Below are positions 1-41,159 of a stretch of DNA of 41,159 bases, one piece after another. The number at the start of each line of letters is the position of its first letter. The stretch's first letter is position 1. This DNA is from an uncultured Bacilli bacterium (lineage in GTDB: Bacteria; Bacillota_I; Bacilli_A; RF39; UBA660), in NCBI GenBank assembly GCA_944332025.1, contig CALVJB010000001.1:85629-126787 (forward strand). The letters are read 5' to 3'. Under the pieces are notes generated by a model. The model was not told the origin of the DNA. It made no database searches and saw only the letters and a program-made list of their open reading frames with translations. The translations under genes and the position numbers were made by a program.

Positions 1-431
1 TAGTTATATTCATAGTTAAGACATTTTTCTCTGCTGTTATATTGTTTATAAATTATCTTTAAAGTTTCCTTTAACTTTGTTTTACAGTTATCAAACTTAC
101 TAATAAAGTCTAAAAGATATAATCTATTAGATAAAGCTTCATATCTATACTCTGCAAAGGCAGTTACGATTATAATAATAGAATTCCAGTCATCTAGTTC
201 TTCTCTTATAAATCTCGCTGCATCTAATCCTGAACCATTCTTAGTCTTAATATCAAAGAAATAGACTTTAAAACCCATTTCTTTTCTGGCTAAAGCTTCA
301 AAATCTTCTTCATAACTTTCACATTCATATTTCTTATAGTCTACATCATAATTCATCATGAATTTATCAATCTCACCTTTGATTAAATCTCTGAATTCTT
401 TTTCATCATCACATATAATAAAATTTAACAC
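1..431 (-). CDS. AgrA/LytTR-type response regulator, receiver domain (partial, runs off left edge)
   Basis: A minus-strand frame opens at a GTG (429-431) behind a strong GGAGGAGG ribosome binding site (437-444) and stays open to the window edge, so the 3' end is missing. The 143 visible residues look like a response-regulator receiver domain. There is an acidic pocket IICDDEKEF near the N-terminus, the likely phospho-acceptor Asp60 in YFFDIKTKNGSGLDAARF, and a switch-like segment IIIIVTAF followed by LLDFISKFDN, which resembles the DxxxK region of AgrA-type regulators. A LytTR DNA-binding domain would be expected beyond the edge but is not visible. The gene lies downstream of tagO on the same strand, 88 bp away, with its own RBS. 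A partner histidine kinase cannot be seen. The receiver assignment is fairly sure; the AgrA subtype is inference. Confidence 0.75.
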   Translation of the reverse strand, partial: MLNFIICDDEKEFRDLIKGEIDKFMMNYDVDYKKYECESYEEDFEALARKEMGFKVYFFDIKTKNGSGLDAARFIREELDDWNSIIIIVTAFAEYRYEALSNRLYLLDFISKFDNCKTKLKETLKIIYKQYNSREKCLNYEYN

Positions 432-518
432 TACTACCTCCTCCTTCTAAAACTGCACACCCTTAAATTTTACCATATATTTCCAGTTTATAGGAATTTT
501 GTCAAAAAAAAATAGTAG

Positions 519-1643
519 CTATTTAGCCCTATTTTTAGTTTTTTTAGATTTAGGTTCTTTTTTTATAACTTCGCCTACTTTTTCGATTATATTATCAGTT
601 ACTTCTTTATTCTTTTTAGAGATAACTGTCGTTCTTAAAACAAACCAAACTACTATGATAAATATAATTATATATAATATTTTACCCATAAAAGGATCTT
701 TTAGAGAATAGAAGATTGATGCAAAGGCAAATAGAATATTAAAGCCATAGATAATTAATACTGTTGTTCTTTGAGAAAAGTTCATGCCTAATAATTGATG
801 ATGAATGTGTTCTTTGTCTGGTGAGAATGGTGCTTGATGTTTTAATAATCTTCTAATGATGGCGAATAATGTATCTAGTATAGGTATTCCTAAAATCATT
901 AAAGGAACAAATAAACTTGTTAAAGCTGGTCCTTTAAACTCTAGAAGAGTAATTACTGCTATCATAAAGCCTAGGTACATAGCACAGTCACCACAGAATA
1001 TTTTAGCAGGATAGAAGTTATGTAATAGAAAGCCTAAAGTCGCTCCTAGCATAATAAATGTTAATATCATAACTAAAGTACCACTACGTCCTTGGAAATA
1101 ACCAATTATACCTATCGTTAAGAAGAAGATACTACTAATTCCTCCACTTAATCCATCTAGTCCATCAATTAAGTTTATTATATTAACACATGCTACTATA
1201 AAGAGGATTGTTAAAGGATATGAGAACCATCCAAAATTTATCGTATAACCAAAAGCGGTTATATTATTTAAGAGAAAGCCTCCATAGAATACAAGAATTG
1301 AAGCAGCGATTATTTGTCCTATTAATTTTGTCCTTGCTCTTAATGATTTAATATCATCTGCTATTCCTGTTAAAATTATAATAAAACTTCCTATTAATAT
1401 AGAGTTCATCTGAACACTTTCTGTTCCAAATAACATATAACCTATTAGAAATGCTAAAAATATTCCTACACCACCTAATTTAGGAGTAGCCTTGGTATGA
1501 ATATGTCTATGTCCTTCATCACTTCTTGGTATATCCATCGCTCCTATATGTTTAGCTATTCTTTTCATAAAGGGCATTATTAAAGCAGAACAGATAAAGG
1601 TAGTTATAACTATCTTTAGAGTCTCTATTATTTGTTGATTCAT
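519..1643 (-). CDS. tagO: Undecaprenyl-phosphate N-acetylglucosaminyl 1-phosphate transferase (TagO/WecA/MraY family)
   Basis: This is a 374-residue polytopic membrane protein with about ten hydrophobic segments. It probably transfers GlcNAc-1-phosphate from UDP-GlcNAc to undecaprenyl phosphate, the first lipid-linked step of wall teichoic acid or related glycopolymers. Family signatures visible are HTKATPKLGG near residue 50, the Asp-Asp pair in GIADDIKSL near 95, NLIDGLDGL near 160, GDCAMYLGF near 218, and HIHHQLL near 285. The HxHHxLL form with the GDGxDGL motif favours TagO/WecA over MraY. The C-terminus is Lys-rich and cytoplasmic. The ATG is preceded by GAGGAAG, and a TTGTAA-17-TATAAT promoter lies just upstream, so the gene is probably transcribed alone. 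Confidence in the family is high; the exact acceptor polymer is unknown. Confidence 0.9.
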   Translation of the reverse strand: MNQQIIETLKIVITTFICSALIMPFMKRIAKHIGAMDIPRSDEGHRHIHTKATPKLGGVGIFLAFLIGYMLFGTESVQMNSILIGSFIIILTGIADDIKSLRARTKLIGQIIAASILVFYGGFLLNNITAFGYTINFGWFSYPLTILFIVACVNIINLIDGLDGLSGGISSIFFLTIGIIGYFQGRSGTLVMILTFIMLGATLGFLLHNFYPAKIFCGDCAMYLGFMIAVITLLEFKGPALTSLFVPLMILGIPILDTLFAIIRRLLKHQAPFSPDKEHIHHQLLGMNFSQRTTVLIIYGFNILFAFASIFYSLKDPFMGKILYIIIFIIVVWFVLRTTVISKKNKEVTDNIIEKVGEVIKKEPKSKKTKNRAK

Positions 1644-1666
1644 AGTTCTTCCTCTTTTCTAAAATA

Positions 1667-1695
1667 ATTATAACAAGTGTACTTAAAATTTACAA
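1667..1695 (-). promoter_or_regulatory. tagO promoter
   Basis: Read on the minus strand: -35 TTGTAA (1695-1690), 17-bp spacer, -10 TATAAT (1672-1667). The tagO start codon follows 24 bases downstream. Confidence 0.7.
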
Positions 1696-1697
1696 CA

Positions 1698-1725
1698 AAA
1701 GAAAAACTAAAGCTTATCTTTAGTT
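1698..1725 (-). terminator. Intrinsic terminator of mbl
   Basis: On the minus strand an 8-bp stem AACTAAAG/CTTTAGTT with a 5-base loop (arms 1718-1725 and 1705-1712) is followed by a T-rich tail. It overlaps the mbl stop codon. Confidence 0.75.
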
Positions 1726-2712
1726 ATCTTCTAATAGTTTAATATTGTCTAATAGTACTCCTGTTCCTTCTACTACACAAGTTAGAGGACTATCTGCTAT
1801 TAAAACTGGTACTTTTAATTCTTTTTTTAAGACTTCATTTAAGCCTTTAAGCATTGAACCTCCTCCAGTTAATATTATACCTTTATCCACAATATCTGCG
1901 GATAACTCTGGTGGAGTTTGTTCTAAAACATTAGTTGCTGCTTTTACTATTTTATAAATTGATTCATGCAATGCTTCTTCTGTTTCAGTTTCATTTATTT
2001 CAATCGTATTAGGAAGCCCTGTTACTAAATCCCTTCCTCTTACTTCTAATTTATTTTTCTTATCAGGTTCATATAGGTTGGCAAATTCTATTTTTATATC
2101 TTCTGCTGTTTTTTCTCCTATTAATAACTTATATTTTTCTTTAATATATTTAACAATATCTTGATCAAAAACATTTCCTGCTATACGGACTGAAGAACTA
2201 CTAACTATATCATTTAAAGAAAGAATAGCAATGTCTGTTGTTCCTCCTCCAATATCTATTACCATGTTAGCACTAGGTTTAGAGATATCCATACCTGCTC
2301 CTATAGCTGCTACTTTAGGTTCTTCTTCTAAATATACTTTTCTTGCCCCAGTACGCTCTGCTGCTTCTTTAATAGCATTCTTTTCAACTGGTGTTACATT
2401 AGTAGGACAACATATTAATATTCTAGGTCTTGATATGAAGTTTCTAGCATGTATTTTTCTAATAAAATAATCTAACATTATTTCTGTAATCTCAAAATCT
2501 GCTATTACACCATCTTTCATAGGCTTAATAGCTTTTACTTTTTCAGGAGTTCTTCCTAACATTTCACTAGCTTCTTTACCTACTGCTACAACTTTCTTAT
2601 TATCTGTATCAATAGCAACAACGCTAGGTTCATTTAAGACTATTCCTTGTCCTTTTATATATATTAATACATTTGCAGTTCCTAAATCTATACCAATATC
2701 TTTTGATAACAT
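1720..2712 (-). CDS. mbl: MreB-family rod-shape actin homologue (Mbl-like)
   Basis: A 330-residue bacterial actin that polymerises under the membrane and guides lateral wall synthesis. The phosphate-1 motif is DIGIDLGTANVL at residues 5-16. The connecting and phosphate-2 region is DIGGGTTDIA near 153, and the adenosine motif is TGGGSMLKGL near 283. Full-length wording such as CCPTNVTPVEKNAIKEAA and LEEEPKVAAIGAGMDI matches Mbl better than MreB. The spoIIQ-like gene beside it mirrors the B. subtilis spoIIQ-spoIIID-mbl neighbourhood. No mreC or mreD is adjacent, which also fits Mbl. The start is ATG behind AAGGACGTGAT. The gene ends in its own terminator. Whether it is Mbl or the only MreB of the organism cannot be decided from this window. 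Confidence 0.9.
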   Translation of the reverse strand: MLSKDIGIDLGTANVLIYIKGQGIVLNEPSVVAIDTDNKKVVAVGKEASEMLGRTPEKVKAIKPMKDGVIADFEITEIMLDYFIRKIHARNFISRPRILICCPTNVTPVEKNAIKEAAERTGARKVYLEEEPKVAAIGAGMDISKPSANMVIDIGGGTTDIAILSLNDIVSSSSVRIAGNVFDQDIVKYIKEKYKLLIGEKTAEDIKIEFANLYEPDKKNKLEVRGRDLVTGLPNTIEINETETEEALHESIYKIVKAATNVLEQTPPELSADIVDKGIILTGGGSMLKGLNEVLKKELKVPVLIADSPLTCVVEGTGVLLDNIKLLEDN

Positions 2713-2778
2713 TCTATCACGTCCTTTTACTGTTAATATTTTAGCAGAAATATATTATAATGTAAATTACTTTTCTAA

Positions 2779-2803
2779 GAAAAAAACGGCATTTACTCCG
2801 TTT
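2779..2803 (-). terminator. Intrinsic terminator of the spoIIQ-like gene
   Basis: On the minus strand the stem AAACGG/CCGTTT (arms 2798-2803 and 2784-2789) with an 8-base loop is followed by a run of seven T. It lies over the end of the coding region. Confidence 0.7.
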
Positions 2804-3506
2804 CTTCATTAGTGTTACTATTATCATTTGTATCTTCAGTAGTTGTTTCGTTAGAAGTACTATTCTCTTCAGTAGTATCACTAATTACTTGATCAAAGTA
2901 TTTGCTAGGATCTACTACTTCACCTGATTTGTAAAGTTCAAAATGTAAATGATTACCTAAGTCTTGATCAATTGTATTTGTACCACTTTTACCTATTACT
3001 TGTCCTTGTTTAATTGTATCATTTTTCTTAACTGATACTTCACTTAGACTTTGATAACTACTAATGAAGTCATTATCATGCTTTATTTCGACAACTGTAC
3101 CAAGAAGTTCATCTTCTCTTACATCTACTACTGTTCCATCTAAAACTGATACTACATCAAAGGTATCTGTTAGGCCAAAGTCCATACCTGAGTTTTGGAT
3201 GTAAGTATTTTCATGATAAAGTATTGATTTTTCTTGATTAGCTGCTTCTGCTTGATAATCATAGAAGTATTTAAGAATTTGTACTTCTTCATTTGTATAT
3301 GGTTTTACCATTTTAACATCTTCTTTAATTACTTCTCTATCCTCTTTATCATCAATAATAGATGAGTTAACATATTCTATGTCTTCTTCAGTAGGATTAT
3401 TTGCTTGCATATTTTGACTTACAAAGAAAGCACTCATTCCTGTTAGGGAGAAAGCAATTAGGTATGCTCCGATAATAGCTCCTTTTTTTAATCTTAATTT
3501 TTTCAT
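2793..3506 (-). CDS. spoIIQ: SpoIIQ-like LytM/M23 domain protein, probable forespore membrane protein
   Basis: A 237-residue single-pass protein. Residues 10-30 form one membrane anchor, a linker follows, and a LytM (M23) domain spans about 100-205, ending in an acidic Ser/Thr/Asn-rich tail. In B. subtilis SpoIIQ is the forespore half of the SpoIIQ-SpoIIIAH channel across the engulfment septum. The LytM wording is very like SpoIIQ: YQSLSEVSVKKNDTIKQGQV then GKSG and GNHLHFEL. The HxH zinc pair is intact (HLH), but the first zinc ligand motif HxGxD reads NSGMDFG, so His is replaced by Ser. The B. subtilis protein is reported to carry the same change and to be catalytically dead. RBS is GAGGTGATTTA. 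Synteny with mbl, ywzB-like and rpiB supports the call. Confidence 0.8.
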   Translation of the reverse strand: MKKLRLKKGAIIGAYLIAFSLTGMSAFFVSQNMQANNPTEEDIEYVNSSIIDDKEDREVIKEDVKMVKPYTNEEVQILKYFYDYQAEAANQEKSILYHENTYIQNSGMDFGLTDTFDVVSVLDGTVVDVREDELLGTVVEIKHDNDFISSYQSLSEVSVKKNDTIKQGQVIGKSGTNTIDQDLGNHLHFELYKSGEVVDPSKYFDQVISDTTEENSTSNETTTEDTNDNSNTNEETE

Positions 3507-3566
3507 TAAATCACCTCATTAAGAGTTTTAACGAAAATGAAAAAATTATACTTTAAATTTTATTTT

Positions 3567-3764
3567 TTAAACAATAATTGCAGATTCGTATAAGTCATAG
3601 ATACAGTTTGTTACTAGGTAGATTAAGGAAATTGCTAAAAAGAAATAGAATACTCTTGCTTGCCAAATTTTATTTTTTTTAAAAATAGCATTGATGTTAA
3701 TTGAATCTAGACTCCATATTACAGCAATGGTAACAAAAAAATATAAAAAATATTTAACGCTCAT
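3567..3764 (-). CDS. ywzB: Small membrane protein, DUF1146 (YwzB-like)
   Basis: A 65-residue protein with two predicted membrane helices, about residues 4-22 and 40-60, separated by a basic stretch containing KKNKIWQARVFYFFL. The Q-A-R pattern before the second helix is typical of the DUF1146 family (B. subtilis YwzB). The function is unknown. It overlaps the end of the rpiB-like gene by 11 bp and has a GAGGTAGGAA ribosome site inside that gene, so the two are probably translated from one mRNA. Its place next to a spoIIQ gene matches the Bacillus ywzB neighbourhood. The call rests on this context plus weak sequence likeness. Confidence 0.65.
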   Translation of the reverse strand: MSVKYFLYFFVTIAVIWSLDSININAIFKKNKIWQARVFYFFLAISLIYLVTNCIYDLYESAIIV

Positions 3765-4200
3765 TTCCTACCTCATATTCTTTTATTTGATTTATTCTTC
3801 TAATATGTCTTTCTAGATTAGAAAAAGGAGTTGTTATAAAGGTAATAATTAAGTTATATGCCGTATCAAGAGACATATTTTCATTTAAACAGATAATATT
3901 AGCATCATTATCTCCTCTTGTCTCTATTACATCTTCTAGGGAGATGACTCTAGCAGCACGGATACCTTTTACTTTATTACAGGCGATTGATATACCTATG
4001 CCACTACCACATATGGCTATACCAAAGTCTATTTCTTTATTTGTTAAAGCTTCTCCTAATTTAAAAGCATATAAAGGATAGTCAACATTTTCTGTTCCTT
4101 TAGCACCATAATCTATTACTTCATAATCTTTTTTTAATTTTTTTAAAAGTTCTACTTTTAATTTATAACCTCTATGGTCATTAGTTATTCCTAGTCTCAT
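3754..4200 (-). CDS. rpiB: RpiB/LacA/LacB-family sugar-phosphate isomerase (ribose-5-phosphate isomerase B-like)
   Basis: A 148-residue cytosolic protein of usual RpiB length. RpiB interconverts ribose 5-phosphate and ribulose 5-phosphate. It keeps NDHRGYKLK (Asp-His phosphate/ring region), DYP near residue 41, the catalytic Cys in AICGSGIGISIA, NKVKGIRAA, and the C-terminal Arg pair in ERHIRRI. The usual TREHNDTN loop reads TRGDNDAN, so the ring-opening His of RpiB is Asp here. LacA/LacB enzymes also lack that His, so the true substrate may not be ribose 5-phosphate. It shares an ATGA overlap with the upstream unknown gene. In B. subtilis the rpiB gene ywlF lies in the same region. Confidence 0.8.
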   Translation of the reverse strand: MRLGITNDHRGYKLKVELLKKLKKDYEVIDYGAKGTENVDYPLYAFKLGEALTNKEIDFGIAICGSGIGISIACNKVKGIRAARVISLEDVIETRGDNDANIICLNENMSLDTAYNLIITFITTPFSNLERHIRRINQIKEYEVGNER

Positions 4201-4733
4201 TTATTTAACCTCCTTAAAACTAGTTCTCCTCCCATTACTTGATTAAGATGGGAATAGTCTATATAGTTATCTTCTATTTGTAATTTCATTTTATAGTTTA
4301 GTTCTTCTAATTCTGTAATATTTGTAGGTAGTAAATCAAAATATGCTGGTTCTACTTTAATACTTCTTTTTAAAACATATACTTTCTTGGTAGTTAGATT
4401 TTCTAACATAGGACGATAGTTTAAATAAAGTCCTCCTTTTTTAATTAAATTAGCAGAAAAATCACAAGCTATACTTGTTTTAGTATGATATTCTTTAATA
4501 CTTTCATGAAGCAAAACTGTGTCTCCTAAAAAGAAATCACTATCCATGCTAGTATTAATTGTTTCTTCTTTTAATATGGCTTCATATATTTTATTTATAC
4601 TTTCACCATACATTCTTTCCACTATTTGTTTTGCTATTCTATTAGTTTTTAAAGTTTCTAATTCTTTAAGATATGTTTCATATATTTTTTTATTATTAAG
4701 AGATAATATTTCATCTAAAGTAAAATCATACAT
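4197..4733 (-). CDS. Hypothetical protein, operon partner of rpiB-like gene
   Basis: I do not recognise this 178-residue soluble protein. It has no signal peptide, membrane segment or Cys cluster. The N-terminal third is predicted helical and charged (for example LKELETLKTNRIAKQ). The middle contains FFLGDTVLLHESIKEYHTKT. The C-terminal half looks like alternating strands and ends in GGELVLRRLNK. The ATG follows AGGGGAA. The stop overlaps the rpiB-like start as ATGA, which suggests translational coupling and perhaps a shared pathway. A TGTTATACT extended -10 lies upstream (about 4751-4759), just after the rpmE terminator. Confidence 0.7.
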   Translation of the reverse strand: MYDFTLDEILSLNNKKIYETYLKELETLKTNRIAKQIVERMYGESINKIYEAILKEETINTSMDSDFFLGDTVLLHESIKEYHTKTSIACDFSANLIKKGGLYLNYRPMLENLTTKKVYVLKRSIKVEPAYFDLLPTNITELEELNYKMKLQIEDNYIDYSHLNQVMGGELVLRRLNK

Positions 4734-4767
4734 TTTTATTCCCCTACTTTAGTATAACATAATTTAA

Positions 4768-4790
4768 AAGAAAAAAGCAGTAAATACTGC
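4768..4790 (-). terminator. Intrinsic terminator of rpmE
   Basis: On the minus strand GCAGT/ACTGC (arms 4786-4790 and 4777-4781) with the loop ATTT is followed by TTTTTTCTTTT. Confidence 0.75.
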
Positions 4791-4798
4791 CTTATTCT

Positions 4799-5008
4799 CT
4801 AATCTTTTTTATTAAAACCATATTTCTTATTAAACTTTTCTACTTGTCCTGCTTTAGATGCTCTTCCTTGTTTTCCTGTATAGAATGGATGACAATTTGA
4901 ACATACTTCAACTGTAAGTTCGTCTTTGTTAGACATAACTTCAAATGTAGCACCACAAGCACATGTTACTTTACATGGTCTATAGTTTGCTGGATTATTT
5001 TTTGCCAT
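4799..5008 (-). CDS. rpmE: 50S ribosomal protein L31
   Basis: A 69-residue zinc-type (C+) L31. It has the CACG motif near residue 16 and [13 protein letters not shown] near 35, giving the usual Cys ligands, followed by a basic tail. The start chosen is the ATG at 5006-5008, preceded by AAAGGAGAG. An upstream in-frame ATG would add 16 residues foreign to L31, so it is rejected. The leader has a promoter about 75 bases upstream and a short hairpin just before the RBS. In B. subtilis rpmE follows murA and rho; here the gap holds the two small-peptide units and an SGNH gene. Confidence 0.93.
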
Positions 5009-5028
5009 TTTTCTTCTCTCCTTTCGCC

Positions 5029-5047
5029 ATGATAATTTATTTATCAT
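5029..5047 (-). promoter_or_regulatory. Hairpin in rpmE leader
   Basis: A perfect 7-bp inverted repeat ATGATAA/TTATCAT with a 5-base loop sits in the rpmE 5' leader, about 10 bases before the Shine-Dalgarno. It could modulate initiation, but nothing else supports regulation. Confidence 0.35.
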
Positions 5048-5082
5048 AGAAATCATCCCTTAAAGGAACTAATTCGCTACTT

Positions 5083-5111
5083 AATATATCAAATTATTTA
5101 AAATTTGACAA
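5083..5111 (-). promoter_or_regulatory. rpmE promoter
   Basis: On the minus strand: -35 TTGTCA (5111-5106), 17-bp spacer, -10 TATATT (5088-5083). Transcription would start near 5075 and give a leader of about 65 bases before the chosen rpmE ATG. Confidence 0.6.
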
Positions 5112-5158
5112 GGTTTTTAATGGATTTTCATACCTAAAAATCAAAGCAAAAATGATAT

Positions 5159-5174
5159 TTACGAAAATTCGTAA
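5159..5174. promoter_or_regulatory. Palindrome TTACGAAAATTCGTAA upstream of peptide A
   Basis: 7-bp arms TTACGAA/TTCGTAA around AA, 21 bases upstream of the -35 box. The same 16 bases occur at the same place in unit B. It may be an operator or activator site. No regulator is known. Confidence 0.6.
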
Positions 5175-5195
5175 CTTTTTTATTACATTTTTTTC

Positions 5196-5224
5196 TTGTA
5201 CTAGAAGAAATAATATGATACTAT
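5196..5224 (+). promoter_or_regulatory. Promoter of peptide A
   Basis: -35 TTGTAC (5196-5201), 17-bp spacer, -10 TACTAT (5219-5224), preceded by a T-rich stretch. Transcription is expected near 5231, giving a leader of about 55 bases. Unit B has the same arrangement. Confidence 0.7.
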
Positions 5225-5285
5225 TAGCTTAGGAACATTTAGTAGTTGGGTGAAGCCAAACTCTATAAACGAGGGAGGTGTTAGA

Positions 5286-5369
5286 ATGAACAAGAAAGAT
5301 TTTTTAATTTTTTCTTTAGTAATTATAATCTTCCTTTTACTATTCTTACTGTTTATAGTATTAATATAA
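5286..5369 (+). CDS. 27-residue hydrophobic peptide, candidate type I toxin A
   Basis: The frame begins ATG AAC AAG AAA GAT with a GAGGGAGGTG Shine-Dalgarno six bases upstream and ends at TAA. The peptide has a charged start (MNKKDF) and then a single continuous hydrophobic helix (residues 6-27) made of Leu, Ile, Phe and Val. This is the size and shape of membrane-acting type I toxins. It has no similarity I recognise to Fst, TxpA or BsrG. The gene lies between a strong plus-strand promoter and a convergent minus-strand promoter, an arrangement repeated in unit B. The toxin role is inferred from architecture. Alternatives are a small membrane regulator or a leader peptide. Confidence 0.65.
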   Translation: MNKKDFLIFSLVIIIFLLLFLLFIVLI

Positions 5370-5483
5370 AAGAAAGTCACCTAACTCACAACGTGGATTA
5401 GGTGGTTTAACAATTATATGTTGGCTCACTCAACACGGAAATATTAAGTGTTCCTTTTACTATTGTATGAATTTTTTCTTACA
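5366..5483 (-). ncRNA. Candidate antisense (antitoxin) RNA A
   Basis: A minus-strand promoter (5489-5517) would start an RNA near 5483. It would run to a hairpin CACCTAA/TTAGGTG (5378-5384 and 5398-5404) followed on the minus strand by ACTTTCTTTTAT. The RNA, about 115 nt, would be complementary to the 3' untranslated part of the peptide A mRNA. No open frame with an RBS is seen on it. Confidence 0.5.
5432..5458 (+). terminator. Possible weak terminator of peptide A mRNA
   Basis: AACAC/GTGTT (5432-5436 and 5448-5452) followed by CCTTTT. It is only 5 bp and the T-run is short. It sits where unit B has a clear terminator. Confidence 0.35.
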
Positions 5484-5488
5484 TATAC

Positions 5489-5517
5489 ATCTTATCATAT
5501 AAGTATCTTTTGTGCAA
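5489..5517 (-). promoter_or_regulatory. Convergent promoter of antisense RNA A
   Basis: On the minus strand: -35 TTGCAC (5517-5512), 17-bp spacer, -10 TAAGAT (5494-5489). Unit B preserves the spacing and the -10 at the same place. Confidence 0.65.
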
Positions 5518-5576
5518 GTAGTGTTTTGCTATAAATGGTAGATTTTCACACTTAGAAATTAAATCTAAAGTAGCAT

Positions 5577-5592
5577 TTACGAAAATTCGTAA
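5577..5592. promoter_or_regulatory. Palindrome TTACGAAAATTCGTAA upstream of peptide B
   Basis: Identical 16-base palindrome to 5159-5174, 21 bases upstream of the unit B -35 box. It is one of the best conserved parts of the two units. Confidence 0.6.
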
Positions 5593-5613
5593 CTAATTTA
5601 TTACATTTTTATC

Positions 5614-5642
5614 TTGCTATCTAGAAGTCAATATGATACTAT
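5614..5642 (+). promoter_or_regulatory. Promoter of peptide B
   Basis: -35 TTGCTA (5614-5619), 17-bp spacer, -10 TACTAT (5637-5642). Transcription is expected near 5649. Confidence 0.7.
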
Positions 5643-5671
5643 TAACTTAGGAACATTTGATGTGAGTGTCG

Positions 5672-5696
5672 CCTCCATTCCATTAAGGAAAGGAGG
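5672..5696 (+). promoter_or_regulatory. Leader hairpin sequestering the peptide B ribosome binding site
   Basis: CCTCC (5672-5676) pairs with GGAGG (5692-5696) and TTCC (5678-5681) pairs with GGAA (5687-5690), around one A/A mismatch and a 5-base loop. The whole Shine-Dalgarno is in the 3' arm, so the nascent mRNA should be poorly translated unless remodelled. Confidence 0.6.
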
Positions 5697-5703
5697 AAAA
5701 GGT

Positions 5704-5799
5704 ATGAAGACAAAGACTTTTATCTTAAAAGTACTGAAGCTCATTCCTTCTATTTTGATTAGCCTTGCCTTCTTGGTACTAGTCTTAAAAATAGATTAG
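5704..5799 (+). CDS. 31-residue hydrophobic peptide, candidate type I toxin B
   Basis: ATG at 5704 with AAAGGAGG seven bases upstream and stop TAG. The peptide has a basic start (MKTKTFILKVLK) and one hydrophobic helix (about residues 13-28, PSILISLAFLVLVL) ending KID. It is not similar in sequence to peptide A, although both flanks of the gene are. Its RBS is folded into a hairpin. An antisense RNA is predicted over its 3' end, and a strong plus-strand terminator lies at 5835-5878. Inferred to be the toxin of a second type I pair; the toxic effect is unproven. Confidence 0.65.
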   Translation: MKTKTFILKVLKLIPSILISLAFLVLVLKID

Positions 5800-5901
5800 A
5801 CACTCTGCATAAGAGTGTCAACTATTCATTAATTATGAGGTGACATTCACTTGCAAAATCGAATGTTCCTCATTTTTTATTGTATGTAAATTTCTTTTTA
5901 C
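5788..5901 (-). ncRNA. Candidate antisense (antitoxin) RNA B
   Basis: Predicted to start near 5901 from the promoter at 5908-5936. It would end at the 8-bp hairpin GACACTCT/AGAGTGTC (5799-5806 and 5812-5819), followed on the minus strand by TAATCTATTTTT. At about 115 nt it equals antisense RNA A in length and overlaps the stop codon and 3' region of the peptide B mRNA. Confidence 0.5.
5835..5878 (+). terminator. Intrinsic terminator of peptide B mRNA
   Basis: ATGAGG/CCTCAT (5835-5840 and 5868-5873) and ACATTC/GAATGT (5843-5848 and 5861-5866) make a 12-bp stem with a small internal loop, followed by TTTTTT. Confidence 0.75.
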
Positions 5902-5907
5902 ATATAC

Positions 5908-5936
5908 ATCTTATCACATAAGTATCTTTTTAGCAA
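5908..5936 (-). promoter_or_regulatory. Convergent promoter of antisense RNA B
   Basis: On the minus strand: -35 TTGCTA (5936-5931), 17-bp spacer, -10 TAAGAT (5913-5908). It matches the unit A promoter in position and spacing. Confidence 0.65.
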
Positions 5937-5959
5937 GAGTGTTTTCACTAGAATTTAGT

Positions 5960-6682
5960 CTATAGATAATTCTCTATTATTTTTGTTGCAATCATTTGAT
6001 AGGCTTCTGTTGTTGGATATATGTTAGTAGGATTATCTATGTAATCTTTATTTTTCTTAAATAGATTATAAATATCTAAATATTCTATATCATAGGTTTT
6101 ACATAGATTTTTAGTCTTTGTTATTAGGTAAGTATAGAGTCTTTCTGCGGTGAGTGTTTCTTCTTCTAAATGATTATAAAAACCTATAAAGATTATATCT
6201 TTTTTAGCATATTTCCTTAATTCTTTAAAAAGAGAATCTAACTCATTTACTGTTTTATCTACTATTGTAGTTATTTCTTTGTTAGATAGATTTTCCACAG
6301 ATACTGTGGATAAAGTTAATTCTGTTAAGATATCATCCATTCCTACTGATAAAGTTACTAATTCAGCTTCACGAAGACATTTTTTTAAAGATAAAGATTT
6401 ACCATCTTTTTTTATAGTCCAGTTTGTTTCAAGTTTATTTTTTAAATCTATTATTCTAGTACCACTTGTAGAAAAATAGTTATTGTAACTTTTTAATAAA
6501 TCTTTATCTTTAAGATAGTTGGCAAGATAATTACTATAACCATAGTTTGTATTACCATTAGAGTCTATTCCGACACTTAAAGAGTCTCCTATTGATACAT
6601 AAGTTATTTTATCTGTATGATTAAAGTAATAAATTGCATAAACTAAAAGACATATGATTAAAAGACATAATATTTTTTTCAT
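5960..6682 (-). CDS. Membrane-anchored SGNH/GDSL hydrolase-like protein with degenerate active site
   Basis: A 240-residue protein with one N-terminal membrane segment (residues 3-20, ILCLLIICLLVYAIYYF) and an extracellular SGNH-fold domain. Block I is YVSIGDSLSVG with the nucleophile Ser. Block II Gly may be in YFSTSGTRI. Block III, normally GGND, reads SVGMDDIL, so the oxyanion Asn is Asp. Block V, normally DxxHP, reads TNIYPTTEAY, so the catalytic His is Tyr and the Asp is missing. The fold resembles lipase-like YpmR proteins, but activity is doubtful. The start ATG follows GGAGGTAAAA; an upstream TTG would overlap the RBS. The gene is separated from murA by a terminator. The next genes downstream are the small-peptide units. 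Confidence 0.7.
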   Translation of the reverse strand: MKKILCLLIICLLVYAIYYFNHTDKITYVSIGDSLSVGIDSNGNTNYGYSNYLANYLKDKDLLKSYNNYFSTSGTRIIDLKNKLETNWTIKKDGKSLSLKKCLREAELVTLSVGMDDILTELTLSTVSVENLSNKEITTIVDKTVNELDSLFKELRKYAKKDIIFIGFYNHLEEETLTAERLYTYLITKTKNLCKTYDIEYLDIYNLFKKNKDYIDNPTNIYPTTEAYQMIATKIIENYL

Positions 6683-6692
6683 TTTTACCTCC

Positions 6693-6736
6693 AAAAAAGA
6701 CTAGAGTCATATATTATAATTATATTTCTCTAGTCT
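6693..6736 (-). terminator. Intrinsic terminator of murA
   Basis: On the minus strand the 9-bp stem AGACTAGAG/CTCTAGTCT (arms 6728-6736 and 6698-6706) is followed by TTTTTT and then the RBS of the SGNH gene. It ends the fba-murA transcript. Confidence 0.75.
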
Positions 6737-6749
6737 CTTTTTAATGCTT

Positions 6750-8003
6750 CTATATGTCTTTTAATTCTAGATTAGCTCCTACTCCTATTAGTTTTTCAAC
6801 GATATTTTCATAACCTCTAAGTATGTGTTCAACATTAGTTATTTTAGTTGTTCCTTTAGCCATTAGGCCAGCTATTACAAGAGATGCTCCTGCTCTAAGG
6901 TCTGTTGCAACTACATCTGTTCCTGTTAATTTAGTAGGACCAATAATAGTTGAGGTTTGATTTTTTACTCTTATATCTGCACCCATTTGATTTAAGTATG
7001 GAATATGCATAAATCTATTTTCATATATTGTTTCCTCTATTTTACTTCTACCATTACACATAGTAAGAAGCGGTGTTAGAGGTTGTTGTAAGTCTGTGGC
7101 AAAACCTGGATAAGTTTGTGTTTTAACATTTACTGGTTTATAGTCTTTTCCACTACTTACAATTATATAGTCTGTTCCTATATCAAGAAATACTCCCATT
7201 TCTTCTAATTTACTAGTTAGTGCTTCTATATGTTCTGGAATAATATTAGATATTTTTAGATTATTACCAATAGCAGCGCCAAGTATTACATAAGTACCTG
7301 CTTCTATTCTATCAGGGATTACTTCATGGAAACATTTACCAAGTTTTTCTACTCCTGTTATTTCAATACTACTTGTTCCTGCTCCTCTTATTTTAGCACC
7401 CATATTGTTAAGGAGAGTTGCTACATTAACGATTTCTGGTTCTTTAGCAGCATTATCGATAATGGTTGTTCCTTTTGCTAAAACACTTGCTAACATGATG
7501 TTAATAGTTGCTCCTACACTTGCAAAGTCAAGGTAGATATTGGCACCTTTTAATTCTTTAGCTTCTACGGTATAAATATTTTCTTTATTAGTTACAGTTG
7601 CCCCTAAAGCTTCAAAACCTTTAAGATGAAGATTAATTGGTCTTGCCCCGATTGAACATCCTCCAGGTAAAGCCATAGTTACTTTTTTATATTTACCAAG
7701 CATTGCTCCCATAAAGTAGTATGATGCTCTTAATTTTTTAGTATACATACTAGGTATTTCTTTATTTTCCATGTTTGATGGATTAATAACTAGACTTTCT
7801 GTTGCCCGTTTTACATCAACATTTAAAAACTCTAATATTTCACAAAGAGCAGCGGTATCAGTAATATCAGGGACATTACAGATTGTTACTTCTTCACTTG
7901 ATAAAATCGCCGCTGGTATTAATGCCACAACACTATTTTTAGCCCCACTTATTCTTATTGTTCCAGTAAGAGGATTACCTCCTTTTATTTCAAGCATTTT
8001 CAT
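6750..8003 (-). CDS. murA: UDP-N-acetylglucosamine 1-carboxyvinyltransferase
   Basis: A 417-residue cytosolic enzyme of normal length. It transfers enolpyruvate from PEP to UDP-GlcNAc, the first committed step of peptidoglycan synthesis. It shows GAKNSVVALIPAAIL at 20-34, the catalytic Cys116 in LPGGCSIGARPINLHL, and later IPDRIEAGTY and TDLRAGASLV. Cys at the active site implies fosfomycin sensitivity by family knowledge. The pairing with fba matches B. subtilis fbaA-murAB, so this corresponds to the second Firmicute MurA by location. It lies 38 bp downstream of fba on the same strand. The ATG has only a weak GTGATTAA upstream sequence. A second ATG two codons later is possible. Confidence 0.95.
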   Translation of the reverse strand: MKMLEIKGGNPLTGTIRISGAKNSVVALIPAAILSSEEVTICNVPDITDTAALCEILEFLNVDVKRATESLVINPSNMENKEIPSMYTKKLRASYYFMGAMLGKYKKVTMALPGGCSIGARPINLHLKGFEALGATVTNKENIYTVEAKELKGANIYLDFASVGATINIMLASVLAKGTTIIDNAAKEPEIVNVATLLNNMGAKIRGAGTSSIEITGVEKLGKCFHEVIPDRIEAGTYVILGAAIGNNLKISNIIPEHIEALTSKLEEMGVFLDIGTDYIIVSSGKDYKPVNVKTQTYPGFATDLQQPLTPLLTMCNGRSKIEETIYENRFMHIPYLNQMGADIRVKNQTSTIIGPTKLTGTDVVATDLRAGASLVIAGLMAKGTTKITNVEHILRGYENIVEKLIGVGANLELKDI

Positions 8004-8041
8004 AGTTAATCACACACTTTCTACTATATTATATTATTAAT

Positions 8042-8899
8042 TTAATTTTTGGAACTAATATGATTTGGGTTAAAAACATCTACAAGTTCACTTACTTTAT
8101 CTTTCATAGCAGCTTCTCCACTACCTATTACTTTTCTTGGGTCATAAACACTAGGATTTGCGTTAATAAAATCAGCTACTGCTTTATGCCAAGTTACTTG
8201 TAGTTCTGTATTTATATTTATTTTACTAATTCCACAACTTATCGCTTTTTTTATCATATCATAAGGAATACCTGTTCCTCCATGTAGTACTAAAGGAATA
8301 GATAAAGTTTCATTTATCTCTTGCATCCTTTCAAAGTCAAGATTAGGTTCTCCTTTATATAATCCATGAACTGAACCTAGGGCAGGTGCTAGAGCATCTA
8401 TACCTGTTTTAGATATTTCTATACAGTCTTCTAGCGTTGCTCTAAAGATATCACCATAGACATTATCTTCAGTACCACCAACATGTCCTACTTCTGCTTC
8501 TACTGATACACCTTTAGAGTGAGCATAATCTACTACTTCTTTAGTTATCTTTTTATTAGTTTCTAAATCATATTTACTAGCATCTATCATAACACTAGAA
8601 AATCCAGCATCTATCGCTTCTTTGCATGATTCAAAACTACTTCCATGGTCTAGATGTAAACATACAGGGATAGTTATATTTAAATCTTTAATTAGACCTT
8701 CTACCATACATCTAATTACATAGAAACCTCCCATATATTTTTTAGCACCTTCACTAACTCCTAATATTACTGGAAGATTCTCTTCTTGCATTTTCTCTAA
8801 AATGTATTTTGCCCATTCCAAATTATTAATATTAAAATGAGGAACGGCATATTTCTTTTCTTTTGCGTCTTTTAACATTTCATTAAAATTAACTAACAC
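8042..8899 (-). CDS. fba: Class II fructose-1,6-bisphosphate aldolase
   Basis: A 285-residue zinc-dependent aldolase, cleaving fructose 1,6-bisphosphate to DHAP and glyceraldehyde 3-phosphate in glycolysis. Visible motifs are [15 protein letters not shown] (catalytic Asp and zinc His), [11 protein letters not shown] (zinc Glu), [10 protein letters not shown], and VLHGGTGIP (zinc His and phosphate loop). The start chosen is GTG at 8897-8899, with AAGGTGAT four bases upstream. An ATG fifteen bases further up lies at or before the predicted transcription start and would put the Shine-Dalgarno inside the gene. It leads the fba-murA operon. Confidence 0.93.
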
Positions 8900-8918
8900 T
8901 ATTATCACCTTCATATAT

Positions 8919-8948
8919 ATAATAAAGCAAGTATCTAGTGTTTGTCAA
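8919..8948 (-). promoter_or_regulatory. fba-murA promoter
   Basis: On the minus strand: perfect -35 TTGACA (8948-8943), 18-bp spacer, -10 TATTAT (8924-8919). Transcription near 8912 gives a very short leader of about 12 bases before the GTG start. Confidence 0.7.
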
Positions 8949-9013
8949 AAGAAAAAGAAAGATGTTCCTTCCTTTCAATTGCTTACTATTTATTATATTA
9001 ATATAAAAATCAC

Positions 9014-9040
9014 AATTTTGCAGGTTTTTACGGCAAAATT
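9014..9040. repeat. Inverted repeat upstream of fba
   Basis: AATTTTGC (9014-9021) and GCAAAATT (9033-9040) form a perfect 8-bp inverted repeat with an 11-base loop, in the otherwise empty stretch between the fba promoter and the 36-residue gene. It may be a second weak terminator or a protein site. Confidence 0.35.
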
Positions 9041-9063
9041 ATCACATTTTTGTTTTGAGCATC

Positions 9064-9090
9064 AAAAAAAGAAGTGTCATTTAACTTCTT
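9064..9090 (-). terminator. Terminator after the 36-residue peptide gene
   Basis: On the minus strand AAGAAGT/ACTTCTT surrounds an 8-base loop that contains the stop codon, and is followed by a TTTTTTT run (about 9064-9070). Confidence 0.7.
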
Positions 9091-9187
9091 TTACAAGTGG
9101 GTTTACAGTATGAAATCTTAATGGAAGTATTTCTTTTTTGATAATCTCTTCCATCTCTTCATCACTGATTAATCTTTTTATACTCAT
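9077..9187 (-). CDS. Small hypothetical protein, 36 residues
   Basis: A short frame from ATG 9185-9187 to TGA 9077-9079, ending exactly inside an intrinsic terminator hairpin, which supports a real transcript end. The RBS is modest (GGGTGAAG). The peptide begins MSIKRLISDEEMEEIIKKEI, is helical and charged, and ends LRFHTVNPLVKEVK. It has no membrane segment. It follows mntP on the same strand with a 40-bp gap and a TATAAT-like box between them. No family is recognised. Confidence 0.5.
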   Translation of the reverse strand: MSIKRLISDEEMEEIIKKEILPLRFHTVNPLVKEVK

Positions 9188-9227
9188 AAAACTTCACCCA
9201 ATTATAGTTTTTACAAAATTTTACTTT

Positions 9228-9764
9228 TTATTCGAAGAAATAGGTAAGTGCTAAAATTAAAAGTAAAATACTTCCTATGATATTGGCGATTTTACCAAAT
9301 TTTAAAGTTAAAAATTTACCTATATTAAGTCCTAGGAAGGTAAAAATAAAACTTGTTATTGCAAATATAGTTCCTGCTAAAATAATATTTTCATTATGAG
9401 TTCCTAATGCTATTCCTACTGAGAAACTATCTATACTAACACTAAAACCAAATATAAAAGCATTCGCTAGACTTTTAAAATCTTTTTTCTCTTCATCTAA
9501 TTCTTTTATATTAAGTAACATCTCGATACTTAGAACAGTAAAGATTATTCCTACTAAAATATCAGGATTACTTATTATATGATTTACAATAAATAGTCCC
9601 AATATACTTCCTAATAGTGGCATTATAAAGTGAAATATTCCTACTGTTATACTTAAAAAGTTTTTAATTTTATTAGATAATAAAGCAGTACCATAGACGA
9701 TAGATAAAGAAAAGGCATCCATACTTAGTCCTATCGCTAGTATTATTAACTCTAAAATATTCAA
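9228..9764 (-). CDS. mntP: Manganese efflux pump MntP
   Basis: A 178-residue integral membrane protein with six predicted helices arranged as an internal duplication. Each half carries the family signature: GLSMDAFSLSIVYG near residue 13 and GFSVSIDSFSVGIALG near 105, with conserved Asp residues in the membrane. MntP exports Mn2+. The start preferred is TTG at 9762-9764 because AGGTGAT precedes it with good spacing. A GTG nine bases upstream sits too close to its Shine-Dalgarno. The RBS is partly inside a hairpin (9772-9797). In B. subtilis mntP (ywlD) lies close to spoIIR, as here. Confidence 0.85.
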   Translation of the reverse strand: MNILELIILAIGLSMDAFSLSIVYGTALLSNKIKNFLSITVGIFHFIMPLLGSILGLFIVNHIISNPDILVGIIFTVLSIEMLLNIKELDEEKKDFKSLANAFIFGFSVSIDSFSVGIALGTHNENIILAGTIFAITSFIFTFLGLNIGKFLTLKFGKIANIIGSILLLILALTYFFE

Positions 9765-9771
9765 AGTAATC

Positions 9772-9797
9772 ACCTATCAAATTTTATTCAGATAGGT
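9772..9797 (-). promoter_or_regulatory. Hairpin covering the mntP ribosome binding site
   Basis: ACCTATC/GATAGGT, 7 bp with a 12-base loop. The 3' arm contains the AGGT of the mntP Shine-Dalgarno. No T-run follows, so translational control is more likely than termination. Confidence 0.45.
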
Positions 9798-9806
9798 ATA
9801 TATTTA

Positions 9807-10334
9807 TTATAAGTATTTGTCTATCATTTCTTTAACAAATGATTTATACTCTACTTCATCAGTATTTGTTTCTTCACCTTCCATTAGACATAGAGGAGGA
9901 AATAAAACACACCACCAGTTTTCTCCATTACCACTTCCAAGTGTTACAACTAAAGATTCGTAATAACCTTCTTCATAGATAACTCCTTTATAGTTTTTTT
10001 CTGGGAAGTAATTAATTCCAAAATTAACTTTATAAGTTGTATTTATTTTATTAGTTAAAAGAGTTCTTTCTACTAGAGATTCAAAATGATTTTGATTTTC
10101 TTTTAAGATAGATCTTGTTTCATCAATTGAAGTACTATTCTTTAAAAGTGTATCTAAATCTTCTTCTAAGACTTCTTTTACTATTGTTTTAGTTTCTTGG
10201 TCTTCTTTAGTATTAGACTCTGCTACTACTCTAAATCTAATCGCTTCATCAGGAATAATTATTTCATCACTTTCTTTATTTAAATTTGGTATAAATACTA
10301 AGATTAAACTTGCTAAGATTAAATATTTTTTCAT
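9807..10334 (-). CDS. spoIIR: Stage II sporulation protein R (SpoIIR)
   Basis: A 175-residue secreted signalling protein. In B. subtilis it is made in the forespore under sigma-F and triggers SpoIIGA to process pro-sigma-E in the mother cell. The N-terminus is a signal sequence (MKKYLILASLILVFI). The body has IPDEAIRFRVVAESN near 28, and the hallmark GSGNGENWWCVLFPPLCL near 134. The usual helical region lies between. The ATG follows AAAGGGTGAT, part of which is in a hairpin. It lies downstream of prfA-prmC and upstream of mntP, the B. subtilis order. This is strong evidence that the lineage sporulates or recently did. Confidence 0.92.
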   Translation of the reverse strand: MKKYLILASLILVFIPNLNKESDEIIIPDEAIRFRVVAESNTKEDQETKTIVKEVLEEDLDTLLKNSTSIDETRSILKENQNHFESLVERTLLTNKINTTYKVNFGINYFPEKNYKGVIYEEGYYESLVVTLGSGNGENWWCVLFPPLCLMEGEETNTDEVEYKSFVKEMIDKYL

Positions 10335-10377
10335 ATAAAAATATCACCCTTTCTACACTTAATTAATGAGTGATATT
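10335..10377 (-). terminator. Hairpin between prmC and spoIIR (terminator overlapping spoIIR RBS)
   Basis: AATATCAC/GTGATATT, 8 bp (10370-10377 and 10340-10347), followed on the minus strand by TTTTTAT and then the spoIIR ATG. The 3' arm includes GTGAT of the spoIIR Shine-Dalgarno. It may end the prmC transcript, restrain spoIIR translation, or both. Confidence 0.5.
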
Positions 10378-10385
10378 TTAATTTT

Positions 10386-11213
10386 TTAATCAATATTTTT
10401 TTCGACAAAAAGCATTCTATCTTTATTACTTAAATCTTTTTTAATAATTACTTTACTATTAGGAATAGTATTTTCTACTAATAGCTTTAATTCTTCTCCT
10501 TCAAGATAACCTATTTCAAAGGCAATTAGATAGTTATCTTTTAAATAGTTATTAATATCTTTTAAAATATTTCTATAACAGTCTAAGCCATCTTTTCCAC
10601 CATATAAGGCTAGATGAGGTTCATTATCTCTTACTATCTCTTCTATTTCTTCATTAGTTTTAATGTATGGGGGATTTGAGACTATAACATCATACTTATC
10701 TAAAGGGATATTTTTAAACCAATCACTTTTTATAAAATTGACATTTAAACATAGACTTTTAGCATTATCTCTTGCTACTTCTAAGGCTTCATCACTTATA
10801 TCAACTAAAGTAACATCAGCATCTTTAAAGAAGTGTTTTAAAGTTAGACCTATAACACCACTGCCACAACCTAAATCTAATATTTTAGGATTAGTTATAT
10901 TTTTATTTTCAAGATAGTTTTTTATATTTTCAACTAACTCTTCTGTCTCAAATCGTGGTATTAGAACATTTTCATTAACTTTAAACTTTAATCCATAGAA
11001 ATTAACATGACCTATTACATATTGAATAGGTCTATTTTCACTTAAGGCTTTTAATGATTCTTTATAAAGATTAATAATACTATCATCTACTACTTTATCT
11101 AGTATAGTTAATAGTTCTAGGGGGTTAACTTCTAGGAATGTTGCAAGTAGCATTTTAGCATGAGTACTACTTGTATATTTTTTACCATAGACAATTAACT
11201 CTTCAACGGTCAT
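10386..11213 (-). CDS. prmC: Release factor glutamine methyltransferase
   Basis: A 275-residue SAM-dependent methyltransferase that methylates the Gln of the GGQ motif of RF1 and RF2. The SAM-binding motif [13 protein letters not shown] lies near residue 116. The catalytic NPPY motif is in [15 protein letters not shown] near 182. An N-terminal helical domain recognises the release factor. The start codon overlaps the prfA stop as ATGA, with AGGAGAAG upstream inside prfA. Pairing with its substrate gene prfA is the standard arrangement. Confidence 0.93.
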
Positions 11214-12271
11214 TCTTCTTCTCCTGCTAGTTTTCTTCTTTGGTCTTCCATAGTTAAGGCCTCTATTATTTCATCTAGGTCTCCGTTCATAACTCTATCT
11301 AAGTTATTAGTAGTAAAACCAATTCTATGGTCTGTTACTCTATTTTGAGGATAGTTATAAGTTCTTATTTTTTCTGCTCTATCTCCTGTTCCTATTTTAT
11401 TACGACGAGACTCACCCAGTTCTTCTTCTTGTCTTCTTAATTCTTGTTCATAAAGTCTTGCTTTTAATACTTTCATAGCTTGTTCTTTATTTTGGATTTG
11501 ACTTCTTTCATTTTGACAAGTAACAACAGTATTAGTTGGTAAATGAGTAATACGAACAGCACTATCTGTTGTATTTACTCCTTGTCCTCCACAACCAGAT
11601 GATCTGTAGATATCTATTCTAAGATCAGATGGATTTATTTCGATATTAACATCTTCTGCTTCTGGCATTACAAGTACTGTTGCAGTTGATGTTTGAATTC
11701 TTCCATTACTTTCTGTTACAGGTATTCTTTGAACTCTATGGGAACCACTTTCATATTTAAGTTTAGAGTAAGCACCACTTCCTTTAACCATAAATTCTAC
11801 TTGACTAAAGCCTCCTGCTGTTCCTTCTTCAGCATTGATTAATTCTGTTTTAAATCCTACTTTGTCAGCATATTTAGAATACATTCTATATAGATCACCT
11901 GCAAAGATATTAGCTTCATCTCCTCCAGCTGCTCCTCTTATTTCCACAATAACGTTTTTATTATCATTAGGATCTTTTGGTATTAAAAGTATCTCTAAGT
12001 CATGTTCTAACTTTTCTTTCTTTTCTTCTAAATCTTTTAACTCTTCTTTAGCGATATCTTTTAATTCATCATCTTTTAACATTTCTTTAGTCTCAGGAAT
12101 AGCTTCAATAACTTTTTTATATTCACGATAAACTGTTACAACTTCTTCTAGTTCAGACATTTCTTTTGATAATTCTCTTGTTTTATTAATATCTTTTAGG
12201 ACTTCTTCACTCATTAGTTCTTTTTGTAAGTCCATATATTTCTTTTCTGTAGCTTCAAGACGTTCTATCAT
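11210..12271 (-). CDS. prfA: Peptide chain release factor 1
   Basis: A 353-residue release factor, close to the usual RF1 length. It reads UAA and UAG. Motifs are [19 protein letters not shown] (the PxT anticodon-like motif of RF1) near 186, and [17 protein letters not shown] with the GGQ catalytic loop near 230. The start chosen is ATG 12269-12271 ([11 protein letters not shown]), with AAAGGA nine bases upstream. A frame extension of 19 residues upstream reaches past the -10 box and cannot be translated from the predicted promoter. It leads prfA-prmC, possibly with spoIIR and mntP. Confidence 0.94.
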
Positions 12272-12300
12272 AATAACCAGTCCTTTCTTTTTCTTTGTAA

Positions 12301-12329
12301 TTATAGCATAGCTTATCCCTAAATACAAT
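12301..12329 (-). promoter_or_regulatory. prfA-prmC promoter
   Basis: On the minus strand: -35 TTGTAT (12329-12324), 17-bp spacer ending TGC, -10 TATAAT (12306-12301), which is also an extended -10. Confidence 0.7.
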
Positions 12330-12345
12330 CTTGTTTTCTATTAAA

Positions 12346-13629
12346 TCAATATCTATAGTTGTAATCTATAGTTCCCCATTTGCTTTTTACTATTCTTTTA
12401 GGCTTTTCTTCTATTACAGTTCCAAGTGGTAGTTCATATAAATCTTTTTTTATACTGTAATTAGTAAAAGTATTACCTAAATATACTCTATTATTAATAT
12501 GTCCTATTACGACTGGGGCATTTATAGATGGATAATCTATTAAATTTTCTAATACTTTATAGTTAGATTTTTTTATCGCTTCTTTATAAATCTTTAAATG
12601 TCTTCTTTTTTCACTTGCAGATAATTGTTCAAACTCATGTGAAGGAATTGCATAACAATCTTCATAACTGCAAATTTCTTCTACATAAATATTTCTATCA
12701 TTAATGTAATTTATTGTCTTTTCAATATCTTCATTTGTTTCTTTAGGAAAGCCACTCATTAATATTGTATTTATTACTTTTCCTTTTTCTTGTAATCTTC
12801 TTACAATAAAGTCATATTTTTCAAGATTATGGCCTCTATTCATAGCAGTTAATAATTTATCACTAGCACTTTCTAATTGAATAGTTACATCAATTACTTT
12901 AGGATTATTAGCAATCTCTTCTAATAATTCTTTGTACATATTCTGTACTGTTATTTCATTTAATATGATGTATTTTAAATCTTCTTCCATACTTAAATCA
13001 TGAATAAATTCATGAAGGACTTGTTTTTTATAAAGGTCTAGTCCATAAAGAGTTGTATTTTCTCCTGATAAAGCGATTATTTTAGTGCCTGTTCTTATTT
13101 TTTCTTTTAAATAATTTAAAGCTGTATAATATTCAATTGATTCTACTTTCTTAGGATAGTAATGTTGTTTACAAAAACTACATTTATTAGCACAGCCATC
13201 TTCTAACATAAACTGGATATAAACATCATTAGAACATAATTTTCTAGTAGCATGTTCTAAGGATATTTTTTTGGTAGTTCTTTTGTTTTCCTCATTAATA
13301 TAATTTGTTATTGGTACTACAAAGTCTTTGTTTTCAATTATTTTAATATCTTCTCTATTTTTTACAAAATCTAGTTCTTTTATGAGGCTTGATGAGCATC
13401 CTGTTATTATTAGAATAGATTCTTTCTTTTTTGCAATACTAAAATAGTAACTTGTTCTTATACAATCATCAATAGCAGGACCTGTTCCAGCACATGTTGT
13501 ATAAACTAATATGTCGGCAGTCTTATAATTTGTTGTTATTGTATGATTAGCTGCTTTTAGTCTTTCCTTTAAACTTTGTGTTAAAGTATCTTCTCTTACA
13601 CAACCATCATTTAATATAAATACATCCAT
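12346..13629 (-). CDS. MiaB/MtaB-like radical SAM methylthiotransferase (divergent)
   Basis: A 427-residue Fe-S enzyme. The N-terminal UPF0004-type domain has Cys in NDGCVRED near 9, YTTCAGTGP near 46 and ITGCSSS near 78, spaced as in methylthiotransferases that bind a second Fe-S cluster. The radical SAM motif CxxxCxxC is in EDGCANKCSFCKQHYY near 145. Later parts include IQLESASDKLLTAMNRGH and LMSGFPKETNEDI, typical of the family barrel. The C-terminal 60 residues are where a TRAM domain would be, but it is weakly recognisable. Members modify tRNA adenosines (MiaB, MtaB) or ribosomal protein S12 (RimO). Which substrate applies here is unclear. It has its own promoter and the RBS GGAAGTGAT. 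Confidence 0.8.
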   Translation of the reverse strand: MDVFILNDGCVREDTLTQSLKERLKAANHTITTNYKTADILVYTTCAGTGPAIDDCIRTSYYFSIAKKKESILIITGCSSSLIKELDFVKNREDIKIIENKDFVVPITNYINEENKRTTKKISLEHATRKLCSNDVYIQFMLEDGCANKCSFCKQHYYPKKVESIEYYTALNYLKEKIRTGTKIIALSGENTTLYGLDLYKKQVLHEFIHDLSMEEDLKYIILNEITVQNMYKELLEEIANNPKVIDVTIQLESASDKLLTAMNRGHNLEKYDFIVRRLQEKGKVINTILMSGFPKETNEDIEKTINYINDRNIYVEEICSYEDCYAIPSHEFEQLSASEKRRHLKIYKEAIKKSNYKVLENLIDYPSINAPVVIGHINNRVYLGNTFTNYSIKKDLYELPLGTVIEEKPKRIVKSKWGTIDYNYRY

Positions 13630-13653
13630 AGTATCACTTCCAATTTATTGCAT

Positions 13654-13682
13654 ACTATAACATGAAAGCTACTTTTTTTCAA
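13654..13682 (-). promoter_or_regulatory. Promoter of the MiaB-like gene
   Basis: On the minus strand: -35 TTGAAA (13682-13677), 17-bp spacer ending TGT, -10 TATAGT (13659-13654). Confidence 0.65.
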
Positions 13683-13697
13683 GATTAAGGTCTTTAC

Positions 13698-13838
13698 TTA
13701 TAAATTATTATTACTTACACTACTACTATCTCTTAAATTTAAATAGTAATTATTATTTTCTAAAGACTTGGGTGTACCATCAGCAACTTTCTTTCCTTTA
13801 TCAATAATAATTATAACAGAAAAAAGAACTAAATATTT
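13698..13838 (-). pseudogene. Remnant of an ABC transporter ATPase C-terminus
   Basis: Directly after the rpoE stop, and in the same frame, about 46 codons remain open to a TAA at 13698. The translation contains VIIIIDKGKKVADGTPKSL, which reads like the segment after the H-loop of ABC-type ATPases (D-x-G-x-V-A-D-G-T-P), then NNYYLNLRD. No start codon, RBS, Walker or signature motifs are present, so this is a broken tail of a lost gene. The first part is overlaid by the rpoE terminator. The likeness is convincing but short. Confidence 0.5.
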
Positions 13839-13844
13839 TTAGCT
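13819..13844 (-). terminator. Intrinsic terminator of rpoE
   Basis: On the minus strand AGCTAAA/TTTAGTT (arms 13838-13844 and 13827-13833, one G-T pair) is followed by CTTTTTT. It overlaps the rpoE stop. Confidence 0.7.
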
Positions 13845-14288
13845 CTCTTCTAATTCATCTTCATCAACTACAACTAAGTCTTTTAAATCTTCATTAGCAT
13901 CATCATAGTCATCATCGTCATCTGTATCACCAGAGTCATAGTTATCTTCTTCAGATTCATCTGGTAAGATTGTATCTTCTTTAATTTCTTCATCCTCTTC
14001 TTCTTCGTCCTCATCATCTGTTACTTTAACTATCTTATCAGATGTATGACGACTTCTTAAGTCCCAGTTACCATCTTCTAAAAGAATGAATCTTTTATCA
14101 GTTGTAAGAAGTGTATAATAGTCACCTATTTTCTCCTCAAAAGTTTTATTAGGAAGCTCTAGCAATGTTACTACTCTTTTAAAAAGGTCAGCAGTATTCA
14201 TTTTTCCTTCTTCTTCTAATATATAATATGTTATATCCTTATACGATAATAATTCTAAATCTTCTTTTTTCATTTTAGCTAACTTCAT
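13839..14288 (-). CDS. rpoE: DNA-directed RNA polymerase delta subunit
   Basis: A 149-residue protein with an N-terminal HARE-HTH domain (about residues 10-85, with YILEEEGKMNTADLFKRVV and RFILLEDGNWDLRSRH) and an intrinsically disordered acidic C-terminal half made of Asp and Glu. Delta binds core RNA polymerase in Firmicutes, reduces non-specific nucleic acid binding and speeds recycling. It follows argS but has its own promoter. RBS is TAGGAGGAA. Length and composition are typical. Confidence 0.93.
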   Translation of the reverse strand: MKLAKMKKEDLELLSYKDITYYILEEEGKMNTADLFKRVVTLLELPNKTFEEKIGDYYTLLTTDKRFILLEDGNWDLRSRHTSDKIVKVTDDEDEEEEDEEIKEDTILPDESEEDNYDSGDTDDDDDYDDANEDLKDLVVVDEDELEES

Positions 14289-14355
14289 AAAAATTCCTCC
14301 TATAGCTAAGACATTATATGTAATAATTTTTTATTTGTGTATTAAATCAGATAAA

Positions 14356-14384
14356 GTTATAGCATGATTTCATATAAAAGGCAA
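14356..14384 (-). promoter_or_regulatory. rpoE promoter
   Basis: On the minus strand: -35 TTGCCT (14384-14379), 17-bp spacer ending TGC, -10 TATAAC (14361-14356). It lies in the argS-rpoE gap and leaves a leader of about 60 bases. Confidence 0.6.
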
Positions 14385-14409
14385 TACTTTTTTATATATT
14401 TATATTTTT

Positions 14410-16152
14410 TTACATTTTTTCTGGCACTTCAATGGCAAGTATATCTAGTAGTTCTTCGTTAGTTTCTTTAACTAATTTTGTTAAGGTAAGCCAACTTTCT
14501 CTTACTTTTTCATCACTTTCAGTTAAGATGTGATTTGCCTCATAAAATCTACTGAATAAACTTGTTAAATTATATAGGTAATCTGCTATAGAACTTAAAT
14601 CTTTATTATTATAAGCTTTATGTAAAATATTATTCTTCTCCATTAATAAAAGGATAATTTCTTTCTCAGTATCTGTTGGTTTATTGTAATAGTTACTATA
14701 GTCTATACCCATATCATTCGCTTTATTCAAGATAGATTTCATTCTAATAGTATTATATAAAATGTATGGTCCTGTTTTTCCTTCTACATCAATAAATTTA
14801 CTTGGTTCAAAGATATAGTCTGTTGTTCTATTAGGTAAAAAGTCAGCATATTTAATCGCAGCGATAGCGATTTTTTCAGATATTTCTTCTTTATTATCCA
14901 TATCTTTATTCATATGAGTAAGTATTTCTTCTTTGACACTTTGAATTAGGCTTTTTAGAGTTGCAGCATTACCATCTCTTGTTTTAAATGGTTTACCATC
15001 AGTTCCGTTCATTGTTCCAAAGCCATAATACTCTAAAACTGTATCTTTAGAGACAAGTCCTGTTTTATATGATGCTCTAAATACTTGTTCAAAGTATAAT
15101 CCTTGACGCATATCTACTATATACCATATTTCTTTAGGATTAAATCTTTTCATACGAGATGTGATGGTTGCAAGTTCCCTTGTGGCATAAAGAGTTGCTC
15201 CATTACTTTTAATAACTACAAGTGGTGGCATAGGTGCTTTATCATCATCTTCTATTACTTCAACTATTTTCGCTCCTTCACTTTCTATTAAATAACCAGA
15301 TTTTTCCATTGTATCAATAGTTTCTTTTATATAAGGAAAAGCATCACTTTCTCCTTCCCACAAATCAAAGTCTGTATTTAATTCTTTATAAATACTCTTT
15401 ATATCTTTAGTAGATATTTCTTTTATTTTATTCCAAAGAGCGACATATCCTTTGTTTTTACCTGATTCTAATTCGGCAGTTATATCTCTTACTTCATCCA
15501 TTATCTCTTCGTTTTCTTTAGCTTTATTACTTGCAGTAGGATAGATTTCTTCTAAATCTTCTCCTGTTATAGGTAATTCATCCCAAGTAGTTTCTTCTTT
15601 TCCACTAAAATAGTTAAGATTAGGATATCTTTCTTTTAGTTCATAGATTACCATTCCAGATTGACGACCAATGTCTCCAAAGTGAACATCAGAGATTACT
15701 TCCTTACCAAGATGTCTTGCAAGTCTTTTTAAAGCTTCACCAATATTTGCACTTCTTAGATGTCCTACGTGAAGAGTTTTAGCGATATTCGCACCACCAT
15801 AGTCAATGATAATTCTGTTTTCGTTAAGTTTTTCCACATCTTTTGTGGAGTCCTTAATAACTTTTTCCACATATTCTGTTAATAACTCGTCTTTAAAACT
15901 TAAGTTAATAAAGCCAGCTCCAGCGATATTTATATCTTTGAAATATCCTGTCTCTTCTAGACATTTAACTAGAGCTTCTGCAATATCTCTTGGAGATTTA
16001 TGTAGGATTTTAGCAAGCTTCATGGCATCATTTATTTGATAGTCTCCTAACTCTTTTTTACTACTTGTTAGTAGTTTTACTTCATCAAGTGGAATATTAT
16101 TTTCCTTAAATTTATTTAATATATCTTTTTCTACAGTATTTAAAAAATTCAT
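14410..16152 (-). CDS. argS: Arginyl-tRNA synthetase
   Basis: A 580-residue class I synthetase. The N-terminal Add-1 domain covers about 1-110. The HIGH-type motif reads HVGHLRSANIG near 130. The catalytic domain includes DVHFGDIGRQSG, and the C-terminal DALR helical domain contains YNLTSLFSRFYEANHIL. The KMSKS loop is degenerate as in most ArgRS (FKTRDGNAATLK). The start chosen is ATG 16150-16152, because it overlaps the upstream stop as ATGA and GGAGGATA is at the right distance. An ATG twelve bases earlier overlaps that RBS. It is co-transcribed with the ywiB-like gene. Confidence 0.95.
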   Translation of the reverse strand: MNFLNTVEKDILNKFKENNIPLDEVKLLTSSKKELGDYQINDAMKLAKILHKSPRDIAEALVKCLEETGYFKDINIAGAGFINLSFKDELLTEYVEKVIKDSTKDVEKLNENRIIIDYGGANIAKTLHVGHLRSANIGEALKRLARHLGKEVISDVHFGDIGRQSGMVIYELKERYPNLNYFSGKEETTWDELPITGEDLEEIYPTASNKAKENEEIMDEVRDITAELESGKNKGYVALWNKIKEISTKDIKSIYKELNTDFDLWEGESDAFPYIKETIDTMEKSGYLIESEGAKIVEVIEDDDKAPMPPLVVIKSNGATLYATRELATITSRMKRFNPKEIWYIVDMRQGLYFEQVFRASYKTGLVSKDTVLEYYGFGTMNGTDGKPFKTRDGNAATLKSLIQSVKEEILTHMNKDMDNKEEISEKIAIAAIKYADFLPNRTTDYIFEPSKFIDVEGKTGPYILYNTIRMKSILNKANDMGIDYSNYYNKPTDTEKEIILLLMEKNNILHKAYNNKDLSSIADYLYNLTSLFSRFYEANHILTESDEKVRESWLTLTKLVKETNEELLDILAIEVPEKM

Positions 16153-16511
16153 AGTATCCTCCATTCTACCTTAAACTCATGTTTAAAGTCATTACCTTCA
16201 ATTTCATATATTACTTCAAAAGATTCTCTATCTTTATTTATCTTAAATGTCTTCATAGGAACAAAACCTGTTTGTTTTAAATCTTTTAGAAATACTTCAA
16301 AATTAGTTTTTTCGTTTTCCACAAATTTATAACTTAAAATAGTATCTTCTGTTTCTCTTAGCATAATATTGTCATCTAGGAAAATAGTTAGAAGTGCTTT
16401 ATCATCTTGATACTGGATTAAGTTTTTTTCATTGTCTAGAGTTCCTTTGCCTTCAAAAGGTAATTCTTCATCTTTATTTTTAATTTTTGATTTTATTAAT
16501 ATGTCTTTCAT
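16149..16511 (-). CDS. ywiB: DUF1934 beta-barrel protein (YwiB-like)
   Basis: A 120-residue small protein, predicted mostly beta-strand, matching the YwiB/DUF1934 family that sits immediately upstream of argS in many Firmicutes. The ladder of strands is typical of its lipocalin-like fold: TFKINKDRESFEVIYEIEG then FKVEWRIL. The molecular function is unknown. ATGA overlap with argS indicates translational coupling. The start has AAAGGAGA upstream and a strong promoter. Confidence 0.8.
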   Translation of the reverse strand: MKDILIKSKIKNKDEELPFEGKGTLDNEKNLIQYQDDKALLTIFLDDNIMLRETEDTILSYKFVENEKTNFEVFLKDLKQTGFVPMKTFKINKDRESFEVIYEIEGNDFKHEFKVEWRIL

Positions 16512-16535
16512 AGAGATTCTCCTTTTTCTGCTTAG

Positions 16536-16564
16536 ATTATAACAAAAAACTATTAAAGTTACAA
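16536..16564 (-). promoter_or_regulatory. ywiB-argS promoter
   Basis: On the minus strand: -35 TTGTAA (16564-16559), 17-bp spacer, -10 TATAAT (16541-16536). It is divergent from the penicillin-binding protein gene. Confidence 0.75.
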
Positions 16565-16624
16565 CTTATTTGTTTGAATGATAATTTTTTGGACATGATA
16601 TATAAAGAAAGGATGATTTTGTTT

Positions 16625-18586
16625 ATGAAAGTTTTGAAGAAGTGTTTAAAAATATTTATAATTCTTATAGGACTTTTTATTGTTGGTAATATCTGTGTTT
16701 ATACTTATGCTAAATTGAGTCCTAAGATTGAGATAAAGAATGCTAATAGTTTTATGCTTTTTGATAGTAATAATGAAGTTTTTTTTCAAGGAAGTGGTTC
16801 TAGGGAATGGATTAGTCTTGATGATATTTCTCCATATTTGATAGAAGCGACAATAAATACTGAAGATAAAAACTTTTATAAACATATTGGTTTTGATTAT
16901 CTTAGAATATTAAAGGCAATGGCAGTTAATATAACTAGTGGTACTACTAGTCAAGGAGCAAGTACTATTACTCAACAATATGCTAAAAACTTATTTTTAG
17001 ACTTTGATAAGACTTGGAAAAGAAAATGGGATGAGATGTGGTATACAATAGAAATAGAGTCTCATTATAGCAAGGATGAGATACTTGAAGGGTATTTAAA
17101 TACAATAAATTATGGTCATGGTAAATATGGAATAGAGACTGCTAGTAAATATTACTTTGGGAAGAGTGCTAAAGATTTAACTTTGGCGGAAGCTGCTATG
17201 CTTACGGGAATTCCTAAATCTCCTAGTAATTATTCTCCTTTTGTAAATTTAGAAAAAGCGACACAGAGGCAACAGATGATTTTAAATAATATGTATGATG
17301 ATGGAGTTATTAGTGAAGCGGAGTATAATAAGGCCATTGATGAAGAATTGAAGTTTGTCGGTGAAGAAGAAGAGGACGAGCTTGAGAGTGTTATGTATTA
17401 TCAAGATGCTGTTATTAGTGAATTAAAAAGCTTAAAAGAAATACCTGAGTCTTTTCTTGAGACGGGGGGACTTAAAGTCTATACTAGTCTTGATATGGAC
17501 GCTCAAAAAGAGTTAGAAGAAACTGTTAAAAATACAATGCCTGATAGTGAATTAGAGACTGCTAGTGTTATGTTGGATCCTAATACTGGGAGAGTAATCG
17601 CTTTAGTAGGTGGAAAGGATTATAGTAAATCTGAATTTAATAGAGCGGTCGATGCTAAAAGACAAGTTGGTTCTACGATGAAAGCTTTTCTTTATTATGC
17701 TGCTTTAGAAAATGGATTTACGGCTTCTACTACTTTTACTAGTGAAGAGACTACTTTTACTTTTAATAATGATCAAACTTATTCACCACAGAACTATAAT
17801 GGTACTTATGGTAATAAACCTATTTCTATGGCAACTGCTATCGCTTATTCTGAAAATATTTATGCTGTTAAAACTCATATGTTTTTAGGAGAAGATACTC
17901 TTGTTGATATGGCTAAAAGACTTGGTATTACTTCTAAACTTGATGAAGTACCTTCTCTTGCTCTTGGTACTAGTGAAATAGGTATGTTAGAGATGGCTGG
18001 GGCATATTCTGCTTTTGCAAATGAAGGATATAAAGTTACACCACATTTTATTACTAAAGTTGTAGATAAAGAGGGTAATGTTTTATATGAAGCGGATGAA
18101 GAGAAAGAACTTATACTTAATTCTAGTTTAACTTTTATCTTAAATAATTTATTAACTGCTACTTATGATGCTAATTTTATTGATTATAACTATCCTACTG
18201 CAGTTAATCTTGCTAGTAGAATGACTCATAAATATTCTTTAAAAAGCGGTACTACTAATACTGATAACTGGTATATTGGTTATAACAAAGATATTGTAAC
18301 GGCTGTTTGGTGTGGTTATGATGATAGTAGAGACTTGAAATCTAGTGAATATAAATATGCTCAGAATATTTGGTTAAATACTATGGAAAACTATATGAAA
18401 GATAAAGATGATGCTTGGTATAGTCAACCTGAAAATGTGGTAGGAGTTTTGGTTAATCCAATTACGGGGAAACCTGCAACTGATAGTGATGAGAAAAAAA
18501 TAATTGAATACTATGTTAAAGGAACAGAACCTAGTGCAGATGATCCTGTTTTTGATGAGATAAGTGGAAATACTAGTAGTAATTAG
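16625..18586 (+). CDS. Class A penicillin-binding protein (bifunctional transglycosylase/transpeptidase)
   Basis: A 653-residue membrane protein that polymerises and cross-links peptidoglycan. One N-terminal membrane segment spans about residues 8-28. The GT51 glycosyltransferase has ATINTEDKNFYKHIGFD (catalytic Glu near 79), QGASTITQQYAKN, and RKWDEMWYTIEIE. The transpeptidase has S-T-M-K with the nucleophile Ser near 350, SEN near 408 and K-S-G-T near 540. The tail is acidic and Ser-rich. The start is ATG 16625-16627 behind AAAGGATGAT. A 17-residue upstream extension lacks an RBS. It is the first gene of a plus-strand island. PBP1A/PBP1 type; which paralogue is not determinable. Confidence 0.92.
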   Translation: MKVLKKCLKIFIILIGLFIVGNICVYTYAKLSPKIEIKNANSFMLFDSNNEVFFQGSGSREWISLDDISPYLIEATINTEDKNFYKHIGFDYLRILKAMAVNITSGTTSQGASTITQQYAKNLFLDFDKTWKRKWDEMWYTIEIESHYSKDEILEGYLNTINYGHGKYGIETASKYYFGKSAKDLTLAEAAMLTGIPKSPSNYSPFVNLEKATQRQQMILNNMYDDGVISEAEYNKAIDEELKFVGEEEEDELESVMYYQDAVISELKSLKEIPESFLETGGLKVYTSLDMDAQKELEETVKNTMPDSELETASVMLDPNTGRVIALVGGKDYSKSEFNRAVDAKRQVGSTMKAFLYYAALENGFTASTTFTSEETTFTFNNDQTYSPQNYNGTYGNKPISMATAIAYSENIYAVKTHMFLGEDTLVDMAKRLGITSKLDEVPSLALGTSEIGMLEMAGAYSAFANEGYKVTPHFITKVVDKEGNVLYEADEEKELILNSSLTFILNNLLTATYDANFIDYNYPTAVNLASRMTHKYSLKSGTTNTDNWYIGYNKDIVTAVWCGYDDSRDLKSSEYKYAQNIWLNTMENYMKDKDDAWYSQPENVVGVLVNPITGKPATDSDEKKIIEYYVKGTEPSADDPVFDEISGNTSSN

Positions 18587-18633
18587 TATAATTTAAAATT
18601 TTATTAATATAATTACTTTGAGAGGATGATTTG

Positions 18634-18987
18634 ATGAATAATAATTATGATACTTATCCTAATCAAAGTACTGATCCACCTTATCAAAACTTTGATTATG
18701 ATTATAACCCTAATATGAATAATATTCCTAATAACAATGATACTGTTCCAATTAGTGGTGATATGGATTATGCAGAGAATATTTTAGAATTAAATGTAGG
18801 AAAAGAAGCTAGTTTTTATATGTCATATTCTGATTCCCTAGAATGGCGTGATAGAGTATTTACAGGTACTATTATAGGTGCAGGTAGGGACTATGCTGTT
18901 GTTAAAGATAGTGAGAACCGTATTTTCTTACTTTGGACAGTATACCTTAACTATGTAGAGTTTAGAGAAGATATTACTTTAAGGTAA
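18634..18987 (+). CDS. gerQ: GerQ-like spore coat protein
   Basis: A 117-residue protein. The first 40 residues are a low-complexity Asn/Tyr/Pro region. The C-terminal domain (about 45-117) has the GerQ pattern ENILELNVGKEASFYMSY, then EWRDRVFTGTIIGAGRDYAV, then VYLNYVEFREDI. In B. subtilis GerQ is an inner coat protein needed to localise the cortex hydrolase CwlJ and is cross-linked by Tgl through N-terminal lysines. Here the N-terminal region has no Lys, so that cross-linking may be absent. The ATG at 18634 follows GAGAGGATGAT; a TTG one codon earlier is unnecessary. It lies 47 bp after the PBP gene. Confidence 0.85.
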   Translation: MNNNYDTYPNQSTDPPYQNFDYDYNPNMNNIPNNNDTVPISGDMDYAENILELNVGKEASFYMSYSDSLEWRDRVFTGTIIGAGRDYAVVKDSENRIFLLWTVYLNYVEFREDITLR

Positions 18988-19040
18988 TTTACTTTCTCTT
19001 TTTATTTTGACACATTTTTACATATAGTTTATTTTTTTCA

Positions 19041-19076
<36 letters not shown>

Positions 19077-19106
19077 GGTCTTAATTAGAAATCAAAGGAG
19101 GAAAAT

Positions 19107-19628
19107 ATGGATTTAAAAGAGATTTTAATGGATGAAAAAAGATATAGGGAAGATGCATTAGCAATGGAACAACCTGCTTTTGAGGAAGCAATGAGTAAAG
19201 TTAATGTGATTGAAGGTAAAGCTGATGTTAGTAACCTTACTCCACATGATAAGAATATGATTGATAATTACAATGTTGAAAGTTTTTTAAATTCTCTTTA
19301 TACTGACTACGTGAGAACTCGTTCAGGTTTAGAATACGATACTGAAGTTTTTCGCTTAGATCATCATTTACAAAATGTTGATCCAAGAGATATGATTGAT
19401 TTTAAAACTAAAGAGAAATTATTTCAAGCATTTGGACAAACTTATCCTATTGATGATAGATATGATACTTTAGAGCCTGCTGAGAAAAAAGAGTACTTGT
19501 TTTCTATATACGATAGAGCTTTAAGTGAAAAAGGTTATACCGATATAGATATTAAAGAAGCTTGTTCTAGTGTAGCACAAGAACTTTGGAATTCTGAACT
19601 TGTAAATTCAACTGGAAAAACTAGATAG
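19107..19628 (+). CDS. Hypothetical protein, downstream of the TA-tract promoter
   Basis: I do not recognise this 173-residue soluble, acidic protein. It has no membrane segment, signal or Cys cluster. Predicted mostly helical; it contains NLTPHDKNMIDNYNVESFLN, RLDHHLQNVDPRDM and SIYDRALSEKGYTDIDIKEA. A strong AAAGGAGG ribosome site lies eight bases upstream of the ATG. It is monocistronic: a TA-tract promoter lies before it and an intrinsic terminator after it. The possible phase-variable promoter is the main clue about its biology; the role is unknown. Confidence 0.8.
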   Translation: MDLKEILMDEKRYREDALAMEQPAFEEAMSKVNVIEGKADVSNLTPHDKNMIDNYNVESFLNSLYTDYVRTRSGLEYDTEVFRLDHHLQNVDPRDMIDFKTKEKLFQAFGQTYPIDDRYDTLEPAEKKEYLFSIYDRALSEKGYTDIDIKEACSSVAQELWNSELVNSTGKTR

Positions 19629-19649
19629 TTATAAATATAATATTATTAG

Positions 19650-19674
19650 GGATGATTTAAATCATTCTTTTTTT
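19650..19674 (+). terminator. Terminator of the TA-promoter gene
   Basis: GGATGAT/ATCATTC with the loop TTAA (19650-19667, one G-T pair) followed by TTTTTTT. Confidence 0.75.
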
Positions 19675-19781
19675 ATATAAAAGAAAGTTTTATCAGCCAC
19701 AATAAAGAGCTATATTTATTTTTCTTTCTTATAGATTTTAAGCTTTTCATTTGTTATAATAAATTTAAGGATGTGATACTA

Positions 19782-20312
19782 ATGATTTATGCTATTATTG
19801 GGGGAATTATTGTATTAATTATTTTAATTTGTGTGATTATAGTCTTGGTTTATAAAAATAAATATAATTTTTTATATATTAAAGTGAAGGAAGCAGATAA
19901 TAATTTAGATATCTTATTGCAAAAGAAAGAAGAAATATTACTTAAGATAGTACCTATTTTGGAAGAAGCTAAAATAAAAGATATTCCTGAAGTTATTAAA
20001 TTAAAATCAAAAAGAATTAATCATCATGAGTTATATCAAGAGTTAATGAATATGACTAGTGAAATTTTAAAGTTAATAGATGATTATGAAGATAAGTTAG
20101 ATTTTAAAAAGTTAGATTCTTTAGTTGATAAATTAAATGAAAACGAAAATGACTTAAGAGCTGCTTTAAAATATTATAATGATAATGGTGAAGAAATAAT
20201 TTATCTTTCTCATAAGTTCCCTACTAATTTAATTAAAGTTTTTTCTCATTATCAAGATATAGAAACTTATAAAATAGAGAAAAGAGAACCTTTTGAAATA
20301 TTAAAGCATTAA
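19782..20312 (+). CDS. LemA-family membrane protein
   Basis: A 176-residue protein with one N-terminal membrane helix (residues 1-24) and a long helical domain. The pattern YNFLYIKVKEADNNLDILLQ, where most LemA proteins have an N-A-x-x-x-I-D-V-Q-L motif, and the later ENDLRAALKYYND plus LSHKFPTNLIKVFSHY match LemA (helical bundle, Y-N and F-P-x-N motifs). Function is unclear in the family. The start is ATG with AAGGATGTGAT upstream. A TGTTATAAT extended -10 lies at about 19752-19760. The gene ends in its own terminator. Confidence 0.72.
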   Translation: MIYAIIGGIIVLIILICVIIVLVYKNKYNFLYIKVKEADNNLDILLQKKEEILLKIVPILEEAKIKDIPEVIKLKSKRINHHELYQELMNMTSEILKLIDDYEDKLDFKKLDSLVDKLNENENDLRAALKYYNDNGEEIIYLSHKFPTNLIKVFSHYQDIETYKIEKREPFEILKH

Positions 20313-20339
20313 AATAATTGTTTAAATGTAAGAAAATGC

Positions 20340-20365
20340 AGACATAAAAGTATGTCTCTTTTTTT
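20340..20365 (+). terminator. Terminator of the LemA-like gene
   Basis: AGACATA/TATGTCT, a 7-bp perfect stem with a 4-base loop, followed by CTTTTTTT. Confidence 0.85.
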
Positions 20366-20432
20366 ATAATAATTTGTTTTAGTCGTGTCATAAATATTTA
20401 TATTTTTCCATTTATTTCCATTTTTACCACAA

Positions 20433-20460
20433 ATAAAAACTAGTATGGTTAGTACTAGTT
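20433..20460 (-). terminator. Terminator of ung (end of long operon)
   Basis: On the minus strand AACTAGTA/TACTAGTT, 8 bp with a 7-base loop, followed by TTTATTT. It overlaps the ung stop and ends the gdpP-rplI-dnaB-M23-walJ-rlmH-ung operon. Confidence 0.75.
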
Positions 20461-21121
20461 AATCTATTTTCCAGTCTATTGGTTTTAATCCTTTAGATAT
20501 TAGAAAGTTATTTGTTTTAGAAAATGGTTTACTTCCAAAGAATCCATTGTAAGCTGATAGTGGTGAAGGATGTGCTGATTCTACAATATAATGATTTTTG
20601 TTAGTTATTAACTTCTTTTTATTTCTTGCAAAGCTTCCCCAAAGAATAAAGACTATAGGCTCTTTTTTTTTATCTAATAGTTCTATTATCTTATCAGTAA
20701 ATATTTCCCAACCTTTATCTTTATGAGATGCTGCCATATTCGCTTCTACTGTTAATACGGCATTTAGAAGTAAGACTCCTTGATCTGCCCAAGGAATAAG
20801 ACTACTTGTTTTTGGAAAAGGGATTCCTAAGTCATCATTTAATTCTTTAAAGATATTTTGTAGTGAAGGTGGTTTTCTAATACCATTCTTTACTGAAAAA
20901 GATAGTCCTTCTGCTTGATGTTCTCCATGGTATGGGTCTTGCCCTAGTATTACTACTTTAACATCTTTATATGGAGTATGCCTTAAGGCATTAAATATCT
21001 CATTTTTAGGTGGATAAATAGTCTTTTCTTTATATTCTTTATTAACAAAATCTATTAGTTTTTTAAAATAATCTTTATTATATTCTTCTTTTAAATAAAT
21101 ATCCCAATCATTTCCAATCAT
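20459..21121 (-). CDS. ung: Uracil-DNA glycosylase (family 1)
   Basis: A 220-residue base-excision repair enzyme that removes uracil from DNA. It shows VVILGQDPYHGEHQAEGLSF (water-activating loop with catalytic Asp) near 60, LLLNAVLTVE, and HPSPLSAYNGFFGSKPF (the DNA-intercalating loop with His). The start is ATG 21119-21121 with TAGGAGATTAAGT upstream; ten additional upstream codons overlap that site. Last gene of the long minus-strand operon, next to rlmH. Confidence 0.95.
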   Translation of the reverse strand: MIGNDWDIYLKEEYNKDYFKKLIDFVNKEYKEKTIYPPKNEIFNALRHTPYKDVKVVILGQDPYHGEHQAEGLSFSVKNGIRKPPSLQNIFKELNDDLGIPFPKTSSLIPWADQGVLLLNAVLTVEANMAASHKDKGWEIFTDKIIELLDKKKEPIVFILWGSFARNKKKLITNKNHYIVESAHPSPLSAYNGFFGSKPFSKTNNFLISKGLKPIDWKID

Positions 21122-21131
21122 ACTTAATCTC

Positions 21132-21584
21132 CTACTTATGATAATTTTCATTATTTCTTATTTTATAAGTTCTATATATTTGTTCTAATAATATTACTCT
21201 AAATAATTGATGAGGAAAAGTTAGTTTAGAAAAAGATAAACTAAAGTTAGCACGTTTTTTTACTTCCTCACTTAAGCCATAACTTCCTCCTATTATAAAG
21301 GTTATATTACTATTGACTGTTTCTAATCTACATAATTTATTAGTAAGTTCTACTGATGATAGTTCTTGTCCATTAATGTCAAGAATGATTACATTATCAG
21401 TTTCTTTTAGGTGCTTTAAAATGAGTTTTCCTTCCTCTTTTTTCACTTTATCTATTTCATTGTAACTACTATCAGGTAGTTCTACTATGTCTAATTTTGT
21501 ATATTTAGATAGTCTCTTTTTATATTCATCTATCGCATCATTTAAATATTTTTCTTTTATCTTACCTACACATATTAACTTCAT
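21132..21584 (-). CDS. rlmH: 23S rRNA (pseudouridine1915-N3)-methyltransferase RlmH
   Basis: A 150-residue SPOUT methyltransferase. It has MKLICVGKIKEKYL at the start and the knotted SAM site FIIGGSYGLSEEV near 97. The end is the family tail LEQIYRTYKIRNNENYHK, which normally reads RGEPYHK. It methylates pseudouridine 1915 in helix 69 of 23S rRNA. It overlaps walJ by 23 bp, with GAGGTGTATA as RBS. walJ-rlmH adjacency is standard. Confidence 0.94.
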   Translation of the reverse strand: MKLICVGKIKEKYLNDAIDEYKKRLSKYTKLDIVELPDSSYNEIDKVKKEEGKLILKHLKETDNVIILDINGQELSSVELTNKLCRLETVNSNITFIIGGSYGLSEEVKKRANFSLSFSKLTFPHQLFRVILLEQIYRTYKIRNNENYHK

Positions 21585-22344
21585 TATACACCTCTATTTC
21601 TTCTAGGGCTTCACTTTGTTTAGCGACTACTATTTTTATATCACTTCTATCTTTTAATGATTCTCTTGAAGTATTGTAAGCGATTTCTTCTTTATTATTG
21701 TGTTCACTAAGATGAGCGAGTATTATGTATTTAGTATTATCTCCTACTAATTTCTTTAGATATTTTGCAGTAGTCTCATTAGATAAATGGCCTTCATCGC
21801 TTATTATTCTTTGTTTTAAATAGTAGGGATATGGTCCATCCATTAACATTTTCTCATCATGATTACTTTCTATATAATAAATATTTTTATTCTCAAGTAA
21901 TGGGAAATACTTACGATTTAAATAACCTGTATCTGTTATGTAGACTAGGGAGTTGTTATCTTCAGTTATTAGAAAACCAACGGATCCTTTTGCATCATGG
22001 CTTGTTTTAAATACATTTATTTCGGTATTATTTAAATGTATTAAAGAATTATAAAGTTCTACTCTATCATTATCTATATCTACTGTTAATTCTTTTATGA
22101 TATCTTTATTAGCATAGATTTTAAAATCACTATGTTTTAAAAGAACTTTAAGGCCACTAGTATGGTCATTATGAGCATGGGTTAAAAGTAAGTCGTCTAT
22201 ATCGTCTACTGTTAAGTTCATCTTCTCTAATTCTTTTTTTAATCTCTGATAGGTAATTCCTATATCAATAAGAAAGCGAGCAGATTTTGTTTCTATTAGG
22301 GAACAATTTCCTTTAGATCCACTCGCTAGTACTTTTATTTTCAT
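21562..22344 (-). CDS. walJ: Metallo-beta-lactamase-fold hydrolase WalJ (YycJ)
   Basis: A 260-residue cytosolic MBL-fold protein, probably an exonuclease-like hydrolase. The metal site LLLTHAHNDHTSGLK is near 53, and further ligands lie in YITDTGYL, SNHDEKML and LAHLSEHN. The start LASGSKGNCSLI is characteristic of YycJ/WalJ. In Bacillus it belongs to the walRKHIJ operon; here walRK are absent and an M23 endopeptidase gene precedes it instead. The start overlaps the preceding stop (TAATG). Confidence 0.9.
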   Translation of the reverse strand: MKIKVLASGSKGNCSLIETKSARFLIDIGITYQRLKKELEKMNLTVDDIDDLLLTHAHNDHTSGLKVLLKHSDFKIYANKDIIKELTVDIDNDRVELYNSLIHLNNTEINVFKTSHDAKGSVGFLITEDNNSLVYITDTGYLNRKYFPLLENKNIYYIESNHDEKMLMDGPYPYYLKQRIISDEGHLSNETTAKYLKKLVGDNTKYIILAHLSEHNNKEEIAYNTSRESLKDRSDIKIVVAKQSEALEEIEVYNEVNMCR

Positions 22345-23861
22345 TAGAATAAAGACATGGCATTTAGAGAAGTTGAACCTCGACTATATGGAAAGCCTCG
22401 CCATAAACCAAAATGTAAGTGAACTCCTGTAGCGAAACCAGTTTGTCCCATCGCTCCAATGGTATCACCCTGAGATACTTCTTGTCCTACGCTAACATAA
22501 CGTTCTGAAAGATGGGCATATAAAGTATAATAACCATTATTATGATTGATAATTATATACTCACCGTTATCCCATTTATATGAAGATGCGACTACAATTC
22601 CATTGTTTGAGGCATAAATTGGTGAACCAAAACCTGCTCCTGCTATATCTGTTCCATCATGAAGTGTACCCCAACGGTAACCATAAGGACTACTTATATA
22701 ATATGGAGTTCTAGTTGGCCACAACCAGTAGCCTTCAACTTTACTGTTACCACTTAGACTACTATCAACGCCACCACTACCTCCTCGTTGTTTAGTTCCT
22801 TTAACAATAATTCTTTTAACAGGTTCTTTTAGTACTTGTGTAGCACTATTATCAATAACAGCATTTTCTACTTGACCATTTACTTTTTCTACTTTTGATG
22901 TTACAAGTTGAGATCCTACTTGCCCTTCTTGGATAGTTTCTTCATATGTAGTATACTGTGTATTATCATATCTTGTCTCTGTTTCATATGGAATATCTTG
23001 AGCCCGTACTTGATGGTCTATTTCTATTAATCTAAACTGTGGTTTAATAATACTTATTGTAACATTTTGTCCTTCATATAAAAGGTTATTAGCATCAGTA
23101 AACTCAGGATTTGCTATTAGAAATTCTTCGTTAGATAGTTTGTTATTGAAAGCGACATCACTAATTGTGTCTCCTGCCTGAACAGTATATTTTTGTTGTT
23201 CATCAAGAGTTCCAAATAATAGATATTTACTTAAATCATCTACATTTTCATAAATAGTTTCATCTGAAGGAATATTTGTCTCTTTAACAGTTATCTTATT
23301 TTCTATATAAATATTTTCAATAACTGTACCTGTATCGCCACTTTCTATTTCTTTTTGTTCGTTATTAAGATATTTATCATAACTATCACTATCTACAAAT
23401 GATCTTATCGTTCTATCCATAGCTTCTTCAAAGACTTCTTTATCAAGGACATAGATAGTTTGGTCTTTCCCTTCTACTTTTTCTCCTTCTTCATTAGTAG
23501 TATCAATACCTTCTATAGTTATTTCATAACCTTTGATAGTAAATGGCTCTATATCTTTAATCTTGTTATATATTTCTTTAGTTGTAGAGATATTTTCATT
23601 GTAAGTTACATCTTTTACTACTTCTAAATCTTCAGGTGCATATACTTTATCGGCATTATATTTATCTTTTAAAGTTTGTTGTTCTTTATCTATATATTCA
23701 TCAAGGGAATCTTTATCACTAATTAATCCTACTGATTTACCTGCAAGGTAGACTCTGTATACATTTTTAGGAGTTAATGTTTCTTCTTTTGGTACTATAA
23801 ACATTATAATTAAACTTACCATTAAGGCAATTACTATAGTCATTATAGTTTTTATATTCAT
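22344..23861 (-). CDS. Secreted M23 endopeptidase with LysM and G5 domains
   Basis: A 505-residue wall-binding peptidoglycan endopeptidase. One N-terminal anchor or signal (residues 4-24) is followed by an extended region. LysM lies around 225-270 (KYTVQAGDTISDVAF, YEGQNVTI). A G5 domain lies around 285-365 (VRAQDIPYETETRYD, KEPVKRIIVKGTKQ), and a Gly/Ser linker follows. The LytM/M23 domain at about 390-500 keeps all zinc ligands: LHDGTDIAG and GVHLHFGLW, with YTLYAHLS between. It should therefore be active, unlike the SpoIIQ-like protein in this window. It sits between dnaB and walJ, where Bacillus has walRKHI. Confidence 0.9.
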   Translation of the reverse strand: MNIKTIMTIVIALMVSLIIMFIVPKEETLTPKNVYRVYLAGKSVGLISDKDSLDEYIDKEQQTLKDKYNADKVYAPEDLEVVKDVTYNENISTTKEIYNKIKDIEPFTIKGYEITIEGIDTTNEEGEKVEGKDQTIYVLDKEVFEEAMDRTIRSFVDSDSYDKYLNNEQKEIESGDTGTVIENIYIENKITVKETNIPSDETIYENVDDLSKYLLFGTLDEQQKYTVQAGDTISDVAFNNKLSNEEFLIANPEFTDANNLLYEGQNVTISIIKPQFRLIEIDHQVRAQDIPYETETRYDNTQYTTYEETIQEGQVGSQLVTSKVEKVNGQVENAVIDNSATQVLKEPVKRIIVKGTKQRGGSGGVDSSLSGNSKVEGYWLWPTRTPYYISSPYGYRWGTLHDGTDIAGAGFGSPIYASNNGIVVASSYKWDNGEYIIINHNNGYYTLYAHLSERYVSVGQEVSQGDTIGAMGQTGFATGVHLHFGLWRGFPYSRGSTSLNAMSLF

Positions 23862-23862
23862 C

Positions 23863-25209
23863 TTATTCCTCCTCTATTTCATTTTTACTCATATTTAAGA
23901 ATGTTGATGTGTCTTTCTTGAATAGTAGTTGGATTGTCGCTTGTGGTCCACTACGATGCTTAGCGATAATAAATTCACTGATACTTGTGGCATCATTTTT
24001 AGCTTCTTTATTGTAGTAATCATCGCGATAAAGGAATCCAACAAGGTCAGCATCTTGCTCTATTGAACCTGATTCTCTTAAGTCTGATAACATTGGTCTT
24101 TTATCTTCTCTTCCTTCAACACTACGAGATAATTGAGCTAAAGAGATTACAGGAATATGTAATTCCATTGCTAGGGTTTTTAGACTACGAGAGATATCTG
24201 CTACTTCTTGTTGACGGTTTGCACCATAGTTTTTACCACCTGATATCAATTGTAGGTAGTCGATTATTACTAGGTCTAGGCCATCTGAAGATGATGATAA
24301 TCTTCTACATTTTGCACGGATTTCTCCTATTGTTATACCTGGTGTATCATCTATATAAAGTTTGGCATTGCTTAACTGACTAACTGCTTGGTCAAACCTT
24401 TTCCAATCATTATTTAACATCTTACCTGTTCTAAGTTTATAACCTTCTATTTGACCAAGAGACGAGATAATACGGCTTGCTAATTGCTCGGCACCCATTT
24501 CAAGGTTGAATACGGCTACTGTTTTATCAGTGTGAGTTGTAACATAGGTTGCAAGGTTTAAAGCGAAAGCAGTTTTACCCATACCAGGACGAGCGGCAAG
24601 GATTATAAGCTCATTTTCATGGAGTCCTGCTGTTACTTTATCAATATCATACCATCCTGTAGGAATACCTGTTATTTCTCCTTTAGTTTCTGCTAGTTTT
24701 TGTAAGTCTTCTTCTGTTTTTTCTAGAACTTTTTGAATTGACTTAAACTCACTTGCTTTTCTATTTTTAGCGATTGTTAGTATTTTACGTTCGGCATCGT
24801 CTAAGATGTCACCAATACTTTCTTCACTGTTATAACCTGTTGAAGCAATGGATTCTGCTGTTTCTATCAATCTTCTAAGAAGTGATGTATTCTCTACTTC
24901 TTTTATATAGTATTCTATATTACTTGCTGTTGGAACAAAGGTTGTTATTTCTGTTAAGTAGGTAACTCCTCCTACATCATTCAAATAGTCTAATTTAGTT
25001 AAAGTAGTAGTTAAAGTAGTTAAATCTACTGGAGTTTTTTCTTCTACTAACTTTTTTAATGCAGTAAATATTTTAGAATTTCTAGCATCATAGAAGTCTG
25101 TTTCATCTAAAGTTTCAATTGCCATTAATAAAGCATTATTTGATAAGAAACATGCACCTAAGACACTTTTTTCTGCTTCTAAATTTTGTGGGGTTTGTTT
25201 TAAAGCCAT
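23863..25209 (-). CDS. dnaB: Replicative DNA helicase DnaB (DnaC in B. subtilis)
   Basis: A 448-residue hexameric helicase. The N-terminal domain begins KQTPQNLEAEKSVLGACFL. The RecA-like domain has the Walker A AARPGMGKTAFAL near 203, the Walker B LVIIDYLQLISG near 310, and the arginine finger region LRESGSIEQDAD. The C-terminal IAKHRSGP motif is present. The start is ATG 25207-25209, with AGGTGAT four bases upstream, the best of three closely spaced start codons. It lies immediately after rplI, as in most Bacilli. Confidence 0.96.
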   Translation of the reverse strand: MALKQTPQNLEAEKSVLGACFLSNNALLMAIETLDETDFYDARNSKIFTALKKLVEEKTPVDLTTLTTTLTKLDYLNDVGGVTYLTEITTFVPTASNIEYYIKEVENTSLLRRLIETAESIASTGYNSEESIGDILDDAERKILTIAKNRKASEFKSIQKVLEKTEEDLQKLAETKGEITGIPTGWYDIDKVTAGLHENELIILAARPGMGKTAFALNLATYVTTHTDKTVAVFNLEMGAEQLASRIISSLGQIEGYKLRTGKMLNNDWKRFDQAVSQLSNAKLYIDDTPGITIGEIRAKCRRLSSSSDGLDLVIIDYLQLISGGKNYGANRQQEVADISRSLKTLAMELHIPVISLAQLSRSVEGREDKRPMLSDLRESGSIEQDADLVGFLYRDDYYNKEAKNDATSISEFIIAKHRSGPQATIQLLFKKDTSTFLNMSKNEIEEE

Positions 25210-25218
25210 TATCATCAC

Positions 25219-25659
25219 CTACTTAACTAAATGTATTTTCACTTTGGCATTTATGTTTTTATATAGTTCTACTTCAATATTATGAAAGCCTAAAGATGAA
25301 GGAGAACTTGTTAGTTTAATCATACTTTTATCAAAGTCATAGCCTTTTTCTTTTAAGGCTTCTTTTATTTGTTTAACACTAATACTTCCAAAGACTTTAT
25401 CATTATCTCCTGTTTTAACTTTAAAAGTTAAAGTTACTTTTTCTAACTTTTCTTTTATACTTAAAGCTTCTTTTTTAGCTTTCTCTTCTTCTTTAGCTTT
25501 AGCTTTGTTCTCATCTTCTAATTTTTCTAGGGAACTTTTAGTAGATTTAATAGCATAGCCTTTTTTTATTAAGAAGTTTTCAGCATAACCATCTTTTACT
25601 TGTTTTATCTCACCCTTTTTACCTTGTCCTTTTAAATCTTTTATAAAGATTACTTCCAT
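25219..25659 (-). CDS. rplI: 50S ribosomal protein L9
   Basis: A 146-residue two-domain L9. The N-terminal domain is [20 protein letters not shown] with [10 protein letters not shown] long charged connecting helix rich in Lys and Glu (55-80) leads to a C-terminal domain with [15 protein letters not shown]. It binds domain V of 23S rRNA. It lies between the gdpP-like gene (1-bp gap) and dnaB. Confidence 0.95.
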
Positions 25660-25660
25660 A

Positions 25661-26653
25661 CTATTCCTCCTCTTTTTTTAAGATTTGTTTTAGTTTTGTT
25701 TCAACTTTACTAATAGTACTATCACTAATTCTAGCGGCTCCTACTGTTTTGTTACCTCCTCCACCTAATGGAGTAAGCGTTTTAGAAATATCATAGTTAC
25801 CTAGACTTCTACCACTAACAGAAATTGTTTTAGAAGTAGTTTTAGCGATAACAAATGATGCTTCTATATCATTGAAGAATAGAAGGGTATCGGCTATTTT
25901 AGCGATATCTTCTCTTCTATATATCATATAAGGACTACCTTTAGCGATAGCGATTGTGCTATCTATAATATCAACATTAGTGATTAGTTTCTGTCTTTCT
26001 ATATACTCTTTTAAATCTTGTTTTAAAAGATACTGAACTTTCTTAGTACTTGCTCCCATACTTGCTAGATAATATGCGGCATAGTATGTTTCAGAGTTTG
26101 TCTTTAATGTAAAGTTATTAGTATCTAGGACTATTCCTGATAATAAAAGAGTTGCATAATAAGGGTCTAGTTCCATTTTATAAGTCTCTATTAAATTAGT
26201 AATCATCTCACAAGTACTAGATATATCATTATCTATTATTCTAAGTCCAGCATCAATTGATGTTTCTCCTAGTTCATGATGGTCTAGTATTACTATGTTT
26301 TCTTTATCAAAGTAATTAATTGCATCACTTGATTGGACTAATTCTTCTTTATTTGTATCTAGTATTACTAGTAAATTCTTCTTACTTCTTATATAAAGAT
26401 TAGTCTCTATTTCACTATCTTTAATAATATTTAAACATCCTTCTAGTTCTTTAAATACTTTAGATACACCTGATTCATGTTTTGTATCATTAATAATTAG
26501 AAAACAATTTTTATTTAGTTTTTCTAAGATAATGTAAAGACCTATGGAACTACCTAAGGCATCTAAATCTAAATCTTTATGTGCCATGATAAAAACTGTT
26601 TTAGCAGATTTTATTTTTTTTCTTAGTTCTTTTTTTCTTTCTATTAATTTCAT
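25661..26653 (-). CDS. gdpP: DHH-DHHA1 phosphodiesterase at the gdpP locus, lacking membrane/PAS/GGDEF regions
   Basis: A 330-residue cytosolic phosphodiesterase, probably hydrolysing c-di-AMP or its product pApA. DHH motifs are [14 protein letters not shown] near 23 (normally G-H-x-x-P-D-x-D-A), [20 protein letters not shown], and [13 protein letters not shown]1 ends with [13 protein letters not shown]. Full GdpP is about 650 residues with two membrane helices, a PAS and a degenerate GGDEF domain. All of these are absent here, yet the position before rplI-dnaB is exactly that of gdpP. The start is genuine, with AAAAGGAGGATCTA before the ATG and a promoter upstream, so this is not a broken frame. 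Confidence 0.85.
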
Positions 26654-26680
26654 TAGATCCTCCTTTTATCCCTTGTTAAT

Positions 26681-26708
26681 ATTATATACTATTTTAAGTG
26701 ATAAGTAA
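26681..26708 (-). promoter_or_regulatory. Promoter of the gdpP-rplI-dnaB operon
   Basis: On the minus strand: -35 TTACTT (26708-26703), 16-bp spacer, -10 TATAAT (26686-26681), just downstream of the rpsR terminator. Confidence 0.6.
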
Positions 26709-26717
26709 AACTTGTAA

Positions 26718-26750
26718 TGAAAAAAGTAAATAGTTGTTTCTATTTACTTT
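26718..26750 (-). terminator. Terminator of rpsF-ssb-rpsR
   Basis: On the minus strand AAAGTAAATAG/CTATTTACTTT, an 11-bp perfect stem with a 6-base loop, followed by TTTC. It overlaps the rpsR stop. Confidence 0.8.
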
Positions 26751-26980
26751 GTAAATGGTAATAAACCAATAGCTCTTGCTCTTTTAATTTCTCTTGCTAT
26801 ATGTCTTTGATGACGAGCACAAGTTCCTGTTACACGACGAGGAACTATTTTACCTCTATCGTTTATAAATCTTTTTAATGTATCTACATCTTTATAGTTA
26901 ACGTCTTTTCCAGTACACATTATACATACTTTCTTTTTACGACGTCCAAATTCTTTATGTTCTTTAAAGTCTTTAGCCAT
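26744..26980 (-). CDS. rpsR: 30S ribosomal protein S18
   Basis: A 78-residue S18 with [36 protein letters not shown] and [19 protein letters not shown], all standard for the family. Its partner S6 and SSB are encoded just upstream in the conserved order rpsF-ssb-rpsR. The start ATG has AAGGGAGGAA upstream. It ends in the operon terminator. Confidence 0.96.
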
Positions 26981-26999
26981 AGACTATTCCTCCCTTCTT

Positions 27000-27509
27000 T
27001 TAAAATGGTAATTCACTATCATCAATTTCAATACTTGCCCCAAAATCGGCGAATGGATTACTTGAGATATCAGTTCCATTATTTGATGATGGTTCATCTT
27101 TAAAGTCATATGGAGTTGGCTCTGCTGGTTGGTTAGATTGAGCTGGTGCTGATTGATTGTTATAATTGCTAGTTCCTGATGATTGATTATCTCTTTTTGA
27201 ACCAATAAATTCAACACTATCAGCGATTACTTCAGTAACATAACGACGTTGTCCGTTTTGATCATCATAGTTACGTATTTGAATACGTCCTTCTACTGCT
27301 ACTTGACTACCTTGTGATAGATAATTTTTAACACTTTCAGCTTGTCTACGCCATACAACAACTGGTATAAAGTCTGCTTCTCTCTCACCTGCTTGGTTAG
27401 TATAAGTTCTATTAACGGCAATAGTAAAACTTGCTACTGCTGTATTGTTACCTGTATAACGAAGTTCAGGATCACGAGTTAAGCGACCTATTAAAAATAC
27501 TTTATTCAT
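27000..27509 (-). CDS. ssb: Single-stranded DNA-binding protein
   Basis: A 169-residue SSB. The OB-fold covers about 1-105, with [30 protein letters not shown] and [21 protein letters not shown] flexible Asn/Gln/Ser/Pro-rich linker follows. The acidic C-terminal tip EIDDSELPF recruits replication and repair proteins. It lies between rpsF and rpsR, the chromosomal house-keeping arrangement. RBS is AAAAGAGG. Confidence 0.96.
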
Positions 27510-27523
27510 AAATACCTCTTTTC

Positions 27524-27811
27524 TTAATCGTCTACTCTAATAACTAAATGACGTAAAATATTTTCATTTAGACGAGCTAGACGGTCAAATTCAGAAATTG
27601 CTTCATGAGTTGCTTCTACAACATATAAGAAATAATAACCATTTTTATATTTGTTCATTTCATAAGCTAATTCTTTTTGTCCCATTGCTTTTTCTTCATT
27701 AATCTTACATTTTCTATCAGTTAAAACTTTCTTTAGATTTTCTGCTTCTTTTTTGATAGCAGCCTCATCTAAATCTGGTTTAACGATAAACATGATTTCA
27801 TAATTTGTCAT
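27524..27811 (-). CDS. rpsF: 30S ribosomal protein S6
   Basis: A 95-residue S6: [39 protein letters not shown], and the C-terminal [12 protein letters not shown]. It binds S18 on the platform of the 30S subunit. First gene of rpsF-ssb-rpsR, with AGAAGGAGGTGT as RBS. The leader of about 60 bases contains a hairpin that may be the site of S6:S18 autoregulation. Confidence 0.96.
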
Positions 27812-27875
27812 TAAACGTACACCTCCTTCTGGACATAAGACCTATTTCTAGGTAAGGAGCATTTTAAATACTCGG
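27812..27875 (-). promoter_or_regulatory. Candidate S6:S18 autoregulatory leader of rpsF
   Basis: The rpsF leader starts near 27873 with a CCG (27875-27873) and contains ACCTA/TAGGT capped by GAAA (27840-27853). In many bacteria S6:S18 represses its operon by binding a leader RNA with a conserved CCG next to a hairpin. The match here is by eye and only partial. Confidence 0.35.
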
Positions 27876-27879
27876 TAGT

Positions 27880-27908
27880 ATTATAGCAAAAGAAAAAAGA
27901 AAAGTCTA
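27880..27908 (-). promoter_or_regulatory. rpsF-ssb-rpsR promoter
   Basis: On the minus strand: -35 TAGACT (27908-27903), 17-bp spacer, -10 TATAAT (27885-27880). Confidence 0.6.
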
Positions 27909-27979
27909 TCTTTTTCTTTAGTTTTTTGTAATTATGAGACTTAATGTTAAGTCTTTTAGTATTTATAAATTTATAGCAC

Positions 27980-28621
27980 TTATTTATTTTTCTTTGTATA
28001 ACTAATACCTTGAAACTCTTCTACTCTTCTTATAGCATCTTTATATATTCTATCAACTTCTGTTAAGGTTATACATTTCATTACATCATCATAATATACA
28101 GAAACATTTTTTTGATTTTTATTTTTTAATATATCCTCTTTTAAACAAGATAAAGTATGTATACTTTGAGTTAATGATTCTATTTCTATTTCTTCAAGTG
28201 GTTTATTTAGATAGTTTATTAAAGTTCTTTTTACTGCTTTCTCACTTTCTCTCGCTGCTCCTAAAGGATGGGTAAAAGATGAATAACTTTTTAATGATGG
28301 TATAACTGATGTATCTCCATTTATCAAACTATCAATATAATCTACAATAAGTGGATGTTCATATTCATCATATTCGATTTTATAAATATCTCTTATTTCT
28401 TCAAAATAATCTTTTTTCTTTCCTGTTTCAGTAAAGTGGTAATTTCTAATATCATGATTTTGAAGAAAATCATGAGTTAATTCATAATCACTTTCATAAC
28501 AATAATGTGATATCTCACTACATTTCTCTATTATTTCGTCTTTTAAGCTCTTTAACCTCTCAATATCTAGTTCTACTTCATATTTTATTACTTCATTATT
28601 TGTTTCTTTTATATAAAACAT
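27980..28621 (-). CDS. Hypothetical protein downstream of ychF
   Basis: I do not recognise this 213-residue soluble protein. It is charged and helical, with no membrane segment. It contains IEKCSEISHYCYESDYELTH, SYSSFTHPLGAARESEKAV, and the C-terminal DRIYKDAIRRVEEFQGISYT. The start is ATG 28619-28621 with GAGAGGAAG upstream. A longer in-frame opening would overlap the end of ychF and has no RBS. It lies 16 bp after ychF and is probably in the same operon, in the gap between ychF and rpsF. No obvious terminator follows, only the palindrome AGACTTAA/TTAAGTCT near 27938. Confidence 0.65.
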   Translation of the reverse strand: MFYIKETNNEVIKYEVELDIERLKSLKDEIIEKCSEISHYCYESDYELTHDFLQNHDIRNYHFTETGKKKDYFEEIRDIYKIEYDEYEHPLIVDYIDSLINGDTSVIPSLKSYSSFTHPLGAARESEKAVKRTLINYLNKPLEEIEIESLTQSIHTLSCLKEDILKNKNQKNVSVYYDDVMKCITLTEVDRIYKDAIRRVEEFQGISYTKKNK

Positions 28622-28637
28622 ATTTTTCTTCCTCTCC

Positions 28638-29735
28638 CTATACATTAAATCTAAAGTGACAGATATCTCCATCTTGCATTAGATAATCTTTTCCTTCAAG
28701 TCTTGCTTTACCAGCTTCTCTTGCTTTTAATTCACTTCCACACTCTATTAAATCTTCATATGAGATAACCTCTGCTTTAATAAAACCTTTTTCAAAGTCA
28801 GTATGGATAATACCGGCACAGCTTTTGGCGTTCATTCCCTTTTTGAAAGTCCATGCTCTTACTTCATCAGGTCCTACTGTAAAATATGTGGCAAGTCCTA
28901 ATAAATCATATGTTGCAGCGATAAGTGAATCTAGACCACTCTTTTCAAGTCCTAAAGCTTCTAACATCTCTTTAGCATCAACATCATCTAACTCACTTAA
29001 CTCTTCTTCTACTTTAGCACATATTTCTATTACTTTAGCATTTTCTTTACTAGCATATTCTTTAACTTTTTTAACGTAATCATTGTTTGTACCTAAATCA
29101 TTTTCATTAACATTTGCAAGGTAAATCAATGGCTTTTCTGTTAGAAGATTAAAACTTTTGATAATAGACTTCTCTTCTTTTGTCAAGTCAAGTAATCTTA
29201 TTGGAGTATTTTCTTCTAAGGCTTTTCTTAACTTTTCTAGTGTTTCATACTCTAAAAGTTCATCTTTATCTTTACTCATTCTAGCTTTCTTACTAATTCT
29301 ATTTATTCTATTAGTTACTGTTTCTAAGTCTGCTAGAGCAAGTTCTAAGTTAATTGTTTCTATATCTCTTATAGGGTCTATATTACCATCTACATGGATG
29401 ATATTACCATTATCAAAACATCTTACTACTTCACAGATAGCATCTACTTCTCTTATATGTGATAAGAACTTATTACCTAGACCTTCTCCTTTACTTGCTC
29501 CTTTTACAAGTCCTGCAATATCTATAAATTCATAACTGGTATAGATTGTTCTTTTAGGATTATACATACTAGATAGTTTATCAATTCGCTCATCTTTAAC
29601 ATTTACTATTCCAACATTAGGATCAATTGTTGCGAAGGGATAGTTTTCTGCTAAAATATGTGTTTTTGTTAAGGCATTAAATAATGTACTTTTACCTACA
29701 TTAGGTAGTCCTATAATTCCTGCTTTTAAACTCAT
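28638..29735 (-). CDS. ychF: Ribosome-binding ATPase YchF (OLA1 family)
   Basis: A 365-residue P-loop protein of normal length. G1 is IGLPNVGKSTLFNALT near 8. G3 is DIAGLVKGASKGEGLGNKFL. The G4 position reads ANVNEND, typical of YchF, which prefers ATP. The C-terminal TGS-like domain ends KDYLMQDGDICHFRFNV. In B. subtilis yyaF lies directly upstream of rpsF, as here with one extra gene between. An extended -10 TGCTATAAT is seen at about 29762-29770. Confidence 0.95.
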   Translation of the reverse strand: MSLKAGIIGLPNVGKSTLFNALTKTHILAENYPFATIDPNVGIVNVKDERIDKLSSMYNPKRTIYTSYEFIDIAGLVKGASKGEGLGNKFLSHIREVDAICEVVRCFDNGNIIHVDGNIDPIRDIETINLELALADLETVTNRINRISKKARMSKDKDELLEYETLEKLRKALEENTPIRLLDLTKEEKSIIKSFNLLTEKPLIYLANVNENDLGTNNDYVKKVKEYASKENAKVIEICAKVEEELSELDDVDAKEMLEALGLEKSGLDSLIAATYDLLGLATYFTVGPDEVRAWTFKKGMNAKSCAGIIHTDFEKGFIKAEVISYEDLIECGSELKAREAGKARLEGKDYLMQDGDICHFRFNV

Positions 29736-29787
29736 AATATTACCTCTTTTCTTACTTCCATATTATAGCATTGTTCTATACAATTTA

Positions 29788-29813
29788 AAAGAAAAAAATA
29801 CCTTGCGGTATTT
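29788..29813 (-). terminator. Terminator of the AbgT gene (end of the parA operon)
   Basis: On the minus strand AAATACC-GCAA-GGTATTT, a 7-bp stem with a GNRA tetraloop, followed by TTTTCTTTT. It overlaps the stop codon. Confidence 0.85.
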
Positions 29814-31419
29814 AAATTGTAGCATATACTCCAGGTCCTAATGGTAGACCTATTAAGTACCAACCTATTACTAATAATATCCAAGTTATAGCGATTATTC
29901 CAAAATATGGAAGAACGTATCCTATACTCTTATGGATTATTATTGGTTTAGATTTATCTTGGTTATAAATATTTAAGTAGCCTATGTAGATAGCAAAACA
30001 TGCTAGTAATGGTGTTATACCTGCTGTTATTGAAGTACCTGCTCTTAATATAAATTGAGCGAATGGAGCAGATAGGTTTGATTGCATAAAGGCAGGTACC
30101 ATAACTGGAGCGAATATTTGCCATTTAGCACTTGGCGTTGGCACAAAGAGATTAGCTAGTCCTATCATAATGATAGCAAAGATTATTAGAGGTAGGCCTG
30201 TAAATCCTATATTACCTATAGCATTAGCACACCAAGATGCAATTACTGTTCCTATGTTTGTTTCTCTAAATACTGATGTAAACTGTGCTACTACAAAGAT
30301 AAGCATTAATATTTCTCCCATAGGAGCGAATGTTTCTTTACAACCATTAATTATATCTTTATCATTTTTTATACTTTTAGCACCTATTCCATAGGCAATA
30401 CCAACTAAAGTTAGAAGTAAAGCCATCATGTATGTAAAACCATCTTGGAAATATGAGTTTGTACCAAATAATTGTCCTAAGTAAGTATCTTCTTCCATAT
30501 CAAGTAACATTCCTGAATAAGGTAAATCTGGTATTATAGAATATATAAATAATATGATAACTACTATTCCTGTTATGATAGCAGCTTTAAGACCTCTTTT
30601 TTCACGTCTTTCTTTTTCTATCTTTTGTTGTTCTAATTCTTTAGCATCTACTTCATCAACTATTACTAACTCTTCTGTCTTTGATAGTTCTTCTTTTTCT
30701 TTATATTTACCAAGACGTGGAGCGATTATCTTTTCAATAATAATAGTTCCAACTAGTGATAAAATTAAAGAGAAAGCGATGATGATAAATAGATTTGATG
30801 TTAAACTGATATGAGCTGATGCATCTATAAGACGAGCGGCTGTTGTCGTATCTGGTATTAGATTTACTTCCATACTACCTACAAATATAGAAACTCCATA
30901 ACCAAAACTAACTCCTGCAAAAGCAGCAATGATACCTAGATGAGGGTTTCTATTATTAAGTAAAAATAACATAGCAGATACTGGTATTAAGATAACATAA
31001 CCTACATCGTTTATTAATGATGAGATAGTTGCTAAAAATATAACAATAAAGGTTAATATTTTCTTATCTATTTTAATTAATACTCTTTTACATAGGGTAT
31101 CTAAGAATCCTGTTGACTTAGCAATACTAAGGCCAAATAGTGTTAATAATAACATACCTAGAGGTGCAAAAGATAAGAAATTAGTCATAGCATTACTAAA
31201 TATATATTTCATACCATCAAAGTTAAATAAGTTTTCTACTGTAACTAAAGTACTTTCTAATTCATTAGTAGTAGGACTTATTGTATTATAAGTCGCTTGC
31301 ATTTGAAAAGCAGATAAAATAGCACTTAGTATTAATACAAGGAAAGTAAGAAGTAAGTATACTGTAATAGGATGAAGATAGAATTTTTTTAGTTTTAATT
31401 TTCGTCTATTATGATGCAT
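29812..31419 (-). CDS. AbgT-family transporter
   Basis: A 535-residue polytopic membrane protein with about ten helices. The family pattern is visible in APLGMLLLTLFGLSIAKSTG, INDVGYVILIPVSAMLF, AAFAGVSFGYGVS, and the hairpin region LFVPTPSAKWQIFAPVMVP. A cytoplasmic, Glu/Lys-rich loop lies near residues 240-275. AbgT members import p-aminobenzoyl-glutamate or export folate-pathway sulfonamides; the substrate here is unknown. The start overlaps the yyzM stop by 11 bp, and the gene closes the parA-parB-mscS-yyzM operon. This is not a usual neighbour of par genes. Confidence 0.85.
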   Translation of the reverse strand: MHHNRRKLKLKKFYLHPITVYLLLTFLVLILSAILSAFQMQATYNTISPTTNELESTLVTVENLFNFDGMKYIFSNAMTNFLSFAPLGMLLLTLFGLSIAKSTGFLDTLCKRVLIKIDKKILTFIVIFLATISSLINDVGYVILIPVSAMLFLLNNRNPHLGIIAAFAGVSFGYGVSIFVGSMEVNLIPDTTTAARLIDASAHISLTSNLFIIIAFSLILSLVGTIIIEKIIAPRLGKYKEKEELSKTEELVIVDEVDAKELEQQKIEKERREKRGLKAAIITGIVVIILFIYSIIPDLPYSGMLLDMEEDTYLGQLFGTNSYFQDGFTYMMALLLTLVGIAYGIGAKSIKNDKDIINGCKETFAPMGEILMLIFVVAQFTSVFRETNIGTVIASWCANAIGNIGFTGLPLIIFAIIMIGLANLFVPTPSAKWQIFAPVMVPAFMQSNLSAPFAQFILRAGTSITAGITPLLACFAIYIGYLNIYNQDKSKPIIIHKSIGYVLPYFGIIAITWILLVIGWYLIGLPLGPGVYATI

Positions 31420-31615
31420 CTTGACTCTCCTTTTCTATTATTTTTTTAATTTTCTTATTTAGTTCTATTCTTGGAATAAATACTAATCTTCCACAGCCTG
31501 TACATTTTAGTTTTATATCAGCGCCAAGTTTTACTACTTCCCAGTCATTAGTACCACAGGGATGTCCTTTTTTTAATATTAGTCTATCTCCTAATTTGTA
31601 ATTTTTACTTTCCAT
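31409..31615 (-). CDS. yyzM: DUF951 zinc-ribbon-like small protein (YyzM)
   Basis: A 68-residue protein. The signature is KLGDRLILKKGHPCGTNDWE followed by LKCTGCGRLVFIPR, with three Cys and one His that could bind zinc. DUF951 genes lie next to mscS and parB in many Firmicutes (B. subtilis yyzM). Function unknown. It overlaps mscS by 11 bp and abgT by 11 bp, indicating coupled translation. Confidence 0.88.
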   Translation of the reverse strand: MESKNYKLGDRLILKKGHPCGTNDWEVVKLGADIKLKCTGCGRLVFIPRIELNKKIKKIIEKESQDAS

Positions 31616-32411
31616 TACGAACCTCCATATGTGTTTGTGGCATTTTAATACCTGCTTTAGTTAAGGCATCTTGTAAATCTTTTCTCATCTTTCTTTGAAT
31701 ATCAAAGTCTTTACCTGTTTTAGTTTTAACTGCCAATTTATATGTTACAGAATTTTGATCTACCATTTCAACTCCCCAAAGCTCAGTATTACCTTTAAGA
31801 AAGTCATAAGTTTTATCAATTGTTTCCATAGTCTTTCTAATAATCTTTTCAACTTTATCTAAATCATTATCAGAATCTACAGAGATGGTAACTTCTGCTA
31901 GTGATGGATTTAAACTATAGTTAGTAACTTCTGTTATCATGTGATTAGAAATAATTTGAACAGCACCTTTATAATCTCTTATTCTTGTTGTTTTAAGTCC
32001 CATTTCTATAACATCTCCACGAAAGCCATTAATCATGACATTATCGCCAATTTCAAATTGGTCTTCCATAACTATAGAAATACCAGCGATAAAGTCTTTG
32101 GCTAAATCTTGAAAAGCAAGTGTTAGAACTGCTGCTACTATTCCTAATCCTGCTAAAATACTACTTACATTGATTCCAAAGCTATTTAGAATCAATAGAA
32201 TTGTTAAAAATATTATTATGTATTTTAAACAGTTATTTATAAGACTTAGTGTTGTGTTGACTCTTTTTTTATTTTTATTTTTTAAATATTTAGTATGTAG
32301 AGCTTTAATTAGAAAAAATGTAATTATTTTATATAATATATAGGCAAGACCGATATATATTACTGGTCTTACTATATATATAAATATCTCTGAAGCAAAA
32401 AAATCTTTCAA
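31605..32411 (-). CDS. mscS: Small-conductance mechanosensitive channel, MscS family
   Basis: A 268-residue channel protein with three N-terminal membrane helices. The pore helix is VSSILAGLGIVAAVLTLAFQ near 88, followed by KDFIAGISIVMEDQFEIGD, and the cytoplasmic beta and alpha/beta domains. It releases osmolytes on hypo-osmotic shock. Position after parB agrees with the Firmicute origin region. It is 14 bp downstream of parB with GGAGGTAATC as RBS. Confidence 0.92.
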   Translation of the reverse strand: MKDFFASEIFIYIVRPVIYIGLAYILYKIITFFLIKALHTKYLKNKNKKRVNTTLSLINNCLKYIIIFLTILLILNSFGINVSSILAGLGIVAAVLTLAFQDLAKDFIAGISIVMEDQFEIGDNVMINGFRGDVIEMGLKTTRIRDYKGAVQIISNHMITEVTNYSLNPSLAEVTISVDSDNDLDKVEKIIRKTMETIDKTYDFLKGNTELWGVEMVDQNSVTYKLAVKTKTGKDFDIQRKMRKDLQDALTKAGIKMPQTHMEVRNGK

Positions 32412-32425
32412 GGGGATTACCTCCT

Positions 32426-33313
32426 TTATTTATCTAAATGCATAATTTCTAATATTCTTGTTAAGTCATTAGCATTTGTAAAGTTTATTTCTAATTTATT
32501 GTTTCTTATTTTTACTTTTGTACCTAATTTTTCACATAAATCACTTTCTAAATATGAGTACTCATTATCTTTAGATTTTGGTTTATGAGGAGTTATTTCT
32601 TTTTTACGATGATATTCTTCTTTAGAATTAGTTAACTCTTCTAACCTTCTAACACTTAGATTTTCATTTATTGTTTTTTCTGCTAGACTTATCGCTTGTT
32701 CTTTATCTTCTAATTTACTTAAGACTCTAGCATGTCCCATACTTAATTCACCTTTTACTACTTCATCTTTTATTTCATTAGGTAAAGTTAATAAGCCTAA
32801 CATATTAGTAATATGACTTCTTGATTTACCTACTTTTTTAGCAAGTTCTTCTTGAGTTAAGTTTAGTCTAGTTTTTAAAGCATTATAGGCCTCTGCTTCT
32901 TCCATAGCACTTAAGTTTTCTCTTTGTAAGTTCTCAAGAAGAGCGATTTCCATCATTTCTTCATCTGTGAAATCTTTAATGATGGCAGGTATTGTAGTTA
33001 AGCCTGCTAGTCTTGAGGCTTTAACACGACGTTCTCCTGCTATTATTTCATAACCTTTAATACTTTTTTTAGCAATTATTGGTTGAAAAACACCATGTTC
33101 TTTAATAGAAGAAGCTAGTTCATTTAAGCTTTCTTCATCAAAGTTTTTACGAGGTTGATATGGGTTACTTCTTAATTCATCTAGATTTAGATTTACTATT
33201 TGGTCTTTTGGTGTATTATTAATTATCTTTTCTTCTACATCAGAAATGTTTAATTGTTCACTATTGAATAATTCCTCAAGACCTTTTCCTAAAGCACGCC
33301 TTTTATTTTCCAT
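32426..33313 (-). CDS. parB: Chromosome-partitioning protein ParB (Spo0J)
   Basis: A 295-residue CTP-dependent DNA clamp that loads at parS. It shows RRALGKGLEELF at the start, the parS-gate box PYQPRKNFDEESLNELASSI, GERRVKASRLAGL (CTP-binding GERR), ENLQRENLSAMEEAEAY, and the HTH KKVGKSRSHITNMLGLL. The C-terminal dimer domain is near 230-295. The start is ATG 33311-33313 behind AAAGGAAGTGAT. It overlaps parA by 11 bp. Confidence 0.95.
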   Translation of the reverse strand: MENKRRALGKGLEELFNSEQLNISDVEEKIINNTPKDQIVNLNLDELRSNPYQPRKNFDEESLNELASSIKEHGVFQPIIAKKSIKGYEIIAGERRVKASRLAGLTTIPAIIKDFTDEEMMEIALLENLQRENLSAMEEAEAYNALKTRLNLTQEELAKKVGKSRSHITNMLGLLTLPNEIKDEVVKGELSMGHARVLSKLEDKEQAISLAEKTINENLSVRRLEELTNSKEEYHRKKEITPHKPKSKDNEYSYLESDLCEKLGTKVKIRNNKLEINFTNANDLTRILEIMHLDK

Positions 33314-34091
33314 TTCTATCAATCACTTCCTTTGCTAAGTTTAGATAAGCTTCTGAGCCTTTACTTTTAGGATCATATACTATTATAGGTTCTCCATGAG
33401 AAGGAGCTTCTGTTAATCTAATTAATCTTGGTATAATAGTATTATATACTTTTTCTTTGAAAAATTTTCTAATATCATCTACAACTTCAAAACCAAGGTT
33501 TGTTCTTGAATCTAGCATTGTAAGTAGAACTCCTTCTATATCTAGATTAGGATTTAATTGTTTTTGAGCAAGTCTTATTGTGTTTAATAGTTGCATTATT
33601 CCTTCTAGAGCAAAGAACTCACACTGTACTGGAATAATAACTGAATCACTTGCTGTTAAGGCATTAGTTGTAATTAATCCTAATGATGGAGGGCAATCAA
33701 TTATTATAAAATCAAAGTTTTCATCTTCTAGTTCTTTTAAATGATATTTAAGTTGTGCTCCTTTTGCAAAACCAGGTTCACTCTGACTTTTTTCTAATAG
33801 TTCAATATCAAGTCCTGCTAAGTTTATTGTTGCAGGTAGTACATATAATTTTTTATATTTAGTTTTAATCATGGCATCTTTGGTACTACATTTATTTGTT
33901 AGAACATCATATACACTTAAATCAATATCTCCTTTATTTATACCTACTCCTGTTGTGGTATTACCTTGAGGGTCTAAGTCTATTAATAATACTTTTTTAC
34001 CAAGGAATGCTAATGAGGCAGAAAGGTTAATACTTGTTGTTGTCTTTCCTACTCCACCTTTTTGATTAACTAAAGAAATTACCTTTGCCAT
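33303..34091 (-). CDS. parA: ParA-family partition ATPase (Soj)
   Basis: A 262-residue deviant Walker ATPase: VNQKGGVGKTTTSINLSA near 8 with the signature Lys, DLDPQGNTTTG near 38, and FIIIDCPPSLGLIT near 118. With ParB it segregates origins and, in B. subtilis, controls DnaA. It follows the noc terminator and has a candidate promoter TTTTCA-17-TACAAT in the gap. It leads parA-parB-mscS-yyzM-abgT. Confidence 0.96.
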   Translation of the reverse strand: MAKVISLVNQKGGVGKTTTSINLSASLAFLGKKVLLIDLDPQGNTTTGVGINKGDIDLSVYDVLTNKCSTKDAMIKTKYKKLYVLPATINLAGLDIELLEKSQSEPGFAKGAQLKYHLKELEDENFDFIIIDCPPSLGLITTNALTASDSVIIPVQCEFFALEGIMQLLNTIRLAQKQLNPNLDIEGVLLTMLDSRTNLGFEVVDDIRKFFKEKVYNTIIPRLIRLTEAPSHGEPIIVYDPKSKGSEAYLNLAKEVIDRNGK

Positions 34092-34163
34092 TTTATCACT
34101 CTCTTCTTCTATTTGTCTAATTTATTGTATCAAAAATATGTTATTATGAAAAGAATTTTATCT

Positions 34164-34189
34164 AAAAAAGTAGATTTAACTCTACTTTT
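34164..34189 (-). terminator. Terminator of noc
   Basis: On the minus strand AAAAGTAGA/TCTACTTTT, 9 bp with a 6-base loop, followed by TT. It overlaps the noc stop and separates it from parA. Confidence 0.75.
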
Positions 34190-35636
34190 ATCCTTCATTA
34201 TTTTCTTTTGAAATTTTTATAGTTATCTGATAGTTATTAACAAGGTCCATTTCTTCACTATCTACTTTAAAGCCAGAGTCTTCTATTTTCTTAAGAGTTT
34301 CTCTTACTAGATTTATAGATTCATTTAAGGTATATTTAGGTTTCAATGCTGCTTGTTGTTCTTCATTGACTTTTACATTATCACTAAAAATAGGATTATT
34401 AGCAAATGGATTATTAAATGTATCTATACTTGGAATATTTTGTTCTTGATGGCTATTTTCTTTAGTAGTGACCCCTGCTAGTAAATTGTCCATAGATGTA
34501 CTTGTAGAATCTTTTATATCTTTTGTTTCTCCTCCTAAATTAAATGGATTATCATTGACGAAAGGAGCATTAGTTGGGGTTGGAGTTTCAAACATTGATA
34601 TATTTGGTTCTTGTTTAGGTTGTTCATTTTTTGTTTCTTCTTCAAGCGGTGTAAAGAATTTGAAATCTTTTGCTGGTTCTTTTGTTTCTTCTTTAGCTTG
34701 TGGTAAATTAAATAAATTATTTGATGGGTTAGAGATATTATTATCATCTATAGATGGTGAATTAAAGTTAATATCTTTTGCATTATCTTTTATAGCATTA
34801 ATATCTATAGATTTATTAGCAGTCGTTTCTAAATTATCATTTATATTAGGAATATCATAATCAATAAATTTTGGTGGTGTTGAGTAATCAATTCCTATGC
34901 TCCTATTAAAATCGTCTTGGACAGGAGATGATGAACTCTGTTGATTTGGAATATTTAAAGAGTTTGTATTTGATATAGTTGCACTAACTGGAGTTGGGTT
35001 TAGTAAACTGTCGATATCACTTTTGGTTAATTCTTCTTTAGGATTTATTTTTTCCTCTAATTCTCTTACTGTTAGTTTGTTATCTATAACTTCTTTTAAT
35101 AGTTGTTTTTGAGTCTCAGAATCTTTGGCATTTAATAAGGTTCTAGCATGACGTTCTGAGATTTGATCTTTTAACAAAGCATCTTGGACTTCATCAGTTA
35201 AAGATAGAAGACGTAGTTTATTGGCAACGGCACTTTGGCTTTTTCCCATAGTTTTAGCAAGTTCTTCTTGAGTCATTTGATCTAGTTCAAGAATTTTTTG
35301 ATAAGTTTTTGCTTCTTCAATTGGGTTTAAATTCTTGCGCTGTAAGTTTTCAAGGAGAGCGACTTTACTACTTTCTTTATCATCTAAATTACGAATAATT
35401 GCAGGTATTGTAGTAAGACCTGCCATAGCAGATGCTTTATAACGACGTTCTCCTGCAATTATTTCGTATTTATTACCAATATTACGTACAATAATAGGTT
35501 GAATTACCCCATGTTCTTTGATAGATACTGCTAACTCTTTTAAAGCTTTCTCATCAAATACTTGTCTTGGTTGAAATCTATTTGGAATTATATCATCTAA
35601 ATGTAGATATACTACTTGATTTTCTTGTGTTTCCAT
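34188..35636 (-). CDS. noc: Noc-like ParB paralogue with a long disordered insertion
   Basis: A 482-residue protein against about 280 in B. subtilis Noc. Residues 1-205 are a ParB core: IIPNRFQPRQVFDEKAL, AGERRYKASAMAGL, ENLQRKNLNPIEEA, and the HTH MGKSQSAVANKLRLLSL. Residues about 215-425 are low-complexity, rich in Asn, Pro, Ser, Thr and acidic residues, with repeated NPF and NLF motifs. The last 50 residues (LVRETLKKIEDSGFKVDSEE) match the Noc C-terminal dimer domain. The N-terminal amphipathic helix that attaches Noc to the membrane is missing. It lies between rsmG and parA, the Noc position. The start is ATG 35634-35636 with GAGGG upstream, and the gap to rsmG has a TGATATAAT extended -10. 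Confidence 0.88.
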   Translation of the reverse strand: METQENQVVYLHLDDIIPNRFQPRQVFDEKALKELAVSIKEHGVIQPIIVRNIGNKYEIIAGERRYKASAMAGLTTIPAIIRNLDDKESSKVALLENLQRKNLNPIEEAKTYQKILELDQMTQEELAKTMGKSQSAVANKLRLLSLTDEVQDALLKDQISERHARTLLNAKDSETQKQLLKEVIDNKLTVRELEEKINPKEELTKSDIDSLLNPTPVSATISNTNSLNIPNQQSSSSPVQDDFNRSIGIDYSTPPKFIDYDIPNINDNLETTANKSIDINAIKDNAKDINFNSPSIDDNNISNPSNNLFNLPQAKEETKEPAKDFKFFTPLEEETKNEQPKQEPNISMFETPTPTNAPFVNDNPFNLGGETKDIKDSTSTSMDNLLAGVTTKENSHQEQNIPSIDTFNNPFANNPIFSDNVKVNEEQQAALKPKYTLNESINLVRETLKKIEDSGFKVDSEEMDLVNNYQITIKISKENNEG

Positions 35637-35706
35637 ATACATACCCTCTATTCTATTCTTTTTATTTTTTTACTAATCTCATTATATCATTAATTGTACT
35701 AGTTTA

Positions 35707-36354
35707 CTAGGCTTTATTTTTAATTTCTAAAATTGTTCTAATATCTTCTTTATTTGGTAAAGTAAATTTTTCTTTATTGTTAACATACCAGTTATGTTTT
35801 TTCATAATATCTTTAGATAGTTCTAGTTCATCTTCAACATTACCTTTCATAGCAAGAAAACTACCATTTTTATTTACTAAAGGCATAGTCCATAGGAGTA
35901 ATTTAGGTAAAGCACTTACGGCTCTTGCTGTTACGATATCAAATTTTTTACCATCACTAATTAAGTCTTCTGCACGATTGTGATAGGCTTTTATACCAGT
36001 TAATTGTAATTTATCTATTAGATTGTTAAGATATTTTACTCTTTTTAAAAGAGAATCTACTAAAGTTATTTCTAAATTAGGATAGAATATTTTTAAGACA
36101 AGACCTGGAAAACCTGCTCCTGTTCCAATGTCACAAAGAGTATTAACTTTGGATAAATCATATACTTTGGCTAGAGTTAGACTATCATAGAAATGTTTTA
36201 GGTAAACATCTTCTTTTTCTGTTATTCTTGTTAGATTCATTGTTTTATTAGTTTCTACTAAAGTATTATAAATAATATCTAGTTGTTCTAGCTTTTCTTC
36301 TGTTACATTTAATCCTAAAGCTTCTACTTCTTTTATAAATTCTTCAATAGTCAT
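35707..36354 (-). CDS. rsmG: 16S rRNA (guanine527-N7)-methyltransferase RsmG
   Basis: A 215-residue SAM-dependent methyltransferase. Motifs are NLTRITEKEDVYLKHFYDSL near 40, CDIGTGAGFPGLVLKI (SAM site) near 73, and VTARAVSALPKLL near 140. It methylates G527 of 16S rRNA; loss gives low-level streptomycin resistance in other bacteria. It starts one base from the mnmG stop with AAAAGGGGAATATA as RBS, in the standard gidA-gidB pair. Confidence 0.95.
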   Translation of the reverse strand: MTIEEFIKEVEALGLNVTEEKLEQLDIIYNTLVETNKTMNLTRITEKEDVYLKHFYDSLTLAKVYDLSKVNTLCDIGTGAGFPGLVLKIFYPNLEITLVDSLLKRVKYLNNLIDKLQLTGIKAYHNRAEDLISDGKKFDIVTARAVSALPKLLLWTMPLVNKNGSFLAMKGNVEDELELSKDIMKKHNWYVNNKEKFTLPNKEDIRTILEIKNKA

Positions 36355-38211
36355 TTATATTCCCCTTTTCTTTAAATATACAGAAATAATTGCGATATCT
36401 GCAGGATTAACGCCACTAATTCTGCTTGCTTGTCCTAATGTTAGAGGCCTAATATTTTCTAGTTTTTCTTTCGCTTCACTAGCAATATTAGGAATATCTT
36501 GATAGTTAATATCTTCTGGTATTACTTTATCTTCTAGTTCTAACATTTTTTTAGCTTCTTCCATAGATTTTTTAATATAACCTTCATATTTTACATTTAT
36601 CTCTACTTCTTTTAATACTTCTTTAGAATAATTTAATTCTTTAAAATTAGTTAAATCTTCAATAGATAGTTCAGGTCTTTTTAATAAATCATATAGTGTA
36701 ATACTATCTTTTAGAGGAGATGTATTTAATTTTATTAAGATATCGTTTATTTCACTCTTAGGTGTAATTTTTGTTTCTTTTAAAGTATTAGTTAATTCTT
36801 CTATATCTTTTTTCTTTTGTAAGAAATTATTATAAATATCATCTTTTATTAGTCCTATTTTATGACCATACTCTCTTAATCTTAAATCAGCATTATCATC
36901 TCTTAATAGAAGACGATATTCGGCACGTGATGTTAAAAGGCGATATGGGTCTTTTACTCCTTTTGTTACTAAGTCATCTATTAAAACACCAATGTAAGAT
37001 TCATTTCTTTTTAAGATTAATGGCTCTTTACTTTCTAGTTTTAGAGAAGCATTTATTCCAGCGATTAGTCCCTGCCCTGCTGCTTCTTCATAACCACTTG
37101 TTCCATTTATTTGTCCTGCAGTATAAAGATTTTCAATTAATTTAGTCTCAAGAGTTGGTTTAATTTGCCTTGAGTCAATGGCATCATACTCTATAGCATA
37201 AGCATATTTTAGTATCTTAGCATTTTCTAAACCAGATAGACTATGAACCATTTGTTCTTGGACATAATGAGGCATACTTGTTGAAAAGCCTTGTAAATAT
37301 AGGTCATCATAATAAATACTTTCTGGCTCTAAGAATAATTGATGACGTTCTTTATCACTAAATCTTACTACTTTATCTTCAATAGATGGACAGTATCTTG
37401 GTCCTACTCCTTCAACATAGCCCCCATACATACTAGATTCGTTTAGATGTTCTTTGATAATTTTATGAGTTAAATCGTTAGTATAAATTAGATAACATGG
37501 TAATTGGTATTTATAAGCAAGAGCGGTAGTGTTATCATATGAGAATGTTATATCTTCACTACTTCCTAATTCTTCTTGCATTTTAGAAAAATCGACACTA
37601 CTCTTTTCAATACGTGGAGGAGTTCCTGTTTTTAATCTTAAGATATTAAATCCTAAATCTTTTAAGAAAGGACTTAAGTAATTACTAGCTTTCTCACCAT
37701 GAGGACCACCTTCTGTTTTTTGGTCTCCTACTAATATTGTTCCTTTTAAATAGGTTCCTGTTGTTAAAATAACAGCTTTAGAACTTATTTCCTCGCCACT
37801 TTCTAATATTACTCCACTAGCTTTGTTATCTTTTATAATAAGTTCTTTTACTAATCCTTCTTTAATATCTAAGTTATCTTGACTATTTAGAGTCTTTAAC
37901 ATTTCTTCTTTATAGATAACTTTATCTGCTTGAGCACGTAAGGCTCTAACAGCAGGTCCTTTTTTAGTATTTAACATTTTCATTTGTAAAGAACTCTTAT
38001 CAGTATTTTTAGCCATTTCACCACCTAAGGCATCTATTTCTCTTACGACTATTCCTTTAGCAGGTCCTCCTATGGAAGGATTACATGGCATATCGGCAAT
38101 ATTATTAGTATTACCAGTTACTAAAAGTGTCTTGTGGTTAAGTCTCGCACTGGCAAGACATGCTTCTATGCCGGCATGACCTCCTCCTACAACAATTACT
38201 TCATAATTCAT
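36355..38211 (-). CDS. mnmG: tRNA uridine 5-carboxymethylaminomethyl modification enzyme MnmG (GidA)
   Basis: A 618-residue FAD protein. The dinucleotide fold VVGGGHAGIEACLAS is near 7. Other motifs are DMPCNPSIGGPAKGIVVREI, LKTGTPPRI near 195, CPSIEDKVVRF, and the helical C-terminal domain ending IRPLTLGQASRISGVNPADI. With MnmE it modifies U34 of certain tRNAs. It is encoded between mnmE and rsmG, and all three probably share a promoter upstream of the unknown gene at 39582-40313. Confidence 0.96.
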   Translation of the reverse strand: MNYEVIVVGGGHAGIEACLASARLNHKTLLVTGNTNNIADMPCNPSIGGPAKGIVVREIDALGGEMAKNTDKSSLQMKMLNTKKGPAVRALRAQADKVIYKEEMLKTLNSQDNLDIKEGLVKELIIKDNKASGVILESGEEISSKAVILTTGTYLKGTILVGDQKTEGGPHGEKASNYLSPFLKDLGFNILRLKTGTPPRIEKSSVDFSKMQEELGSSEDITFSYDNTTALAYKYQLPCYLIYTNDLTHKIIKEHLNESSMYGGYVEGVGPRYCPSIEDKVVRFSDKERHQLFLEPESIYYDDLYLQGFSTSMPHYVQEQMVHSLSGLENAKILKYAYAIEYDAIDSRQIKPTLETKLIENLYTAGQINGTSGYEEAAGQGLIAGINASLKLESKEPLILKRNESYIGVLIDDLVTKGVKDPYRLLTSRAEYRLLLRDDNADLRLREYGHKIGLIKDDIYNNFLQKKKDIEELTNTLKETKITPKSEINDILIKLNTSPLKDSITLYDLLKRPELSIEDLTNFKELNYSKEVLKEVEINVKYEGYIKKSMEEAKKMLELEDKVIPEDINYQDIPNIASEAKEKLENIRPLTLGQASRISGVNPADIAIISVYLKKRGI

Positions 38212-38233
38212 CTAATATCACGTCTTTCTTTTT

Positions 38234-39589
38234 CTATTTTCCTACACAGAAGTTTGCAAATAACTCATCTAATAGTTCATCACTATAACTTTCACCAGTG
38301 ATTGAACCTAAAATATCAAATACTTCTTTTAAGTCTATTTCTATTATATCAACAGGTGCATCAGATTCTAAACTAACTTTAGCATCTCCTAAACTCTTAA
38401 GAGCCTTCTTAGCTAGTGTTAATTGTCTTTCATTAGCAAGATAAGTGTAATCATCTTCTTTTATTTCTGATAGCTTAAACATACTCTTTATTTCTTCTTT
38501 TAATGGTTCTATTCCATCTAGGCTATTAGTATTAGTACTTACAATATGTTTAAAGTCTAACTTATCTGTATCAATTTTCTTAGGTAAATCATTCTTATTT
38601 AAAACTATAATTGGATTTTTATCTTTTACTTTATCTAAGATGAACTTATCATTATCATTTAACTCTTCACTAGAGTTTAGTACTACTATAATAAGGTTAG
38701 CATTATCAATTAAAGATAAACTCTTCTCTACTCCTATTTTTTCTGCTAAGTTATCGGTATCTCTTATACCTGCTGTATCTATTAAAGATAATTCTATACC
38801 ATCAAAGATAATACTTCCTTCTACAATATCTCTTGTTGTTCCTTCAATATCAGTAACAATAGCTTTATCTTCTTTTAGAAATCTATTTAATATACTACTC
38901 TTTCCTACATTAGGTCTACCTATAATAATAGTCTTAATACCATTTTTAATAATTTGTCGTTCTTCTGACTTTTTTACTAAGTTTTCTAAATCTTTTTCAA
39001 GGTCATTTATTACTTCTTTTAACTCTTTCTTAGTAACTTCTTCTATATCATAGTACTCAGGATAGTCTATATTTACTTCAATGTTTGCAATAACATGTTT
39101 TAATTTATCTCTAAAACTATTGATATATTTTTTTAGCGAACCTTCTAGTGATGATAGTGCTAACTTTCTACTATTATCAGTCTTACTATCTATTAAATCC
39201 ATTACTGATTCAGCTTGGGTTAAATCTATTCTACCATTAAGAAAGGCTCTTTTAGTAAACTCTCCTCTTTCTGCTTTCCTTGCTCCTTTTTCTATTAAAA
39301 GTTCAAAGATACTAAGAGTTGTAGCGATTCCTCCATGACAATTTATTTCAACAACATCTTCTCTTGTAAAGGTTTTAGGAGACCTCATAACTGTTACTAA
39401 TACTTCATCTATATCTTCTTTTCCATTATTAATAAAACCATAGTTGATAGTATGAGATTCTACTTTAGTTAAATCTTTTCCTCTAAAGACTTTATTTACT
39501 AAAGATATAGCATTTTTACCACTTACTCTTACGATGGATATAGCTCCTACTCCTAATTTTGTTGAAATCGCTACTATTGTATCAGACAT
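38234..39589 (-). CDS. mnmE: tRNA modification GTPase MnmE (TrmE)
   Basis: A 451-residue GTPase. The N-terminal folate-binding domain covers about 1-115. The helical domain surrounds a G domain at about 215-375, with IIGRPNVGKSSILNRF, DIEGTTRDIVEG, DTAGIRDTD and NKNDLPK. It ends FANFCVGK, the family C-x-G-K tail with the catalytic Cys. It pairs with MnmG. The start overlaps the upstream unknown gene by 8 bp. Confidence 0.96.
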   Translation of the reverse strand: MSDTIVAISTKLGVGAISIVRVSGKNAISLVNKVFRGKDLTKVESHTINYGFINNGKEDIDEVLVTVMRSPKTFTREDVVEINCHGGIATTLSIFELLIEKGARKAERGEFTKRAFLNGRIDLTQAESVMDLIDSKTDNSRKLALSSLEGSLKKYINSFRDKLKHVIANIEVNIDYPEYYDIEEVTKKELKEVINDLEKDLENLVKKSEERQIIKNGIKTIIIGRPNVGKSSILNRFLKEDKAIVTDIEGTTRDIVEGSIIFDGIELSLIDTAGIRDTDNLAEKIGVEKSLSLIDNANLIIVVLNSSEELNDNDKFILDKVKDKNPIIVLNKNDLPKKIDTDKLDFKHIVSTNTNSLDGIEPLKEEIKSMFKLSEIKEDDYTYLANERQLTLAKKALKSLGDAKVSLESDAPVDIIEIDLKEVFDILGSITGESYSDELLDELFANFCVGK

Positions 39590-40313
39590 TTTTCTTTGCT
39601 CCTATTCTTTTTACTTTAGCTTGTTCTTTAGATATGCCTAAAGCTTTATGAGCCTCATTTCCAAAGAAAGCTTCCTTTTCTCTTTCTGTTAAATTATCTT
39701 TTTCATATAGATATTCTAAATCTATAGATGGTAGTTCTCTTACATTCTTTATATCATAATTTTTAGGATTTTGATATACTTTAAAACTTAATATTTCATC
39801 TATTACTTTATCATCTTCATAATGAGTATTATCTTGTAAAGTTTTTCTTACAGCATCTATATATCTATTTAACTCTTCAATGGTAAGAATTAATGGCAAA
39901 CCTGCTCTTTCTTTTAAAGCCATTAAATGTTTTAAGACCTCCTTAGCTGAATAATAAATCTTATCATCTTTTACTTTATTATAAATAACTCCATCTATAG
40001 AAATTAAATTATCTAAATTTGTTAAATCTTCTTCATAATCTTTTAAAGCTTTTATACTTTCTATATATTGTTTTACTTCTACATAAGTATCTATTAAAGT
40101 ATCTATTTTGTCTTTAAGTTCTGCTTTTAAAGGGTCCTTATAGATATTATTTTGCTTTAAGTTCTCTCTTTTCTTTACTAAACTTATATAGTTTTGTACC
40201 TTTGGATAAATACGTAAATCACCTATATTTATTTTTATCCCATCTATTTCAGTAGTTAATTGTAACTTTAAAAATTCTAAATCATTTATTGTATCTGCAA
40301 CTATTTCTTGCAT
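39582..40313 (-). CDS. Hypothetical protein between jag and mnmE
   Basis: I do not recognise this 243-residue protein. It is soluble, strongly charged and mostly helical. There are possible coiled-coil stretches in the first half (for example YISLVKKRENLKQNN and KAELKDKIDTLIDTYVEVKQ), and a middle section IDGVIYNKVKDDKIYYSAKE. The C-terminus is basic (GISKEQAKVKRIGAKKNV). The start has AGGAAGGTGTTAT upstream and a strong promoter. It heads the operon with mnmE, mnmG and rsmG, overlapping mnmE by 8 bp. In B. subtilis nothing lies between jag and mnmE. It could be an RNA-related factor by context; that is speculation. Confidence 0.7.
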   Translation of the reverse strand: MQEIVADTINDLEFLKLQLTTEIDGIKINIGDLRIYPKVQNYISLVKKRENLKQNNIYKDPLKAELKDKIDTLIDTYVEVKQYIESIKALKDYEEDLTNLDNLISIDGVIYNKVKDDKIYYSAKEVLKHLMALKERAGLPLILTIEELNRYIDAVRKTLQDNTHYEDDKVIDEILSFKVYQNPKNYDIKNVRELPSIDLEYLYEKDNLTEREKEAFFGNEAHKALGISKEQAKVKRIGAKKNV

Positions 40314-40346
40314 ATAACACCTTCCTTTCCTTTTTTCAGTTTTATT

Positions 40347-40375
40347 ATTATATTGATATTTTGTGATACTGTAAA
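40347..40375 (-). promoter_or_regulatory. Promoter of the unknown gene-mnmE-mnmG-rsmG operon
   Basis: On the minus strand: -35 TTTACA (40375-40370), 17-bp spacer, -10 TATAAT (40352-40347). Confidence 0.75.
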
Positions 40376-40415
40376 GGTAAATAAGGAAAGTTTTATAAAT
40401 TAGTCACTTTTTTAC

Positions 40416-40440
40416 AAAAAAAGAACCTAGTCGCGAGGTT
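40416..40440 (-). terminator. Terminator of yidC-jag
   Basis: On the minus strand AACCT/AGGTT (arms 40436-40440 and 40424-40428) with a 7-base loop is followed by CTTTTTTT. Confidence 0.65.
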
Positions 40441-41035
40441 TTATAACAACACAGCGATTAGGTTCTTCTCCTACACTTTCTGTATATACATATTTATTAT
40501 TATTTAATATGTTATGAACAAGTCTTCTTTGATAGGAGTTCATAGAGTCCATTTTTACTTCTACCTTTGTTTCTTTTACTTCCCTTGCTAACTTTTTGGC
40601 AAGTCGCTCTATTCTTCTATCATTTTTTTCTTTATAATCACTAACATCTATTAAGAAACGATAGTTAGTATTTATTTCTTTAGTAAGAATAGCATTTACT
40701 ACTGTTGTTAAGGCTTTTAAATTCTTACCATCTTTTCCTATTAATAAAGCATCATTAGTAGAATATAAACGATATGTTGGAGTATCATTATTAACTGTTA
40801 TTTCTATTTCTACATCGAATCCCATATCTTTTAAAAGGCTCTTTATTTGTTTTTTTAGGTACTCTTTTACTTCTCTTTTTTCAATTACTTCTATCTCTAC
40901 TTTTTTAGAAAGAAGTGTTTTCTTCTCTTCTTTGGTATTTATTATTAAGTTTTCTTCTAATTCCTGCAAATCAATTTTGGCTTTATTAACTGCTTCTTCA
41001 TATGTTTTTCCAGTGTAATTATGTTTATTTACCAT
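40427..41035 (-). CDS. khpB: RNA-binding protein Jag / KhpB
   Basis: A 202-residue protein with three domains. Jag_N comes first (YTGKTYEEAVNKAKIDL). A KH domain follows with a GxxG loop in LLIGKDGKNLKAL near 115. The R3H domain at the C-terminus has NSYQRRLVHNIL and ESVGEEPNRCVVIKP. KhpB binds RNA and affects elongation of the cell wall in pneumococcus and relatives. The ATG lies inside the last codons of yidC, an 11-bp overlap, which is the normal pairing. Confidence 0.93.
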   Translation of the reverse strand: MVNKHNYTGKTYEEAVNKAKIDLQELEENLIINTKEEKKTLLSKKVEIEVIEKREVKEYLKKQIKSLLKDMGFDVEIEITVNNDTPTYRLYSTNDALLIGKDGKNLKALTTVVNAILTKEINTNYRFLIDVSDYKEKNDRRIERLAKKLAREVKETKVEVKMDSMNSYQRRLVHNILNNNKYVYTESVGEEPNRCVVIKPRD

Positions 41036-41159
41036 GTTTTTCCATCCCCCTTTGTACTACAATATTTTGAACTATAGCGAAGATATTACCTACTGACCAA
41101 TATATTCCTAAAGCGGATGGCATAAAGAATGCTGTTATGATAATGATTGCACTCATCAT
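41025..41159 (-). CDS. yidC: Membrane protein insertase YidC/SpoIIIJ/OxaA, C-terminal end (partial)
   Basis: Only the last 44 codons are in the window; the 5' part lies beyond the right edge. The sequence contains FFMPSALGIYWSVGN followed by IFAIVQNIVV, the final membrane helix pattern of YidC (P-x-x-L-x-x-Y-W-x-x-x-N). YidC inserts membrane proteins with or without SecYEG. The stop TAA lies within the jag start region. Location next to jag confirms it and shows that rnpA, rpmH and dnaA should be further right. Confidence 0.9.
   Translation of the reverse strand: MMSAIIIITAFFMPSALGIYWSVGNIFAIVQNIVVQRGMEKHGK

Follow-up and report, generated by a model that had tools for sequence, protein, structure and literature searches.

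Each of two tandem units in a 41,159-nucleotide stretch of DNA from an uncultured Bacilli bacterium (the whole stretch analysed, hereafter the window) is very likely a type I-like toxin–antitoxin module of an apparently undescribed family, copies of which have accumulated on chromosomes of an uncultured lineage of Bacilli. It is very probable that this type I-like family is real, under selection and present in many copies; its modeled mechanism is a prediction, and its peptides are putative toxins. Sequence comparison supports a type I layout that rests on evolution rather than on layout alone, since the type I reading of the earlier note, made from the letters of the window, is reinforced by coding selection, covariation between the mRNA leader and 3′ arm, a G-U bias in their pairing, covariation in an antisense hairpin and conserved convergent promoters.

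Architecture of the two units

The two units are direct repeats in which segments 5123–5198, 5212–5240 and 5455–5518 of unit 1 correspond to 5541–5616 (83%), 5630–5658 (97%) and 5874–5937 (81%) of unit 2. The earlier description of these repeats was reproduced base for base, with every named element in its place, and its four promoters with 17-bp spacers and ORFs of 27 and 31 amino acids were verified letter by letter. The antisense RNA was expected to measure about 115 nt and to end in a hairpin; the length is borne out by predicted RNAs of about 118 and 112 nt and the ending by a terminator-like site on the minus strand of unit 2 (5819–5799), whereas the T-run of unit 1 is weak and absent from the scan list. 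Inspection of the units and their relatives added a palindrome (TTACGAAAATTCGTAA), pairing between the 5′ and 3′ parts of the mRNA, a hairpin closing the Shine–Dalgarno (SD) sequence and more than 20 further genomic copies. Family units share one layout: a sense promoter, a leader with the SD hairpin, a short hydrophobic peptide, a 3′ arm complementary to the first ~30 nt of the leader, and a convergent antisense promoter. The features of the window are as follows.

5159..5174, no strand: palindrome TTACGAAAATTCGTAA of unit 1, upstream of the sense promoter; candidate operator
5196..5224, plus strand: unit 1 sense promoter TTGTAC-17-TACTAT, predicted start ~5231 (sequence, aligned family, family statistics)
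5231..5258, plus strand: unit 1 mRNA 5′ arm, partner of the 3′ arm (fold; duplex −34.5 kcal/mol)
5286..5369, plus strand: unit 1 toxin candidate of 27 amino acids, MNKKDFLIFSLVIIIFLLLFLLFIVLI, with SD GGGAGG at 5273–5278 (purifying selection on its type)
5420..5455, plus strand: unit 1 mRNA 3′ arm (fold, duplex)
5365..5482, minus strand: unit 1 antisense RNA, antitoxin candidate, ~118 nt (fold, aligned family)
5489..5517, minus strand: unit 1 antisense promoter TTGCAC-17-TAAGAT (sequence, aligned family, family statistics)
5577..5592, no strand: palindrome TTACGAAAATTCGTAA, upstream of unit 2
5614..5642, plus strand: unit 2 sense promoter TTGCTA-17-TACTAT, predicted start ~5649 (sequence, aligned family, family statistics)
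5649..5676, plus strand: unit 2 mRNA 5′ arm, ending in the anti-SD GCCTCC at 5671–5676 (duplex −39.9 kcal/mol)
5671..5696, plus strand: unit 2 hairpin closing the SD AAGGAGG at 5690–5696 (predicted fold)
5704..5799, plus strand: unit 2 toxin candidate of 31 amino acids, MKTKTFILKVLKLIPSILISLAFLVLVLKID (purifying selection on its type, 7 distinct sequences)
5837..5871, plus strand: unit 2 mRNA 3′ arm, followed by T6, the probable sense terminator (sequence, fold, duplex)
5790..5901, minus strand: unit 2 antisense RNA, antitoxin candidate, ~112 nt, with a terminator-like hairpin (5819–5799) at its end (fold, aligned family)
5908..5936, minus strand: unit 2 antisense promoter TTGCTA-17-TAAGAT (sequence, aligned family, family statistics)

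A multicopy family found largely in one taxonomic family

Searching the 101 contigs (1.59 Mb) of the window's own assembly at the DNA level returned 45 matches at E≤1, many of which are half units. With a profile built from these matches, the stretches retrieved from this genome proved to contain 21 complete units and 2 partial ones. An RNA model added a further locus (C32:9620, by model match only), bringing the genome to at least 24 loci. The earlier count of two tandem modules, both of which are present, is therefore an understatement. To our knowledge, more than 20 such loci in one small genome would, if the type I reading is right, be an unusual density of type I modules.

A 21-base piece of the transcript start occurs in at least 112 stretches of GTDB genomes; the 80 matches listed are MAGs with the titles uncultured Bacilli, Tenericutes or Candidatus Onthousia, apart from a few under Firmicutes, Bacillota, Clostridium, Clostridia, Mycoplasma or plain bacterium. 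A profile located units in 111 of those 112 loci, 129 of them complete, and none in shuffled loci. Our statistics use 116 complete units (115 distinct) from loci L066–L145, the window's genome and genome G187; partial units were dropped, as were the units of genome G054 fetched by place, two contigs of which re-enter as L069 and L130.

Related genomes were searched with a covariance model of the 5′ part of the antisense RNA (R2; 106 positions, 76 units, central hairpin set by hand), built after a first model (R1) with only 7 pairs. Of 243 genomes sampled from the host's taxonomic family, R2 matched 173, covering 110 of 148 genera. In broader samples, it matched 214 of 288 genomes of the order, every row shown belonging to the host's family, 26 of 296 of the class, 25 of them from the host's family (own genome included) and one from outside, and 2 of 195 of the phylum, both from the host's family. 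The outside genome, G544, which belongs to another family, carries an intact copy by profile and by eye, and distant relatives could be missed by R2 because it was built from family members and applied with strict filters. An exact-pattern search of viral contigs and blastn searches of phages with unit 1 and of plasmids with unit 2 yielded no match, and we rejected a phage or plasmid origin on these grounds.

The peptides are under purifying selection

The main peptide forms are type A (MNKKDFLI...) and type B (MKTKTFILK...), accompanied by others such as MRKTEKYL.... Automatic picks in the window's genome range from 22 to 33 amino acids, with the exception of a 16-residue pick at C16, where an upstream ATG would give 22. 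An SD-like stretch precedes the start codon. For 47 distinct 27-residue ORFs, taken without choice of motif and compared over codons 6–27 with codons 1–5 excluded, the in-frame pN/pS is 0.41, as compared with 0.72 and 2.56 when the two other frames are read; the corresponding values for 7 distinct type B ORFs are 0.36, 0.73 and 4.49. Residues L7, L11, L21 and L22 are invariant in 45 type A sequences, in which K3, K4 and D5 are constant by the choice of sequences (motif M.KKD). This evolutionary evidence indicates that a small hydrophobic peptide of fewer than 60 residues is probably translated from these units. No peptide was picked in 3 of the 116 units, a few further picks are doubtful, and some copies have apparently decayed, one of them in the window's genome carrying ATA in place of ATG.

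Eight representative peptides had no family near cut-off in Pfam, NCBIfam or PHROGs; the lowest E value among them was 0.023, to a serine palmitoyltransferase subunit, and the nearest toxin name was HokA (window peptide 1, E 0.2, 11.7 bits for a cut-off of 89). None of the eight could be placed in a named type I toxin family (TxpA/BsrG, Hok or others). At the DNA level, the L31 leader was the sole Rfam match over the window, and a search of 5000–6000 with E up to 5 recovered this leader and three matches far under their thresholds. The statement that the modules belong to no recognised family thus held in each of these libraries.

Promoter conservation

The sense hexamer pairs of units 1 and 2 match the consensus at 7 and 8 of 12 positions, as do the antisense pairs, and the best promoter hits of the automatic scorer in the window reach 8 of 12 each, in other registers than the named pairs. 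A plain promoter scan of this AT-rich stretch performs at chance level (11 found vs 11.6 expected), so that a single locus is no proof of promoters and conservation is the real test. Across 114 related units, the best hit at the expected place has at least 8 of 12 matches in 93% of sense and 93% of antisense positions, as compared with 30% and 45% of 2,892 random AT-rich windows of matched lengths. Raising the threshold to 9 of 12 leaves 51% vs 10% for the sense promoter and 82.5% vs 16% for the antisense promoter. Conservation of both is also visible by eye in the aligned upstream and downstream sequences.

The leader and the 3′ arm of the mRNA covary

Relative to shuffles, the predicted mRNA folds of the window have z scores of −4.8 (unit 1) and −8.2 (unit 2), and in both the first ~30 nt pair with the 3′ arm. 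The same 5′–3′ pairing is predicted for most other complete units; at C15, C16, C19, C6 and G054_C48 the end rule halted at an internal T-run and the 3′ arm was lost from the fold. Cognate leader/3′-arm duplexes have a computed energy of −33.1 kcal/mol, compared with −27.5 (s.d. 0.28) in 2000 permutations, and for the 34 units with variant leaders or arms the values are −32.5 and −22.6 kcal/mol (s.d. 0.89). In all 115 units the cognate duplex reaches −19.9 kcal/mol or lower. On the sense strand, G-U outnumbers A-C by 116 to 3 in the outer helix and by 125 to 18 in the inner helix (115 units, ungapped blocks, with a selection weighting G-U and A-C equally), which argues for selection on the sense RNA, beyond a mere inverted repeat in the DNA. 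Predicted folds and covariation thus agree on a long-distance 5′–3′ pairing of the putative toxin mRNA, as in the aapA/IsoA systems.

The predicted antisense RNA

The folds of the two predicted antisense RNAs of the window each have a z score of −4.9 relative to shuffles, and the computed sense/antisense duplexes amount to −175 and −161 kcal/mol for cognate pairs and to −38 and −34 kcal/mol for cross pairs. Alignment by eye reveals a 5′ hairpin whose stem is kept while its sequence varies. RNAalifold found only 7 pairs in the first antisense alignment. In the central 8-bp hairpin, 93.7% of cells can pair, and this pairing is lost when the partner is slid. Changes on both sides occur in 31 cells vs 7.1 ± 5.5 in shuffles, which kinship of the sequences can exceed even without structure, and two of five hairpin measures lie within the shuffle range (pairs with two-sided changes, 66/500; pair types, 93/500).

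LexA boxes and a palindrome mark different groups of promoters

We defined LexA boxes from the regions upstream of lexA in the family, where GAAC-N4-GTT is exact in 14 of 30 loci and present with up to three mismatches in 29 of 30. The lexA start is miscalled at L188, L194, L195 and L200; the region scanned at these loci was longer, with the boxes at about −1750, and only 25 nt are available upstream of lexA at L196. The boxes are of the Firmicute kind. In the window's own genome, lexA is preceded by CGAACACTTGTTTA and CGAAGATTTGTTTG.

Toxin promoters were scored with these boxes against 15,720 random windows. Scores above the 99% level of the random set marked a LexA box in 30 of the 71 palindrome-free promoters, all 30 from relatives; 28 of these boxes sit within the promoter spacer, at −25 to −27. 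None was detected in the 43 palindrome-bearing promoters, one of which (L107_165) probably contains the palindrome by chance. As these 43 include the window's units, a LexA box in the window's own promoters is ruled out, and the palindrome itself, with a score of −28.9, is ruled out as a LexA box.

The palindrome lies 53–58 bp upstream of the start-site proxy in palindrome-bearing units of genomes G000, G054 and G187. Palindrome sites occur in 8 of 9 sampled genomes of the window's genus, with 0–1 control hits per strand, and a stricter pattern comprising the palindrome and its downstream spacer was found in 3 of 243 family genomes, all of this genus. Upstream of a dinD gene (343.8 bits to the NCBIfam equivalog, for a cut-off of 242) the window's own genome also has the palindrome, as it does upstream of an ORF6N gene and of an XRE gene. 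We considered the XRE gene, at C77, as a master regulator; despite the perfect palindrome copy in its promoter this role is unsupported, its close homologues being found in only 5 of the 9 genus genomes and not in G054, which is rich in palindrome-bearing toxins.

A predicted switch at the SD sequence

The predicted leaders of 73 of 107 units have three or more SD bases paired with a 12-nt segment just 3′ of the inner helix. With the unit's own 3′ arm, the same segment forms a duplex of −6.1 kcal/mol vs −4.2 (s.d. 0.17) with the arms of other units (107 units, segments positioned automatically and a few displaced). This anti-SD strand therefore has two conserved and mutually exclusive partners, the SD and the cognate 3′ arm.

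Over 104 units, with four draws for each, the computed cost of opening the whole SD is 4.9 kcal/mol when the unit keeps its own 3′ UTR, 6.3 when it receives that of another unit, 7.2 when the 3′ UTR is shuffled and 7.1 when it is removed; the own 3′ UTR is cheaper than those of others in 89 of 104 units and cheaper than none in 94 of 104. Masking of the 3′ arm, used as a stand-in for bound antisense RNA, raises the cost from 4.86 to 7.53 kcal/mol, and the SD opens more easily, by over 0.5 kcal/mol, with the arm free in 91 of 103 units and less easily in 4. Mean per-base openness of the SD points in the opposite direction (0.18 in the full mRNA vs 0.28 with the arm masked), and these low values imply that the SD is mostly paired in both states. 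Unit 1 of the window exhibits no masking effect (4.74 vs 4.75), and only removal of its 3′ UTR raises the cost (6.38).

We propose that the plus-strand mRNA encodes a short peptide that would act at the membrane. In the finished mRNA, the 3′ arm would pair with the first ~30 nt and compete with the SD for the anti-SD strand, so that the SD would open more readily. The ~115-nt antisense RNA, a putative antitoxin, would capture the complementary 3′ arm and draw it away from the leader, whereupon the SD hairpin closes, and its binding would probably lead to cleavage of the duplex by an RNase as well. The sense promoter is expected to carry stress control, exerted by LexA in many relatives and by a palindrome-binding factor in the window's genus. 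The direction of the switch, the RNase step, transcription from these promoters, toxicity and neutralisation are predictions of this model, which builds on features found here by sequence analysis: the anatomy, the copy number, coding selection, covariation, strand-specific pairing and the LexA boxes of relatives.

A more far-reaching reading is a new, lineage-wide type I family with an inverted long-distance logic, which we consider plausible but somewhat short of an even prospect. The 3′ arm would serve as an anti-anti-SD, so that translation begins only once the transcript is complete, the antisense RNA would compete for this arm, and one RNA chassis would carry several unrelated-looking peptides, with LexA as its control in some genera and a different stress palindrome elsewhere.

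Alternative explanations

The strong pairing in all 115 units would be expected if the mRNA followed the hok/AapA logic, in which 5′–3′ pairing renders the full-length transcript inert and trimming of its 3′ end activates it, as described for the aapA mRNAs of Helicobacter pylori (PMC6733600); the SD is, moreover, largely paired in our full-length folds (0.18 unpaired). In that account, however, the 3′ anti-SD of aapA pairs with the SD, whereas the 3′ arm here pairs with the anti-SD strand, and loss of the 3′ part raises the opening cost of the SD in 94 of 104 units. We consider this logic rather unlikely. Equally doubtful, in our judgment, is a small membrane regulator that is induced by damage, acts for instance on division or membrane potential and is kept in check by an antisense RNA, involving neither addiction nor a lethal toxin. 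The LexA boxes of relatives, the palindrome preceding dinD and the searches of viral contigs (exact pattern), phages and plasmids (one unit each, blastn), which gave no match, would all suit such a regulator. Against it, a high copy number combined with decay of some copies is seen more often in toxin families, and overexpression of such hydrophobic peptides usually proves toxic.

Many dispersed copies, some in tandem, with inverted-repeat ends ~220 bp apart also bring to mind a miniature inverted-repeat mobile element, whose complementary ends would be terminal repeats and whose peptide would be incidental. Such an element should have ends conserved as DNA, with no coding or RNA-strand bias; the paired arms instead contain 116 G-U vs 3 A-C, unexpected for repeats maintained at the DNA level, the peptide is under purifying selection, and the promoters, which lie outside the arms, are conserved. 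This explanation is highly improbable.

If the type I reading is correct, small-genome uncultured gut Bacilli devote more than 20 loci to RNA-controlled membrane peptides. The covariation across 115 distinct units is strong enough to test antisense switching of toxin translation, and the change of operator between groups, LexA box in some and palindrome in others, offers a natural experiment on the modules' tie to DNA damage. With the RNA model and the consensus peptides, others could annotate loci that are nameless in the libraries searched.

Comparison with known systems

Searches of a library of openly available papers, covering listings and the openings of abstracts, turned up no account of this family. 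PMC6563280 describes several relevant systems. The Clostridioides difficile modules CD2517.1-RCd8, CD2907.1-RCd9 and CD0956.2-RCd10 are likewise convergent type I modules, several per genome, whose toxins are unrelated to other families; as presented there, they have toxins of 50–53 amino acids, SigB-linked promoters and an association with CRISPR arrays or prophages, whereas the present family has shorter peptides and LexA or palindrome control. The same text gives 28–60 amino acids for the type I toxins of Bacillus subtilis, compared with 22–33 for the peptides of the window's genome. It also lists tisB/istR-1, dinQ/agrB and symE/symR of Escherichia coli as SOS-inducible type I modules, which the LexA boxes in 30 of 71 palindrome-free promoters recall, although these modules belong to a different lineage and the window's units are without a LexA box.

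According to PMC6733600, the aapA/IsoA modules of H. pylori have several chromosomal copies, as this family does, together with a long-distance 5′–3′ interaction and leader hairpins that close the SD. Because the 3′ arm here pairs with the anti-SD strand and not with the SD, the predicted effect is opposite to that in aapA/IsoA: rather than sequestering the SD, the cognate 3′ UTR lowers its computed opening cost.

The earlier note had likened the layout to TxpA/RatA and BsrG/SR4. The former comparison applies to the 3′ overlap only, and the latter is apt. The present family differs from bsrG/SR4 of B. subtilis in that its peptides match no library family (eight tested), in its two dozen chromosomal copies and in its LexA box or palindrome operator. 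In both, the antisense RNA covers the 3′ region of the mRNA. PMC6562991 reports that SR4 binding extends the SD-closing stem of bsrG mRNA from 4 to 8 bp; the direction predicted for the present family is the same.

Palindromes ahead of other genes

In the genome that contains the window, the 16-bp palindrome, a candidate operator of the toxin promoters, also lies beside genes of other kinds:

L026 (contig C34), 1478-1540: palindrome pair with a spacing of 47 bp, flanked by an ORF6N gene on one side and an acetate kinase-like gene on the other
L029 (contig C77), 537-552: perfect 16-bp version of the palindrome, upstream of a small XRE regulator gene
L033 (contig C51), 128-967: dinD, preceded by a palindrome at 1076-1091

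The 47-bp spacing of the pair, whose flanking gene on the side opposite the ORF6N gene we take to be acetate kinase-like, was found again in three other genomes (G054, G638 and G642). Close homologues of the small XRE regulator, with the palindrome nearby, are also present in G638 and G642.

Other promoters and outlying copies

A second promoter class in the same genome (L013, L019, L020, L021 and L022) is devoid of the palindrome, and its members have in common a TGTTCG-NTTG-TTTTA-like stretch near the -35 element. This stretch does not score as a LexA box.

A near copy of the first window unit (L017, contig C11, position 12162) carries ATA in place of the ATG start codon and is probably a decayed copy. 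The sole copy detected beyond the host family (L214, in genome G544 of a different family) adjoins a gene that appears XRE-like by eye, and may reflect either transfer or a misbinned contig.

Within the window, the only Rfam match at the gathering threshold is an L31-Firmicutes ribosomal protein leader (5018-5049, minus strand) ahead of rpmE.

Comparison of the dinD and toxin promoters

Ahead of dinD stand the palindrome and a promoter nearly identical to the one that follows the palindrome at a toxin unit of G054 (contig C9, position 21551). It is as if dinD and the toxin had swapped places behind one shared promoter.
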